A stretch of DNA of 64,000 nucleotides from Chlorobiota bacterium (GTDB lineage: Bacteria > Bacteroidota > Ignavibacteria > Kapaibacteriales > NICIL-2), in contig JAOAGY010000006.1 in NCBI GenBank assembly GCA_026415505.1, positions 1 through 64,000 on the forward strand. The letters are read 5' to 3'. Within the stretch, counting starts at the first letter, position 1, and each line of letters starts with the position of its first letter. A program made the position numbers and the translations under genes. This document shows positions 1 to 64,000 of this stretch, piece after piece. Under the pieces are notes generated by a model, which was not told the DNA's origin, ran no database searches, and saw only the letters and a program-made list of their open reading frames with translations.

Positions 1-34
1 AAAAGAGTGCGGCGATTACTGCGAGGATACGCAT
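1..34 (-). CDS. 5' end of a secreted protein gene running off the left edge (starts MRILAVIAALF...)
   Basis: Reverse-strand ATG at 34 followed by a signal-peptide-like start; only about 11 codons are visible. Confidence 0.4.
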   Translation of the reverse strand, partial: MRILAVIAALF

Positions 35-97
35 TGTGTGTGCTGCAGGATAATTCAACATAACACGACAAAAATGGGGAGACCTCTTGTGCATAGA

Positions 98-135
98 TGT
101 ACAATACAACGCTGGACGCGGTACAAAATTGTACC
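98..135 (-). promoter_or_regulatory. Operator-like palindrome pair (TGTACA ... GGTACAAAATTGTACC)
   Basis: Perfect 16-bp palindrome at 120-135 upstream of the minus-strand gene leaving the window. Confidence 0.55.
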
Positions 136-238
136 AACAATCACCGCTGCACTTCTGCTCACCGTGCAATGCTAACTTTGCGTGCGGTGCCGACTTCGGG
201 CGGTACGAACGACGACACACTTTCGGTAGCAGCACTGG

Positions 239-1270
239 ATGCAACAAAAACTGGTCACTATCGAGCGGCATATCGCCGAGCAACAGCAGCAATTTCCACA
301 AGCAACTGGTGAATTCTCCCGTATTCTGCGGGATCTGACCTTGGCGCTTCGCATTATTGCCCGCGATGTGCGACGTGCTGGACTAACGGACCTGCTCGGC
401 TCAACACGTGTGGTTAACATTCATGGCGATGAAGTCCGCAAACTTGACGAGCTGGCACATGATGTGATCTTCAGGGCAATGGATCACGGGGGGCATCTCT
501 GCGTGATGGCATCGGAAGAAGCCGAAGGCTTGATCCATATACCTTCGAACTACCGCCGCGGTAAGTACGTGATGGTCTTTGACCCACTCGACGGTTCGTC
601 GAATATTGATGCGAACATCACTATCGGGACAATTTTCTCGATCTACCGTCGGCTTGATGAATCGCTCGACACACCAGGCACACTGGAAGACATCCTGCAA
701 CCAGGCTATAAGCAGGTGTGCGCAGGTTACGCCGTCTATGGCAGTAGCACACAGCTCGTGTACACTACCGGCATGGGTGTGGACATTTTTACGTTCGATC
801 CGACAATCGGTGAGTTCTTGCTCTCGCATCCACAGGTGCGCATTCCCCTATGCGGCTCTGTGTACAGCGTCAACGAAGGCAGCCGGCATCTATGGGACGA
901 GCGGCTGCAGGAATACATCGAATATCTTAAGACACCCTCTGCCGACAAGCATCGGCCCTATTCGCTGCGCTACGTGGGGACAGCTGTTGCCGATGTGCAT
1001 CGGACGCTGCTCTACGGTGGCATTTTCATGTATCCCGGGAATCGAAAGAATCCTGACGGCAAGCTGCGCCTGATCTACGAGGTTAATCCGTTGGCAAAAA
1101 TTATCACCGAAGCTGGTGGGTATGCTTCCAACGGCCCCTGCAACATTCTCCATATTGAGCCCCGCGACATTCATCAGCGTACACCAGTGTTCATGGGCAG
1201 TAGCGAGGACGTTACCGAACTCGAGCAGTTCCTGCGCGGAGAGCATCCGTTCCAGCATACACATGGGTAA
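239..1270 (+). CDS. fbp: Fructose-1,6-bisphosphatase class I
   Basis: 343-aa ORF with FBPase motifs, e.g. VMVFDPLDGSSNIDANITIGTIFSIY. Confidence 0.95.
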   Translation: MQQKLVTIERHIAEQQQQFPQATGEFSRILRDLTLALRIIARDVRRAGLTDLLGSTRVVNIHGDEVRKLDELAHDVIFRAMDHGGHLCVMASEEAEGLIHIPSNYRRGKYVMVFDPLDGSSNIDANITIGTIFSIYRRLDESLDTPGTLEDILQPGYKQVCAGYAVYGSSTQLVYTTGMGVDIFTFDPTIGEFLLSHPQVRIPLCGSVYSVNEGSRHLWDERLQEYIEYLKTPSADKHRPYSLRYVGTAVADVHRTLLYGGIFMYPGNRKNPDGKLRLIYEVNPLAKIITEAGGYASNGPCNILHIEPRDIHQRTPVFMGSSEDVTELEQFLRGEHPFQHTHG

Positions 1271-2678
1271 CCCCTTTCGCCAGTTAGCCAGGGATTCGGT
1301 TGTCTATGGCTTGAGCACAGTCGTTCAGCGACTGCTGACGTTTCTTCTGACCCCACTGTACACAAATGTGCTCACACCTGCTGAACTTGGGGATGTTGCA
1401 CAGCTCTACTCACTGATGGCACTGGCGAGTGTACTCGCTACGTCAGGTTTTGAGCAAGCATTTATGCGTTACTGGGTCGAGGATGATAAGCGCCGCGGGG
1501 TGATTACACACGCCGTTGGCGGAGTCGCTACTGTCGCTGTACTCATCGCAGGGATCGGAGCAGCCGCAGCACCGGTAATTGCATCGAGTCTTGTGCTGTC
1601 GAGCACCAGGGGTGCGGCACTGGTGCGACTAGCGTTTGCTATCGTCGCACTCGATGCAGTGGCTACAATTCCTTTGGCGATGCTTCGGATGGAGCGTCGG
1701 GCAATGCTTTTTGCATCCCTGCGTGTGCTATCGGTTGTTGTCAACGTTGCCTTCAACATCCTGCTTGTATCGCTCTGGCAATGGGGCGTTGATGGGGTAA
1801 TGATCGCTGGGTTGGTCTCGTCGCTGGTAGCGTCACTGTTAGCAACACCGTTGGTGTTACCACACATTGGAGGATCTTTTGACCGCACTATGCTCGGCAT
1901 TTTGCTGCGTTTTGGGCTGCCGACTGTACCAGCGTCACTTGCAGCAATGATCGTGCAAGTCGCCGATCGTCCGATTCTCGGATGGCTTGCCGGCGGTACG
2001 TCAGTCGGCATTTACAATGCTAACTATCGGCTTGCTATTCCGATGATGCTGGCAGTGTCGGTATTCGAAACAGCATGGCGCCCACTCTATCTGCAGCATG
2101 CCAGCGACTCAGATATCGGTACATTGTTAGCACGTGCGATGCGATATTTCATCGCAGGTGCTACGGCACTGTTTACCATCGTGACGCTGTTCATTGGCGA
2201 TGTGGTGGCAATACCGATCGGTAGCGGCCACCTCATCGGCGCACAATACTGGAGCGGTCTGGGTGTGGTCCCCATCGTCATGGCTGGCTACATCGCGCTG
2301 GGACTTATCACAACAATGGTGGCAAGCATCCTTATCACCAAACGGACGACGCTTCTACCCCTCATCTACGGTATAGCTGCACTGACGAACGTCGTGCTTA
2401 ACGTTTTGCTGATTCCGTTGCTTGGATACATCGGTGCAGCATGGGCAACGTTTGGCGCGTATGCCGTTGGAGCAGTTGCAACGTCCTTCCTATCGCGGCG
2501 CGTACTTGCAGTGCCCTATCCGTGGTGGAGCATTGTCCAGGCGGCAGGCATATGTATTGCTGTCGGTATTGTGAATACCCTGTTCCCCCAACAGGGGATG
2601 CTGTGGGTAAAAGCCGTTGCAGCACTGGCTGCGTGTGGTGGTGCATATTGGATCGGGAGGTTCAACGCCACTCGTTGA
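1263..2678 (+). CDS. Polysaccharide/oligosaccharide flippase (MATE/MOP superfamily)
   Basis: Multi-TM protein starting MGNPFRQLARDSVVYGLSTVVQRLLTFLLTPLYTN; ATG overlaps the fbp stop (ATGGGTAA). Confidence 0.85.
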   Translation: MGNPFRQLARDSVVYGLSTVVQRLLTFLLTPLYTNVLTPAELGDVAQLYSLMALASVLATSGFEQAFMRYWVEDDKRRGVITHAVGGVATVAVLIAGIGAAAAPVIASSLVLSSTRGAALVRLAFAIVALDAVATIPLAMLRMERRAMLFASLRVLSVVVNVAFNILLVSLWQWGVDGVMIAGLVSSLVASLLATPLVLPHIGGSFDRTMLGILLRFGLPTVPASLAAMIVQVADRPILGWLAGGTSVGIYNANYRLAIPMMLAVSVFETAWRPLYLQHASDSDIGTLLARAMRYFIAGATALFTIVTLFIGDVVAIPIGSGHLIGAQYWSGLGVVPIVMAGYIALGLITTMVASILITKRTTLLPLIYGIAALTNVVLNVLLIPLLGYIGAAWATFGAYAVGAVATSFLSRRVLAVPYPWWSIVQAAGICIAVGIVNTLFPQQGMLWVKAVAALAACGGAYWIGRFNATR

Positions 2679-2845
2679 GCAGCATCCGGGGAATCTGCCA
2701 GGATTACAAAGACCCTGCCATCGCGTGGCACGCATTCGAGTAAAAACGTCCGGAATACAGCATCGATGCAGCGTTGGCACGGTTTTCCTTCCTTACCGCA
2801 CGAGTTCATACAAAGTATGTTTCACCAATCATCAGGAGGTTTGCT

Positions 2846-3292
2846 ATGACGCTGGTCAAATTCAATCCGTTCGAAGGTTTCGACAGCCTGGTTCGTCGAA
2901 TGAACGAATGGATGAGCGATGTGGAACGCTCGCTTGCGGGCAATGGCGACGCGCCAGTTACACTTGTGCCACGAGTGGACATCTCGGAAGACAATGCGAA
3001 CTTCTACGTTAGTGCAGAGCTTCCGGGCATCCCCAAAGAAGCCATCAAGGTCAACATCAGCGACGATGGTGTGCTGACTATCAGCGGCGAAAAGAAGCAT
3101 GAAGAAAAACAAGAAGACAAGAACTTCTACCGCATCGAGCGCCGCTATGGAACATTCACACGATCGTTCACGCTGCCGGAAAACGTCAAGCGGGATGCCA
3201 TAAGCGCGCGGTATGAAAACGGTGTTTTACACCTAACATTGCCTAAGCAAGAACCAGCACAACCGAAGGTAACCGAAGTGCCCATCTCATAA
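2846..3292 (+). CDS. Small heat shock protein, Hsp20/alpha-crystallin family
   Basis: Alpha-crystallin domain (PRVDISEDNANFYVSAELPGIPKEAIKVNISDDGVLTISGEKK); AGGAGGT Shine-Dalgarno at 2834-2840. Confidence 0.95.
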   Translation: MTLVKFNPFEGFDSLVRRMNEWMSDVERSLAGNGDAPVTLVPRVDISEDNANFYVSAELPGIPKEAIKVNISDDGVLTISGEKKHEEKQEDKNFYRIERRYGTFTRSFTLPENVKRDAISARYENGVLHLTLPKQEPAQPKVTEVPIS

Positions 3293-3317
3293 AAGATGGC
3301 ACAGTGGGGACTCCGGG

Positions 3318-3349
3318 AAAAAACGGGCGCCATCGGCGCCCGTTTTTTA
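3318..3349. terminator. Bidirectional intrinsic terminator between convergent hsp20 and asnS
   Basis: AAAAAACGGGCGCC-ATC-GGCGCCCGTTTTTT; the asnS stop codon lies in the T-run. Confidence 0.85.
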
Positions 3350-4702
3350 TGGAACGATCCGATAAATCATACGTGGGAATGGGATCACCTCACGAATGTG
3401 TTCGGCACCGGTGATCCACTTGACCGTGCGCTCTACCCCCAGCCCGAAACCGCTGTGCGGCACACTGCCGTACTTCCGTAAATCGAGGTACCATTGGAAG
3501 GCATCCTCCGGAAGATGTTCCTGGCGGATGCGTTCGAGCAAACGGTCGTAGTCGTCTTCCCGTTGCGAGCCACCGATGATCTCGCCACCACCTTCCGGCG
3601 CAAGCATGTCCATTGCGAGAACCACACGGGGATCATCGGGGTCGCGCTTCATATAGAACGCTTTGACATCGGCAGGATAACGGTAAATGATGCAGGGTTT
3701 ATCGAACTGCTCCATGATAGCTTCTTCTTGCGGCGCACCGAAATCTTCACCCCAGGGGAAATCCAACTGCGATTCGGTGCCATCGGGATTTTTTTTGACG
3801 AGCTTGACACCGCGCGAGCGCAGATACTCGACCGCATCGGTATAACTCATGCGATAGAACGGTCGGCGTACTTTCTCGAGCTTACTTGTATCTCGACCCA
3901 GTACAGCCAATTCGCGTTGGCAAGTACGCAAGACTGATTGCACGATGTACTCGACGAGGTCTTCAGCAAGGTCCATGGTGTCGTCCAGATTGAAAAATGC
4001 CATTTCTGGTTCGACCATCCAAAATTCGGTCAGATGGCGTCGGGTCTTGGAGCGTTCAGCGCGGAAAGTTGGTCCGAACGTATAGACACGTCCAAGAGCC
4101 ATGGCACTGGCTTCGGCGTAGAGCTGCCCTGATTGCGATAGGTACGCTTTGCCAAGATCAAAATATTCAGTTTCAAAGAGTGTACTTGTCCCTTCGCAGG
4201 CATTGGGTGTCAGTATTGGCGAGTCAGCAAGGACAAAGCCATTGGAGTCGAAAAACTCCCGAATCGCGCGCACAACAGCCGCACGAATGCGCATAATTGC
4301 CCACTGCCGCTGCGACCGCAGCCACAAGTGACGATGCTCCATCAAAAACTCGATGCCGTGTTCCTTCGGTGTAATGGGATACTGCTCGGGCGGAATGTGG
4401 TAAATCCACAGGTCGCTGACATCTACTTCCACACCCCCCGGCGCACGCTGGTCGGCACGAACGGTGCCACGAATGCCGAAGGAGGCTTCCTGGACGAGCT
4501 TTTTTGCGCGCTCGAACACTTCTTCCGCCACATTCGGCTTGAAGAGCACGCACTGGACGATGCCGGTGCCGTCGCGGAGTTTGATGAATTGGAGCTTGCC
4601 CTTTTCGGTGCGATCGTGTGCCCAACCCCGCAAGGTGACTTCGCTGCCGACAAGCTTCGGCAGGTGCTCGACGTAGGTGTACGTTTTGTAACGTGACTGC
4701 AT
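3347..4702 (-). CDS. asnS: Asparaginyl-tRNA synthetase
   Basis: 451 aa; N-terminal OB fold and class II motifs (FGPTFRAERSKTRRHLTEFWMVEPEM, GFGLGVERTVKWITG). Confidence 0.95.
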   Translation of the reverse strand: MQSRYKTYTYVEHLPKLVGSEVTLRGWAHDRTEKGKLQFIKLRDGTGIVQCVLFKPNVAEEVFERAKKLVQEASFGIRGTVRADQRAPGGVEVDVSDLWIYHIPPEQYPITPKEHGIEFLMEHRHLWLRSQRQWAIMRIRAAVVRAIREFFDSNGFVLADSPILTPNACEGTSTLFETEYFDLGKAYLSQSGQLYAEASAMALGRVYTFGPTFRAERSKTRRHLTEFWMVEPEMAFFNLDDTMDLAEDLVEYIVQSVLRTCQRELAVLGRDTSKLEKVRRPFYRMSYTDAVEYLRSRGVKLVKKNPDGTESQLDFPWGEDFGAPQEEAIMEQFDKPCIIYRYPADVKAFYMKRDPDDPRVVLAMDMLAPEGGGEIIGGSQREDDYDRLLERIRQEHLPEDAFQWYLDLRKYGSVPHSGFGLGVERTVKWITGAEHIREVIPFPRMIYRIVP

Positions 4703-4779
4703 GGACGTTCGATGCCAGTGAAAACAACGAGCGCGAAATTACTGCCCGCCTGTTGCGGCTGCCGCGATGTCGAGACAGG

Positions 4780-5245
4780 TTCAGCATGACGAAACAAAAA
4801 CGCGATGAGATGCTGAAAACGAGTTCAGCATGACAAACAGTGGACGTACACTCGACGAATGCCTGTCACCCTGAACTTGTTTCAGGGTCTTCGTCCCTCG
4901 CTGTCACCGCGAACTTGTTTCGGGGTCTCCCTGCATTAGATGCCGAAACGAGTTCAGCATGACAGACACACGCCTTCCACGTCACCCCGAACTTGTTTCG
5001 GGGTCTCCCTGCATTAGATGCCGAAACGAGTTCGGCATGACGAGCAGGAGTGCGGAGAGATGCTGAAAACGAGTTCAGCATGACAGGCATACGCCTTCCA
5101 CGTCACCCCGAACTTGTTTCGGGGTCTCATCCTCCTTGTTGTCACCCTGAACTTGTTTCAGGGTCTCAACCAAAGATGCTGAAACGAGTTCGGCATGACG
5201 AGCAGGAGTGCGGAGAGATGCTGAAACGAGTTCAGCATGACCCGA
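4780..5245. repeat. Palindromic repeat cluster A (ATGCTGAA..TTCAGCAT and ACCCTGAA..TTCAGGGT families)
   Basis: About ten copies of roughly 25-bp inverted repeats such as GTCACCCTGAACTTGTTTCAGGGTCT and GATGCTGAAACGAGTTCAGCATGAC. Confidence 0.95.
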
Positions 5246-5279
5246 CTGGCTGTGCGATATATTTGCTGCATCACCGATT

Positions 5280-5669
5280 ATGATCCGATCGTGCATGGCG
5301 TGGCGAGGATTGCTTACGATTGTGCTACTGGTCATCTCGAATACATTCATGACGTTTGCCTGGTACGGGCATCTTCGTTACAGTGGTCGGCTCGAAGCCG
5401 GTCGGTTCGGTATCGTAGGTATTGTACTGCTGAGCTGGATGATTGCGCTTTTCGAATATGCTTTTATGATTCCCGCTAACCGGATCGGCTATATCGGTAC
5501 CGGAGGACCCTTCACGATGGTGCAGCTTCGCGCGATACAGGAAGCAGTCAGTCTGACTGTCTTTGCAGTGATTGCGACGACGGTTTTTGGAACGATGCGG
5601 CTGCAATGGAATCACCTGGTGGGCTTTGTGTTGCTCGTCGCGGCAGTGTACTTTATCTTCCGGACTTGA
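5280..5669 (+). CDS. DMT-like small membrane protein, DUF486-type
   Basis: 129 aa, four TM segments; NTFMTFAWYGHLRY ... FEYAFMIPANRIGY. Confidence 0.75.
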   Translation: MIRSCMAWRGLLTIVLLVISNTFMTFAWYGHLRYSGRLEAGRFGIVGIVLLSWMIALFEYAFMIPANRIGYIGTGGPFTMVQLRAIQEAVSLTVFAVIATTVFGTMRLQWNHLVGFVLLVAAVYFIFRT

Positions 5670-5670
5670 C

Positions 5671-6114
5671 GTGGAGTTTTCGGACGATACGCTGGCGGTA
5701 ATCGCCTATCTGCAGCAGTACAGCGGCGACAATCTCCGTAAGGCGGAGGATATGGCGATCGTACTGGAATTGTGCGCACAGCAGCAAAACGCCGAGCTTG
5801 CTCAGCGCATCATTACCAGCGGTGCTGCACTATGGCGTATCTATCGTGCCTTACGGCGAATGCGTCGCGGCGACGAGGGATATCGCCAGCTCGAAGACGA
5901 GTTCACCGCGCAAGCCAATCTGTTTCGCGTCAGTATCGCCGAATCACTGGCTGCAACGGATGAAATGCCGATCCTGGAGCGCTTTCAGGCAGTGTATCTG
6001 GAATTGACAACCGGTGCGCTACGCAATATCGTTGATTTCGCGCATGATTTTTCGTACCTCAAGCAGCTCCAAAACGAGCAGCGGTGGGGTGGTCGTTCAT
6101 CACCTACTTCGTGA
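5671..6114 (+). CDS. Hypothetical protein
   Basis: ORF with GTG start directly after the upstream stop; soluble helical protein. Confidence 0.6.
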   Translation: MEFSDDTLAVIAYLQQYSGDNLRKAEDMAIVLELCAQQQNAELAQRIITSGAALWRIYRALRRMRRGDEGYRQLEDEFTAQANLFRVSIAESLAATDEMPILERFQAVYLELTTGALRNIVDFAHDFSYLKQLQNEQRWGGRSSPTS

Positions 6115-6117
6115 ACC

Positions 6118-7017
6118 ATGACGAAAGGTATCGTTCTCGCTGGAGGCAGCGGTACGCGACTCTATCCGATGACCGCTGTGCAGAGCAAACAATTGCAACC
6201 CGTTTACGACAAACCGATGATTTACTATCCGCTGGCGACCCTGATGCTGGCGGGTATTCGCGACATCTTGATCATCTCGACGCCGCACGACACGCCGAAT
6301 ATCGAGCGACTGCTCGGCGATGGGCACCGCTGGGGAATTCGCCTTCGTTATGCAGTTCAGCCAGCACCGCGCGGCATTGCCGAAGCGTTCATCATCGGTG
6401 CGGAATTCATCGGTAACGATCAGGTGTGCTTGATTCTGGGCGACAACCTTTTCTATGGCAAACTCGACTTTCTTCGCCGCGGCATCGCTACCAACGAGGG
6501 CGCGACGATCTTTGCCTATCGTGTCGGCGATCCTGAGCGCTACGGCGTCGTCGAGTTCGCTCCCGATGGTCGTGTGTTGAGCATCGAAGAAAAACCATCG
6601 CGCCCGCGTTCTCACTATGCGATTCCTGGTGTGTACGTATTCGCTCCGGATGTCGTCGAACATGCCCTGCGCCTCGAACCGAGCACACGCGGAGAATTGG
6701 AGATCACCGACCTACACCGTGTGTATCTGGAACGGGGACGGCTACGAGCGGAAATCATCGGTCGTGGTGTTGCGTGGCTCGATACCGGCACGCCCGAATC
6801 ATTGCTCGAGGCGAGTTTGTTCATCCATGCTATCGAAAAACGGCAGGGACTGAAAATTGCTTGCTTGGAAGAAATAGCGCTCTACGAAGGGTTCATTACC
6901 TTGGAGCAGTTCGTCGAGAGCGTCCAGCAGCTACCGAACTGTGCGTACCGGCAGTACTGCATGCGAATCGCCGAAGAAGCAACTACGCTCGTTGGTGAGC
7001 GAGCGACGTCGAACTAA
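6118..7017 (+). CDS. rmlA: Glucose-1-phosphate thymidylyltransferase
   Basis: MTKGIVLAGGSGTRLYPMTAVQSKQLQPVYDKPMIYYPLATLMLAGI. Confidence 0.95.
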   Translation: MTKGIVLAGGSGTRLYPMTAVQSKQLQPVYDKPMIYYPLATLMLAGIRDILIISTPHDTPNIERLLGDGHRWGIRLRYAVQPAPRGIAEAFIIGAEFIGNDQVCLILGDNLFYGKLDFLRRGIATNEGATIFAYRVGDPERYGVVEFAPDGRVLSIEEKPSRPRSHYAIPGVYVFAPDVVEHALRLEPSTRGELEITDLHRVYLERGRLRAEIIGRGVAWLDTGTPESLLEASLFIHAIEKRQGLKIACLEEIALYEGFITLEQFVESVQQLPNCAYRQYCMRIAEEATTLVGERATSN

Positions 7018-8216
7018 TCCTTGTACGGATCGAAATCGGTGTCGCCTGCCATCGCCACGCCAAGAGGATAGAGCGTCCAGAGTATGCGGATCGTTCCCTC
7101 GTGGCGGGCGAGTACTTCGCGCAGCGGTTTGTAGCACTGCGGGGCTTCGTCGGCACCGCCGCCGCGCAGCTCGATACCCTGCTGGCGAAGTCGCTTTTTG
7201 ACCTGCTCGAAATCGACCAAGCCGGGCGAAACTTGCTCCCACCGTCCGCGTCGCCAGCGTCGCTTGCCGGCAGCTTGCGTGCGGCTCATCGTGCGTCCGG
7301 CTCCGTGCACCGTCGTGAACAGCGCCTTTCGGGCAGCTTCGGTATCGGTACCCTCGACGATGACGGCAATGTCGCCCATCGTCGAACCGATGAACGATGC
7401 TTGACCGGGGAATGCAGGCGTGCAGCCTTTCCGCACGACCCACCATTTTTGTCCGAAGTGCTCCTCGCGCCAGAGGAAGTTGTGGTGATTGTGCACCGAG
7501 TACGTCGCACGAGCTCCCAAAATGTCGAGCACGGTTTCGACGACAATGTCGCGTCCAGCATACGCGTATTCACCGGCAAGCTCGATAGCAGCCAAGTAAT
7601 CTTGTCCGAGCTCCGACCAAGCATCGAAGAGAATCGGCGGTGCGTCCATCGAGCCTTCCGAGACGCGATCGTCGAACGAATGTCCTTGCGAGAGTGCGAT
7701 GAAACCCATGGTCGTTCGATGACCGAAGCCGCGTGAACCGAAATGCACCGCGACCCAGAGCCAGCCGTCGTCGTCCCGGAAAAGATCGACGTAATGATTG
7801 CCACCGCCGACGGTGCCGAGCTGTTCGGCTGCGAGCGGAAGCAGTTTGCGCTGGGGTTTGAAATCGGCATGGGCGATGCGATCGAGAACGGGATGATCCA
7901 CCGGCGTTTTGCTTTTGCGACCGACCCCGAACGAGATGCGGCGAACGATTTCGTCCATCGCACGGGCGATGTCCACGTCGGCTGCTTGGATATCGGTGCG
8001 AACGGCTTTGTTGCCGCACGCAATGTCGAAGCCGACACCGGAGAGCGAGATTTTGTCGCGATAGGCGACGGCTCCACCGATGGGATGCCGATAGCCGTGA
8101 TGAGCGTCGGCATTGAGCACGCCGATGTCGCCTTCGCCGACGCACCGCTCCATCTGCTCGATAGCAGTGCGGTCAATGATGTCGCGTCCGAAGACAGTGA
8201 TCGCTTTCTCTGGCAT
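7014..8216 (-). CDS. rtcB: RtcB-family RNA ligase
   Basis: Motifs GVGFDIACGNKAVRTD, GGGNHYVD, GSRGFGH, VHNHHNF, VHGAGR; likely start MPEKAITVFGRD at 8216 rather than 8402. Confidence 0.9.
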   Translation of the reverse strand: MPEKAITVFGRDIIDRTAIEQMERCVGEGDIGVLNADAHHGYRHPIGGAVAYRDKISLSGVGFDIACGNKAVRTDIQAADVDIARAMDEIVRRISFGVGRKSKTPVDHPVLDRIAHADFKPQRKLLPLAAEQLGTVGGGNHYVDLFRDDDGWLWVAVHFGSRGFGHRTTMGFIALSQGHSFDDRVSEGSMDAPPILFDAWSELGQDYLAAIELAGEYAYAGRDIVVETVLDILGARATYSVHNHHNFLWREEHFGQKWWVVRKGCTPAFPGQASFIGSTMGDIAVIVEGTDTEAARKALFTTVHGAGRTMSRTQAAGKRRWRRGRWEQVSPGLVDFEQVKKRLRQQGIELRGGGADEAPQCYKPLREVLARHEGTIRILWTLYPLGVAMAGDTDFDPYKD

Positions 8217-8286
8217 GGCTGCAATGGTTCCGAATGTTCCGAGAAACTTCCGAAAGCATAAGACGAAATCGGAGGGACGATCGCGA

Positions 8287-8333
8287 TTGCGTAATTTGCT
8301 CTTGCAGCAGAAGGGGCAAGTAGCGGCGGTACG
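8287..8333 (+). repeat. Direct repeat copy 1, promoter-like element upstream of the 8402 gene
   Basis: TTGCGTAATTTGCTCTTGCAGCAGAAGGG; near-identical to 11604-11632. Confidence 0.8.
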
Positions 8334-8401
8334 GAAGCGATCGCTTTTGTGCCGAAATCGTGTGTGTTGTGCGATTGTCTCGGTCATTGGTGAGGTGAAC
8401 A

Positions 8402-10159
8402 ATGGAAGATTCGATCCTGCAGAGCGATTCGTGGTTGCTCGATCTCGCCGTGGGAGTGCTTGTCTTCGCTTTCGTCGCGATAGCGCTGGTGTTTCTCTGC
8501 TACTACATGCTCTACCCGTTTTTCTCCACCGTCGAAGAAACGCTCAGACGCTGGATTGGGCGCAAAAAGGAAGAGCATCAGCAGCGAACGCAGCGGGACG
8601 ACGATACGTTCACCGACGAGCTCAGCGATTTTGCCAAGGATCATTCGCTCGTGCGCGTCCAAACAGTACAAGCCGACTTCGCTGCCCATTCGATCGGCGA
8701 CGCTATGGCGCAACAGTGCAAGCAGATGCACGAAGAGATCGGAGCGGTCGCCAAGCTTCAAGGCGAGATCAAGCATACTCTCGGGCAACTCAAGGAAGCA
8801 GTTGTCAAGCTCGTCAAGTCATACCAACAATTTACCCTCGTTCAAGCGGAGCTTCCCTCCATCATCAGCCATGAGCTGAGCAAGCGAGGGAATACTTTCG
8901 TACTCGTCGTGTTGGGGATACTGCTGGTGGGGTTGATTACGGTCAATACCGGTCTGCTCAGCAGAATACTCGTCGAGCACGGGATCGTCCCGGAGCGATA
9001 CAAGCTACTGGGTGTTCCGCTGTCTTATGTTTTTGCGATTCTGCTGACGTTGGTCGAAGCAGGCACCGGTGCTGCATTCGACTCCCTCAGGAATCAAGCC
9101 AAAGAAGAAAGCGGCAAGCCGCTCAGAGCATTCCTGATGTTGCCGATAATTCTCGTGTTGGCAGGAATCGAGGGCTATTTCTATTCCCGCATCGGGGACG
9201 ACAAAAGCATCGTTCACCTGCCATTGTTCGGTACCCTTCCCGAAAGCGACATCTACTTTCTGTGGGGCATGGCACTGGTCATCGTTCTCGCCATACTCGG
9301 CAACAGTGTCTTTTCCACGGGGATGAAAGTCTTCAAGGGCTATTCGCTGCGCCGGTTCAATGCTCTCGTCGAGAGGTTCTTGGAACGTAGCGGCAAAATC
9401 GAGAAAACATTTGGTATGGTGCAAGAGAACATCGCCAGCTTGTCGGATCGGCTGCAGGCTGTCGGCATAGACGTCTGCGACCTCGAAGCGAAAGCCGGCG
9501 ATCTTGTGGGATTGATCGGGGGCATCGAACAATCCGCTCCACAGAAAGCCGAACTTGTGAGCCAGCAGCTTTCGCTGCAGGATGTCCGTTCGATCGTCAC
9601 AAAGGTCGTCATCTGGATTTTCGCCGGATTCGGATTGATCGTGATCGGCTTGCCGTTGCTCTTTTTCGTGTTTTCTGCGTTCTTCTCCGATAGGCTCGTT
9701 GTCATCGGAGTTGCATTGGGCATTGCGGTTCTGAGCGGACTGATCGGCCACCAACTCGGCAAAGTGCACGCAAAAGTGTACATCGGTACGAAAAACAGCG
9801 AACAGCATATCGAACTTATCGAAAGCCCGAGGTTGACGATAATCGCGGGGCTGATGTTGATCGCAGTCTTTGCGATTACTGCTTTTGTGCTCCTTCAATC
9901 CCTGCCGATCGAGCTCGTTGTCTTGACAGCGGTGATGTGCAGCTCGATCGCCGTCGCCGGATGGCAAATTTCCCTGCACGAGGAATTTCTGCGACTGGGC
10001 TTGAGGAAAAGCGGCATCTTGCTTCGGATGGTGATCCGGTGGGTGCAACTGGCTATCGTGACGGTGTTCCATGGCATGATCCTCGTCGGCAAGTACGTGG
10101 TGTACATGTTCGCGCTGCCGCTGTCGAGTACAGCCGAAACGAAACAATCGAGCGCGTGA
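8402..10159 (+). CDS. Polytopic membrane protein with internal coiled-coil/linker regions, unknown function
   Basis: 585 aa; several hydrophobic segments (VLVFAFVAIALVFLCYYMLY, FVLVVLGILLVGLITVN, IWIFAGFGLIVIGLPLLFFVFSAFF, etc.). Confidence 0.8.
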   Translation: MEDSILQSDSWLLDLAVGVLVFAFVAIALVFLCYYMLYPFFSTVEETLRRWIGRKKEEHQQRTQRDDDTFTDELSDFAKDHSLVRVQTVQADFAAHSIGDAMAQQCKQMHEEIGAVAKLQGEIKHTLGQLKEAVVKLVKSYQQFTLVQAELPSIISHELSKRGNTFVLVVLGILLVGLITVNTGLLSRILVEHGIVPERYKLLGVPLSYVFAILLTLVEAGTGAAFDSLRNQAKEESGKPLRAFLMLPIILVLAGIEGYFYSRIGDDKSIVHLPLFGTLPESDIYFLWGMALVIVLAILGNSVFSTGMKVFKGYSLRRFNALVERFLERSGKIEKTFGMVQENIASLSDRLQAVGIDVCDLEAKAGDLVGLIGGIEQSAPQKAELVSQQLSLQDVRSIVTKVVIWIFAGFGLIVIGLPLLFFVFSAFFSDRLVVIGVALGIAVLSGLIGHQLGKVHAKVYIGTKNSEQHIELIESPRLTIIAGLMLIAVFAITAFVLLQSLPIELVVLTAVMCSSIAVAGWQISLHEEFLRLGLRKSGILLRMVIRWVQLAIVTVFHGMILVGKYVVYMFALPLSSTAETKQSSA

Positions 10160-10161
10160 CC

Positions 10162-11556
10162 ATGAGTGTTGCTTCGATCTATCGACGCGTCGCGATCGTG
10201 TCGGTCGCCTGCGTGGTCGTTTCGGGTTGCTCGAACGAGAACGTTCCTGCTGGCAATCCTGATGCGGGGGACGACAGCAAAAGTGTCGCCGTCACCGTGC
10301 TTATCGATCTCAGCAGAAGCTTCGTGCCGAGTTCACCGGCGGACATGGGTCGAACCGATCCGCTCGCCAACGACATCGGTGCACTGCGTGCACTGAATCG
10401 AGTGCTCGTCGAGCGTTCGTCGTCGTTCGAGCGACTCAAAATCGTGTGGTCGAGAATCGGCAGCGCAAGCTTGGCGGAAAATCTCCTCTGCCCACCGATC
10501 GAGATGAGACCGAGCCTGTTGAAAAACGGTCGTGGATCGATCGCTTCTGCCGATGCACTTGCCGATACGCTGGAAGCGACTCTCGCCAGCATCGCTGAGA
10601 AAATGCGCGACCCACGCTTTCATGCCGATTACACTGACATCGGCGGTGCGTTGGCGATCGCATCGAAAGCAGCCGGACCGACGTATGCGCACCGGTACAT
10701 TGTCGTCCTGTCGGATTTTATCGAGGACTTGCCGCAGAGACGAACCTCGGTCAGTTTCGAATTGCACGGCGAAACAGTCGTTCTGCTTCACAGGGTCGGT
10801 TTCCGTTACAGCGGCGATCTCGATAGTCATCTTGCAAACGTCGGGCGATGGGTCGAGCATCTTCGCCAAGCAGGTGCAGGGAGAGTTGTCGCCATTCCCG
10901 TTCAATTGATGTCGAAGCTCCTGTGGGCATCGCTGCTCGAGGGACAGCCGATCGGAACGCAGATAAACGTTCTGCTGGCTGATGCACGCTGTTTCGAGCA
11001 CGATCTATCGCGTCGCCTTCGCGACGTGGTCAGTGGCATCGCAATCCACATTGCGTCTCGATCCGATACGACGTTCCCGATCGCCGCACGATGGCTCGTC
11101 ACCGATGAAAGCGGCTTGAGACCTCGCGTATCGTCCGCTGTCGAGTACATTCCGACACTCATCAAAAACGGAAAGTCAGTATCGAGACCGCGAGATTTCA
11201 CGGCAGTCCTCGACACTGTGTTCCGGCGGGAAGTCGCCTGCTGGGTACCGCACAACGAAGGTCTTGCAACGACTCTGCGTATGTTGGCATCGCCAGCCAT
11301 CAGTCCAGCGCGGTCGTGTATCGTGGTTGTCGGCAGCTTGTCGTCGCATCGGCATCCGATCCCGGAAACGGTGCACTGCCCTCGGCGGACGTGTGTGCTC
11401 TTGATCAATCTGCCGAGCGGTCGTGAGTCGGGGGATCAGATCGAGCGAGAATTGAGTCGCTGGAAATACGCATTCCGGCGCGGTGGAGCCGAAAAGGTTT
11501 ACGAGATTCAACTCGCCACGTTTACCCCTGACGACCTCGAAGCGATCGAGTGGTGA
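10162..11556 (+). CDS. Lipoprotein with von Willebrand A-like (MIDAS) domain
   Basis: Lipobox VVSGCSN; DLSRS (DxSxS), YTDIGGAL (Thr), VVLSDF (Asp) consistent with a MIDAS. Confidence 0.7.
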   Translation: MSVASIYRRVAIVSVACVVVSGCSNENVPAGNPDAGDDSKSVAVTVLIDLSRSFVPSSPADMGRTDPLANDIGALRALNRVLVERSSSFERLKIVWSRIGSASLAENLLCPPIEMRPSLLKNGRGSIASADALADTLEATLASIAEKMRDPRFHADYTDIGGALAIASKAAGPTYAHRYIVVLSDFIEDLPQRRTSVSFELHGETVVLLHRVGFRYSGDLDSHLANVGRWVEHLRQAGAGRVVAIPVQLMSKLLWASLLEGQPIGTQINVLLADARCFEHDLSRRLRDVVSGIAIHIASRSDTTFPIAARWLVTDESGLRPRVSSAVEYIPTLIKNGKSVSRPRDFTAVLDTVFRREVACWVPHNEGLATTLRMLASPAISPARSCIVVVGSLSSHRHPIPETVHCPRRTCVLLINLPSGRESGDQIERELSRWKYAFRRGGAEKVYEIQLATFTPDDLEAIEW

Positions 11557-11603
11557 AGTCGGAACGCGGATCGCTCGGTAGTCGTCGGCGGAGTGGATCT
11601 GTG

Positions 11604-11652
11604 TTGCGTAATTTGCTTTTGCAGCAGAAGGGAAGGGCGATAGTAGCAGTAC
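11604..11652 (+). repeat. Direct repeat copy 2, promoter-like element upstream of the helicase gene
   Basis: TTGCGTAATTTGCTTTTGCAGCAGAAGGG, 28/29 identical to 8287-8315. Confidence 0.8.
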
Positions 11653-11667
11653 AGCCGCAATGTCCCT

Positions 11668-14600
11668 ATGGCTGATGAATTCGTTTTCACGGCAGCTGCA
11701 CGGTTAGAATCGCTGTGGTCGGACAAGCTCGACGAGCTATTGGCTGATGCGAGCTGTGCGACGATGCGAATCGAATCGCACGATCTGAAGTTCGGCAGCA
11801 TCTCTGGCGATTCAGTATCGGCACTTTTTGCCATCATCGACAAAATCCTTGTTCGTGGCAAGCCGACGCTCTGCGCCTGGGAGTACGAGAACTACCTTTT
11901 GCTCATAGTCGAGCGATTGCGTGCAGGCAACGAGCGCGCTTCTCGAGCGATGCATCTTCCGCGCCCGATCCCACGACGAACAGACGATCAAGAGCTCGGG
12001 TATCGGTTCGATTCTCTCGACATCGACGATCTTGTCGAGCGAGCACGCGCACTGCTTTCCGGCGAAGGATACGTTCCCGACTGCCGCATTCGATTGCCGG
12101 ACATGTTGAAACGACTTGCGAGCCAATACGAAGTCGAACTGGTAGAGCGGATCGGCGAGATCGCCCCGCGACTGCTGCCGATGCTCCACTGGCAAGCACG
12201 TCTTGCCGAGCTCTGCACAGGCATGGATGTGCAGACGAGCAACGAGCGTGTGGACTTCGCATTCGTTGGAAACAAGCAGCGTATGGTGATCGAAGTCGAT
12301 GGACCGCAGCACCGTGTCGGGGTAACAACGCTGTCGGACCAAAAGCGCAATGAACTGCTGAAAAGCTCTGGGTGGAAAATCGGTCGTATTGCCACCGAGA
12401 GGCTACGGGAAGTCGGTACGGATGCGGTTGCAAGAAAAGTTGCAGAATTGCTCGCAGTACCGTGCGATCGTCCGTGCGACGACAATCTCTGGGGATACAT
12501 CCAAGACCACCTCGATATGGAGGCAGCGCTGTTGCTGGTTCTTTATCCGAATGCTTTGCATCAATGCGTGCGTGCGTTGGTGCAGTTGTATTTGCGTGGC
12601 GTTTTGCCGTACGACCGACGGCATACGGTCAAGGTCATCGAAGAGGATCTTTTGGTTGTCCACGAGGCGTTCGTGGTGTTGTGGAATATGTGGGAGAATC
12701 TTACGACGATCTATCCTCAACTGCCGAAGCCGCCGCAACTGGTGCTGCATGTACAACAGCGGCTGCTCGCACCAATGATCGCACCGATGCAGCATCCAGC
12801 GATCACCGCAGTTTCCGAGGAGCGAACCGGTGACGAGTGGGACCTGATACTCTCGCACAGTGCGTTTCTGGGGAGCTGGCAAATCGGCAAGAGGGAACGG
12901 GTGTCGGAGCTACCGCCCGGCATTCCTCGTGTGGCGATTCGGCGAGGAATATCGGTACACGATCACCGGCAAATCGAACTTGTCGAGAAGACCTATGCCG
13001 CCGATCTGGATTACCTGGAACAGTATCTCCGCTTCGAACCAGACGCCGACCAGCTCGTCCGATCAGACAAAGCTGGCGATCGGCGTATCAAGCGCGCTCA
13101 TGCGGCACTGCGATACTTTCTGCAGGGCATTTTTCGTTTTCGCGGCTTCCGTTCCGGGCAGCTGCGTTCGATCGCCCGACTTCTTCAGCGCAAGGATACG
13201 ATCGTTTTGCTTCCGACCGGTGCGGGCAAATCGCTGATCTTCCAGTACAGCAGCATGCTGCAACCAGGCGCGACGCTCGTTGTCGATCCGTTGCTGTCGC
13301 TGATGCTGGATCAAGTCGACAATCTCCGCAGCCGTGGCTTCGACACGGTGGAGATGATCGGGAGCATGCAAGAACAAAGTCAAAGACACGATGTTCTCGA
13401 GCGGTTCGGCGAGCGAAAAATCTTGTTTCTCTACGTGACTCCAGAACGGTTGCAAAACCCGTCGTTTCGCGAACAGCTCCGCGCGACAGCTCGTCTTGTG
13501 ACGATACCGTTTGCCGTCGTCGATGAGGCGCATTGTCTTTCGGAATGGGGGCATGACTTTCGAGTATCGTATCTGCACTTGCCACGTAATCTGCGGAAAT
13601 ACTGTGCGACAGGATCGGGCGACGAGCCGACCATCATCGCTCTGACCGGTACAGCCTCGTATTCGGTTCTGCGAGATTTACGGGTCGAGATGGAAATCAA
13701 AACCGAAGACAGCATCGTCACGCCACCGACATTCGATCGCCCGGAGCTTACTTTCGACGTCCATATCGTCGACGATCCAGAAGCACGTTTCAAGCAACTC
13801 GAGATACTACGGCAGCAATTGCCGAAAAAACTCGGTATAAACCCCAGGACGTTTTTTCTTCCACAAGGGGCGGACACTTGCAGCGGTATCGTTTTTGTCC
13901 CTCATGTCAATGGTCCTTTGGGCGCTCTCGAGATCGCCAACCGACTCGGACATCGGTGCTATTACACTGGCGATGCACCGAAAGGGGTGGGATACGGCGA
14001 TCATGCCGAGCACAAAAGGAATGTTCAGGAACGCTTCAAACGTAACGAAATCCAGGAATTAGTGGCGACGAAATCCTTCGGCATGGGGATAGACAAGCCG
14101 AACATTCGCTACACGATTCACTACGTCATGCCGCAATCCATCGAGGGGTTCTACCAAGAAGCAGGGCGTGCTGGGCGCGATGGCAACAAGTCCTATTGTG
14201 CGATCATTTACTCACCGATGAACCGTTCTGTGTTCGAGGACGTGCTCTTCGAGGGTGACTGGGAAAACGCGCGGAAGATATTTAGGCGGTATTCCAAGGA
14301 TGTGCGAGGCGATCTTGGCGTGCAGCTCTGGTTCGTGTACAACTCGTACAAAGGTGTCGGTAGCGAGATTTCACGAGTGGTATCGCTATTTCGGACAGAG
14401 ATCGAACCGCGATTGGGCAGAGTCAGAGGCACTGTCAAGATAGAGCTGGCAAACAGCGGCAGGGACGAGAACGGAATCAAAAACGACCACGAGCGCTCCC
14501 TGTATCGTCTCATGCTCTTGGGAATTGTCAAGGACTATACGGTCAAGTGGAGCACTCAGGGAAAGTTCTTCGAAATCGAATGTTACCATCCGACACCGAA

Positions 14601-15450
14601 AGAAATGATCGCAGCCTTGCAGCGCTATCTGTTGCAGTACAAGCCGCAGCGGTACGTCGGGGACATGATTGCTCGTATCCCGTCCGAGGAAACGCTTCCC
14701 GAGGCGATCGAGCCAGCGATACGAGTGTTGATCGAGTTCATCTACAGCGAGATCGTCAGTCGGCGCAAGCAAGCGATCCGGCAAATGTGCGATTTGTGCG
14801 AGAGCTTTCGCAGCGATGAAGAATTTCGCCGCCAGATGCTCAATTACCTTCAGGAGTCAGAGTTTAGTGGTATCCTCAAAGAATGGCTCGGAAAAGGATT
14901 CGATGAAATCGGACTGGTGGGTATTCACGACGTTCTCTCTCGATGCACCCAAGAGGTCGATTGGCAAGAGCTCCTGGGAACGCTCAATCGTATGTTGACC
15001 GACGATCCCACAAATCTGCCGCTGTTGCTCTTGCGTCTGCTGGTCCGCATCCGTACAAGCGACAGCGAGAGTATCACCGATAGCGATGCGCGAGAGCTTG
15101 CCAGGCAATTGAATCACTTTTTCGAGCATCGCCAACGGCATCACGAGAGCATTCGCCAACTGCTGTTCGACATACTCGCTGATGTGTATGCATCGCGACC
15201 GAAGAGCGCCGACCGAGTCGTTCGTCGAGCGATCGTGCCGGAACTCACCGACGGTCTTTCGGATGAGCTTTACACTGCTCTCTGCGAGCGATACGACCGC
15301 ATTCAACTTCCCGAACTGCGCCGACTATGTCAGTCGCTGCAGCTTCGACGACATATTCTTCGGCTTCAACCGATCGTCGACGGACTCGACAAAATGTTGA
15401 ACAACTCTGCGCCAAACACTCATGAGCCAAGCCGGACCGCTCGAACATGA
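11668..15450 (+). CDS. Large nuclease-helicase: DUF559/Vsr-like PD-(D/E)XK segment plus RecQ-like DEAH helicase core plus long C-terminal region
   Basis: RVDFAFVGNKQRMVIEVDGPQH...LLKSSGWKIGRI; helicase motifs LLPTGAGKSLIFQ, VVDEAHCLSEWGHDFR, IALTGTAS, MGIDKPNIRYTIHYVMPQSIEGFYQEAGRAGRDG. Confidence 0.85.
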   Translation: MADEFVFTAAARLESLWSDKLDELLADASCATMRIESHDLKFGSISGDSVSALFAIIDKILVRGKPTLCAWEYENYLLLIVERLRAGNERASRAMHLPRPIPRRTDDQELGYRFDSLDIDDLVERARALLSGEGYVPDCRIRLPDMLKRLASQYEVELVERIGEIAPRLLPMLHWQARLAELCTGMDVQTSNERVDFAFVGNKQRMVIEVDGPQHRVGVTTLSDQKRNELLKSSGWKIGRIATERLREVGTDAVARKVAELLAVPCDRPCDDNLWGYIQDHLDMEAALLLVLYPNALHQCVRALVQLYLRGVLPYDRRHTVKVIEEDLLVVHEAFVVLWNMWENLTTIYPQLPKPPQLVLHVQQRLLAPMIAPMQHPAITAVSEERTGDEWDLILSHSAFLGSWQIGKRERVSELPPGIPRVAIRRGISVHDHRQIELVEKTYAADLDYLEQYLRFEPDADQLVRSDKAGDRRIKRAHAALRYFLQGIFRFRGFRSGQLRSIARLLQRKDTIVLLPTGAGKSLIFQYSSMLQPGATLVVDPLLSLMLDQVDNLRSRGFDTVEMIGSMQEQSQRHDVLERFGERKILFLYVTPERLQNPSFREQLRATARLVTIPFAVVDEAHCLSEWGHDFRVSYLHLPRNLRKYCATGSGDEPTIIALTGTASYSVLRDLRVEMEIKTEDSIVTPPTFDRPELTFDVHIVDDPEARFKQLEILRQQLPKKLGINPRTFFLPQGADTCSGIVFVPHVNGPLGALEIANRLGHRCYYTGDAPKGVGYGDHAEHKRNVQERFKRNEIQELVATKSFGMGIDKPNIRYTIHYVMPQSIEGFYQEAGRAGRDGNKSYCAIIYSPMNRSVFEDVLFEGDWENARKIFRRYSKDVRGDLGVQLWFVYNSYKGVGSEISRVVSLFRTEIEPRLGRVRGTVKIELANSGRDENGIKNDHERSLYRLMLLGIVKDYTVKWSTQGKFFEIECYHPTPKEMIAALQRYLLQYKPQRYVGDMIARIPSEETLPEAIEPAIRVLIEFIYSEIVSRRKQAIRQMCDLCESFRSDEEFRRQMLNYLQESEFSGILKEWLGKGFDEIGLVGIHDVLSRCTQEVDWQELLGTLNRMLTDDPTNLPLLLLRLLVRIRTSDSESITDSDARELARQLNHFFEHRQRHHESIRQLLFDILADVYASRPKSADRVVRRAIVPELTDGLSDELYTALCERYDRIQLPELRRLCQSLQLRRHILRLQPIVDGLDKMLNNSAPNTHEPSRTART

Positions 15451-16450
15451 TGCATTGATCCAACGGCTCATCGAGCAGCTAAAAACGCTGGAGAAAGGAC
15501 AGAAGCTGTTTACCGATGCAGAGCATCGTCTCGACGAAGTGCTCGGTGCAGCATCTCGCAGTCTCGAGATCGGAGAGATTATGCGGGAAAAACTCGATGG
15601 CATGCCGGCTGAATTGACCCAGAAGTTCGAGTCGCTCTACGCCAGCCTTCAGCAAAGTCTTCAGCGTTACCATGAAGACGTTGCCGATCTCTATACCAAG
15701 TATCGAACACTCGGCCAGCAACTTACCAGCGAAGGAGCGTTGGAGCGGTTGCAAGGTGTTTACGAACGACTCGGGACGATCCGAGAACAATTGAATGCAG
15801 CAGTCTCGGAACAGTTTCACCAGGTCACGCAGACGATCACCGAGGTAGCCAGTCAGGCGTCCAATACTGCCCAGCAGGTAACGGCGGCGATTGCAGCCAC
15901 AGTGAAACAACTCCAAAGAGACGTCGCCGAGCAAGTATCTGCACTGCCTTCCTTCGTTCAGAAAGCCGTCGATGCTCAAATGGGGAAAGCCGCCGCAGAG
16001 ATTTCCCGAACGATCGAGCAGAATACCGCATCGCTGCGGTCGGTCGGCGAAGTCATCGAACGTCAGCGAACCATCGAGCAAGGTATCAAAACGATCGTCG
16101 AAGTCCACACCGCGCGCTATCGCGACATCATTCAGCGGCTCGATGCATCCGACAAAAGCGCCGAACGACGTCACGACGACATCGTCCACATCGCCAATCG
16201 GAGCGATGATCTGGAATCCCGCACCAAAGCACTTCAACAGCATACGGAAAAAATCGCCAGTGGTATGGCGATGCTCGTTCGTGCGATGGGAGAGCGTCTC
16301 GACAAACTCGAAAAAGAGCAAGCCGCGCTTGCTCAGAAAATCGAGCAAACAGTCGCAAGCAAAATTTCTCCACTGACCAAGACCCTCTACATCGCTGCCG
16401 GAGCGGCTGTCCTGGCTGTTTTGTTGCTCCTCTACGCTTTGAGTGGTTGA
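15422..16450 (+). CDS. Coiled-coil protein with a C-terminal TM anchor
   Basis: Long heptad-rich region ending LYIAAGAAVLAVLLLLYALSG; overlaps the helicase gene by 29 bp. Confidence 0.75.
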   Translation: MSQAGPLEHDALIQRLIEQLKTLEKGQKLFTDAEHRLDEVLGAASRSLEIGEIMREKLDGMPAELTQKFESLYASLQQSLQRYHEDVADLYTKYRTLGQQLTSEGALERLQGVYERLGTIREQLNAAVSEQFHQVTQTITEVASQASNTAQQVTAAIAATVKQLQRDVAEQVSALPSFVQKAVDAQMGKAAAEISRTIEQNTASLRSVGEVIERQRTIEQGIKTIVEVHTARYRDIIQRLDASDKSAERRHDDIVHIANRSDDLESRTKALQQHTEKIASGMAMLVRAMGERLDKLEKEQAALAQKIEQTVASKISPLTKTLYIAAGAAVLAVLLLLYALSG

Positions 16451-16464
16451 CCGCTCGCCACCGC

Positions 16465-17091
16465 TCAGAGGTTGAACAGCAGTTTCACCAGCCGATCGAT
16501 GTTGTACACGTTCCGCCTGGTGAGTTTGGTGCGGTCGCCGCGACATCGCGAGAGCAATTCGACTCGCCCAGCCGTTGCTGTACAGCCTTGTTGGATCGAG
16601 CCGTAACGGATTTCGTAGCCCATGATCGCCGCACAATCTTGGCTGACGATCGGAGTGATGATGACCTGCTGTTTGAAGTTGTGATTGTCCACAGCCTCGA
16701 TCGGCGGAATTTTGTCGATGCCGAGCAGGTCCACGTACTGGCATTTCTGCGTCAACCGCACGGGTTTGAATTTGTCCTGCAGCGTCAGCGTCACGGTGTT
16801 CTGATCTTCCGAGCCGGTAATGACGAGCATCGTGTTGGCGATGTCGACGTTCTCGTAAACGATTTCGAACGGTTCGTTGCGGGGAATCGTAAAGCTGTCC
16901 CCCGGCTTTTGAAAATTCAATCGGTGCTTCGGTCCGGATGTTGTCTGCAGCAGCACATTGTCGCCACTGATGTTGACGGTGATGGAATCGGCGATCATAT
17001 GGGGAAGCTGATACGACGGAGTGATGCAACCACTAGCGACAAGTATCAGCAGAATTGCGGCACAAAGACCGACGACGCGCGGTGCATTCAT
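16465..17091 (-). CDS. Putative lipoprotein, unknown function
   Basis: MNAPRVVGLCAAILLILVASGCITPS lipobox. Confidence 0.65.
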   Translation of the reverse strand: MNAPRVVGLCAAILLILVASGCITPSYQLPHMIADSITVNISGDNVLLQTTSGPKHRLNFQKPGDSFTIPRNEPFEIVYENVDIANTMLVITGSEDQNTVTLTLQDKFKPVRLTQKCQYVDLLGIDKIPPIEAVDNHNFKQQVIITPIVSQDCAAIMGYEIRYGSIQQGCTATAGRVELLSRCRGDRTKLTRRNVYNIDRLVKLLFNL

Positions 17092-17104
17092 CGAAAGACT
17101 CCTT

Positions 17105-18166
17105 TTATGGAACGACATCGTACGGTACCTCCAGTTTCATAGCGGCAGCATGCCACACCTGGTGCCCTGTTCCTGGCTCGGTGGCGATAGTCATCATGAG
17201 TTTGGGTCGCCTGCGCAAACAGTCGAGATTCAGAAACTGACCGTATGTTCCGTCCTCTACCGAGCGCCCGATGTTGTTCATGTTGCCCACGATGACTACC
17301 CGAACTGCACGATCGGTCGAGCAGTGCACCGCAAGCGAGGAAAAGATGCGGCGGTAATCCGACGGCTCCGCCATCGGTACATCCATCAACATGCGGTGAA
17401 TCACAGACCATCCCACCGAATCGTACACGAACGTTCCATCGGTGCGATGGATGCGAACTTCGCTGTACGCCGAAAGCAATTCGTGAAGGCGACTTTCGAG
17501 TGCTCGGTGGATCCGAGAACTCGGCCGCGATACCACGTAGATGTCCAGAACACCGGTTTCCTGTTTCGGTTGCGCGACTGGTTCCGACTGCGGCGCGGAA
17601 ACGCTCTGCTGCTTCTCTGCCTGCGCGATCGATGCGAATGCGACAGGAACGAATCGAAACTCGGCTCCGCTTGTGCGTGCGAGCGACTTCAGTTGTGCAA
17701 TGTACTGGCTTTCGCTGCCGATGCACATGACGAACTTCGTGTGTAAACGGTGCGGTACTGCTGCCGGTCGCGAAATCGAGTCAGGCGCGATGACGACGAC
17801 AACTGCCGCTTTCTGTGCCAATGCACGTTCGATGTCGCGCTGGGGGGCAGCACCGAGCTGGGCAGGAAGGAGCGACGATAGTTCGCTTCCGATACGGTCG
17901 CTGGTGAGAGGTTCGGGGCGCAGACGGTTGCCCGCATCGGCAGTGTAACGGACGATCGTATCGCCGACGATCGCCATCGAAAAGCCCTGTTGCAGCTCGC
18001 TCAGCGCCGAGAGCTGCCGAGCCAAGACGGGCACCAGTTCATCTTTGCCGACCTCCGAGAGAACGACGACGATGACACGCTTGTCTCCCCGGAGGAAAAC
18101 GATCGCGAGAACCCCGAGCACTGCTACGAGTGCGAAGATGGCAAGCAGCCGTATGCGCCGATTCAT
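17105..18166 (-). CDS. N-terminally membrane-anchored protein with possible degenerate VWA-like folds
   Basis: MNRRIRLLAIFALVAVLGVLAIVFLRG anchor; alternating hydrophobic strands (VIVVVLSEV, AVVVVIAPDS, VRVVIVGNMNN). Confidence 0.6.
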   Translation of the reverse strand: MNRRIRLLAIFALVAVLGVLAIVFLRGDKRVIVVVLSEVGKDELVPVLARQLSALSELQQGFSMAIVGDTIVRYTADAGNRLRPEPLTSDRIGSELSSLLPAQLGAAPQRDIERALAQKAAVVVVIAPDSISRPAAVPHRLHTKFVMCIGSESQYIAQLKSLARTSGAEFRFVPVAFASIAQAEKQQSVSAPQSEPVAQPKQETGVLDIYVVSRPSSRIHRALESRLHELLSAYSEVRIHRTDGTFVYDSVGWSVIHRMLMDVPMAEPSDYRRIFSSLAVHCSTDRAVRVVIVGNMNNIGRSVEDGTYGQFLNLDCLRRRPKLMMTIATEPGTGHQVWHAAAMKLEVPYDVVP

Positions 18167-18228
18167 AGCAACCACCACCATTGATTACCGCCGGCAAATT
18201 TAGTGTGCTGGTCAGTATCGACTTGGAA

Positions 18229-20046
18229 TCATGCTGCAATCGTGTTCGGCTGAAGTAGTTCGCGAATTGGTAGTGGTCGTGCACGATCGCGCAGCAGCTC
18301 TTCGATGTCCACGATCAAGATAACATCGCCTTCCCCCGATAGCGTTGCGCCGGCGATGCCACGCACTTTCATTCCCTGGACAGGTTTTATGACGACGTCG
18401 TCGCGACCAACGAACTCCCCGATGCCGATGATCATGCGTTGTTGCCCAACGTGAATGACGATACCATAACGCATATTACCTGCTTGTTCCCAACCGAGCA
18501 ACGTTTCGAGCGGAATGAGTGGCAGCACTTCGTCGCGAACGCTCATCGTGGCATTCCCCGTTACTTCGGTGATGTCGTCGGTGTGGATGGGAATGATTTC
18601 ACGGACAACAGCCAACGGCAATGCGATCGGGTAGCCGCTGGATTTGACGATCAACACTGGCAGTATCGCCAGTGTCAGCGGTAGTGTAATGCGGAATGTC
18701 GTTCCTTGTCCGACGGCGGAATCAATGTCGATTTTTCCGTTCATGCGTGCAATGTTCGTGCGGACAACGTCCATGCCGACGCCACGTCCGGAAACGTCGG
18801 ATATCTGTTCTTTCGTCGAAAATCCTGGCAGGAAAATCAGCTGCAACGCTTGTCTGTCGTCGAGAGAACTTGCTGCTTCGTTGCTGAGCAACCCTTTTTT
18901 GACGGCGCTTTGTCGAACTTTTTCGGGGTCGATTCCTCTGCCATCGTCGGAGATTACGATGTGAATTTGGTCCCCGATTTGCTCGGCACGCAATCTGATT
19001 GTGCCGTTTGCAGGCTTGCCGGCTGCGATACGCTCCTCCGGCGGTTCGATGCCATGGTCGATGGCATTGCGGAGGAGGTGGACCAGTGGGTCGTTGAGTT
19101 CTTCGATCATCGTTTTGTCCAGTTCCGTCTCGGCTCCTTCGATGATCAACTCCACTTGGCGACCGAGCAACCGTGCCGTATCGCGGACGATACGAGGGAA
19201 TTTCTGAAAAAGACGCCCGATCGGTTGCATGCGCGTCTTCATGACGGCGTTTTGCAGATCGGTCACCAGGACGTCGAGCAGTCCGACGGCTTCGTCGAGT
19301 GCTTTGTAGGTATCTGCAGTAGCGCGATTGCTGAGTATCTCAGCGCGGATACTGGTGAGCCGATTGCGAATCAATCCGATTTCGCCCGAGAGATTGAGCA
19401 CATAATCGAGTCGTGCCGTCTCGACTCGCATCGTCGTTTCCGCCGAGGACTTTGGAGCCGTTTCAGACGGAAGCGACGTTTTTTGTGCCGGTATGGTTTC
19501 TTGGGCATTCGACGGAGTGCCCGAATTGACTTGCTCGGAGGATACCGGAGAATCGCTTGTCGATTGGCTGTGCGAGGGGGCAAGAGCTGCGTAGTAATCG
19601 TCGAGTGTTTTGTTGTCGGATGAATTTTCCGATGTCGTCGCTGGGGACGATGGAATATCCAACTGTCCGTCGTCCATCGCATCGAGCCGTGCCAAAATGA
19701 GTGGATCGGCAGCAACGAGTTGTTCGCTGGCAGCCAGTTGCTCGATCATTCGATGAACATGTGCCGTCGCTTGGAGGATAACGTCGAGCAGTTGTGGAGT
19801 CAAGTGTACTTGTCCATTGCGAAGTTTGTCGAAGACATTTTCCGTCGCATGGCACAGCTCGACCAACTGCGTGGCGTTGACGAACCCCGCGCCGCCCTTG
19901 ATCGTGTGGAACCAGCGGTACACTTTGTTGAGCAAGTCGCGATTGTCCGGCTCTTTTTCCAGCGCCACGAGTGCCTCGTCAACGTTGGCGATCAGCTCGC
20001 GAGCTTCGATAATGAAATCATTGAGCAGTTCGCTTGCGTAGTCCAT
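18229..20046 (-). CDS. cheA: Chemotaxis histidine kinase CheA
   Basis: Hpt (WFHTIKGGAGFV), HATPase (LRNAIDHGIEPPEER...DDGRGIDPEKV, GRGVGMDVV), CheW-like C-terminus. Confidence 0.95.
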   Translation of the reverse strand: MDYASELLNDFIIEARELIANVDEALVALEKEPDNRDLLNKVYRWFHTIKGGAGFVNATQLVELCHATENVFDKLRNGQVHLTPQLLDVILQATAHVHRMIEQLAASEQLVAADPLILARLDAMDDGQLDIPSSPATTSENSSDNKTLDDYYAALAPSHSQSTSDSPVSSEQVNSGTPSNAQETIPAQKTSLPSETAPKSSAETTMRVETARLDYVLNLSGEIGLIRNRLTSIRAEILSNRATADTYKALDEAVGLLDVLVTDLQNAVMKTRMQPIGRLFQKFPRIVRDTARLLGRQVELIIEGAETELDKTMIEELNDPLVHLLRNAIDHGIEPPEERIAAGKPANGTIRLRAEQIGDQIHIVISDDGRGIDPEKVRQSAVKKGLLSNEAASSLDDRQALQLIFLPGFSTKEQISDVSGRGVGMDVVRTNIARMNGKIDIDSAVGQGTTFRITLPLTLAILPVLIVKSSGYPIALPLAVVREIIPIHTDDITEVTGNATMSVRDEVLPLIPLETLLGWEQAGNMRYGIVIHVGQQRMIIGIGEFVGRDDVVIKPVQGMKVRGIAGATLSGEGDVILIVDIEELLRDRARPLPIRELLQPNTIAA

Positions 20047-20066
20047 TGTTCGTGCGCCCAATGTGA

Positions 20067-20786
20067 TCAAAAACCGAGAGATTCGAGCAGAGCATCCACT
20101 TGCTCTTGGCTTACCACGACGTCGCCTTCTCGTTCGGGGTTGACGACCGGACCGTTGAGCAGACTAGATTCGACACTTGCTTTGCGTGTCGGTGGAATAC
20201 CGTTGACCAGCAGCTTGAGCAATTCTGATTCGACTGTCTTGGTCAGCTCGATGGCGCGGCTGAGCACCTGATTGGTGCGGTCCTGAAAGTCTTGCGCCAT
20301 GATGATTTTGTTGATGTAGTCGTGGAGCGTGTCGAGTGATTGCGGTGCTGCATGAAAGAAATCAGTGGTCCGTTGTGCCAATTGTTTGAATTCGTCAACA
20401 CTGAGTTTACCCTCTAAGCACGCACGCCACATCATCCCGAGCTGCTCGACATCAGATCGTATGTGCTGGTAAATTGGCTTGATTGCATCGGTCGCGTCGA
20501 GCACTTTTGTGGCTGCCTCGGCGGTCACGCGCCGAACGTAATCGAGTCGTTCGACGGTATCGGGCAGCGCATCCCCGACGGCGTACTCGATGCTGCGGTC
20601 GTATCCAAGTTCAGTTAGTGTCGTGTGCAGGTGCCGCAGCAGTTGTCCCAATTGAGAATAGTACGGCTCGGGAATGCAGTCGCTGGGACATTCCGACGTC
20701 CTGCCGTTATCTGTGCTTTTGCCATCGCTGTGTACTTGGCGATACACATCATCGAAGAGTGCTTCGAGCTCGGGAGAATCGTTCAT
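20067..20786 (-). CDS. cheZ: CheZ-type protein phosphatase
   Basis: [22 protein letters not shown] catalytic-helix motif; C-terminus [13 protein letters not shown] resembles the CheZ CheY-binding tail. Confidence 0.85.
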
Positions 20787-21199
20787 GATTGTGCTCCTTG
20801 AGTTGCTGCGACACGTTCAAATACTTTATTGAGTTTCTCGACGAGTGTTTCTGGCGTAAATGGCTTGACGATGTAGCCAGTGGCTCCTGCTTGTGCAGCA
20901 GCGATGATGTTTTCTTTCCGTGCTTCGGATGTTACCATCAGAACGGGCAAAGAACTCCATGCGGGGAATGATCGAATCAATTTGAGCAATTCCAGTCCGG
21001 TCATTGTCGGCATGTTCCAGTCGGTAATGACCACATCGATTCTGTGTGCTTTGAGCTTTTCGATTGCTGTGGTTCCATCATCCGCTTCGACAATTTCGGT
21101 GAAGCCATTGTCTTGAAGCACATTACGGACGATGCGACGCATCGTCGGCGAATCGTCGACGACCAAAAAGGCAGTTGTCGGTGGTGCATTGATCGGCAT
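20783..21199 (-). CDS. cheY: CheY-like response regulator
   Basis: [16 protein letters not shown] ... [21 protein letters not shown] ... [31 protein letters not shown]. Confidence 0.93.
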
Positions 21200-21212
21200 G
21201 ATTGTATTGGCT

Positions 21213-22145
21213 CTAGTTGTGAGACAATGCCTTGCGGAGTGTCTGCGACAGTTCTTGTGGATCAAACTTGGCGACGTAGTAGTCAGCACCAGAACGAAAA
21301 CCGGTCGTCTTATTCGTGCTCGACGACAGTGACGAATGCATGATGATCGGAATGCCGTGAAAACGTGCATCAGCTTTGATTTTCTGTGCTAATGTGTAGC
21401 CATCCATCTCTGGCATCTCAATGTCAAGCAGAATTGCATCGAGGAACGATCGGACGTCCTTGCCGTCGGCATAGGCACTTTCGGCGAGAGCTTGCAATTT
21501 TGCCCATGCTTCTGCGCCGGTCGAGGCTTGGTGATAGCGTATGCCCATGGCATCAAGGACGCGAACGATTTCTTTCCGTGCCAAGGGTGAATCATCGGCA
21601 AAAAGTATCGCTGCACTACGCTCAAGTTGTTGGATGCGATCGGAGGGATTGGGTAGTGTTACGACTGTTGCCAGGATTTGCTCAACATCGAGCAGTGAAA
21701 CGATGCGCTTTTCCCACCGGAAAAGAGCCGTCAGATACGTGCTCGCTGTAGCGATAGATGCGGTGGGAGGATGGACGATGTCCCACGGTACCCGCACGAT
21801 GCGTTCGACGTGTGCAACCACGAACGCTTGCAGATGACGAGAGTATTCGGTGACGATCAGCGTTTTCTCCAGCTCCGCTGCAGCGGGTTGACCGAGAATG
21901 TCACGGATCGAAATGACCGGTAGAATGCTGCCGCGCAAACTGACGACACCCCGAACGCTGGGGGGACAGTTCGGCAGTGGCGTGATTTTCGGTGTGCGGA
22001 GCACCTCGCGTACCTTGAACACATTGATGCCGAACAGCTCACGTGTGCCGATATGGAAAAGCAGCACTTCCATCATGTTCGAGCCTGCCAGTCGGCTGCG
22101 AGACTCGATTTCCTTCATCCATTCGATTTGAACCTGTTCATGCAT
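21213..22145 (-). CDS. cheV: CheV-like protein (CheW + receiver)
   Basis: N-terminal CheW ([20 protein letters not shown]) and REC ([18 protein letters not shown]...[15 protein letters not shown]). Confidence 0.88.
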
Positions 22146-23121
22146 TGCTGCGCACCTCGACCTCGATATACTGCTCCAGAATCATACGAAGCGTTTCGGC
22201 TAAGCGTGATGGCTCGAACTTCGATACGTATCCATCGGCGCCGACGGAGCGCCCCAAGTGTTCGTTGGCAGTGCCACTCAGCGATGAATGCAACACTACC
22301 GGTATCGAACGCAGCACATGGTCGGATTTGATCCGCCGCGTCAGCGCGAAGCCGTCCATCTCGGGCATCTCGATGTCGCTGAGAACCAGTGCGACTATAT
22401 CACTGATCGGGATACCTTGCGCTGTGGCGATTGCCGCACACTGTTGCAGATACTCCCACGCACGCTTCCCATTCGGAAAACCGAGCGCGTCGACGCCGAA
22501 ATGCTGCAATGTCCGCTCGATTTGTCGCCGTGCGACCATCGAATCATCACAGTAAACCACTCGCACAGGCTTTTCACTTGAGAGCGGTTCGACGGCAGTA
22601 TACGCTGCGTCGTCCTGTTCCGGTGCAATCGTGTCGAGCAGGATTTTTTCGACATCGAGCATAAGCACCAAACCCCACTCGTCCGTTTCGACAACGGCGG
22701 TGATGATGCCACGGCTGTCGCTTGAAGCGAACGTCGGAGGAGGTGTACGGACCTGCGACCAATCGCATCGGTAGATTGTCTCGACTGATTCGACCAAGAA
22801 CCCCTGTGTGTGATCGTTGTATTCGGTGATGACCAATACACGCGGTGACTCGTCGGTGATAGTTCCACAGTATGCTGGGAGATTGACGACCGGAATCAGC
22901 ATACCACGCAAACTAAGCATCCCCTCAATTGCCGATTGTCGGCGAGGTGGATGGTGCAGATGCGGTGCGATCATGATCTCGCGCACCTTGAAGACGTTGA
23001 TGCCGTATGTCTCGGTTGTGCCGGTTGCAGGATCTTTGCCGATGCGGAAAAGCAGTAACTCGACTTTGTTTGTTCCTGCCAGCTTTGTCCGAGCGTCTAT
23101 GATTCGCAGCAGTTCTGACAT
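22138..23121 (-). CDS. cheV: Second CheV-like protein (CheW + receiver)
   Basis: Same architecture as the adjacent gene ([40 protein letters not shown]). Confidence 0.88.
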   Translation of the reverse strand: MSELLRIIDARTKLAGTNKVELLLFRIGKDPATGTTETYGINVFKVREIMIAPHLHHPPRRQSAIEGMLSLRGMLIPVVNLPAYCGTITDESPRVLVITEYNDHTQGFLVESVETIYRCDWSQVRTPPPTFASSDSRGIITAVVETDEWGLVLMLDVEKILLDTIAPEQDDAAYTAVEPLSSEKPVRVVYCDDSMVARRQIERTLQHFGVDALGFPNGKRAWEYLQQCAAIATAQGIPISDIVALVLSDIEMPEMDGFALTRRIKSDHVLRSIPVVLHSSLSGTANEHLGRSVGADGYVSKFEPSRLAETLRMILEQYIEVEVRSNA

Positions 23122-23144
23122 CGTCTCAGCGTCTGTACGTGATA

Positions 23145-24167
23145 CTATGCACTTGCTGCAACCGCCGCTTCTGCTGCTTGAGCCATTCGCTCGAGATGCT
23201 CAAGTACCTGCATCGAAGCTTGCTCCATTTTGCTGAGAGCAAGCAGCGCGTCGTTCTTTTTTCCTTCAGCCAGGAAGTTCAGCGCGGCAACTCCATTGAG
23301 GTGAACTTGCTTGTGCGGTTCTTCCAGTTCGACATAGCCGGGCAGGTGAGAAAAATGCTGCCGTCCAGCTCCTTCGTAGTACCACTTACCCAAGCGACAT
23401 GCAGTGTGGAGGGCGAATTCTTCCGGCTTTTTCGCCGATTCGCTCATGAACACTTTGTACACCTCGTACTTCCAAACCAGGTGATCAATTTTGACAAGCT
23501 CGACAAACGATCGTAGTGCAGTAGCTGTCATCGTGCGGTCCATGCTTTTGGCGTGTGCCATCATCTTCATGACTTTTTCCATTGCAGCATCACCCTCGCT
23601 AGAAAATTGCGATGACTGGCGAGCAGACTGCTCCATTTGTGCTCGCGCCTGCTGAATCTCTGCTTGAATACCCGACACAAGCGCTGAAATCTCCCGTGTT
23701 GCGTTCGATGTGCGTTCGGCAAGCTTGCGAACTTCATCAGCAACGACAGCAAATCCTCGCCCTTGCTCGCCTGCACGCGCTGCTTCAATGGCTGCGTTGA
23801 GTGCAAGGAGATTTGTTTGATCGGCGATTTCTTTGATCATCTGTACGATGCCACCGATTTGTCCTGCACGCGATGAAAGCTCCTCGATCGATCGTGCTGC
23901 TTGGTCGATCGTGTAGCCCATCGTGTTGAAACTCGCCGAAATCATTCCGAGTGAATCTTTTGCCTGCGCAGCTTCATCGGAAATATTATGGGCTTTTTGC
24001 TTTTCGCTGTCCAGGTGGTGGGCGACGCGAATAAGTGATTCTTGAACAGCTTTGATCGAATCTCCGTATCGCGAAAGAATGCGGTAGAAGTCTTTTTGAT
24101 ACTGTGCCGTGCCGTTCGAATGCCCGTTGGCAGGCACTGTGCGCTTTGCTGTTGCAGATTTCGACAT
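23145..24167 (-). CDS. Soluble methyl-accepting chemotaxis protein with C-terminal CZB (zinc-binding) domain
   Basis: MCP signalling hairpin ([40 protein letters not shown]); CZB-like [11 protein letters not shown]...[15 protein letters not shown]...PHKQVH; no TM segment. Confidence 0.9.
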
Positions 24168-24281
24168 GGTTGAGCCAGATAAACAGTGAGACAGATCCTT
24201 TGCCACCGATTGTTATCGGCATCAGCAGACTAAACATTAGTGCTCACTGTCACATACACCCATGTCGGGGGATGAGGGGCT

Positions 24282-24297
24282 CCCCTCAACTGAGGGG
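24282..24297 (-). terminator. Possible hairpin downstream of argH
   Basis: CCCCTCAACTGAGGGG perfect inverted repeat just past the argH stop; no strong T-run. Confidence 0.35.
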
Positions 24298-24302
24298 TCC
24301 GG

Positions 24303-25589
24303 CTAACGATTCCGATTATCAAGGCGTTCCCCAAGCAGCGCCAGTGCGTCCGATTCGAGTCTGTCCAGATATGCAAGATCGTCGGGCGCGATCGAAACGG
24401 CACCTGTGCCGATTTCCGTTGCCACTGCTCGATACGCAGCACGAAAGCTCTCTCCCGTCGATCGCATTCGTCGGTGAATCCTCTCGACGCTGCCGATAGC
24501 GCTGTACTCCTGGCGCTCGAGGAGACCGTCCACCGGCTCGATGTGTGGTAGCACGTGCAGCAGAACTCCGATACACTCGTCGAAGTCGTCCCACGCCGGC
24601 AGCAAGAGTTCCTTGAGCAGTTGGTAGTCGCGGTGGTATCCCGATGGCAAATTCATCGTGACTGCCGCGATGTCGCTCGGCAAAAGCTGCAGCCGATTGA
24701 AGCGTCCGCGCAGCAGTTCGAATACGTCCGGATTCTGTTTGTGCGGCATGATGCTCGATCCGGTCGAAAGCCACGGCGGCAATCGGAGAAAACGGAAACC
24801 GGTGGACACATACAGCACCACGTCCATCGCAAAACGTCCGAGTGTGGCTGCTTGTGCAGAGAGTGCGATCGCTACGGCACGTTCGATCTTGCCGCGCAGC
24901 AACTGCGCCGCTGCAGGACTGGCGACCGTCTCGTCGAAGCCGAGCAGCTCGGTCGTGCGGTGGCGGAAAATCGGGAAACTGCTGCCGTAGCCCGCTGCTG
25001 TGCCGAGCGGATTCTTGCCGGCAAGATGCAACACCGGTTCGGCGAATGCAATGTCTTCCAGCAGCGATTCGGCAAAAGACGCCATCCACAGTGCGAACGT
25101 CGTCGGCATCGCTGCTTGCAAATGTGTCATGCCGGGCATCGGCACGTGTCGGTGCGACTGCGCCCACTCGAGCATCGTTCGAACGAGACGCTCGCTTTGC
25201 TCGATCGTTCGACGCATCCGGTCGCGCACGTAGAGCACCAGCGCGGTGAGCACCTGGTCGTTCCGCGAGCGCGCAGTGTGAATCTTTTCGCCGATGCTTC
25301 CCAGTGCTGCAGTCAGTTCGGCTTCGAGCTGCGAATGAACGTCTTCGATACCGTCGGCGATGCGAAACTCGCCTCGCTCGATGCGTTCGGCGATGCGCTC
25401 GAGTTCGGCAACGAGCAGCGCTGCTTCGTCACTGGTGATGATACCGCACTCGCCGAGCATCCGCGCATGCGCGATCGAAGCGAGAACGTCGTACCGAGCG
25501 AGTGCAATGTCGAACTGCGGATCGCGACCGATCGTGAATCGCTCGACGATCGGATCGAGCTGCGTTCCGGCTTTTTCCCAGAGTTTCAT
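24303..25589 (-). CDS. argH: Argininosuccinate lyase
   Basis: MKLWEKAGTQLDPIVERFTIGRD; GSSIMPHKQNPDVFELLRG signature. Confidence 0.93.
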   Translation of the reverse strand: MKLWEKAGTQLDPIVERFTIGRDPQFDIALARYDVLASIAHARMLGECGIITSDEAALLVAELERIAERIERGEFRIADGIEDVHSQLEAELTAALGSIGEKIHTARSRNDQVLTALVLYVRDRMRRTIEQSERLVRTMLEWAQSHRHVPMPGMTHLQAAMPTTFALWMASFAESLLEDIAFAEPVLHLAGKNPLGTAAGYGSSFPIFRHRTTELLGFDETVASPAAAQLLRGKIERAVAIALSAQAATLGRFAMDVVLYVSTGFRFLRLPPWLSTGSSIMPHKQNPDVFELLRGRFNRLQLLPSDIAAVTMNLPSGYHRDYQLLKELLLPAWDDFDECIGVLLHVLPHIEPVDGLLERQEYSAIGSVERIHRRMRSTGESFRAAYRAVATEIGTGAVSIAPDDLAYLDRLESDALALLGERLDNRNR

Positions 25590-26659
25590 GACTGGTGCAA
25601 CTGATGGTGTGTTATTTCGTCGGCAACAGCGGCAAGAAAACGCCGATACCCTTCGATGCCGCCAGCGAGCTCGTCGAGAGCGATGAACTCATCGGCAGTG
25701 TGCGAACGCTGCGATTCCCCCGGACCCATCTTGATGCTCGGCATCGGCAGCAACGCTTGATCGGAAAGCGTCGGCGATGCATAGCGCTCGATACCGATGC
25801 GCTCGGCGACGCGCTCGAAAAGGTGTCCGCGGGGAAGTCGTGACGGTCGCAGACGCAGCGAAACACTCTCGATGCGCGAGCGGAGTTGGCGTTGCAGTGT
25901 GCCCAGAATTTCCTCGTGTGTGTATGCGTCGGTCGTGCGAATGTCCACTGTGAACGAGCAGCGATCGGGGACCACGTTGTGCTGCGTACCGGCTGCGATC
26001 ACGGTCACAGTCGTGCGAACACGTCCGAGCACGTCGCTTGTGCGCTCGAACGGTTGGGTGTGCAGCCAAGCGATATCGTCGAGCGCGACGTCGATCGCGT
26101 TGACGCCTGTGCCGTGCGCGGCATGACCTGCCACACCATCGGCGACACAGCGGACGACCATCAGACCACGTTCGGCAATCGCCATGCGCATTGCGGTCGG
26201 TTCGCCGACGATCGCCGCCTCGATGCGCGGAAGATGCGGCAACAGCGACGCGATGCCGCCTTCGCCGCTGATTTCCTCCTCGGCGCTGGCAGCGAAAACG
26301 AGATTGAACGGCAGACGCTCGAAAGCCAGCTCGGAAAAGACTACCGCCAATGCGACCAAACTCGCGCCGGCATCGTTGCTGCCGAGTCCGTACAGCTTGC
26401 CATCGTCGATCGTCGGTGTGTAGGGGTCGCGCGTCCATCCGTCGCATGGTTTGACCGTGTCGAGATGCGAGTTGAGCAGAAACGTCGGCGCGGACTCGTC
26501 GAAATGGAGCGTTCGCGCCCAGACGTTGTTGCCGATGCGTTGCGAGGGAATGCCGCGTCGGCGGAGAAACTCTGCGAGGATGTCTGCACGCTGGCTTTCG
26601 TGCCGACTCGGTGCCGGCGTCGCGATGAGCTGGCAGAGCAGTTCGAGTGCGTCGTTCAT
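25586..26659 (-). CDS. argE: M20-family deacylase, probable N-acyl-ornithine deacetylase (ArgE-like)
   Basis: M20 motifs (LLNSHLDTVKPCDGW, GLGSNDAGASLVAL, SAEEEISGEGG); in arg operon; overlaps argH. Confidence 0.85.
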   Translation of the reverse strand: MNDALELLCQLIATPAPSRHESQRADILAEFLRRRGIPSQRIGNNVWARTLHFDESAPTFLLNSHLDTVKPCDGWTRDPYTPTIDDGKLYGLGSNDAGASLVALAVVFSELAFERLPFNLVFAASAEEEISGEGGIASLLPHLPRIEAAIVGEPTAMRMAIAERGLMVVRCVADGVAGHAAHGTGVNAIDVALDDIAWLHTQPFERTSDVLGRVRTTVTVIAAGTQHNVVPDRCSFTVDIRTTDAYTHEEILGTLQRQLRSRIESVSLRLRPSRLPRGHLFERVAERIGIERYASPTLSDQALLPMPSIKMGPGESQRSHTADEFIALDELAGGIEGYRRFLAAVADEITHHQLHQS

Positions 26660-27432
26660 AGTACGCTCTCGCGATGAGCGACGATGCGTGTGCCGAAGCG
26701 GTGCGGCAAGGTATCTGCGCCGACGATAGCGACCTCGACACCGCATTCGGCAGCAGCGAGTGCTGCATCGAGCTTCGGCAAGATGCCGTCGCGAGCGACG
26801 CCACGTTCCAGCAGCTCCGCATAACCGGAGCGATCGAGCAGGGGAAGAATCCGTCCATCGTCGCCGCGAACGCCACCGCTCGGCGTGCAGAGCGACAGCT
26901 CGACCGACCAATCGTGCGCGGCGAACATGACGGCGATCGTCGCAGCGATCGTATCGGCGTTCGTGTTGAGCAGTCCGCCCCAGCCGTCGTGCGTGACGGG
27001 TGAAACGACCGGGGAAAACCCGCGCTCGATCAGCGACTGCAGCAATTCGATGTCCGTGTGCACGGGATCGCCGACCAAACCGAAAGCAATCTCGCCGCTT
27101 CGACGTGTCGCACGGATTGTGCCGCCATCGAGTGCTGCAATCCCGACAGCGCGAACACCTGCTGCCAGCAGTGCGGCAACCAATCGCTTGTTGACAGTGC
27201 CAGCGATCGTCATCACGAGTACTTCGAGCGTCGCTTCGTCGGTTATGCGACGTCCGTTGTGAAAGCGCGACTCGATGCCGAGCCGGGCGGCGAGTTCGGT
27301 CGTTTGACGTCCGCCGCCGTGCACGATGACGAGCGGTTGCGGCAAGAGCGCGACCCGGCGCGCCAGCGTTCGAATGTGTTCGTCGCTGTCGAGAAGTTCG
27401 CCGCCGATTTTGAACACATGCACGGACTTCAT
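26656..27432 (-). CDS. argB: Acetylglutamate (or acylglutamate) kinase
   Basis: MKSVHVFKIGGELLDSDEHI ... VIVHGGGRQTTELAARLGI amino-acid-kinase fold; arg operon. Confidence 0.9.
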   Translation of the reverse strand: MKSVHVFKIGGELLDSDEHIRTLARRVALLPQPLVIVHGGGRQTTELAARLGIESRFHNGRRITDEATLEVLVMTIAGTVNKRLVAALLAAGVRAVGIAALDGGTIRATRRSGEIAFGLVGDPVHTDIELLQSLIERGFSPVVSPVTHDGWGGLLNTNADTIAATIAVMFAAHDWSVELSLCTPSGGVRGDDGRILPLLDRSGYAELLERGVARDGILPKLDAALAAAECGVEVAIVGADTLPHRFGTRIVAHRESVL

Positions 27433-28376
27433 AACGCCTCGACTATCGTTCGCAGTACAGCTTGTGCAGCGGGGATGCGGTTGGCTGCTTGCTCGACGAC
27501 GATCGACCGCGGCGAATCGAGCACTGCGTCCGCAGCGATGACGTTGCGTCGAATCGGCAAGCAGTGCATGAAAAAGCCGTCGCGCGTGAGTGCCATTTTC
27601 TCCGGAGTGATTTGCCAGTTCTGGTCGTGCGAAAGGATTTTTCCGTAGTCGCGATAGCTCGACCAGTTTTTGGCGTACACGAAGTCGGCACCGTCGAGCG
27701 CTGCATCTTGGTCGTGCGTGATCGTCGCGCCGCGAGTGAATCGTTCGTCCAACTCGTAGCCGGGCGGATGAGCGATCACCAGTTCGTAGCCCATCGCCAG
27801 CGTCCATTCGGCGAACGAATTCGGCACCGCTTGTGGCAACGCGCGCGGATGCGGTGCCCACGTGAGCACCACGCGCGGACGCGACGAACGTTTGAACTGC
27901 TCGATGGTCATCACGTCCGCCAGCGATTGCAGCGGATGCCGCGTCGCCGATTCGAGACTGACGACCGGCACACCGGACAGCTCGACGAAACGTTCGAGAA
28001 TGGTCTCGGCGTAGTCTTCGTCGCGATCGTGCAGCCGCGCAAACGACCGCACACCGAGCACGTCCACGTAGCGACCGAGTACCGCTGCTGCTTCCCGGAT
28101 GTGCTCGGCAGCCGAGCCGTCCATGATGGCGCCGTCGCGCGTTTCGAGCGCCCACGAGTCGCTGCCGACGGTCATTGCGACGACGTCCATACCGAGCAGC
28201 GTCGCCGCACGGTGGGTACTCACGCGTGTGCGCAGACTCGGATTGAAAAACACCATGCCGAGCGTTCGTCCTGCGCCGAGATTGCGCCACGCATGTGGGC
28301 TCCGTTTGCATTCGAACGCTCGGTCGAGAAGCTGTGCCAGATCGGCGACGTCGGCAAGTTTCGTGAAACGTTTCAT
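27429..28376 (-). CDS. argF': N-acetyl/N-succinyl-ornithine carbamoyltransferase (ArgF')
   Basis: FFNPSLRTRVST carbamoyl-phosphate motif; HPRALPQAVPNSFAEW; HCLPIRRN. Confidence 0.9.
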   Translation of the reverse strand: MKRFTKLADVADLAQLLDRAFECKRSPHAWRNLGAGRTLGMVFFNPSLRTRVSTHRAATLLGMDVVAMTVGSDSWALETRDGAIMDGSAAEHIREAAAVLGRYVDVLGVRSFARLHDRDEDYAETILERFVELSGVPVVSLESATRHPLQSLADVMTIEQFKRSSRPRVVLTWAPHPRALPQAVPNSFAEWTLAMGYELVIAHPPGYELDERFTRGATITHDQDAALDGADFVYAKNWSSYRDYGKILSHDQNWQITPEKMALTRDGFFMHCLPIRRNVIAADAVLDSPRSIVVEQAANRIPAAQAVLRTIVEAL

Positions 28377-28393
28377 TGCATCGTCCGAAAGTG

Positions 28394-29335
28394 TTACCAA
28401 CCGATACCGCGAAGCGGTAATCCCGCGCATTCGTCGAAGCCCAGCGCGAGATTCATGTTCTGCACCGCTTGGGCAGCGGCGCCTTTGAGCATGTTGTCGA
28501 GAACGCACACGATCGCTGCGACACCATCGGCAACCGTCGTGTGGAGAATCGCACGGGCAGTGCCCACGACCCACTTGAGATCGGGAACGTCGTCGGAGAT
28601 CGTCACCAGAGGATGCGGTGCGTAGTAGTCGCGAAAAAGCTGCTCGAGATCGTGTTCGTCGAGCGAGGTTTCGACGATGCACGTCGTTGCGATGCCGCGT
28701 GTGAATGCACCGCGGTACGGCACAAAGCGCAACTGTGCACCAGTGCCGAGCGCAGCGGTCACTTCGGCGGCGTGACGGTGGCGGAGAACGCTGTACGGCT
28801 GCGCGTTGGCAAAGCGCCACGAAAAGTGGAGCGTCGGACTCGGCTCGGCACCGGCGCCGGTCGAACCGGTGATACCGCTGGCATGAACGATGGGCGGTAA
28901 ATTCTCGTTGCGCGCAAGCGGCAGAAGCGACAGCAGCAGTGCCGTTGCAAAGCAACCGGGATTGGCGATCCGTCGAGCTGTACGAAGACGCTCGCGATGC
29001 AGCTCGGGAGAACCGTACACGAACGACGGATCGGCGCGGTGATCGCTGCTGAGATCGACGACGATGCTGCTGCGAAGGTGCGGATACTGCTCGAGCACCG
29101 AACGTGCGGCGCCGTGAGGAACAGCCAAAAACACGACGTCCGCATCGTCACTGGGTGCAGCCGTCAGCTCGATGTCGCACACGCCGAGAAGATCGGGAGC
29201 GATCCGACCGAAGCGTGTGCCGGCGTGCGATCGGCTCGTTGCGTAGGCTATCTGCACGTGTGGGTGAAGCGCGAGAATGCGCATCAGTTCGGTACCGACG
29301 AAACCGCTCGCACCGACGACTCCGACGCGGATCAT
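28394..29335 (-). CDS. argC: N-acetyl-gamma-glutamyl-phosphate reductase
   Basis: MIRVGVVGASGFVGTELMRIL; ANPGCFATA active site. Confidence 0.93.
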   Translation of the reverse strand: MIRVGVVGASGFVGTELMRILALHPHVQIAYATSRSHAGTRFGRIAPDLLGVCDIELTAAPSDDADVVFLAVPHGAARSVLEQYPHLRSSIVVDLSSDHRADPSFVYGSPELHRERLRTARRIANPGCFATALLLSLLPLARNENLPPIVHASGITGSTGAGAEPSPTLHFSWRFANAQPYSVLRHRHAAEVTAALGTGAQLRFVPYRGAFTRGIATTCIVETSLDEHDLEQLFRDYYAPHPLVTISDDVPDLKWVVGTARAILHTTVADGVAAIVCVLDNMLKGAAAQAVQNMNLALGFDECAGLPLRGIGW

Positions 29336-30522
29336 CGCTCGCCTCCGTTGACGATGTGGTAGATGCGGAGCTGCTGTGCCATGATGCGGGCGAAACCGCG
29401 AACGTCGGCGGCGTCCCAATCGGCTGCGCGTTCGCCGTAGCTGCCGAAGCGTGGATTCATCAAGTCGTGCGGCGAGCGAACTCCTTCCAGCTCGAAGTGC
29501 TTTGGCTCCAGCCGGACGAACACTTCACCGGTGACGGTTCGTTGGGTGCGTTCGAGAAACGCTTCGATGGCGCGAAGTGCCGGTTCCTCGAACATGCCTT
29601 CGTGGAGAAGTTGCCCGTACCAGAGCGCCAGTTGTTCTTTGAGCACCAGTTGCCATTTGGTGAGCGTGTGCTTTTCGAGCAAGTGGTGCGCAGCGATCGT
29701 GACGATCGGAGCAGCAGCTTCGAATCCGACGCGCCCTTTGGTGCCGATGATGGTATCGCCGACGTGGATGCCGCGCCCGATGCCCAGCGGTGCAGCACGG
29801 CGTTCGAGTTCGGCGATGGCATCGAGGGGATGTGGGAAGCGTCTGCCGTCGAGCGAGACCAGTTCGCCACGCTCGAATCCGAGCGCGATGCGGACAGGTT
29901 CGCTGCATGCGATCGGCGTCGGGTATGCGTCCTCCGGAAGTGGCTCGTGCGAAGTCAGTGTCTGCCGACCGCCGATGGTCGTGCCCCAGATACCGCGATT
30001 GATCGAATAGGGCGGGCGCTCGTGTTCGAGTGCGACGCCATGCGCATGGAGAAACGCCAGTGCTTCTTCGCGCGAGATGTTGCCGTCGCGGATCGGCGTG
30101 AGAATCTCCAGCTCCGGTGCTACGATGCTCCAGGCGGCATCGAAGCGGATTTGGTCGTTACCGGCACCGGTGCTTCCGTGCGCGAGCGCGTCGGCACCGA
30201 TAGCGCGGGCATGTGCTGCGATCGAGCGCGCTTGAATGGCACGCTCGGCACTGACCGACAGCGGATACGTTCCGTAGCGGAGCACGTTGCCGAAAACCAG
30301 ATAGCGCAGACAGTCGCTATAGAGCGCCCGCGTTTCGTCCAGTGTCGTGTGCGATGCAGCACCGAGCGATCGAGCACGCGCGGCGATTGCGTTGCGTTCG
30401 TCCGGCGAAAAACCGCCTGTGTCCACTGTGACGGTGTGAACCTCGTAGCCTTGTTGGCGCAGCCACACCAGGCAATACGTCGTGTCCAAACCGCCGCTGA
30501 AAGCGAGAACGACCTTTTTCAC
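29332..30522 (-). CDS. argG: Argininosuccinate synthase
   Basis: KKVVLAFSGGLDTTYCLVWLRQQGYEV, GSTGAGNDQIRFD; GTG start at 30522 overlapping the upstream stop. Confidence 0.92.
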   Translation of the reverse strand: MKKVVLAFSGGLDTTYCLVWLRQQGYEVHTVTVDTGGFSPDERNAIAARARSLGAASHTTLDETRALYSDCLRYLVFGNVLRYGTYPLSVSAERAIQARSIAAHARAIGADALAHGSTGAGNDQIRFDAAWSIVAPELEILTPIRDGNISREEALAFLHAHGVALEHERPPYSINRGIWGTTIGGRQTLTSHEPLPEDAYPTPIACSEPVRIALGFERGELVSLDGRRFPHPLDAIAELERRAAPLGIGRGIHVGDTIIGTKGRVGFEAAAPIVTIAAHHLLEKHTLTKWQLVLKEQLALWYGQLLHEGMFEEPALRAIEAFLERTQRTVTGEVFVRLEPKHFELEGVRSPHDLMNPRFGSYGERAADWDAADVRGFARIMAQQLRIYHIVNGGER

Positions 30523-31145
30523 GAGTGTGCATCTCCGTTCGACGGTGGAACTAGCGGCAGCGGGTGTTCGATGTGTTCGGCGGGATCGTAGAGCAAGCCG
30601 GTGCAAAGGCACATTGTCCGACCGGTGCGTTGGAGGATGTCGTAGTTGCGGCAGCTTTGACAGCCGCGCCAGAACTCGTCGTCGCTGGTCAGTTCGGAAA
30701 AGTGAACGGGACGAAAGCCGAGTTCGCTGTTGAGCTTGAGCACAGCGGCGCTGGTAGTGATGCTGAAAATTTTCGCTGTCGGATAGAGTTGCCGCGACAG
30801 TTCGAAGGCAGCGCGCTTGATGCGTCGAGCGATGCCGAGTTTGCGGTATTCGGGTGCGACGATGAGTCCTGAATTGGCGACGTAGCGCCCGTGCTCCCAC
30901 GTCTCGATGTAGCAAAAGCCGACCAGATGCCCGTCGTGGTGAGCGACGATCGCTTTGCCTTCGCGCATTTTTTGGCGAATGTATTCCGGTGGGCGTCGCG
31001 CGATTCCGGTGCCGCGCTGCTGTGCCGATTGCTCGATCAGCTCCGAGATGCGTTCGGCAAAATGCTCGTGTGCACCGGAGGCGACCTCGACGGTAATGTG
31101 CGCCGCGTCGAGTGTCGGTTGTGTGGTGGTTGTCGTCGGTTCCAT
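30519..31145 (-). CDS. GNAT acetyltransferase, probable N-acetylglutamate synthase of the arg operon
   Basis: GNAT fold (VANSGLIVAPEYRKLGIARRIKRAAFELS), C-terminal CQSC...CLCTG cysteines; first gene of the arg operon. Confidence 0.8.
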   Translation of the reverse strand: MEPTTTTTQPTLDAAHITVEVASGAHEHFAERISELIEQSAQQRGTGIARRPPEYIRQKMREGKAIVAHHDGHLVGFCYIETWEHGRYVANSGLIVAPEYRKLGIARRIKRAAFELSRQLYPTAKIFSITTSAAVLKLNSELGFRPVHFSELTSDDEFWRGCQSCRNYDILQRTGRTMCLCTGLLYDPAEHIEHPLPLVPPSNGDAHS

Positions 31146-31166
31146 AGCTGTCCACAGCGGTTCGAC

Positions 31167-31209
31167 AAAAAACGAGCGCCGCTTCCTGCGTGGCACAGGA
31201 AGCGGCGCT
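31167..31209 (-). terminator. Intrinsic terminator/attenuator in the arg operon leader
   Basis: Minus strand AGCGCCGCTTCCTG-TGCCACG-CAGGAAGCGGCGCT-CG-TTTTTT, perfect 14-bp stem, ending about 22 nt before the GNAT ATG. Confidence 0.9.
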
Positions 31210-31240
31210 TTGGATTTCGGTTTCGGCTATCGTCGTTGGA

Positions 31241-31342
31241 TCATCGGTCTGCTGTAGCTCGATTTGCCGACAACACAAGCGCTACCCTGTGCCACTGCTG
31301 GCAGGGTCGTCGCACTTGTCGTCGTCGGATCGAGAAGAGCAT
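31241..31342 (-). CDS. Putative Arg-rich leader peptide MLFSIRRRQVRRPCQQWHRVALVLSANRATADR*
   Basis: 33-codon ORF between the arg operon and upstream region; CGA CGA CGA CAA GTG CGA CGA directly before the protector hairpin. Confidence 0.65.
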   Translation of the reverse strand: MLFSIRRRQVRRPCQQWHRVALVLSANRATADR

Positions 31343-31420
31343 CGGCGTCGAACGATGATCGGTTCACAAAATCGGGGCGCGAATATACGGCGTGCGGGAT
31401 GTTTTTTGCATCTCATCGCC

Positions 31421-31858
31421 GCCACTTGTCATGCCGAACTCGTTTCGGCATCTCGCACTCCACTGCCTGTCATGCTGAACTTGGTTCAGCAACTCGAAGA
31501 CCCTGAAACAAGTTCAGGGTAACGGGCTTTTGCGAGCGCCCCTGTTTGTCATGCCGAACTTGTTTCGGCATCTCGCACTCCACTGCCTGTCATGCTGAAC
31601 TTGGTTCAGCATCTCGAAGACCCTGAAACAAGTTCAGGGTAACGGGCTTTTGCGAGCGCCCCTGTTTGTCATGCCGAACTCGTTTCGGCATCTCGCACTC
31701 CACTGCTTGTCATGCTGAACTTGGTTCAGCATCTCGAAGACCCTGAAACAAGTTCAGGGTAACGGGCTTTTGCGAGCGCCCCTGTTTGTCATGCCGAACT
31801 CGTTTCGGCATCTCGTCGCTGCCACTTGTCATGCCGAACCTGTTTCGGCATCTTTTTC
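31421..31858. repeat. Palindromic repeat cluster B, containing about three tandem 120-bp composite units
   Basis: 31501-31620, 31621-31740 and following share a 120-bp period (...gggcttttgcgagcgcccctgtttgtcatgccgaact...). Confidence 0.95.
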
Positions 31859-31964
31859 AGGGTGAAGCACGATGATGAATGCGATAGTGTAGGCGCTCTT
31901 TGCCGGTCGTGCCGAGCGTGTGTTGAGCATCTCTGCCGTTGTCGGACGCGAGCGCTGTGCGTTG

Positions 31965-32534
31965 TCAGCGCATGTCGATGACCTCGACCCCAACCGGAAC
32001 GGTGAACTCGAATGCGTCGCTCGGTGTCGGCGGGTTGTAGCGAACAGAGCGCAACGTCCAGCGTTCGGTTCCTGTGGTGTGTTCTACCGTGATTGCTCGC
32101 AGCGTGCGATCTGCGAATTCGAGTACGATGCTACGCACTCCGTAGAGCATCTCTGCCGCTGGGCGCAAGACGACGTGTTCGGTGCTTTTGGTTTCTGGGC
32201 GATATTGCTCGATTAGCTCGAACGCGATGCGGTCGAACGTCGCTGCTGTGCCAGCGACGAACGATGAAACGGTGACGGTTTTGCGCGATGGGACGTAATT
32301 CCAAACCGTCGAGCCGTTGCTGACAACGGTGCGCTGAGGGCTCTCCATGCGGATTTTGCCACCACGTGCAGCCAGTATGCGAATGCGTTCGCCGCTGGAA
32401 GTGACGGCGCGACATTCGATCGAACGTGCTTGCTTTAGGCGCTCGACGAGCCGATCGTAGGGCGTCGTTGCAAGGGCGATCGTCGCTGCAAGAAACATCG
32501 CTGCGCACATGGTCGAGAAATGCTTGTCTGCCAT
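31965..32534 (-). CDS. LolA-like outer-membrane lipoprotein carrier
   Basis: Signal peptide; ECRAVTSSGERIRILAARGGKIRMESPQRTVVSNGSTVWNYVPSRKTVTVSSF. Confidence 0.8.
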   Translation of the reverse strand: MADKHFSTMCAAMFLAATIALATTPYDRLVERLKQARSIECRAVTSSGERIRILAARGGKIRMESPQRTVVSNGSTVWNYVPSRKTVTVSSFVAGTAATFDRIAFELIEQYRPETKSTEHVVLRPAAEMLYGVRSIVLEFADRTLRAITVEHTTGTERWTLRSVRYNPPTPSDAFEFTVPVGVEVIDMR

Positions 32535-32569
32535 GCCGCAATTTACACCTTTTGGTAGCCGATAGAGCG

Positions 32570-32577
32570 TATCTTTG
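32570..32577 (+). promoter_or_regulatory. TAnnTTTG -7-like box upstream of gcvT
   Basis: TATCTTTG, 31 nt before the ATG at 32609. Confidence 0.6.
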
Positions 32578-32608
32578 CGCCCACTTTTTCGACGTCGGAG
32601 AACACGCC

Positions 32609-33709
32609 ATGCGGCGAACGCGCTTTTTCGACCTGCACCAGCGACTCGGAGCGAAGATCGTTCCGTTCGCCGGTTTCGAAATGCCGATTCAGTACCCGAA
32701 GGGCATCATCCACGAACACACCGTCGTTCGCACTGCTGTGGGTGTCTTCGACGTCTCGCACATGGGCGAGTTCGAAATCACCGGTCCCCAGGCGCTCGAC
32801 TTGGTGCAACTGTTGACCGTCAACGACGCTGCCAAACTGGCGCCCGGCAAGGCGCAGTACTCGGCGATGTGCAACGAGCGCGGCGGAATCGTTGACGATC
32901 TCCTCGTGTACCGACTCGGCGAGAATCGCTTCATGCTCGTCGTCAACGGCGCGTGCGAAGAGAAGGATTGGCAATGGGTCTCCTCGCATGCCGCATCGTT
33001 CGATGTCGAGGCACGAAACATCAGCGACGAAATCAACCTGCTTGCTGTTCAGGGTCCGCGTTCGATCGATGCGCTGCAGCCGCTGACGTCCGTCGAGCTG
33101 AGCGCAGTGCCGTATTACAACTTCGTCGAAGGCGAATTGGCGGGTGTGCCGATGATTCTCTCGCGCACGGGCTATACGGGCGAAATCGGTTTCGAGCTGT
33201 ATTTCCGCGGCGACCAGCACACAGCCGAGCACGTCTGGAACGCGATCATGGAAGCGGGCAAACCGCACGGGATCGAGCCGGTCGGACTCGGTGCGCGCGA
33301 CACACTGCGCTTGGAAAAAGGCTACTGCCTCTACGGGAACGACATAGACGAAACGACATCGCCGCTCGAAGCTGGTTTGGGATGGATCACCAAGCTGCAA
33401 AAAGGCGAGTTCATCGGACGGAGCACGCTGCTTCAGCAGAAAGAACGCGGCATCGAGAGAAAGCTCGTCGGTTTCGTCGTCGAATCGGAGCGTTTCATTC
33501 CGCGCAATGGCTATACGATCGCACACGATGGACAGACGGTCGGTCGCGTCACGAGTGGTTCGATTTCGCCATCGCTCGGTGTGCCGATCGGTATGGGATA
33601 CGTGCCTGTCGGTCTTGCCGAGCCAGGCAGTCGAATCGAAATCGTCGCTGGCTCGCGGAGCAGTTCGGCACACGTTGTGAAAATGCCGTTCTATCCGCCG
33701 AGTGCGTGA
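32609..33709 (+). CDS. gcvT: Aminomethyltransferase (glycine cleavage T protein)
   Basis: MRRTRFFDLHQRLGAKIVPFAGFEMPIQY...DVSHMGEFEITG; LEAGLGWITKL. Confidence 0.95.
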   Translation: MRRTRFFDLHQRLGAKIVPFAGFEMPIQYPKGIIHEHTVVRTAVGVFDVSHMGEFEITGPQALDLVQLLTVNDAAKLAPGKAQYSAMCNERGGIVDDLLVYRLGENRFMLVVNGACEEKDWQWVSSHAASFDVEARNISDEINLLAVQGPRSIDALQPLTSVELSAVPYYNFVEGELAGVPMILSRTGYTGEIGFELYFRGDQHTAEHVWNAIMEAGKPHGIEPVGLGARDTLRLEKGYCLYGNDIDETTSPLEAGLGWITKLQKGEFIGRSTLLQQKERGIERKLVGFVVESERFIPRNGYTIAHDGQTVGRVTSGSISPSLGVPIGMGYVPVGLAEPGSRIEIVAGSRSSSAHVVKMPFYPPSA

Positions 33710-33741
33710 CTGCTGCCCAGTGCCGTTCTCCCCATCCCCGC

Positions 33742-34056
33742 GTCATGCCGAACTTGTTTCGGCATCTCGAAAGACCCTGAAACGAGTTCAGGGTGACAGG
33801 CAAAAGGAAAAAGACCCTGAAACGAGTTCAGGGTGACAGGCTTTTGTGAATGCCCCCTGTTTGTCATGCCGAACTTGTTTCAGCATCTCTTGCGCCTGCC
33901 CTGCGTCATGCCGAACTTGGTTCGGCATCTCACAAAGACCCTGAGACAAGTTCAGGGTGACGAGCAAAGGGAGAAAGACCCCGAAACAAGTTCGGGGTGA
34001 CAGGCTTTTGCGAGCGCCCCTGTTTGTCATGCCGAACTTGTTTCGGCATCTCTCCT
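33742..34056. repeat. Palindromic repeat cluster C
   Basis: About eight copies of the same two palindrome families as clusters A and B; shares the linker gggcttttgcgagcgcccctgttt-type sequence with B. Confidence 0.95.
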
Positions 34057-34142
34057 TTGTGCCTGCACGCACGCATACACGCAGACAGCGTTGCTATTCG
34101 TTACCGTTGCACCGCAAGCTGTGCACACCATCGGACTGAACC

Positions 34143-34892
34143 ATGGACAGCCTCATCGCAATACCGGCACGCTACGGTTCGGAGCGCTTCCCCGGCAAGG
34201 TGCTCTGCGACCTGGAAGGGCAAACGATGCTCGAACGCGTCTGGCGTGCAGCACGCAGTGCATCGGGGTTCGACGCTGTCGTCGTGCTCACCGACGATGA
34301 GCGCATCGCCGACGAATGCGAGCGCCTCGGCGCCGAGTGGCGCATGACACCCACCGATATTCCCAGCGGTACCGACCGCATCGCGTATGCAGTCGAACGT
34401 TGGTTCACCGACGCCGACATCATCGTCAATCTGCAAGCAGACGAACCGCTCGTTCCGCCGTCGCTTCTCGAATCGCTCCGCGATGCACTCCAGCGCAATC
34501 CCAGCGCCGATGTCGCAACGCCCGTCGCTCCGATTACGACCGACGAGGAAGTTCGAAGCCCTACTGTCTGCAAGGTCGTTTGCCGAGCGGACGGCACAGC
34601 GCTGCTATTTTCACGAGCACCGATCCCGTTCGATCGCCGTCGTGGCATCGGCGAGCTGACACTCTACCGGAAACACATCGGTATCTACGCTTACCGTCGT
34701 GCTGCGCTGCTGCGATTTGCAGAACTCCAACCGCATCCGATCGAACGTGCCGAATCGCTCGAACAGCTCCGTTTGTTGCTCGATGGTGCGGTGTTTTTCT
34801 GCATCGAAACCGATGCGGAATTGATCGCTGTCGATACCCCAGCCGATGCCGAACGCGTGCGTCGGTATTTGCGCCGTCAGGCGATGTTGTGA
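34143..34892 (+). CDS. kdsB: 3-deoxy-manno-octulosonate cytidylyltransferase
   Basis: IPARYGSERFPGKVLCDLEGQTMLERVW; NLQADEPLVPPSLL. Confidence 0.93.
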   Translation: MDSLIAIPARYGSERFPGKVLCDLEGQTMLERVWRAARSASGFDAVVVLTDDERIADECERLGAEWRMTPTDIPSGTDRIAYAVERWFTDADIIVNLQADEPLVPPSLLESLRDALQRNPSADVATPVAPITTDEEVRSPTVCKVVCRADGTALLFSRAPIPFDRRRGIGELTLYRKHIGIYAYRRAALLRFAELQPHPIERAESLEQLRLLLDGAVFFCIETDAELIAVDTPADAERVRRYLRRQAML

Positions 34893-35590
34893 TAGACATG
34901 CTGAACGTCGTCGTCCTGCTCGATGTGTTCGATGAGGCGAGCGACGTCGTCCATTTGCTCGTCGGTCAGCGAGACAGTCGATAGCGGAATCCACTGCAAT
35001 TGCGCCAGCTTCATCTCGATGCCGCGATCTTCGAGAGCGCGCTGCATGCGTCCGAAATCTTCGAACGACGTGTAGGCGGTGAGCAATCCGTCCTCCTCGT
35101 CGAACTCGATGTCGTCGGCGCCGGCTTCGATGAGCAGCAGTTCCATCTCCTCGCGAGCGCTCGGCTGAACGGGAACTTTGAAGACGCCGCGACGCTGAAA
35201 GAGAAATTCGACTGCCCCGTTTTGCGCGAGCGATCCGCCATACTTGTTGAAGTAGCTCCGCAGATTCGCAACCGTGCGCGTCGGATTGTCGGTCGCTGTC
35301 TCGATCATGAGCGCGACACCGTGCGGTGCGTAGCCTTCGTAGAGAACTTCCTGCAACGATTCCGCCTGACGCCCGAGTGCGCGTTGAATGGCAGCCTCGA
35401 TGCGATCTTTCGGCATGTTGTTGGCACGCGCTTCCTGCAGAGCGGCACGTAACCGAGGATTGCCCGCCGGATCGGTGCCGCCGAGCTTGACGGCAATGGT
35501 GATTTCCCGCCCGATCCGCGTGAACGTTTTCGCCATGCGGTCGTAGCGGGCGAACATTTTCGCTTTGCGCTTCTCGAATATTCTGCCCAT
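34877..35590 (-). CDS. YebC/PmpR-family protein
   Basis: KTFTRIGREITIAVKLGGTDPAGNPRLRAALQEARANNMPKDRIEAAIQRALG. Confidence 0.93.
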   Translation of the reverse strand: MGRIFEKRKAKMFARYDRMAKTFTRIGREITIAVKLGGTDPAGNPRLRAALQEARANNMPKDRIEAAIQRALGRQAESLQEVLYEGYAPHGVALMIETATDNPTRTVANLRSYFNKYGGSLAQNGAVEFLFQRRGVFKVPVQPSAREEMELLLIEAGADDIEFDEEDGLLTAYTSFEDFGRMQRALEDRGIEMKLAQLQWIPLSTVSLTDEQMDDVARLIEHIEQDDDVQHVYHNIA

Positions 35591-35623
35591 GGTGGCTGGT
35601 TGGGTGGCTGTGTCAACGGGGCG

Positions 35624-35631
35624 CAAAGTTA
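35624..35631 (-). promoter_or_regulatory. TAnnTTTG -7-like box upstream of yebC
   Basis: Minus strand TAACTTTG, 33 nt before the ATG. Confidence 0.55.
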
Positions 35632-35648
35632 CGGCAGATGCCCACCGG

Positions 35649-36761
35649 TCAATCGCCGACAGTCGTCGCGTCGCCGAGCACCATCGCTGCGAGAATCTCG
35701 TCGTCGGTGTGAAAGCCGATCCCGTCGTCTTTGGCAAAAAGCTGGAGCAGTGCCGTCAGATTTCGCGAGAACATCACCGATGCATGTTGAGGTAGCTGCG
35801 CCGGCAACAGCAGCGGCGCCATGATCGTCACCCCGTTGGGAAGCACGACGTCCTCGCCTGGTCGCGTCAGTTCCGTATTGCCGCCGCTTTCGGCAGCGAG
35901 GTCCACGACGACCGATCCAGGTTTCATTGCCTCGAGCATCGGGCGAGTCAACAACACCGGCGCACGCGATCCCGGCACCGCAGCGGTCGTAATGACGACA
36001 TCGGCACGTGAAATGTGTGGCGCTAAGCCTTCACGTTGGCGCCGAAGCTGCTCTTCGGCGAGTTGCTTGGCATAGCCGCCGGCGGTTTCCGTGTCGCTCG
36101 TGCCGATCTCGATGGCGATGGGTCGTGCACCGAGACTGGCGATTTGTTCTTGTGCTGCGGGACGCACGTCGTAGGCTGAAACTTGCGCACCGAGCCGCCG
36201 TGCCGTCGCGATCGCTTGCAATCCAGCAACGCCCGCACCGATGACGACACACTCAGCCGGCGGTATCGTTCCTGCAGCCGACACGAGCATCGGGAAAAAT
36301 CGCGGCAAACGCTCAGCAGCGACGATCGCGGCACGATAGCCCGCTACAGTCGCCATCGAGGAAAGCACGTCCATCGCCTGTGCTCGGCTGGTGCGGGGAA
36401 TGTTTTCGAGCGCCAAAACCGATACGCCTCGACCGAGGAGCTGCACAATCGCATCGCCGTTTTTCCAGCGCTGCACCAGCGCGACGAGCACTTGCCCGGA
36501 GCGTAGCATCGAGGCGATGCCGTGCGGAAACGTCAAGGCACAGAGCACGTCTGCCGTTTCCACGACGCTCGACGCGTTCGGCACGATCGTGGCACCGGCA
36601 GCGCTGTACTGTTCGTCCGAAAACGATGCCAGACTGCCCGCACCCGATTCGACGACGACGCGAAAACCACGCTCGACCAACCGGCGCACCGAATCGGGAA
36701 CGAGTGCGACACGCCGTTCGAGCTGATTCCACCGATATTCTGCGCAGATACCGATCGTCAT
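35649..36761 (-). CDS. pntAA: NAD(P) transhydrogenase alpha subunit 1 / alanine dehydrogenase-like
   Basis: [66 protein letters not shown]. Confidence 0.88.
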
Positions 36762-37942
36762 AGGCTGAACTGCTCGGAAATTTCGTCGCTTGCGTCGATC
36801 TCGACGATCACATACGGATCGCCGTCGTTGTGTGGCTCGCACGTGCCGATCGGTTCGGCGAGTGCTGCCAAACCGAACGATTCGAGCGCGAGACACATTT
36901 CGTCCCAATCGTCATCCTGTGCCGAGTAGCAAACGAGCAATCCGCCGCTGGTTTGGGGATCGCACAACACCGCCAAGTAGCGCTTGAGTAGTTTCCAGCG
37001 CTCGTCGAGCGAGAGTGCGCGATCGTCGCTCTGGGACCCATATGGAGCGCTGCGATGGGAAGTATCGAAGTACAGCTCGATCGCATCGCCGTAGCTTGCC
37101 CAGTTGCGGCGTGTTCCACCGGGAATGGCGTCCATGCCGATATAAGCATCGACCCACGGCAGTGTGGGAATGTCTTGCCAACGAATGCGGATCATGACCC
37201 GACTGCCGCGAGCGATTTCGACCAAATGCCCGAGCAACCCAAAGCCTGTTACGTCGGTCATTGCTGTCACGCCAGGCATGCGCGCCAGAGCCGGACCGAT
37301 GCGATTGAGCGTCGTCATCCAGCGAACGGCTTGCTCGAGGTCCTCGGCACGAGCGATGCCGCGTTTGTGGGCAGTCGTCAGAACGCCGATACCGAGCGGC
37401 TTGGTCAAGAACACTGCATCGCCGGCTGAAGCGGTACAGTTCCGCTTGAGATATGCCAGCTCGACGGTACCGCTGACCGCCAGTCCGTAGATCGGCTCCG
37501 GTGCGTCGATGCTGTGTCCGCCAGCCAGTGGAATGCCGGCTTCTTCGCACACGTCGCGACTGCCGCGAACGACTTCTGCTGCGACATCGGCGCCGAGTTT
37601 GTCGATGGGCCAACCGAGGATGCCGATCGCCATGACCGGTTCACCGCCCATCGCGTACACGTCGCTGATCGCGTTGGCGGAGGCGATTCGCCCGAAGTCG
37701 TAGGGATCGTCCACGATAGGCATGAAAAAATCGGTCGTGCTCACAAGCCCGATGCCGTTGCCCATATCGTACACGGCGGCATCGTCGCGCGTGTCGTTGC
37801 CGACGAGCAATCGAGGGAAGGAGCGCCGTCCGACCGTCTGACCGCGGAGGATGTCATCGAGCACACGCGGACTGAGCTTGCAGCCGCATCCTGCGCCGTG
37901 GCTGTATTCGGTCAATCGGACTTGTGACGATGATGTCGGCAT
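36758..37942 (-). CDS. selD: Selenide, water dikinase (Cys form)
   Basis: [69 protein letters not shown]. Confidence 0.95.
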
Positions 37943-38146
37943 GTGTGTGCGGTTGGTTGTTCACTCGCAAATTACGCACGGCTGGGAGATGATACCGTCA
38001 GGTGCGGTGGTGCGGCTCTGTCCCGATGCGGATGTGCCGCTCGAGGTGCGGGTGTTTTAGATCGGTGCCGCGAGAAACTTCCCACTCCGTTGGACAGAGA
38101 GCAGGGAGTTGCTACTTTTGTTCTCGTCGTTCAGTGGAGGCTTGTC

Positions 38147-39193
38147 ATGTGGCGTCTGGCGATTGTTTTCGCGTTCGGTAGTGCCGCAGCAGTGGCGCAG
38201 TACTGCCGCGACTGCCCACTTCCCCAGCGGAGCGGAAAAGAGGACACGTCGGTGTACGTCCTGCTCCGCGATCGCACGCGCATCGAGAACTGCCGCTCGA
38301 TCGTGCGGACGTTCTTGCCGGGCAGCACTGTCCAGGCGGTGCGTGTGCAATATCTTGCCGGCGGCATTTGCCGCGATACGATCGTGCCGATCGTCAGCGT
38401 GCTCGAAGTCGGTGCCGTCGGATTGGGACTCGACGGACAACCGCGTATCGTGCCGATTCTGCCGGTTCGGCAATTCGAGCGCCGCGAGCGTCCGCCCGAA
38501 CCGAGTGCATCGTTCGTCGAAGTGACAGCGGTCGGCGGCGCCACCGGCAAAGACACTTCCGTTCGCCGCATCGGTTCGTCGCAATTGTTTCCCAGTGTCG
38601 AAGCCATCGTAGCGCCGTTCGGACGGATGCTCGGCAGTCGGTGGTCGCTCGGCATTCTCGGCGGAGCGAGCAGCGATGGCACGCGCTGGCGCATCCCGCT
38701 CGGTGCACACGTGCGCTATTGGTTCGCACCACAAGGAGAGCTGAGCATCTCTGCCGGTTATCGTCCCGATTCCTGCACGTTCAACGAACGCACACCGATC
38801 GTGCTCGGCGACGATTATCGCCAGGTGCCCGTGCCATACGAACGCACCGACCCCTCGGCTGCATACGTGCTCGATTACGTCGAACACCCCACCGGCTGGC
38901 AACCGTTTCTTTTTGTCGAAGGCGGTGCGCTGTTCGATACCGACTTCGAGGGTGCCGGACGCGAGCCGTCGCTCAATCCCGACGACTACGGACAATGGTT
39001 CGTCGGCGCCGGCGCCGGCACGACAGCGTGGCGATGGCTCACATTGGCGATTGCGTACCGCTACCAACGCCTCAACGTCCGTACCCCGTGCGCTGTTTGC
39101 CCGCCTGGTGTGGATGCGCCGAACAACTACGTGGTCAATACGGCGAACCTGCACTCGCTACTGCTGAAAATCGGCATTCACTTTCGCTTTTGA
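38147..39193 (+). CDS. Secreted outer-membrane beta-barrel-like protein
   Basis: Signal peptide; barrel-like C-terminus ending LLLKIGIHFRF; TACTTTTG box at 38113-38120. Confidence 0.65.
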   Translation: MWRLAIVFAFGSAAAVAQYCRDCPLPQRSGKEDTSVYVLLRDRTRIENCRSIVRTFLPGSTVQAVRVQYLAGGICRDTIVPIVSVLEVGAVGLGLDGQPRIVPILPVRQFERRERPPEPSASFVEVTAVGGATGKDTSVRRIGSSQLFPSVEAIVAPFGRMLGSRWSLGILGGASSDGTRWRIPLGAHVRYWFAPQGELSISAGYRPDSCTFNERTPIVLGDDYRQVPVPYERTDPSAAYVLDYVEHPTGWQPFLFVEGGALFDTDFEGAGREPSLNPDDYGQWFVGAGAGTTAWRWLTLAIAYRYQRLNVRTPCAVCPPGVDAPNNYVVNTANLHSLLLKIGIHFRF

Positions 39194-39211
39194 TCACCGG
39201 GAGAAACCCGC

Positions 39212-41287
39212 ATGAAAGCACTGACTCTGATTGCTATCGCATTGCTGTGGACATTGCTGCAGTGGTCGTGCCAGAGCGCCATCGAGCCGACGGCGGAAAT
39301 CGTCCCGACCCCGGTGACGGTCGTCGTGCGCGATCAGCGCGGTCAGCCGATCGATGGTGCACGCGTGCAGTGGATCGTCACCCGTCGCGGCGCAACGCAA
39401 GCACAAATCGACGCCGCATTCGCCAGAGCCGTCGGATCGAACGAAGCATACACCGGAAGCGCCGGCATCTCTGGCACCGTGGTCTTCGAGATTCCTGTTC
39501 CGGTCGCCGACGAGCAAGTGCTGATCTTGCTACGAACGACACCGCCGCCCGATCCCGGTTACCGCGGCATCCAGAAAAACGGCGATTGGCGACTCGACAC
39601 GATCGTGCCGTGCGGTCCGACGGCGGTCGAGCTGGCTCTGGTGCGGCAATTCCCCGTCGCCTGCAATCAGCCGGCGCCGTGTTCGGATTTGTCGGTGCAG
39701 CTCGCACCCGGTAGCACGAGCACAGCCACCCAAGGGGATTTCGTCCAAACCGACGAGGACGTCATCGTCCAGCAAGCGAGCGTCTCCGGACAGTTGCCGC
39801 CCGGCGTTCAAGTCGCGGTGCGTGTTCGTATCGGAAGCGGTGCACCGCAAACGCCGCCGGTACAGGTGCCGCGCGGTCAGCCGTATCGGATCGAGTTCGT
39901 CGTCACTGCCGCACCATCGGCGCAGTCCGTCGATACGACGTTGCAGGCAACGGTCGTCGTCGTGCGAGCCGATGGCTCGCCATGTTGGCAGTGCACGTTC
40001 GCGCTTCGCATCGTGGTGCGCCAGCCGATCTTGTGCGACTGTCCCCCGAACGGCGTTCGTCGGTCGCTATCGATCTCCGCCTGTATCGGCTCGGTGCGCG
40101 ACACGACGATTGCGATCGGACTTGCCAATGAGAGCCAGCAATGCATTCTCCGTGTCGTCGTAGAACCCAATCGTAACGAAAACGTCGCCGAGCTAAGCAT
40201 CCTACGGCTGTACGGAACGGGAACGAAAAGCGGCATTCCACCCGGTGGTCGGCTCGATTCGCTCACGATTCGCTTCGCGCCGACGCAAGCACGAACCTAT
40301 CGCGAGACATTCGTGATCCGTTTGTATCGTCCGACACCGGAGGGTATGCAAGCGTGCGACAGCACGATCACGATCGACGTTACGGCAACCAGTGCCAATC
40401 CATCGTTTGCCATCGATTCGGTACGCTCGACGATTTTCCAGTTCGCACAGAACCGCTACCAGCCCGACACGCTCGTCAATTGCACCAGGCGCGACGATCC
40501 ACGGAGCCGCGGCACTCTCTGCATTCGCAATACCAGTTCATGCGTGCTGTCGGGCACGATCCAGCTCCAGGGAAGTAGCCTCTTTGCCGTCGACAGCAAC
40601 AACCGAAGCGTCAATCTTCGGCTGCAGCCAGGTGCAGACACATGCATCACGGTCGCTTTTGAGCCAACGACTTCTGCTGTGTACCCCTTGGGACGCTGCA
40701 ACCCTGCACAGCGAAATTTCAGCGCGACGGTGATCGTCAGAACCGCCAATCAAACAGCCACGGTGCCAGTGTATGGCTACGCCGAACTCGACGTGCAGTG
40801 TGCGACGAAGGCGACTGCGGTGCTCTACGAGTTCGGCACGCAGGATGCCAATGGCACGCGCTACTTCATCACGCTCGACATCCTGCCGAACGAGAACACG
40901 CTCATCATCAACGAACAAACCGACGGCAACACCGACTCGGTGGAGATTTACGTGCAGCGCATCGTGACCACTGGACCGCCGCCGAACGATGCCAACATCA
41001 CCAGTGCCGTGCTCGCTACAGGGAACGTTTCGCAGGTGGAGTTCAACATCGTCGCACGCAACGTTTTGACGCTCCCGCAGGACATTTGCTTGCTGTTCAA
41101 CCAATACGGCTGTTCGTTCGACCCGACGCAGTGGACACGGCAGCCGACGGTTCGCGAAGGCGATATCGTGCTGTTCCGTTTCGGTCAGTCGTACGGCATC
41201 ATGTGGGTGAAAAAGCTGTCGTGGAGCAATCGAAGTACGCAAGCATTGCCACAAGTGGAGGTGCTGACATGCTATCCGTTCAATTGA
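39212..41287 (+). CDS. Large secreted lipoprotein with Ig/beta-sandwich-like repeats
   Basis: Signal with WSCQS lipobox; repeated beta-sandwich-like segments. Confidence 0.6.
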   Translation: MKALTLIAIALLWTLLQWSCQSAIEPTAEIVPTPVTVVVRDQRGQPIDGARVQWIVTRRGATQAQIDAAFARAVGSNEAYTGSAGISGTVVFEIPVPVADEQVLILLRTTPPPDPGYRGIQKNGDWRLDTIVPCGPTAVELALVRQFPVACNQPAPCSDLSVQLAPGSTSTATQGDFVQTDEDVIVQQASVSGQLPPGVQVAVRVRIGSGAPQTPPVQVPRGQPYRIEFVVTAAPSAQSVDTTLQATVVVVRADGSPCWQCTFALRIVVRQPILCDCPPNGVRRSLSISACIGSVRDTTIAIGLANESQQCILRVVVEPNRNENVAELSILRLYGTGTKSGIPPGGRLDSLTIRFAPTQARTYRETFVIRLYRPTPEGMQACDSTITIDVTATSANPSFAIDSVRSTIFQFAQNRYQPDTLVNCTRRDDPRSRGTLCIRNTSSCVLSGTIQLQGSSLFAVDSNNRSVNLRLQPGADTCITVAFEPTTSAVYPLGRCNPAQRNFSATVIVRTANQTATVPVYGYAELDVQCATKATAVLYEFGTQDANGTRYFITLDILPNENTLIINEQTDGNTDSVEIYVQRIVTTGPPPNDANITSAVLATGNVSQVEFNIVARNVLTLPQDICLLFNQYGCSFDPTQWTRQPTVREGDIVLFRFGQSYGIMWVKKLSWSNRSTQALPQVEVLTCYPFN

Positions 41288-43314
41288 TCGCAGTGCTGCT
41301 CGTGGCAGCGTGCGTCGCTGCTGGGCAAGTCGAACCGCTCGATGCCGTCAACACACCGGGCGACGATCGCGCTGCGGCGCTTCGCGTCGATTCGAGCGGG
41401 ATCGAGTTGTGGATCACCACGACCGTGCCCGATCAGCCGACGGCACGCATGCTGCGCGTTTTTCGATCCAGCGATGGACGCTTTGTTCCGGTTGAGTCGC
41501 CCGCCGAGCCGATCAATGCCGCTTCGACGGTGCGCCGCTCGGCACGAAACGGCTGCGCGACGTTCCCGCTGTGCTCGCCGGACTACGGCGTGTTTGTCTC
41601 CAACCGGCTGTTCGACGGCAAAGACTTCGACAACGACCTTTACCAGATGCAGTGGACGGGCACACGCTGGAACGTTCGGCGGCTCGACTCGGTGTGTTCG
41701 CCGTGGTGGGACGACACACCGTCGCTTTCGCCCGATGGGCGGCTGCTCTTTTTCGCATCCGACCGCGATGCACACGACCGCGGTGGGACCGATCTCTTCG
41801 TCAGCCGATGGCTCGATTCGGCATGGAGCGCTCCGACGAAGCTGGCGATCTCGACCGATCGCTGGAACGAACAATCGCCGCTGGCTGCTGCCGACGGATA
41901 CTTGTACTTCGCCACCGATCGCACGGGCGACTTCGACCTTTGGCGTGTCCCATACGACCCGACCACCGGAGCGACACTCGGCACACCGGAGCCGGTGCCC
42001 TTCCCGGGCGTCAATCAACGTGGCTCGAACGAAGGTCACCCTGCATTCGCCGAACGCGGCACGATGTTTTTGTTCAGCAGCGATCGGAATCGCGCGACCG
42101 GGTTCGACATTTACGCTTATCGTTTGCCGGCACGCCCCACCGATTCGCTGACGGTTCGCGTGGTCATTCGCACACGAGTAGTTGACTGGCTCACCGGTGC
42201 AGCCGAAGATTCCATTGCGGTGTATCCGAACCGTCCCGTTCGTGTGCGCGATCTTGCCACCGGCGCCGAGCGCACAGCGACGACCGATGCCGAGGGTGTC
42301 GTCCGTCTTGCGTTGCCGTTGCGACTGGTCGAACGATGGCAAATCGAAGCGATTCCGCATTCGGCACGCTACGTGTCGTCGCGCGATACGCTCGAAGTGA
42401 GCGGCGCTTGTCCGGAATCACCGGTTCACACACTCGTGGTGTGGGACACTGCGACGATCGTTTCGTCCGAATGCGTGCAGGATTTTCCTGTCAAAAACGT
42501 GCGCTTTTTCGTCACGGGCTATTGGTGCCCGACGACCGAACGATACGCGCCGTGGCTGCCGTGTACGTCCATCCTGACAGTGGACACCTGCAACACGGTC
42601 TTCTACGAACAGCCGCGCATGGCATGCACCGAGAACGAAATGTTTCGCTATCGGCTCGTTTTCGTTCCGCCGCGTGTCGAGCAGATTCGTCGCGAGGGCA
42701 GCGCCTGCATCGACATGGCAGAAGCACGCAGCAAAGGACCCCAGTTCGCCCGTGACGTCGATGCTGCCATCGGGCGTATCATGAGTTCGATGGCATCGGC
42801 ACTGCAAGCACCGTGTGTGCAGCGAGCGATCGTCGAAGGGAAAAAAGTCACCGTCACTGTCACTGGGTGGACTGATCCGCGTCCGCTCGACCCGACGTGC
42901 ACGTACACCGGACCGACGATTGCCGTGCAACAAGGCATCGTTCGTCTCGACACCAAAGACAGTCCGTATCTCGACGGCGACAAGCTTCCGGGCGATGGGC
43001 GCATCGCGTTCGTGCGTTCGAAGGCGGGCGGCAATTACCTGCTTTCCCAGCTTCGCGCGTTCTATACTGCCTTGTTTCTCGATCGGCTGTGGGAACAGCA
43101 GTTGCCCACCTATGCCGCACTCAAAGCCAATGGACAATTGGAAGTGGTCGCCGTCGGCAAAGCCATTTCGCAGGAGAATCGCGATTTCAGCGAGCGCCGT
43201 TCGATCGAGGTTCGCGTATCGGTACCGATGCCCGATCGGCGCGTCGTTGCCGGTCAGGTTCCCGCGCCTGGTTCACTGGTGCGGCTCTGCCGACTGCACT
43301 GCGCTCAGCACTGA
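41269..43314 (+). CDS. Secreted PD40/TolB-like beta-propeller protein with an OmpA-like C-terminal region
   Basis: DDTPSLSPDGRLLFFASDRDAHDRGGTDLFVSR, GYLYFATDRTGDFDLWRVPY; RRSIEVRVSV near the C-terminus. Confidence 0.65.
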   Translation: MLSVQLIAVLLVAACVAAGQVEPLDAVNTPGDDRAAALRVDSSGIELWITTTVPDQPTARMLRVFRSSDGRFVPVESPAEPINAASTVRRSARNGCATFPLCSPDYGVFVSNRLFDGKDFDNDLYQMQWTGTRWNVRRLDSVCSPWWDDTPSLSPDGRLLFFASDRDAHDRGGTDLFVSRWLDSAWSAPTKLAISTDRWNEQSPLAAADGYLYFATDRTGDFDLWRVPYDPTTGATLGTPEPVPFPGVNQRGSNEGHPAFAERGTMFLFSSDRNRATGFDIYAYRLPARPTDSLTVRVVIRTRVVDWLTGAAEDSIAVYPNRPVRVRDLATGAERTATTDAEGVVRLALPLRLVERWQIEAIPHSARYVSSRDTLEVSGACPESPVHTLVVWDTATIVSSECVQDFPVKNVRFFVTGYWCPTTERYAPWLPCTSILTVDTCNTVFYEQPRMACTENEMFRYRLVFVPPRVEQIRREGSACIDMAEARSKGPQFARDVDAAIGRIMSSMASALQAPCVQRAIVEGKKVTVTVTGWTDPRPLDPTCTYTGPTIAVQQGIVRLDTKDSPYLDGDKLPGDGRIAFVRSKAGGNYLLSQLRAFYTALFLDRLWEQQLPTYAALKANGQLEVVAVGKAISQENRDFSERRSIEVRVSVPMPDRRVVAGQVPAPGSLVRLCRLHCAQH

Positions 43315-43373
43315 ACACATCGGCTCGTAAATTTGCCGCGGTAAGTGTTTCACCAACCGGCAAGCGTTCCCTC

Positions 43374-43979
43374 ATGCGTTCTCTCGGCATTGCTCTGCTT
43401 TCGTTGGTCGTCGCTGTAGCATCGAGCGCACAAGGCTACCGCGTCGGCGATTTCGTCGAGGATTTCTCGCTTCCCTCTACCAAAGGCGGCAGTGTGTCGC
43501 TTGCCTCGCTCGGTTCGGTGCAGGGCGCGATCGTCGTGTTCACGTGCAACCACTGCCCGTATGCGAAAAAGTACGAGGATCGCATCATCGCGCTCCACGA
43601 CGACTACGCCCCCGAAGGGTATCCTGTCGTTGCGATCAATCCGAACGATCCGAGCCAAGTGCCGGAGGATTCCTTCGAAAACATGGTCAAGCGTGCGACG
43701 GAGAAAAACTATCCCTTCCACTATCTGTTCGACGAGACGCAGAACGTCGCTCGTCGCTTCGGGGCAACGCGGACGCCGCACGTGTTCCTGCTCCATCGGG
43801 AAAGCGACGGCAAGTTCCGCGTCGCCTACATCGGCGCTATCGACGACAGCCCCGACGATCCGAAAGCTGTCGAGCACGAATACGTGCGCAACGCCATCGA
43901 AGCGCTCAAGGTCGGCTCGAAGGTGGACCCGACGTTCACCAAAGCCGTCGGCTGCACGATCAAGTGGCGGAAAAAGTAG
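43374..43979 (+). CDS. Thioredoxin-fold redoxin (AhpC/TSA-like), secreted
   Basis: VGDFVEDFSLPSTKGGSVSL; VVFTCNHCPYAKKYEDRI; TAAATTTG box at 43328-43335. Confidence 0.88.
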   Translation: MRSLGIALLSLVVAVASSAQGYRVGDFVEDFSLPSTKGGSVSLASLGSVQGAIVVFTCNHCPYAKKYEDRIIALHDDYAPEGYPVVAINPNDPSQVPEDSFENMVKRATEKNYPFHYLFDETQNVARRFGATRTPHVFLLHRESDGKFRVAYIGAIDDSPDDPKAVEHEYVRNAIEALKVGSKVDPTFTKAVGCTIKWRKK

Positions 43980-44006
43980 TCGGCCGCATCTCCATTCCGC
44001 AGCCTG

Positions 44007-46205
44007 TTACTCCTCGACGTGCCCTACACGCAGTCGCACGCCGGCGTAGATCGTCCGTTGATCGAGCGGACCCCACACCAGCGATGCATCGAAGAACGGC
44101 GAGCGCGGCAAATTCGCGGCAATGACGGCGACCGGTTGCAGCACGTTGGCAAGATTCTCGATGCCGGCGTAGAATTCCCACGGGCTGCTCGCCGGACGCC
44201 AATTGACCTGCACCGACGCGCGCACGTAGTCCGGGAAACGCTCGGCGAAACGATACTCCGCCGGATTGTCCGCCGTCGTCGGGATGCGCCCGCTCGAATA
44301 CCACACCAGCAGCGGGTTGATTTCCCAGACGCCGTCGCTCGACTGCCACGAGGCTGCCACGAGTACACGATGCGGCGATACCAGTGGCTGCAAGCGGAGC
44401 ATGCCGCCAGTTTCCATGTACGTGTCCATCAGGCGATACGCCACCGTGACGTCCAGCCGCGGCAGCAGCGTCGTGGCAAGCTGCAGCAGCGCACTGTTGG
44501 CGTATCCACGTCCGGCATAGACGATCGCCAGCTCGCGCGCCGACCGATCGAAGTCGGTCACCAATTGCCGCTCGAAGCGCGTGTGATAGAACTCGCCGTC
44601 GAGCGTCACGGCGCGATCGCCGAACGAGAACGTCGCCGTCATACCACCGCCGACGTTGACGGCACGCTCGGGCAACACTGCCGAATCGAGCACGACGCGC
44701 CGGTTGTTGAGAAACGCAGCAGCATTGTCGGCGATCGCCAGTGGAACGCGCCATCCCGTTCCCGCCGATAGTCGCACCGTGACCAGTTCCGTCGGCGAGT
44801 ACTTGACGTGCATGCGCGGCGTCAGTTGCGAGCCGAACATGTTGTGCCAATCGTTGCGAACGCCCAACGTCACAACGAGCGCCGGCGATGGTGACCATGT
44901 GGCTTCGGCAAAGACGCCGGGTACAACCTCGGTTCGCTGACGAACCGTCGAGTCGAGTTGCTCGTGCGGGGCGTCGTAGAAAAGCGAGCCGCCCCAAAGG
45001 ATTTTCAGTTCCTCGCTGGGCTGGGTGACGCCGACCGCTTTGGCAAAAGCGTAGTTCTCCCGCGCACTGATCCGGCGTTCGCCTGCGACCGTCGAAAGGC
45101 GCTGCGCGCTGAGCGCCACTTGGATACCGATGCGATCGGCGATCGGCGATTCCAGCTCGTTGAATGCGAGCTTTGCCCAGCCGTCGAGTCGTTCGGTGGT
45201 CGTCTCGATGCGGTAGCCTGCCGAACCGTCGGTCCATGCGCCCATCGTGCCGCTGCGGTAATTGCCCCATGTGGGATGCAAAGCGAGCTGCGCTTCGCGA
45301 TCGCCGTGCTGCCACAACATGCGCGCAAATCCACCGACGTTGCCGAAACGCGGCATGTCCATAAAGCCATCGCCGTTGGCGTCGATGTCGCGCTGGAACA
45401 TTCGCCCGTGGATCATAGCCATCGTGTACAGCTCGTCGGAAAGCTTCTGCGCACTCGACAGGTTCACTTCCGCGCGTCCGAGATGATTGGCGAACGCATT
45501 GGCAAAAAGCGGCACGTCGCGATTCGGTTTTTTCAGCTCCACGTTGATTTGCCCGGTGATGCCGTCGTAGCCAGCCAAGACCGATGCGGCGCCTTTGGAA
45601 ATGCTGATGCCATCGAGAAACGGTCCGGGGATGTCGTCGAGCGCGAAGGCATTGGTAACGCCGCGCAGCAGGGGTATCGCCTCGATCAAGCCGGTGGTGT
45701 AAATGCCGCGCAAGCCGAGCAAACGAATCGTCTTGGCACCGAGCACAGCGTCCGACAGTTGCACTTCGACCGATGCGCTTCGCTCGAACGATTCGGCGAG
45801 TGTGCAACACGCCGACTGCTCCAACTGCCGCTGAGTGACCAACTCGGTGCGAATCGGCGCAGCAGCAGCAATCGAGGTCGCTTCGCCTTCGACACGCACA
45901 GGGCGAGCCTCGAATTCGGCATCGAGCACGATGTCGAGATGGTGCTGCGCCGGCTCGACGACGAGCGTGTCGCTCCGGTATCCGACAGCGCTGACGATGA
46001 GCGTATCGGTGCGACTGGGGCGCTCGATCGAAAAGCTGCCGTCGTTGCGCGCGATCGCGCCGCGGCTGGAGTTTTTCCATACGATGCGTGCGCCAGCGAT
46101 CGGCGCGATTGTGCCATCGGGCGAGCGTCCGCGCACTGTCCCGACCAGCGGCTGAGCACTGAGTTCGACGATCGCAACTGCGATCGCTGCGAGAATGATT
46201 TTCAT
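44007..46205 (-). CDS. TonB-dependent receptor
   Basis: Carboxypeptidase-like N-terminal domain, plug (FALDDIPGPFLDGISISKGAASVLAGYDGITGQINVELK), barrel. Confidence 0.9.
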   Translation of the reverse strand: MKIILAAIAVAIVELSAQPLVGTVRGRSPDGTIAPIAGARIVWKNSSRGAIARNDGSFSIERPSRTDTLIVSAVGYRSDTLVVEPAQHHLDIVLDAEFEARPVRVEGEATSIAAAAPIRTELVTQRQLEQSACCTLAESFERSASVEVQLSDAVLGAKTIRLLGLRGIYTTGLIEAIPLLRGVTNAFALDDIPGPFLDGISISKGAASVLAGYDGITGQINVELKKPNRDVPLFANAFANHLGRAEVNLSSAQKLSDELYTMAMIHGRMFQRDIDANGDGFMDMPRFGNVGGFARMLWQHGDREAQLALHPTWGNYRSGTMGAWTDGSAGYRIETTTERLDGWAKLAFNELESPIADRIGIQVALSAQRLSTVAGERRISARENYAFAKAVGVTQPSEELKILWGGSLFYDAPHEQLDSTVRQRTEVVPGVFAEATWSPSPALVVTLGVRNDWHNMFGSQLTPRMHVKYSPTELVTVRLSAGTGWRVPLAIADNAAAFLNNRRVVLDSAVLPERAVNVGGGMTATFSFGDRAVTLDGEFYHTRFERQLVTDFDRSARELAIVYAGRGYANSALLQLATTLLPRLDVTVAYRLMDTYMETGGMLRLQPLVSPHRVLVAASWQSSDGVWEINPLLVWYSSGRIPTTADNPAEYRFAERFPDYVRASVQVNWRPASSPWEFYAGIENLANVLQPVAVIAANLPRSPFFDASLVWGPLDQRTIYAGVRLRVGHVEE

Positions 46206-46315
46206 GGTGTCATTGTTTGCAACGGTTCGACATGGGAAACAGCGTTCGAGTCACGCGCACAGAAGCCGGCACAGCCAGCTCCTCGGCGCAGCATGCACGG
46301 GAACCGTTGCAGCGA

Positions 46316-46717
46316 CTATAGGCGGAAACGCTGGAGAACAGGCGGGGAAGAGCGAGACTCGATGTCGGCAGCGATCGAATGTGGGATGCCAACGACGGCT
46401 GTCGGCAGCGACGCGAGCGGAAGAAGGTGCACGCTCGGTGCCGCCGGCAGTGCTGCTGGTGTCGCTTTGTCCGGGCGTGGAGCGCCGATCGGCAGCAGCA
46501 GATACACCGATGCCGTCGTGCAGCACCCGTCACTGCTTGCAAGTCGGCACTCGTCGGTTGCATCGTCACTGCAGCAGCAATCGTTTGCCGATCGGTAGAG
46601 CGCGAGCGATTCGACCGTACCGCAGCACCAATGCAAACTGACAGCAAGTCCCTCGCTGGCGGTGAGCAGGACAGCCAGCATCGCAGCACTGACGATCGGT
46701 CGAATCGCTCGCATCAT
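46316..46717 (-). CDS. Small Cys-rich secreted protein (HYC_CC_PP-like)
   Basis: HWCCGTVESLALY...DCCCSDDATDEC...CC; between an HMA gene and a TonB receptor. Confidence 0.55.
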   Translation of the reverse strand: MMRAIRPIVSAAMLAVLLTASEGLAVSLHWCCGTVESLALYRSANDCCCSDDATDECRLASSDGCCTTASVYLLLPIGAPRPDKATPAALPAAPSVHLLPLASLPTAVVGIPHSIAADIESRSSPPVLQRFRL

Positions 46718-46721
46718 CGCA

Positions 46722-47093
46722 TCAGTGGTTGTTGTGTGGATTGCCGTCGCGGTAGCGGCAGCACTTCGGCAGTTTGTTGTACGCCTCGTCGCTGGCTTTG
46801 ACGTCGTCGGTATCGTAGCCTTGCTCGGCGATGATTTCCTTGATGCGGCGTTCGGTCAGCAGAGCAGGATCGTAGGTGATCGTAAACTGCTTGGTCTTTT
46901 TGTCCCACGTCGCGCTTTCGACGCCGCTCATGTCCTTGAACGGTCGCTCGATGTTCTTTTTGCACTTGTTGCAGTTGCCGTACACGGTGAACGTTGCGGT
47001 GACCGTCGAGCGTTCTTTTGCGGCGGGCGCTTGCTGTGCCCACACGCCCGAGCCGACGAGCATCAGCGCGAGCAATACTCCGAGTGTGCGCAT
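46722..47093 (-). CDS. Secreted heavy-metal-associated (HMA) domain protein
   Basis: VYGNCNKCKKNIERPFKDMSGVESATWDKKTKQFTITYD. Confidence 0.85.
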   Translation of the reverse strand: MRTLGVLLALMLVGSGVWAQQAPAAKERSTVTATFTVYGNCNKCKKNIERPFKDMSGVESATWDKKTKQFTITYDPALLTERRIKEIIAEQGYDTDDVKASDEAYNKLPKCCRYRDGNPHNNH

Positions 47094-47157
47094 GGCATGG
47101 TGCTCCGAAATGGTTGAACGTGCAATGCAAAAATGCAGCGAACCGAGCATCGAACCG

Positions 47158-47193
47158 TGTACACGAAACGGGGTGCACGGTACAAAATTGTGC
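47158..47193 (-). promoter_or_regulatory. Operator-like palindrome pair (TGTACA ... GGTACAAAATTGTGC)
   Basis: Same motif pair and spacing as at 98-135; about 85-100 bp upstream of the HMA gene start. Confidence 0.55.
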
Positions 47194-47256
47194 AGTGACG
47201 AGTGCCCCATTGCTACGACCGGTCCGCCGTCGGTCGGGCATATCCGCACAGAAGAA

Positions 47257-48387
47257 TTAGTCGAGCGCCCGCTCGTAGAGCCGATACGTCTTGTACCGCA
47301 CACCGTGCATGGTGTGCTCCAACGCGTGATTCATTTCGGCGTTGGTTTCGAGTATCCACGAGGCTTCGCCCCAGCGAATGCCACGCTTGTGTGCACGTTC
47401 GCCGATTTCCCAATACAGCACTGCGTCGATGCCTGTCCGGCGATATTGCGGGAGCAGACCCAAAACGATGATGCGCACGGTGTCGATGGCTTTCCGCTTG
47501 GTGAGCAAATGCCACAATCCCGGCAGAAGTCGTCCGCTGCGATTGTGGATCAAGCACTGGTTGATGTCCGGTAGCGCCAGTGCAAAGCCCGCCGGCTTGC
47601 CGTCCACTTCGGCGATCAGAACCAAGTCGGGATCGGCGATCTGCTTGAGATCGGCAGCGAGAAAATCGAATTCGGCATCGGTCATTTTCACAAAACCCCA
47701 GTTCTTTTCCCACGCCGTGTTGTAGATGTCCTTGAGCAGTGCGACGTCGCGCCGGAACTGCTGGCGATCGCGAAAGTTCATCGCGCGAATGTGCACACCC
47801 GTTCGCTGGCGCACGATGCCGATCATGCGTTGGAGTTTTTCCGAGCGATACGAATTCTGGTCGAGCAAGTATGCGTACAAGTCCATCGCCTTTTGCAATC
47901 CCCATCCTTCGAGCAGCTCGGCGTAGTACGGCGGGTTGTACGTCATCAACACGACCGGCGGGCGATCGAAACCTTCGACGAGCAAGCCGCACTCGTCGTT
48001 CATCGAGGGATTGACCGGACCGCGAATGTGCGTCATACCGTGAAGCATCAGCCACTCGGCAGCAGCGTCGAGCAATGCCGCCGTTACTTCCTGCGATCGG
48101 ATGCTCTCGTAGAAACCGAAAAATCCCACGCGGTCGCCGTGGGTGCGGTTGTGATTGTCGTTGACGATCGCGGCGATACGACCGACCGGTGTCGAACCGT
48201 CCATCGCCAAAAACAGCGCGATTTTGCTGTGCTCGTAGAACGGATTGCGCCGCACGTCGAGCAGCTTCATCCGGTCGAAAATCAACGGCGGTACCCAATT
48301 GCGGTCGCCGCGATAGAACGCCCACTGCGCCTTGACAAAACGAAGCCGATCGCGGCGGCTGCTTTCATCGAGTCGGACGAGGTTCAT
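47257..48387 (-). CDS. GNAT-superfamily acyltransferase-like protein
   Basis: FLAMDGSTPVGRIAAIVNDNHNRTHGDRVGFFGFYES; GPVNPSMNDECGLLVEGF. Confidence 0.75.
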   Translation of the reverse strand: MNLVRLDESSRRDRLRFVKAQWAFYRGDRNWVPPLIFDRMKLLDVRRNPFYEHSKIALFLAMDGSTPVGRIAAIVNDNHNRTHGDRVGFFGFYESIRSQEVTAALLDAAAEWLMLHGMTHIRGPVNPSMNDECGLLVEGFDRPPVVLMTYNPPYYAELLEGWGLQKAMDLYAYLLDQNSYRSEKLQRMIGIVRQRTGVHIRAMNFRDRQQFRRDVALLKDIYNTAWEKNWGFVKMTDAEFDFLAADLKQIADPDLVLIAEVDGKPAGFALALPDINQCLIHNRSGRLLPGLWHLLTKRKAIDTVRIIVLGLLPQYRRTGIDAVLYWEIGERAHKRGIRWGEASWILETNAEMNHALEHTMHGVRYKTYRLYERALD

Positions 48388-48414
48388 GACGGAAGCTCCT
48401 GAGTGTGACACATA

Positions 48415-51400
48415 CTACGGCACACGCCAGCCCAAACGGAACTCCCACTGCTTTTGCTGCCGGGAGAGACTCTGCCCAGGATTGGCAGTCGCCTGGAATT
48501 GCGCGACGAGATTGCGGAGCCATTCGATCCCGAGCGTGTTGCCGATCGACAGGTCGAGCGTGATCTGGCTGTTCTGCGCAAGGTCCGCCACCGAGCCGCC
48601 GACGGTAACGTTGGCGCCGAAGAGTTGCCCGGTCAGCATGATGCGCGCTTGCGAGAGACTGGTCACGTCGCTCGAACCGAAATCGATGTTGACGTTTTTG
48701 ATAACGCCGCCCTGGAGCGCGTTGGTCAAAAATGCGGAGATCGCTGCCGATCGCGCTGCGTTGACGCTTTGATCGATCGCACTGGCAGTGACAGCACCCC
48801 CAGTGCCACCGGTGAGTTCTTCCTGCGTTCGTCCGAAGAGCACCAGCAGCAGCGCATTGGTCATGATGCGCACCGAGTCGCCGCGAGTTCCGGGTGCTTC
48901 TTCGCCGTTGATTTCGTAGGTCATCCGCACACGCGGTTTGCTCTTGGTGCCCGTGATGAAGAGGATCACACGGTAGCGCTCGCGGCGATTGTCGCTGCCG
49001 ACCAGGCGCTCGCCGTCGTACACGGCACGAAGGTCCACTTCGGGATTGTCAATGGCGCCGGTGGTGAAGCGTAAGCGTCCGCTGGCAGTGAACGTGCTGT
49101 AGAACTTGTAGGTCGAGCTGGGATCGACCACGAGCGTTCCACGCAATTCGGTTCGACGCGTCCCATCGCGGACAAAACGCAAATACTCGGCACGGTTCTC
49201 CTGCTCGACGAATGCGACCAATTGCTCGACGCTCGAAAAATCCATCTTGACGCGCATTTGCCGGCGAATCTTGACGTCCACTGCTGTGTAGAGCCGCTCG
49301 GCGAAACCCGGCGTGATGCTCAGTCGCACCGGTGCGCTCGGTGTGCCGCTGCGTGGCGGCAGATCGCCGATCGTCGTATCGCTTCGGGGAACGATCTCGA
49401 CGGCGTCAGTGACGACGTAGCCTGCGCCCACTTTGCGGTAGGTAAAGCTCGACGTTTGCACCGTCACTGCTGTCGTCGGCGGGAAGGTAACGTCGGCATC
49501 CTCGATGCGCAGAAAGCCACCCAGATGCGGTCGCTCGATCGTGCCGCTCAGATGGAGTTGCCGAAGGCGATTGTCTTCTTCCGTCGAAATGACCACTCTG
49601 CCGTACATCGTGTTGTTGACCGCTGCGGTCGCATTGCTCATCACCAAAAAGCCGCGCTCGCCCGGAATCGTGATGGCGATGTCGAGTGCATCGGGTTGAA
49701 AATCGCGCAGCGTCACCGTTCCCGTGATACGCGCGGTTCCGCCGACCAAATCAGCCGGATCGTTGAACAGCTCGATCGGCTCCAGCCGAAGGACGTTGTC
49801 ATCGAGCACGATCACGCCCCGGCTGCGGTAGCGAATGTTGGTTGCCGCGACGAGAAACTCGCAATCGTCGTACTCGGCTTTGCCACGGAAGACGATCGAA
49901 CCCGGCAAGCTCCCCGTGATGCTCAGTTGCAAATCGGCGGTGCCGCGCATTTGCGACAGCGCCGGCAAAAACGGCTCGACGATCGCCAGCGACAGCTTGT
50001 GCGCCGTTGCGTAGATCGCGATCGGCTTGCGCTCCGATACCGAAACATGCAGCGGTGCCAGCGATACCGCAAGTGGCAACGATTCGATGCGCAGCTCGAA
50101 TGCTGTGCGCTCGCTGCCGTCAGCCTGCGAAACAAGAATCGCTGCGTTCCCCAAAAGCGTGCTACCGTCGTAGCTGAACGTGAAGCGATGGTCACCGATC
50201 GGCAGGTCGCCATAAGCAATGTCGCGCATGCTGCCGTAGAGCCAGATGCGCGGTCGTTGCCACTGCCCTTCGATGCCGATCGTGAGCGAATCGCTCGTTC
50301 CGGACACATGCTGCACCAGCTCGAAAGCGCCGAGTGCCGGAATCGCCGTCAAATCGCGCAGATCGAAGTTCCGCAGCACGATGCGCAGCGCTGCGATGCC
50401 GTCTGCGCCGAGCTGCCCGTCGAGATCGAGCGTTGCGTCGCTTTGCTCGTGGAAAAGCTGCACTCGATCGAGCACGTACCGCCCGCTGGGATCGAGTCGC
50501 ACCGATAGTGGCGAGCGCGCACACCACGAAAACGTCTCCGACAGCCCCGCACAGAGTCGTTCGACAGCGATGCCGACGCTGCCATCCGGCTCGGGTACGA
50601 TGGTCGCTGCCAGCGACAGCGGCATCGTGTTTTCCAGCCATGCAGTATCGGTCGCGATGTGGAGCCGCATGCCGTTCCACTGCCACTGGAGCGATGGACG
50701 CACGATGCGGAACGTGCCGACACGAAGGACGGAATCGACCGCCAATCGAATGTCCGCAGCGTCCACATGCGGTGTGCGATCGAGCGCGGAAAGTTCGAGC
50801 GCCACCGAGCCACGTGCCGGCATCGAAGCCAGGTAGAAACCGTCGGGCATCGAAACGATCAGTCGTTTGACGTCGAGCGAGTCGAAACGCGCACGGCTTC
50901 GATTGCCCGCAGCGGAAATTCTGCCGACGAGCGTCGCTTCCGCTTCGACGACCGTCGGCGCCAGCAGCGGCGCCAGCAGCGACAAGCTTTTCGCTCTGAC
51001 CGTCACTTCGGCGTCGATCGTATCGCGTGCCCCGATCATCGGCGCCAGCGGCGATTCGGCTTTCCCTTCGGCACGTGCCACGATGCGACGCATCAGCGTG
51101 TCCACAAGCTGAAGATGTCCCGACACGAAGCGTTCCAAGCCCGGCAACGTGTATCGTCCGACGATGCGCGCTTCGATTTGCGGCGACCGCACCTGAAGAA
51201 CACGGCTGCCGTCCGAATCGAAGTCGAACACCGCACCGAGTTCGAACGGGAAAACGGCGCGATCCTGGAACACGAGCTCGGCAATGTCTGCATCGAGTCG
51301 AACGCGCAGACTATCGAGCGTCGCACCGGTGCTTTCAAACTGAACACGCGCCGACAGCAACGCCGGCAATTGCGCGCTCCCCAGCATTCGATCGAGCGGC

Positions 51401-53022
51401 AAGTGCTCGCTTTCGACGAGAAACGTCGCTCGATGCGGAGCGGAAAATTCGAACGACCCGTGTGCCGAAAGCGTCGGTGTTCCGTCGGTGCCGTGCCGAT
51501 CGAGTGTCGCTGCCAGTGTATCGAGCACGAGTGCGCCGCGTTCGATGCGTGCGACGATTGTGGCATGCTCGACGCCGATGCGCTCGATCGAACTGCTGTC
51601 GAGCCGAACGCGAGCTGCGACCATCGCACGCTCGGGCGTCGTTCCACTACCGGTGACGGTGAAGACCGCATGAAGCGAGGTTTGCGGCAGCGTCGTATCG
51701 AACGACGCAAGATCGAGGGCGCTGGTTTTGCCTTCGATGTCGTAGCCGATCGTGCTGCCAGTCAGCGCCAGACGAGCGTTTCCCTCGATAGTCCCCGCCA
51801 TCGTGGCGACACTGCCACCGACGACGAGCGAATCGGTGCCCCCGCGGGCGATGATGCGTTCGATACGGCACTTTTCGAGCGCTGGTATCGCCGGCAATCG
51901 GAGCCAGCTTGCCAATCGGCGCACGTCGTTCCAGCGCATCTCGGAGCGCTCGATGTCGGCGCTCCACCGGAGGCGATCCGGGCTGCCGAGCGACACAGCG
52001 CGCCCGCTGCCGCGAATCACGGTCGAACCGCTGGCAAGCTGCGCGCGAGCGATGTGCACAGAATCCACCGTTCCTTCCACCTCGGCATCGAGCGTCACCG
52101 GCGCACCGATCGGCGCTTCGGCGGGAAGTACGTATCGTGCATCGTTCGGATCGAGAGCGACGCGGATGCGACCGCTAAGCGGCTGCGTCGGCTCGGTGTA
52201 CCGCACTGCGACACGTTCGAGCTCGACCTGCGACGAGGGGAACACCAGCGCCAGCATCGGCACGCGCAGCTCGGCGGTATCGGCTTCGACGGTGCCGAGC
52301 GCTCGACGCATCGCCCAACCGCTGCGCTCGTCGTACCACGAGAGCCGGTCGAATGCGATTGCGTAGCGTTGCTGGCGAAGGTGCGCAAGAACAGTCGCGC
52401 CGACTTCGACGTCGGACAAACGCAGGTGCAGCGGATCGAAGTGTCCGCTCGTATCGGCGACGCTGAGCGAATCCTCGACCGTGACGGAGCCGTTTCGAAT
52501 TGCAAACGACCGCACGTACACCAGCAGCGACGGCGGTTCCGATGGCGGCGATGTGTGCGGTCGGAGGATGTGCTCGACGTTCCAGGTGCTGTCGCGGCGG
52601 CGAGCGATGTGGATGCGCGGTGAATCCACGTGCAGTCGAGCGATTGAAACCGTGCGGAAAACGAGCGCTTCCGGTACGTACAGCAGCTCGACATGCGGAG
52701 CGGCGAAAACGGTATCGCCACCTGCGACAAGTGCGACCGAATCGAGCTCGATGCCGCGGAAGACATCGACACGCACGCTTCCGATCGTCAGTTCTGCCGC
52801 CAGCTCGTCGCGAAGTAGTTGCTGGAGAAACTCTGCAAGCCAGCGATTGAATACCGAGGTCTGCGCAAGCACAAAGAGCGCAATCCCCGCGAGTAACACC
52901 AGCGACCCGCTCGCAGCAATCGTCAATGCTGCCAGCCGAAGCAGCCGCCGTGCCGGTGGCAACCCGCCGGCAAAGCGCAGCGACAGCAGACCGTATCGGA
53001 AGCGGCGTTTCATCGGGTTCAT
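48415..53022 (-). CDS. TamB/AsmA-like translocation/assembly protein
   Basis: 1535 aa; N-terminal TM anchor, long beta-rich region, C-terminal DUF490-like (FLTNALQGGVIKNVNIDFGSSDVTSLSQARIMLTGQLFGANVTVGGSV). Confidence 0.85.
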   Translation of the reverse strand: MNPMKRRFRYGLLSLRFAGGLPPARRLLRLAALTIAASGSLVLLAGIALFVLAQTSVFNRWLAEFLQQLLRDELAAELTIGSVRVDVFRGIELDSVALVAGGDTVFAAPHVELLYVPEALVFRTVSIARLHVDSPRIHIARRRDSTWNVEHILRPHTSPPSEPPSLLVYVRSFAIRNGSVTVEDSLSVADTSGHFDPLHLRLSDVEVGATVLAHLRQQRYAIAFDRLSWYDERSGWAMRRALGTVEADTAELRVPMLALVFPSSQVELERVAVRYTEPTQPLSGRIRVALDPNDARYVLPAEAPIGAPVTLDAEVEGTVDSVHIARAQLASGSTVIRGSGRAVSLGSPDRLRWSADIERSEMRWNDVRRLASWLRLPAIPALEKCRIERIIARGGTDSLVVGGSVATMAGTIEGNARLALTGSTIGYDIEGKTSALDLASFDTTLPQTSLHAVFTVTGSGTTPERAMVAARVRLDSSSIERIGVEHATIVARIERGALVLDTLAATLDRHGTDGTPTLSAHGSFEFSAPHRATFLVESEHLPLDRMLGSAQLPALLSARVQFESTGATLDSLRVRLDADIAELVFQDRAVFPFELGAVFDFDSDGSRVLQVRSPQIEARIVGRYTLPGLERFVSGHLQLVDTLMRRIVARAEGKAESPLAPMIGARDTIDAEVTVRAKSLSLLAPLLAPTVVEAEATLVGRISAAGNRSRARFDSLDVKRLIVSMPDGFYLASMPARGSVALELSALDRTPHVDAADIRLAVDSVLRVGTFRIVRPSLQWQWNGMRLHIATDTAWLENTMPLSLAATIVPEPDGSVGIAVERLCAGLSETFSWCARSPLSVRLDPSGRYVLDRVQLFHEQSDATLDLDGQLGADGIAALRIVLRNFDLRDLTAIPALGAFELVQHVSGTSDSLTIGIEGQWQRPRIWLYGSMRDIAYGDLPIGDHRFTFSYDGSTLLGNAAILVSQADGSERTAFELRIESLPLAVSLAPLHVSVSERKPIAIYATAHKLSLAIVEPFLPALSQMRGTADLQLSITGSLPGSIVFRGKAEYDDCEFLVAATNIRYRSRGVIVLDDNVLRLEPIELFNDPADLVGGTARITGTVTLRDFQPDALDIAITIPGERGFLVMSNATAAVNNTMYGRVVISTEEDNRLRQLHLSGTIERPHLGGFLRIEDADVTFPPTTAVTVQTSSFTYRKVGAGYVVTDAVEIVPRSDTTIGDLPPRSGTPSAPVRLSITPGFAERLYTAVDVKIRRQMRVKMDFSSVEQLVAFVEQENRAEYLRFVRDGTRRTELRGTLVVDPSSTYKFYSTFTASGRLRFTTGAIDNPEVDLRAVYDGERLVGSDNRRERYRVILFITGTKSKPRVRMTYEINGEEAPGTRGDSVRIMTNALLLVLFGRTQEELTGGTGGAVTASAIDQSVNAARSAAISAFLTNALQGGVIKNVNIDFGSSDVTSLSQARIMLTGQLFGANVTVGGSVADLAQNSQITLDLSIGNTLGIEWLRNLVAQFQATANPGQSLSRQQKQWEFRLGWRVP

Positions 53023-53094
53023 AGACGTTGCAACTTACCACATCGGCGCGCGAAGCTCCCGTATCTTTGCGCCTCGAGTCACTCGACATGCAGC

Positions 53095-55275
53095 ATGAGC
53101 CGACAGTACCTAATCACCGCAGCGCTGCCATACGCCAACGGATACCTTCATCTCGGTCACATCGCCGGCGCGTATCTGCCCGCTGATCTCTATGCACGCT
53201 ACCTGCGCTTGGCAGGAGAGCGCGTCCTTTTCGTGTGCGGCTCCGACGAACACGGTGTGGCGATCACCATTCGCGCCGAACAAGAAGGCAAAACACCGCA
53301 AGAAATCGTCGATCACTACCACGCCGCCAATGCTGCAGCGTTCGCCGAACTGGGGATGACGTTCGACGTCTATGGGCGCACGTCCAGTCCCGATCATCAC
53401 CGCGTCGCGCAAGAGTGGTTCTTGGAGTTCTACCGTCGTGGTTTGCTCGACGAGCGCCAGGAGCTGCAGTTCTACGACGAGGAGGCGAAAATGTTTTTGC
53501 CCGATCGCTACGTCGAGGGAACGTGTCCGAACTGCGGCTACGATCGCGCGCGCGGCGATCAGTGCGAACAATGCGGCGCGTACTACGACCAGCTCGCATT
53601 GAAAAATCCGCGTTCGCTGGTCAGCGGCAAGCCGCCCGCGGTGCGCCCGACGACGCATTGGTACTTCCGCCTGAGCCGTTTCCAGGAGGCGCTCGAACGT
53701 TACATTGCCGAGCATGAGCGCCAGTGGAAAGACAACGTCGTCCAGCAAGCGCGCGCCTGGCTCAAACAAGGCTTGGGCGATCGCGCCATCACGCGCGATC
53801 TTCGGTGGGGCGTTCCGGTGCCGCTGCCGGATGCCGACGGCAAAGTGCTCTACGTCTGGTTCGAAGCGCTGCTCGGCTACATCAGCGCAACGCAGCTCTG
53901 GGCGCGCCAGCGCGGCACACCCGACGCATGGCACCAGTGGTGGTTGCAGTCGGACGACCGAGACACCTACTACGCCGCGTTCATCGGCAAGGACAACATC
54001 GTCTTCCACACGCTCATGTTTCCCGCCATGCTCATGGCACGTGGCGGATACATCCTGCCGGCGAACGTTCCCGCCAACGAGTTTTTGAATCTCGAAGGGC
54101 AGAAGTTTTCCAAGTCGCGCAATTGGAGCATCGATCTGCGCGATGCATTGGCGGACTTTCCTCACCCGCATCATCGGGATGCATTGCGCTATGCGTTGGC
54201 GATGAACCTGCCGGAAACGCGCGACGCCGATTTTACCTGGAGCGATTTCCAAGCACGCACCAACAACGAACTGGCAGCGATCGTAGGCAACTATGCCAAC
54301 CGCGTGCTGGCGTTTATCGTGCGGAATTTCGACGGGCGCGTGCCGATGCTCGACGCTGCCGATGCCGACATGCCCGAACGGTGGCGCCGAGTGGTCGCCG
54401 ATGCCGTTGCTGCTGCGCCGGAGGAGCGTGCCCGCGTTCTCTCTGCCGCTGCCGATCGTTTTTCCGCCGAAGAGCGTGCAATGATTGCAGCGCTCGTCAC
54501 CGGTGCCGACGCAGTTGCCGCCAATTACCGCGCCTTTCGCTTCCGCGATGCCGTCAGCGAAACCATCGCCATTGCGCGCGCTGCCAACAAGTTCTTCAAC
54601 GATGCCGCACCGTGGAAGTCGCTCACCGAGGACCCCGCCCGCTGCGCACGCACGCTCTACACCTGCCTTCAAGTGTTGCGCGCCATCGGCGTGGCGATTG
54701 CACCGGTAGCGCCCAATCTCGGCGAGCGTATTCAGCGACTCTGCGGCGCCGAGCATCCAGCCACCGGCGCTGCCAGCGACGGCGAGGCTGGCGACAACGT
54801 CTGGGCGACGATCCCGCTGCCGACGATCGAACAAGGTACGCCGGTCGGTCCAGCCGAACGTCTCGTCGAGCAAATCACCGACGAGCAAATCGCCGCCGAG
54901 CGAGCAAAGCTCGGCACCGTTGCAGCCCCGACCCCTGCTCCGACCGACGAAAGTCGCATCACGATCGAAGAATTCGGTCGCATCGAGCTTCGCACGGCAC
55001 GCATCCTTTCCGCCGAGCGTGTGCCGAAATCGCAAAAGCTCGTCAAACTCATCGTCGATCTCGGCACCGAGCAACGGCAAATCGTCGCCGGTATCGGCAA
55101 GCACTATGCGCCGGAAGAGCTGGTCGGACTCGACATCGTCGTCGTCGCCAACCTGCAGCCTGCGAGTTTGATGGGTGTCGAATCGCAAGGCATGTTGCTG
55201 GCTGCAAACAGTGGCGAGCAACTCGTTCTCGTCTCGCCGCGCGGGCAGGTGCCGCCAGGCTCGGTGGTGCGATAG
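53095..55275 (+). CDS. metG: Methionyl-tRNA synthetase with C-terminal EMAP-like tRNA-binding domain
   Basis: LITAALPYANGYLHLGHIAGAYLPADLYARY; zinc motif CPNCGYDRARGDQCEQCG; KFSKSRNWSID; TATCTTTG box at 53062-53069. Confidence 0.96.
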   Translation: MSRQYLITAALPYANGYLHLGHIAGAYLPADLYARYLRLAGERVLFVCGSDEHGVAITIRAEQEGKTPQEIVDHYHAANAAAFAELGMTFDVYGRTSSPDHHRVAQEWFLEFYRRGLLDERQELQFYDEEAKMFLPDRYVEGTCPNCGYDRARGDQCEQCGAYYDQLALKNPRSLVSGKPPAVRPTTHWYFRLSRFQEALERYIAEHERQWKDNVVQQARAWLKQGLGDRAITRDLRWGVPVPLPDADGKVLYVWFEALLGYISATQLWARQRGTPDAWHQWWLQSDDRDTYYAAFIGKDNIVFHTLMFPAMLMARGGYILPANVPANEFLNLEGQKFSKSRNWSIDLRDALADFPHPHHRDALRYALAMNLPETRDADFTWSDFQARTNNELAAIVGNYANRVLAFIVRNFDGRVPMLDAADADMPERWRRVVADAVAAAPEERARVLSAAADRFSAEERAMIAALVTGADAVAANYRAFRFRDAVSETIAIARAANKFFNDAAPWKSLTEDPARCARTLYTCLQVLRAIGVAIAPVAPNLGERIQRLCGAEHPATGAASDGEAGDNVWATIPLPTIEQGTPVGPAERLVEQITDEQIAAERAKLGTVAAPTPAPTDESRITIEEFGRIELRTARILSAERVPKSQKLVKLIVDLGTEQRQIVAGIGKHYAPEELVGLDIVVVANLQPASLMGVESQGMLLAANSGEQLVLVSPRGQVPPGSVVR

Positions 55276-55310
55276 TAAATTCGCTCCCGGTCGAACTGTT
55301 TCCGAACGCA

Positions 55311-56252
55311 ATGCTGCGGTACATCGTCGGTCGTCTCGGCTACACCGTGCTGATGCTGCTGGGCGTGGTAACGGTGTCGTTTTTCCTGGTGCGTGCCATT
55401 CCGGGCGATCCGGCGCGTGTCATGCTTGGTCAACGCGCCGACGAAGCCACGTTGGCAGCGCTGCGCCAGCAGTACGGATTCGACAAGCCGCTCTACGTGC
55501 AGTACTGGCGATACCTCGAACGATTGGCAGTGGGCGATTGGGGACGCTCGATCGCATCGAACCGACCGGTGCTCGAAGTCATCGCCGACCGCTTGCCTGC
55601 GACAGCGCTGCTGGCATCGGTTGCGATGGCGATCGCAACGGTGCTCGGAATCGTGCTGGGGGTCGTGTCGGCACTCAAAGCCAACACCTGGCTCGACAGC
55701 GCCACGATGGCACTGGCACAGTTCGGCATTTCGCTGCCCTCGATCGTGATGGCGATATTCCTGGCAGTGCTCTTCGGCGAAATTTTGCCGTGGTTCCCGA
55801 TCGCCGGCTACGTCGATCGCGGCATCGAGTACTTGGTGCTGCCCGCAGTGACGCTCGGCATCCGTCCGCTGGCGATCATCGCACGTGTGACGCGATCGAG
55901 CATGCTCGACGTGCTCGGTCAGGATTACATCCGCACTGCGCACGCGAAAGGATTGCCGTACTGGCGCGTGATGCTGCTGCATGCGCTCCGCAATGCGCTC
56001 AATCCCGTCGTGACGACCGTCGGCACGTGGTTCGCCGGATTGCTCGCCGGTGCGTACTTCGTCGAGTACATCTTCAACTGGCCCGGAATCGGAAGTGCCG
56101 CATTCGACGCGATCACCAAACTCGATTATCCGCTCATTCAGGGAACGGTACTGCTGACGGCGATCGTTTTCGTCGTCGTCAACTTTTTCTCGGACGTCCT
56201 CTATGCGCTGCTCGATCCGCGAGTAGAACTGGCGACGGCACAGCAACCATGA
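55311..56252 (+). CDS. ABC transporter permease (DppB/OppB type)
   Basis: MLRYIVGRLGYTVLMLLGVVTVSFFLVRAIPGDPARVMLG; EYIFNWPGIGSAAFDAI. Confidence 0.93.
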   Translation: MLRYIVGRLGYTVLMLLGVVTVSFFLVRAIPGDPARVMLGQRADEATLAALRQQYGFDKPLYVQYWRYLERLAVGDWGRSIASNRPVLEVIADRLPATALLASVAMAIATVLGIVLGVVSALKANTWLDSATMALAQFGISLPSIVMAIFLAVLFGEILPWFPIAGYVDRGIEYLVLPAVTLGIRPLAIIARVTRSSMLDVLGQDYIRTAHAKGLPYWRVMLLHALRNALNPVVTTVGTWFAGLLAGAYFVEYIFNWPGIGSAAFDAITKLDYPLIQGTVLLTAIVFVVVNFFSDVLYALLDPRVELATAQQP

Positions 56253-56902
56253 AAGGCGGATTGATCGCAACGATGCTGGTGCTGGCGCTGGGCTGCCAGG
56301 CTCGCGATCGCGTGGCGCCGAAGCCGATTGACTCACGATCGAACATCGAAACAATGGCAAACGATTCGCTCCAACAGGCAACGTTCGGTGCCGGATGCTT
56401 TTGGTGCACCGAGGCGATCTTTTCGCGACTCGACGGCGTCGTTTCGGTCGTCCCGGGCTACAGCGGCGGCACGACGCCGAATCCCACCTACGAAGAGGTT
56501 TGCACTGGCACGACCGGTCACGCCGAAGTGTGCCAGATCACGTTCGATCCTCGCCGCATCAGCTACGACGAGCTTCTCGAGGTGTTCTGGAAAACGCACG
56601 ATCCGACTACACCGAACCGACAGGGCAACGACGTCGGCACGCAGTACCGCTCGGTGATTTTCTACCACGACGAGCACCAACGCCAGCGCGCCGAGTACTA
56701 CAAGCGTAAGCTCGACGAAAGCGGCATTTTTCCGGCGCCGATCGTCACCGAGATCGTTCCGTTCGAGCGCTTCTATCCTGCCGAAGAATACCACCACCGC
56801 TACTTCGAGCGCAATCCGACGAAAGCGTACTGCGCGTTGGTCATCCGACCGAAGATCGAAAAGTTCGAGCAGGTTTTCCGCGACAAGCTTCGCGCGCGAT
56901 GA
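56249..56902 (+). CDS. msrA: Peptide-methionine (S)-S-oxide reductase, lipoprotein-type N-terminus
   Basis: ATFGAGCFWCTEAIFSRLDGVVSVVPGYSGG; signal with LALGCQ; ATGA overlap with the permease. Confidence 0.93.
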   Translation: MKGGLIATMLVLALGCQARDRVAPKPIDSRSNIETMANDSLQQATFGAGCFWCTEAIFSRLDGVVSVVPGYSGGTTPNPTYEEVCTGTTGHAEVCQITFDPRRISYDELLEVFWKTHDPTTPNRQGNDVGTQYRSVIFYHDEHQRQRAEYYKRKLDESGIFPAPIVTEIVPFERFYPAEEYHHRYFERNPTKAYCALVIRPKIEKFEQVFRDKLRAR

Positions 56903-57279
56903 GCGACAAGCGACAACGAAAAAAGCAATTTCTGCGGACGCCGAGCTATCCCGGCGGCACGAAAGCACTGGCGGAGTTCATCCAGCGGAATTTGCGCTAT
57001 CCGACCGAAGCACTGGCGCGGCGCGTCGAGGGGGACGTTCACGTCGCCTTCGAGGTGGACGAAGAGGGCGTCGTGCACCGCGCGCGCATCGTGCGCGGCA
57101 TCGGCGCCGGATGCGACGAAGAAGCGCTGCGGCTGGTCTCGATGCTGCGGTACAAACCGGTGCGCAATCGCGGTGTGAAAGTGACCTCGCACATGGACCT
57201 GGTCATTCACTTTCGCTTGCCGCAGGCGCAGCCGGTGCAGATCGTCTATCACTACCGCTCGTCGGGCGACTCATCATGA
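56899..57279 (+). CDS. TonB C-terminal domain protein
   Basis: [43 protein letters not shown]. Confidence 0.85.
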
Positions 57280-58234
57280 GCGCAATGGATGCGACCCACA
57301 CGATGTCCTGCGCCGAACATCCGCGCGACAGGTCGCAGTACGGCTTTGCCAAACCTTGCACGATCGGTCCGAGCGCGACAGCGCCAGCGAGTCGCTCGGT
57401 GAGTTTGTAGGCAATGTTGCCGGCATCGAGATCGGGGAAAATCAGCACCGTTGCTCGACCAGCCACTGGCGAGCCAGGAGCTTTGCGCGCAGCGACGTCC
57501 GGAACGAGCGCTGCGTCGCCTTGCAACTCGCCGTCGCACGTCAGCTCGGGTGCTCGCTCGCGTGCAATCGCCACGGCGCGCTGCACTTTCTCGACGCGTG
57601 GATGCGACGCACTGCCTTTGGTCGAAAACGACAGGAACGCCACGCGTGGCTCTTCGCCCATGATGCGGCGGTAGTTGTCGCTCGTGGCGAGAGCGATCTC
57701 GGCGAGTTGTTCCGGCGTCGGATCGGGGACGACCCCGCAATCGGCGTAGAACAGCGCGCGATCGGCGAGCACCATCACGAAAAAGCTGCTGGCGATCGAG
57801 ATGCCCGGTGCCAGTCCGACCGTCGCAAGTGCCGCGCGGAGCACGTCGCTGGTGGTCGAAAGCGAACCAGCGACGACGGTATCCACCTCGCCTCGCAAAA
57901 GCATCAGACCGGCAGCGTACAACGGATTGTGCATCCGCTGGAGGGCATGCCGGCGATCGGGCACTTTGGGCGATCGCAAGCGGAGGTAGTCGTCGGCGAG
58001 TGCGTCGGCGATCGTCGCAGGATCGGTGATTGCGATGCCCGAGGCGCGATCGGCGACTTCCGCAATCGCCGCCGCAGTGCCGACGAGCACCGGCTCAGCG
58101 ATACCGCGCGCGGCGATGATGCGCGCTGCCTCGATCGTGCGCGGATCGGTCGCGTCGGGAAACGCGATGCGTCCGCCGATGGCTGCAGCGCGCTGTTCGA
58201 GCGTAGCCAGGAAACGGCGCTGAAAATCGGTCAT
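57203..58234 (-). CDS. pta: Phosphate acetyltransferase
   Basis: [69 protein letters not shown]. Confidence 0.93.
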
Positions 58235-58363
58235 CGTCAGTGGTGCGTTGTGAGCCGATGCAAAAATCCGTAGAAGTACGGATTGAGCCACGTTCGGCAT
58301 TCTGGTTAGTTTGCCGTCGTGTGAGGGTACAAGACGTTCGATGAGGGGGCTCTACTCCGGGAT

Positions 58364-58406
58364 AGGTCGGGGCGTGCGGCACAAGCCGTGCGCCCTCGAC
58401 TTTTTT
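58364..58406 (+). terminator. Orphan intrinsic terminator in the intergenic region between divergent genes
   Basis: GTCGGGGCGTGCGGC-ACAA-GCCGTGCGCCC(T)CGAC-TTTTTT. Confidence 0.75.
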
Positions 58407-58447
58407 GGGGATGCCGTAATTTTTCCGCCGACACCGTCGCACGGATT

Positions 58448-59419
58448 ATGGACACGCTTTCGACCTATCGCCGATTGCATCGCACGACGCTCGCGCAAGG
58501 AGCGGTGTTCGCGTTGCTGGCGCTCATCGGTGCCGTCGCGTTTTTCGAGCTGATCGCCTTGCCGCTGTTGGATGTCGTCTTTCGCGACTGGCTCGGTGCA
58601 GAGGTTCGCCGCGTCAACCGCTGGTTCGAATGGATGCTCGTCGTCGCAGGCAACGGCGAGCAGCTCTACCGAGAGACCGAAGCGAAGGTGTATCTGTTCA
58701 ATCCGATGCTCTCGCTGCTGCCGATCGTTGCAGCAGTGGGCTTTCTGATAGCGATGATCGCCAGTGCGCTGCTACCGCGCCGGCTGGGACTGGTTCGCAA
58801 AAACCTCGAACGCGAAATCGCGCAGGCATTGCATCGAGTAGCGCATCGCATTGCCGGCGATGCAAGCAGTAGCGACGAACTCGCCGTGCTGCGCGCACGG
58901 ATCGAGTCCGCCACTGCCGAACAGCTCTACGCACTCGAGGACGAATTCGGGATTGCTCACGACGAACTGTTGCTGCTCCAACGTGCGCTCCAATGGTCGC
59001 GCGGCGGCATCGGACGGCTCCTCTACCTCGGTGCAGCGCTGCGATTGTACATGCGTAACCATTTCACGGTCGAATACGAGCAAGCAGTGCTGGGCAGCAT
59101 CTACGTCGGTGCAGCGGTGCTCATCATCATCATCGGTTTGCGCGGCTTGCAGTTCATCCCGAAAGAGCGCCCGTCGCTGGTGCTCTTTGCCATCGCGCTG
59201 GAATTCGTGCTCTTGATCGCGTATGCAGCGACGTTGATGTTCTCGCGTCCGGAAGAAAGCGATCGCCCGCCGACGACCGAACTGGGCGGTTTGATGGGAG
59301 CCATCGGCACTCCGAGTGGTCCGCTGGCATCGGTCGAGTATGCCGAAAAATTACTGCGGATGTTCATTGCGCTGCCGCCGCCCGGTCGCGATCGTTCCAG
59401 CCACGAGCAATCGCGCTGA
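58448..59419 (+). CDS. Membrane protein, unknown function
   Basis: About four hydrophobic segments; MDTLSTYRRLHRTTLAQGAVFALLALIGAVAFFELIALPLL. Confidence 0.7.
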   Translation: MDTLSTYRRLHRTTLAQGAVFALLALIGAVAFFELIALPLLDVVFRDWLGAEVRRVNRWFEWMLVVAGNGEQLYRETEAKVYLFNPMLSLLPIVAAVGFLIAMIASALLPRRLGLVRKNLEREIAQALHRVAHRIAGDASSSDELAVLRARIESATAEQLYALEDEFGIAHDELLLLQRALQWSRGGIGRLLYLGAALRLYMRNHFTVEYEQAVLGSIYVGAAVLIIIIGLRGLQFIPKERPSLVLFAIALEFVLLIAYAATLMFSRPEESDRPPTTELGGLMGAIGTPSGPLASVEYAEKLLRMFIALPPPGRDRSSHEQSR

Positions 59420-60287
59420 AGACGGCAAAGTGAACGATCGCACGTTCGAGCGGAGCAATTCGATTGGGCACCATTCGGAGCAACACGTCAGGCAGCGGCG
59501 AAAGCGCCAGCCCGCGCAGCAGTCTGTCCCGTAGTCGCTTGCCGAGCAGGTATTGCACGCCGAAAATATCCCGCACGTCGGGATGCTTGCCGAGAATGTA
59601 GTGCAGATTCTCGCTGCCGAACGCTCGCATTTGTGCCAGCGCCGTGTCGAGCGTTTTGTTCATCGTGCTCCATCCCAGAGCGCGGGCATTGAAGATCACC
59701 GGAAGCTCGAAGGTTTTGTGCAAACGAATCGCCAGCTCGGTATCGCCACCACCGTAGCTGCGCATCGCTTCGTCTTGACCGCCGAGCCGACGGAAACAAT
59801 CGCTGGGCATGGCGACGTTGCCGGTCGTCAGGTAGTAGTACGGCACGCGCTCGCCGTGGCGGTACTTGTTTTTGCCGCGCGTTTGGATGTAGCGCGCCCA
59901 GACGTTGTCGCCGGTGTTCGTGTAGCGGATGTCGCCGAGCGAGATGCATCGTTGCTGACTCAGTAGCCGATAGTGCTGATCGAGCCACTCGGGCGAGGGC
60001 ACGATGTCCGAATCGAGCATCGCAAGGAGCGGCGCGTGCAGTTCGCCCAGTGCCAAATTGCGCGTCGCATTGCGTCCGCGATGTGCGTTACCGGGATGGC
60101 TGAGCACCACCAACTCGAACGGCAGCGAGAGGGTGCCGAGCAAACGACGAACGCCAGCGCTTTCGCCGTCTATGCAGAGCAGCACGCGAAAGCTTTCGAG
60201 CGACTGCTGCGCCAAACCCTGCAAGCACGCAGCAAGCTCATCGGGATTGTCGTAGGTCGGAACGATGACGTCGAACGTCGCGCTCAT
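59364..60287 (-). CDS. Family 2 glycosyltransferase
   Basis: FDVIVPTYDNPDELAACLQGLAQQSLESFRVLLCIDG; LAMLDSDIVPSPEWL. Confidence 0.9.
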   Translation of the reverse strand: MSATFDVIVPTYDNPDELAACLQGLAQQSLESFRVLLCIDGESAGVRRLLGTLSLPFELVVLSHPGNAHRGRNATRNLALGELHAPLLAMLDSDIVPSPEWLDQHYRLLSQQRCISLGDIRYTNTGDNVWARYIQTRGKNKYRHGERVPYYYLTTGNVAMPSDCFRRLGGQDEAMRSYGGGDTELAIRLHKTFELPVIFNARALGWSTMNKTLDTALAQMRAFGSENLHYILGKHPDVRDIFGVQYLLGKRLRDRLLRGLALSPLPDVLLRMVPNRIAPLERAIVHFAVFSAIARGWNDRDRAAAAQ

Positions 60288-61024
60288 CGCTGGCTTGTCG
60301 CTGCGACGATCTCGAACGCACAATCGGCGAAACGATACAGACCCCGCCGACCGACGATCCATTCGGCAGCGAGCACAGCACCGAGCGCAAAACCGCGTCG
60401 AGACTTGGCTGTGTGGACGATCTCGATCGTGTCCGCTTCCGAATCTGCCGTGATTGTGTGGATGCCGGCGATCGTTCCGACGCGAGCGGAACTGATGGTG
60501 ATTGCGTCGGGCTGGATCGGTGGAGTCGGTTCGGTCGCGATCGGTCGCGGCACGGGAGAATGCTCGGCAAGCGTACGTGTCAGCAGCAATGCCGTCCCGC
60601 TCGGTGCATCGCGTTTGGCGCGGTGGTGAACCTCGTGCAGGTGGAGCTGATAGCCGAGCGCTGGTGTGGCATGTTCGGCGAGCACGGCAGCCAATCGAGC
60701 GACGATTGCAACGCCGATCGAAAAATTCGCACCGACGACGATGCCGATGCGTTCGGCGGCACGTTCGAGCATGGCTTCGTCGCGCCAGCCGGTCGTGCCG
60801 ATTACCAGCGGAATCTCTGCCTCGGCGCAGAGCCGAAGATGAGCGGCGACGCACTCGGCTCGCGAGAAATCGAGCGCAACGTCCGCCGATCGCAAACGGT
60901 CGAGCGTTGCCGGTTCTGCCGATGTCGCTCGCGAAACGACCGCATGTCCGCGCTCGATCGCCACTGTTTCGATCGCTGTGCCCATGCGTCCATAGCCGAG
61001 CAGTGCCATGCGGAGTGGCTTCAT
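60284..61024 (-). CDS. dapB: 4-hydroxy-tetrahydrodipicolinate reductase
   Basis: MKPLRMALLGYGRMGTAIETVA; ELHLHEVHHRAKRDAPSGTAL-type motif (QLHLHEVHHRAKRDAPSGTAL). Confidence 0.92.
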   Translation of the reverse strand: MKPLRMALLGYGRMGTAIETVAIERGHAVVSRATSAEPATLDRLRSADVALDFSRAECVAAHLRLCAEAEIPLVIGTTGWRDEAMLERAAERIGIVVGANFSIGVAIVARLAAVLAEHATPALGYQLHLHEVHHRAKRDAPSGTALLLTRTLAEHSPVPRPIATEPTPPIQPDAITISSARVGTIAGIHTITADSEADTIEIVHTAKSRRGFALGAVLAAEWIVGRRGLYRFADCAFEIVAATSQR

Positions 61025-61701
61025 GGACCGGCAACGGGAATGTCCGTCGAAACCAATCGCCCTTCGTAGAGCGCTACCCGCTGTGGGGCAGCAAAGTGCG
61101 CAGCGAAAAACGGATCGTGTGTGGCGACGATCACCGTTGCACCGCGTTGGTTTTCTTTCCGCAGCTCGTCGGCAATGCGAGCGGTGGTGTCCACGTCGAG
61201 ATTGCCCGTCGGTTCGTCGGCGATGATGCACTGCGGCTCGTGGACAACCGCTCGCGCGATGCCGATGATGTGCCGCTCGCCCATCGAGCATTGGGACGGA
61301 AATTTTTCGCGCACGTAGCTGATGCCGAAGCGAACAAGCACGTCGAGCGTCCGGCGCCGTGCCTCTGCCATCGGCACTTTTCGCAGCAGAAGCATCAGCA
61401 GAATGTTGTCGAATACCGTCAGCTCGTCGAGCAAACGGACGTCTTGGAATGCAATTCCCATCGAGCGGCGCAGTTGCACTAGACGCCGCCGCGAGAGCGC
61501 GCTGGTGCGTTGCCCGCTGATGAACACTGCACCGGTCGTCGGGAGAACGTCGGCATAGAGCAGGCGCAGAAAAGTGGTTTTCCCCGAACCGGTCGGTCCG
61601 GTCACCAGCAACAGACTGCCGCTGGGGATGTGCAAGGTGATGTCGGCGAGCGCTGGTATTCGGTCGAAGTGAACGCTGACGTTCTGCAAATCGAACTGCA
61701 T
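61021..61701 (-). CDS. ftsE: ABC ATPase, FtsE-like
   Basis: GPTGSGKTTFLRLLY Walker A; CIIADEPTGNLD Walker B; variant signature SMGERHIIGIARA; TAACTTTG box at 61727-61734. Confidence 0.8.
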   Translation of the reverse strand: MQFDLQNVSVHFDRIPALADITLHIPSGSLLLVTGPTGSGKTTFLRLLYADVLPTTGAVFISGQRTSALSRRRLVQLRRSMGIAFQDVRLLDELTVFDNILLMLLLRKVPMAEARRRTLDVLVRFGISYVREKFPSQCSMGERHIIGIARAVVHEPQCIIADEPTGNLDVDTTARIADELRKENQRGATVIVATHDPFFAAHFAAPQRVALYEGRLVSTDIPVAGP

Positions 61702-61739
61702 GCAGCATGCCGGAACGTGAGGCGAGCAAAGTTACGATG

Positions 61740-62642
61740 TCAGGCGCCGTGCGGACCTGTCTTCGGCAGCGGCGCACGATCGCGGACGTAGCGATCGAGC
61801 CACCAGCGGATGTCGTAGTCGCTTTCGCTGCGCCGACCGGCGAGAATGTGATCGGCGTTGTCGTACATGACGAGCTTGTAGGGGAATTGCAGCCGTTGCA
61901 GTTCGAGCGCCAGATGCAAGCTCTGCTCGGGTTCGACGCGCCGATCGCCGGTGCCGTGCAGTATCAACAGCGGTGTGGTGCGCGGCAGTTCGTGTGCCCA
62001 GACGAGCACCGATCGCTCGCGCAGTTGCTCTTCGACGTCGCGGTTCGGATCGAGGAAGCGTCCGAACACGCGTCGAATGTGCGACTGCGGCGAACACCGA
62101 TGCAGCATCGTCGGTGCGCCGATCGTCACGGCTGCGCGGAATGCACGCGAATGCCGGAGCATCATGAACGCCATCATGCCGCCGCGACTGCCGCCAACCA
62201 GTCCGATGCGATCGGTATCGACGTAGCCGAGCTGCGCCAGCAGAGGCAGCAGATTGAGCGCATCGCGCACGTCGCCGTCGCCCCATTGTTCGGTTCCCTC
62301 GCTGCCGCCTTGTCCGCGATAGTTGCTGGCAGCGACGACATAGCCCCAACTGGCGATCGTGCCGATGTACTGGAAAGCGCCTTCCGGACCGAGAGCGGCA
62401 CGCTCGCCCGCACCGCCGCGATTGAAAATCACCGCCGGATACGGCTCTCGACCTGCAGGCGGCAGCGCTAAATAACCGCGAATGCGCAGTCCCTCGCTCA
62501 TGTAGGCGATGGCGTACATTTGCACGCGCTCGAACTCAGCAAACTGCTCGCTGCCGAGCCGCCGGCGCATGATGCTGCGCGTCGTCGGTGGCATCGGTAC
62601 GGGTTCTGTGGCAACGAGCGTGCCATCGGCAAGGCGCTTCAT
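61740..62642 (-). CDS. Prolyl-oligopeptidase-family alpha/beta hydrolase
   Basis: IGLVGGSRGGMMAFMML nucleophile elbow; LILHGTGDRRVEPEQS; DNADHIL. Confidence 0.85.
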   Translation of the reverse strand: MKRLADGTLVATEPVPMPPTTRSIMRRRLGSEQFAEFERVQMYAIAYMSEGLRIRGYLALPPAGREPYPAVIFNRGGAGERAALGPEGAFQYIGTIASWGYVVAASNYRGQGGSEGTEQWGDGDVRDALNLLPLLAQLGYVDTDRIGLVGGSRGGMMAFMMLRHSRAFRAAVTIGAPTMLHRCSPQSHIRRVFGRFLDPNRDVEEQLRERSVLVWAHELPRTTPLLILHGTGDRRVEPEQSLHLALELQRLQFPYKLVMYDNADHILAGRRSESDYDIRWWLDRYVRDRAPLPKTGPHGA

Positions 62643-63937
62643 CGCTCGGCAGGCTGGCGATAGCGCGTGCGGTACTTCTCTGCCAAACGCGACTGCTTGC
62701 TTTCGAGCGACACGCGACGTCCTTGAACAAAGGCGTACTCGATGCGATTGGTCAGCGCGTCGAGAACGTCGCCGCGCGAGACGATGAGCGTTGCGTCTTT
62801 GCCGACGTCGATCGAACCGACACGATCGGCGACGCCGAAAATTTCCGCCGGCGACAGTGTCACTGCACGCAATGCGGCATCGTGACTCAAGCCGAATGCA
62901 GCAGCAGTGCCGGCTTGGAACGGTAGGTTGCGTTGTTGCCAAAAGCCCGCATCCCCGATCGCGAACCGAATGCCGGCGCTGTCGAGAATTGCCGGCAAGC
63001 GATAGGGAAGATCGTACGGCTCTTCGTCGCGCATCGGCAAACTGTGCACTCGCCCGACGATGACGGGGAAACCGCTTTGTTTGATCTCGTCGAGGCAGCG
63101 CCACGCGTCGGAGCAGCCAACCAGTATCGCACGCAAACCGAAGTGCCGCGCGAACTCGATGGCGCGGAGAATTTGCTTGTACTCCCAGCAACGGATCATC
63201 ACAGGCATGGTGCCATCGAAGACCGCACGCATCGCTTCGAAGCGAATGTCGCGTTTGTCGTCGGTCACGCCTGCCGATGCAGCGCGTGCGTACATCTGTG
63301 CTTGGCGGAAAAAGTCGTAGAGCGCTTCGATCTGGCGTTCGGCGTCGCGGCGCTGCTCTTGTGGCGATCGGCGAATCCACGGTGCACGGTATGTCGCCAG
63401 CGACGGGAAATTGACCACCAGCGCTGCACGGGAGCGGAGCGCGATGTCTTCGCGTGTCCAGCCGTCGAGCTGCATAACCGATGCGATGCCGCTGACGAGT
63501 CCGCCGTCGGGACAGACCGCCGCCAGCAGGATGCCGTTCGATCGCACCGTCGGGATGACTTCGCTGTCGGGGTTGTAGGCGACATCGGCTCGCGCGTTCG
63601 GATTGAACTGCCCGACTTCGGCGACGTCGCGCGTTGCACGAACCGCTTCGATTTCGATCAGTCCGATGTTCGTATGCGGTGCAAACAGGGCGGGATAAAT
63701 GTCCTTGCCGCGGCAGTCGATGCGCAGGGCGTCGGGCGGGATCGCAACGTCGGCGCCAACGGCGACGATTTTGCCGCGATCGAAAACGACGGTGCCGCTT
63801 TCGATGGTGCCGCGCGAGACCGTGTGAATCCGACCGCCGACGAGCGCAATCGGTTTTTGCTGCGGCGAGCCAGGGGTTTCGATGTGAGCATGTGCGACGA
63901 TCGCTGTCGCTGCCAAAGCTAGTGCGATCCGAGTCAT
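62639..63937 (-). CDS. Secreted amidohydrolase-family protein
   Basis: Signal peptide; IALVGGRIHTVSRGTIESGTVVFDRGKIVAVG; SPAEIFGVADRVGSIDVGKDATLIV. Confidence 0.8.
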   Translation of the reverse strand: MTRIALALAATAIVAHAHIETPGSPQQKPIALVGGRIHTVSRGTIESGTVVFDRGKIVAVGADVAIPPDALRIDCRGKDIYPALFAPHTNIGLIEIEAVRATRDVAEVGQFNPNARADVAYNPDSEVIPTVRSNGILLAAVCPDGGLVSGIASVMQLDGWTREDIALRSRAALVVNFPSLATYRAPWIRRSPQEQRRDAERQIEALYDFFRQAQMYARAASAGVTDDKRDIRFEAMRAVFDGTMPVMIRCWEYKQILRAIEFARHFGLRAILVGCSDAWRCLDEIKQSGFPVIVGRVHSLPMRDEEPYDLPYRLPAILDSAGIRFAIGDAGFWQQRNLPFQAGTAAAFGLSHDAALRAVTLSPAEIFGVADRVGSIDVGKDATLIVSRGDVLDALTNRIEYAFVQGRRVSLESKQSRLAEKYRTRYRQPAER

Positions 63938-64000
63938 GCGACGAGCAAAGCAAAGTGGAACCGTGCATTCAAAGATACTCAGCCTGAAAACGAAATGCCC

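Follow-up and report, generated by a model that had tools for sequence, protein, structure and literature searches.

Arginine synthesis is the textbook example of a pathway kept in check by the ArgR repressor; attenuators that work through the ribosome have been catalogued for other amino acids. The trp, his, leu, ilv, thr, and phe attenuators of Proteobacteria, Actinobacteria, and some Firmicutes combine a leader ORF containing cognate codons, mutually exclusive 1:2, 2:3, and 3:4 pairings, and an intrinsic terminator placed immediately ahead of the biosynthetic operon, as does the locus described here. Arginine operons of Actinobacteria showed no conserved RNA structure in the study of Seliverstov et al. 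(PMC1262725); the arginine T-boxes of Firmicutes, cited in that paper, also exert control at the RNA level through arginine charging (PMC1262725). Consecutive Arg codons in a short ORF sense arginine in the speF leader (orf34) of Salmonella and Escherichia coli (PMC6386406), and leader-peptide Arg codons sense arginine limitation in rbfL of Staphylococcus aureus (PMC13009471), in both cases similarly to what is proposed below. In the same phylum as our organism, a study on Flavobacterium psychrophilum gives clues to leader-peptide attenuation at amino-acid operons, with no arginine case named in its main text (PMC9723704). The literature searched, which takes in few subscription papers, yielded no case of an arginine biosynthetic operon controlled by a leader-peptide transcription attenuator, and the present one is provisionally regarded as new.

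The locus lies on the minus strand of a 64-kb stretch of DNA from a Kapaibacteria-type Chlorobiota bacterium (hereafter the window, meaning the whole stretch analysed), where a leader precedes the gene order GNAT-argG-argC-argF-argB-argE, an arginine-making set according to Pfam. We take the leader, with a probability of about 0.88, for a trp/his-type transcription attenuator that works through the translating ribosome and responds to charged Arg-tRNA(Arg). Its elements and the genes behind it are as follows.

31382..31410, minus strand: promoter-like element, TGCAAA (31410-31405), 17 nt, TATATT (31387-31382), then CGCGCC (read directly), with a predicted start at about 31375.
31241..31342, minus strand: leader-peptide ORF MLFSIRRRQVRRPCQQWHRVALVLSANRATADR* with an ATG start, 33 codons plus stop; RRRxxRR(R)[PS]C..WH in L001-L005.
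31319..31327, minus strand: first Arg cluster, CGA CGA CGA, invariant in five species.
31307..31312, minus strand: second Arg cluster, CGA CGA, directly 5' of region 1; one additional CGA codon in L004 and L005.
31311..31328, minus strand: outer region 1, CCGACGACGACAAGTGCG, which consists of Arg codons and provides the 5' arm of the outer 1:2 stem (minimum-free-energy (MFE) fold; compensatory pairs).
31299..31307, minus strand: inner region 1, ACCCTGCCA (read directly and MFE fold; C-G to U-A compensatory change in L002).
31277..31294, minus strand: region 2, TGGCACAGGGTAGCGCTT, partner of region 1 or region 3 (MFE, duplex, and masked folds).
31267..31281, minus strand: outer region 2, CGCTTGTGTTGTCGG, the 3' arm of the outer 1:2 stem (MFE fold, compensatory changes, duplex energies).
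31191..31210, minus strand: region 3, AAGCGCCGCTTCCTGTGCCA, partner of region 2 (antiterminator) or region 4 (terminator) (masked folding).
31167..31209, minus strand: predicted intrinsic terminator, a 14-16 bp stem (31209-31175) followed by CGTTTTTT (31174-31167).
30519..31145, minus strand: GNAT acetyltransferase, the first structural gene (Pfam PF00583).
29332..30522, minus strand: argG, argininosuccinate synthase (PF00764/PF20979).
28394..29335, minus strand: argC, semialdehyde dehydrogenase, start approximate (PF01118/PF22698).
27429..28382, minus strand: argF-type carbamoyltransferase, start approximate (PF02729/PF00185).
26656..27492, minus strand: argB, acetylglutamate kinase type, start approximate (PF00696).
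25586..26686, minus strand: argE-type M20 deacylase, start approximate (PF01546/PF07687).

The GNAT protein is probably the N-acetylglutamate synthase of the operon, judging from its position and its co-presence with argG. The leader ORF, its Arg codons, and the 1:2, 2:3, and 3:4 elements are all situated where the original prediction had placed them. The stretch CGA CGA CGA CAA GTG CGA CGA occupies 31327-31307, and in the inner 1:2 helix ACCCTGCCA (31307-31299) pairs with TGGCACAGGGT (31294-31284) through a 2-nt bulge. Around this inner hairpin, which is as predicted, runs an outer stem that had been missed, formed by the Arg codons (CCGACGACGACAAGUGCG, 31328-31311) and CGCUUGUGUUGUCGG (31281-31267), so that region 1 is larger than claimed. 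The 2:3 helix comprises 15 bp (TGGCACAGG/CCTGTGCCA plus GCGCTT/AAGCGC), and the terminator stem, located between the leader ORF and the first gene, is perfect over 14 bp and is read by the terminator scan as a 16-bp stem with a 3-nt loop. Pairing, masked folds, and duplex energies agree that the antiterminator excludes, and is excluded by, the 1:2 hairpin as well as the terminator. Folding, proposed with the prediction as a check, gave the leader an MFE of -80.8 kcal/mol against -55.6 ± 4.0 kcal/mol for dinucleotide shuffles (z = -6.4; 0 of 200 shuffles as good).

With the GNAT protein as the query, the operon was found in four further species of the window's genus, which have the leader peptides MRLFCSIRRRHVRRSCHQWHRIARALSASRVITS, MFCGNCRRRTLRRPCLLWHGKARVLSGRNVSQIEDP, MTSLLRRRSLRRRPCQQWHGTAAVLSQALERERYHW, and MASVLRRRSLRRRPCQQWHGTAAVLSQALENTTYHW. 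The prediction had staked itself on relatives retaining the Arg codons and the three pairings; the promoter-like box, the ATG leader ORF, the Arg clusters, 1:2, 2:3, and 3:4 with its U-run are all kept in 4/4 operon-bearing congeners. A short ORF with a run of end-product codons (consensus over the five species, RRRxxRR[R][P/S]C..WH) stands ahead of the arginine operon in each of them. The Arg clusters are separated by two codons that differ freely from species to species (QV, HV, TL, SL, and SL) at a constant codon number, and the sole length change there is one whole extra CGA codon (L004 and L005). CGA accounts for 7/8 of the Arg codons in the leader versus about 1/10 in GNAT plus argG. Judged by itself, the window ORF is not significantly rich in Arg for so GC-rich a sequence (shuffle p = 0.16), and the values for the relatives' ORFs include 0.037 (L004) and 0.003 (L005); the claim that the Arg codons exceed chance is therefore based on their conservation in five species, not on composition. 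The window's genome contains six occurrences of the motif CGACGACGAN6CGACGA; a second arg leader was considered at four other examined sites and rejected, these being long open frames mostly read as Asp- or Thr-rich.

A Thr-rich second frame (PTTTSATTLPAVAQG...) is partly open across the Arg codons of the leader itself, extending over the same stretch in L001-L003, and could in principle be the one read, so as to sense threonine or something else. The starts available to this frame in L001-L003 are all GTG or TTG, none is listed for it in L004 and L005, and the operon makes arginine, so that its being the sensing frame has a next to negligible probability.

The leader stays in place relative to GNAT in species that differ in the sequence 5' of it; because the upstream sequence differs, the leader block is considered to travel with the operon. 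A box, GTAT[AT]TTCGCGCC, is conserved in the five species at -243 to -254 from the GNAT ATG, and takes the form TTGACA-17-TATTTT in L005; a generic sigma-70 scan made no call on the promoter-like element of the window. These observations bear on the reading of the hairpin as an ordinary terminator of an upstream transcript, with a chance ORF before it and the operon promoter just downstream, for which the intergenic location of the terminator and the non-significant single-sequence Arg richness may be cited. The distance from the end of the U-run (31167) to the GNAT ATG (31145-31143) is only 21 nt, close to the claimed value of about 22 nt, the upstream gene varies by species, the nearest upstream ORF in the window ends more than 700 nt earlier, and both the pairing covariation and the promoter box lie upstream of the supposed promoter. 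The conserved promoter-like element 5' of the leader ORF, as a sequence feature, would likewise argue against a transcription start downstream of 31167, and an ordinary terminator appears extremely unlikely. Boxes of the form TAT[AT]TT[CT]GC[AG]C recur 5' of GNAT leaders (L015, L019, L027, L029, and L001-L005) and may represent the -10/-7 promoter element of the order. Between the lipoprotein-like gene and the arg promoter, the window also contains three tandem copies of an intergenic repeat (31417-31815; 120-nt spacing, 96% identical, palindromic units).

The attenuator reading is further corroborated by the way in which the pairings have evolved. In the outer 1:2 stem, two-sided pair changes (C-G/G-C, A-U/C-G/G-C, and G-C/C-G) have occurred while the Arg codons stay, and the inner stem shows a C-G/U-A change in L002; since MAFFT misplaces the codon insertion, these compensatory changes were checked on a codon-aware layout. 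According to duplex energies, the cognate outer arms are more stable than cross-species combinations in L001, L002, L004, and L005, with L003 as the exception: the L001 arm gives -25.8 with L001 versus -16.0 with L004, and the L004 arm gives -27.2 with L004 versus -15.0 to -16.0 with L001-L003, the value for L003 being -15.4. The duplex between regions 2 and 3 amounts to -27 to -33 kcal/mol, with at most 22 of 2000 shuffles of region 2 as good as the cognate one.

Such a strong, conserved RNA structure might also be expected if the ORF were incidental and the RNA itself, as an arginine riboswitch or a T-box, bound arginine or tRNA, and arginine T-boxes occur in other bacteria (cited in PMC1262725). 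Neither the window nor 11 relatives matched an Rfam family: Rfam 15, searched at gathering thresholds and at E up to 10, returned no T-box, riboswitch, or leader family, and a microRNA-family match of E 4.2 is attributed to chance. Moreover, the second Arg cluster, though unpaired in the MFE structure, is an invariant CGA CGA, changing only by a whole CGA codon, and the ATG leader frame is kept in five species; direct sensing by the RNA is thus very unlikely. Conservation of the residues around the Arg codons (PC..WH), together with the known arginine-linked uORFs (PMC6386406, PMC13009471), could instead point to nascent-peptide arrest, in which excess arginine would stall the ribosome on the Arg-rich peptide as in the fungal AAP or in SpeFL-type systems. 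The pairing sequences CCCUGCC and UGGCAC account for the PC..WH residues, conservation does not extend to the residues between the Arg codons, and stalling in excess arginine would lead to antitermination of a biosynthetic operon when it is unneeded, which is the wrong direction. We regard peptide arrest as highly improbable.

For the position dependence of the proposed attenuator, a ribosome was modeled on each leader codon, covering 15 nt ahead of the P site and 14 nt behind it, and the probability of the 2:3 pairing, P(2:3), was calculated for a transcript still lacking region 4; the model considers thermodynamics and not kinetics. The ribosome-free P(2:3) is 0.00-0.02. When the second Arg cluster occupies the A site, it is 0.81-1.00 in each of the five species, and it drops to at most 0.20 with the ribosome at the Cys codon two codons past that cluster. 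In the window leader, P(2:3) is about 0 over the first four codons, 0.75 at the Ile codon, and 0.96-1.00 from the first Arg codon through the Pro after the second cluster, and then zero or nearly so. On the first Arg cluster it is 0.02-0.03 in L004 and 0.45-0.70 in L005; L003 has high values also on earlier codons, and L002, L003, L004, and L005 show some P(2:3) also with the ribosome near the end of the ORF. In silico and in five species, the position of the Arg codons would thus let a stalled ribosome cover region 1 and leave region 2 available, and the predicted preference for the antiterminator upon stalling at the second cluster holds in this folding model. When region 1 is masked before region 4 has been made, the antiterminator forms at -38 to -45 kcal/mol in 5/5 leaders; once region 4 is present, the terminator is the MFE structure in 4/5, so that the switch needs the order of transcription, as do the classical attenuators.

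In the mechanism we propose, RNA polymerase would start near 31375 and a ribosome would translate the 33-codon leader. With Arg-tRNA plentiful, or the ORF untranslated, the long 1:2 hairpin would form between the Arg codons plus CCCUGCC and UGGCACAGGG...UUGUCGG, region 3 would pair with region 4, and transcription would stop at the U-run (31167). When Arg-tRNA is scarce, the ribosome would halt on the CGA codons with its footprint over region 1; region 2 would then pair with region 3 once transcribed, blocking the terminator and allowing transcription of GNAT-argG-argC-argF-argB-argE. As the leader stop codon is located 3' of region 2, release would depend on 1:2 re-forming behind the ribosome.

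The exact architecture is confined to five species (about four independent lineages) of one genus, in which the terminator-like hairpin with its T-run is present in 5/5. In the two other genera of the family, an Arg-containing uORF is present and a comparable terminator is absent. A fifth congener (G001) has neither GNAT nor argG, as is also the case for families f3-f6 of the order, and these genomes may belong to arginine auxotrophs. In family f2 (L006-L009), Arg uORFs with the core RRR[L/M]xLRE are followed by CTCTCGCAGC, complementary to CTGCGAGA, with no U-run terminator, and may represent a different switch on the same operon. Genus g19 (L024 and L030) has two diverged uORFs 5' of GNAT with a shared ending, TLYAIRR*/TLFTIRR*. 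With positive controls detected, searches for the ArgR C-terminal domain (PF02863) gave no match in the window's genome and in 60/61 genomes of the same order, and the N-terminal domain (PF01316) was absent from 21/21 genomes; the sole ArgR gene among the 61 order genomes belongs to a family f3 genome (G037) without argG and GNAT.

Across Bacteroidota, short ATG uORFs in the regions 5' of GNAT (survey loci L031-L110 and L116-L194) were examined for amino-acid clusters, with dinucleotide shuffles as the control, using two samples that partly overlap in lineage and are not strictly independent. In the first (67 loci), 17 loci reached p ≤ 0.05 for arginine, compared with 7 for the runner-up among the other 19 amino acids. 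The second (220 genomes, 74 usable regions) gave 41 for arginine, at most 6 for every other amino acid, and 13 for antisense arginine; with one genome per genus, arginine scored in 21/42. Arg-rich uORFs are thus strongly enriched ahead of GNAT, examples being L130 MQKSLAHRIDRRSVRRIPRRR, L163 ...APTRRRP, L159 ...SPLRRNRFTFRV, and L085 ...RHVRRCA. Among 65 Arg-leader loci, a set including three loci of the window's genus with p above 0.05, a terminator-like hairpin with a T-run was found in 11, five of them from the window's genus. From this it appears that the Arg uORF is widely shared and that the intrinsic terminator is a local feature. In family f32 (L130, L138, L151, and L127), a stem joins the uORF start to the region past the uORF (AUAGAAUUGA/UCAAUUCUA, UAGGAUC/GAUCCUA, and AACAUUGUUCGA/UCGAACGAACAAUGUU), which looks like covariation in a leader RNA absent from Rfam. 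Among the 50 named Bacteroidota genomes of the first-sample loci, ArgR is absent from 42 and present in 8, some of the latter with a leader; a clean exclusion between ArgR and Arg leaders was not seen in these 50 genomes, and no anti-correlation is claimed.

On balance we lean towards a phylum-wide reading, in which Arg leader peptides control arginine synthesis in Bacteroidota: in the greater part of the phylum a GNAT-headed gene set would follow an Arg-rich uORF, mostly in genomes without ArgR, and most lineages would couple the uORF to translation start, Rho, or RNA decay, not to a canonical intrinsic terminator, the window's genus having the full intrinsic-terminator version. The uORF enrichment suggests an overlooked layer of control in common gut, marine, and soil bacteria.

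Compared with the attenuators of the trp type, the leader described here differs in its amino acid, arginine, in the use of the Arg codons as the 5' arm of the 1:2 stem, and, relative to trp, in the position of its stop codon 3' of region 2. The speF leader controls polyamine synthesis through Rho, RNase G, and masking of the ribosome-binding site, with no intrinsic terminator acting on arginine biosynthesis (PMC6386406), and rbfL exerts translational control over a biofilm regulator, with starvation lowering expression (PMC13009471). Arginine T-boxes, unlike this leader, bind tRNA directly and have no leader peptide, and no Rfam T-box matches at the window. ArgR/AhrC has the same physiological job but is a protein repressor, absent from the window's genome; if the attenuator reading is true, the same task has been solved in an ArgR-less group by an RNA switch.
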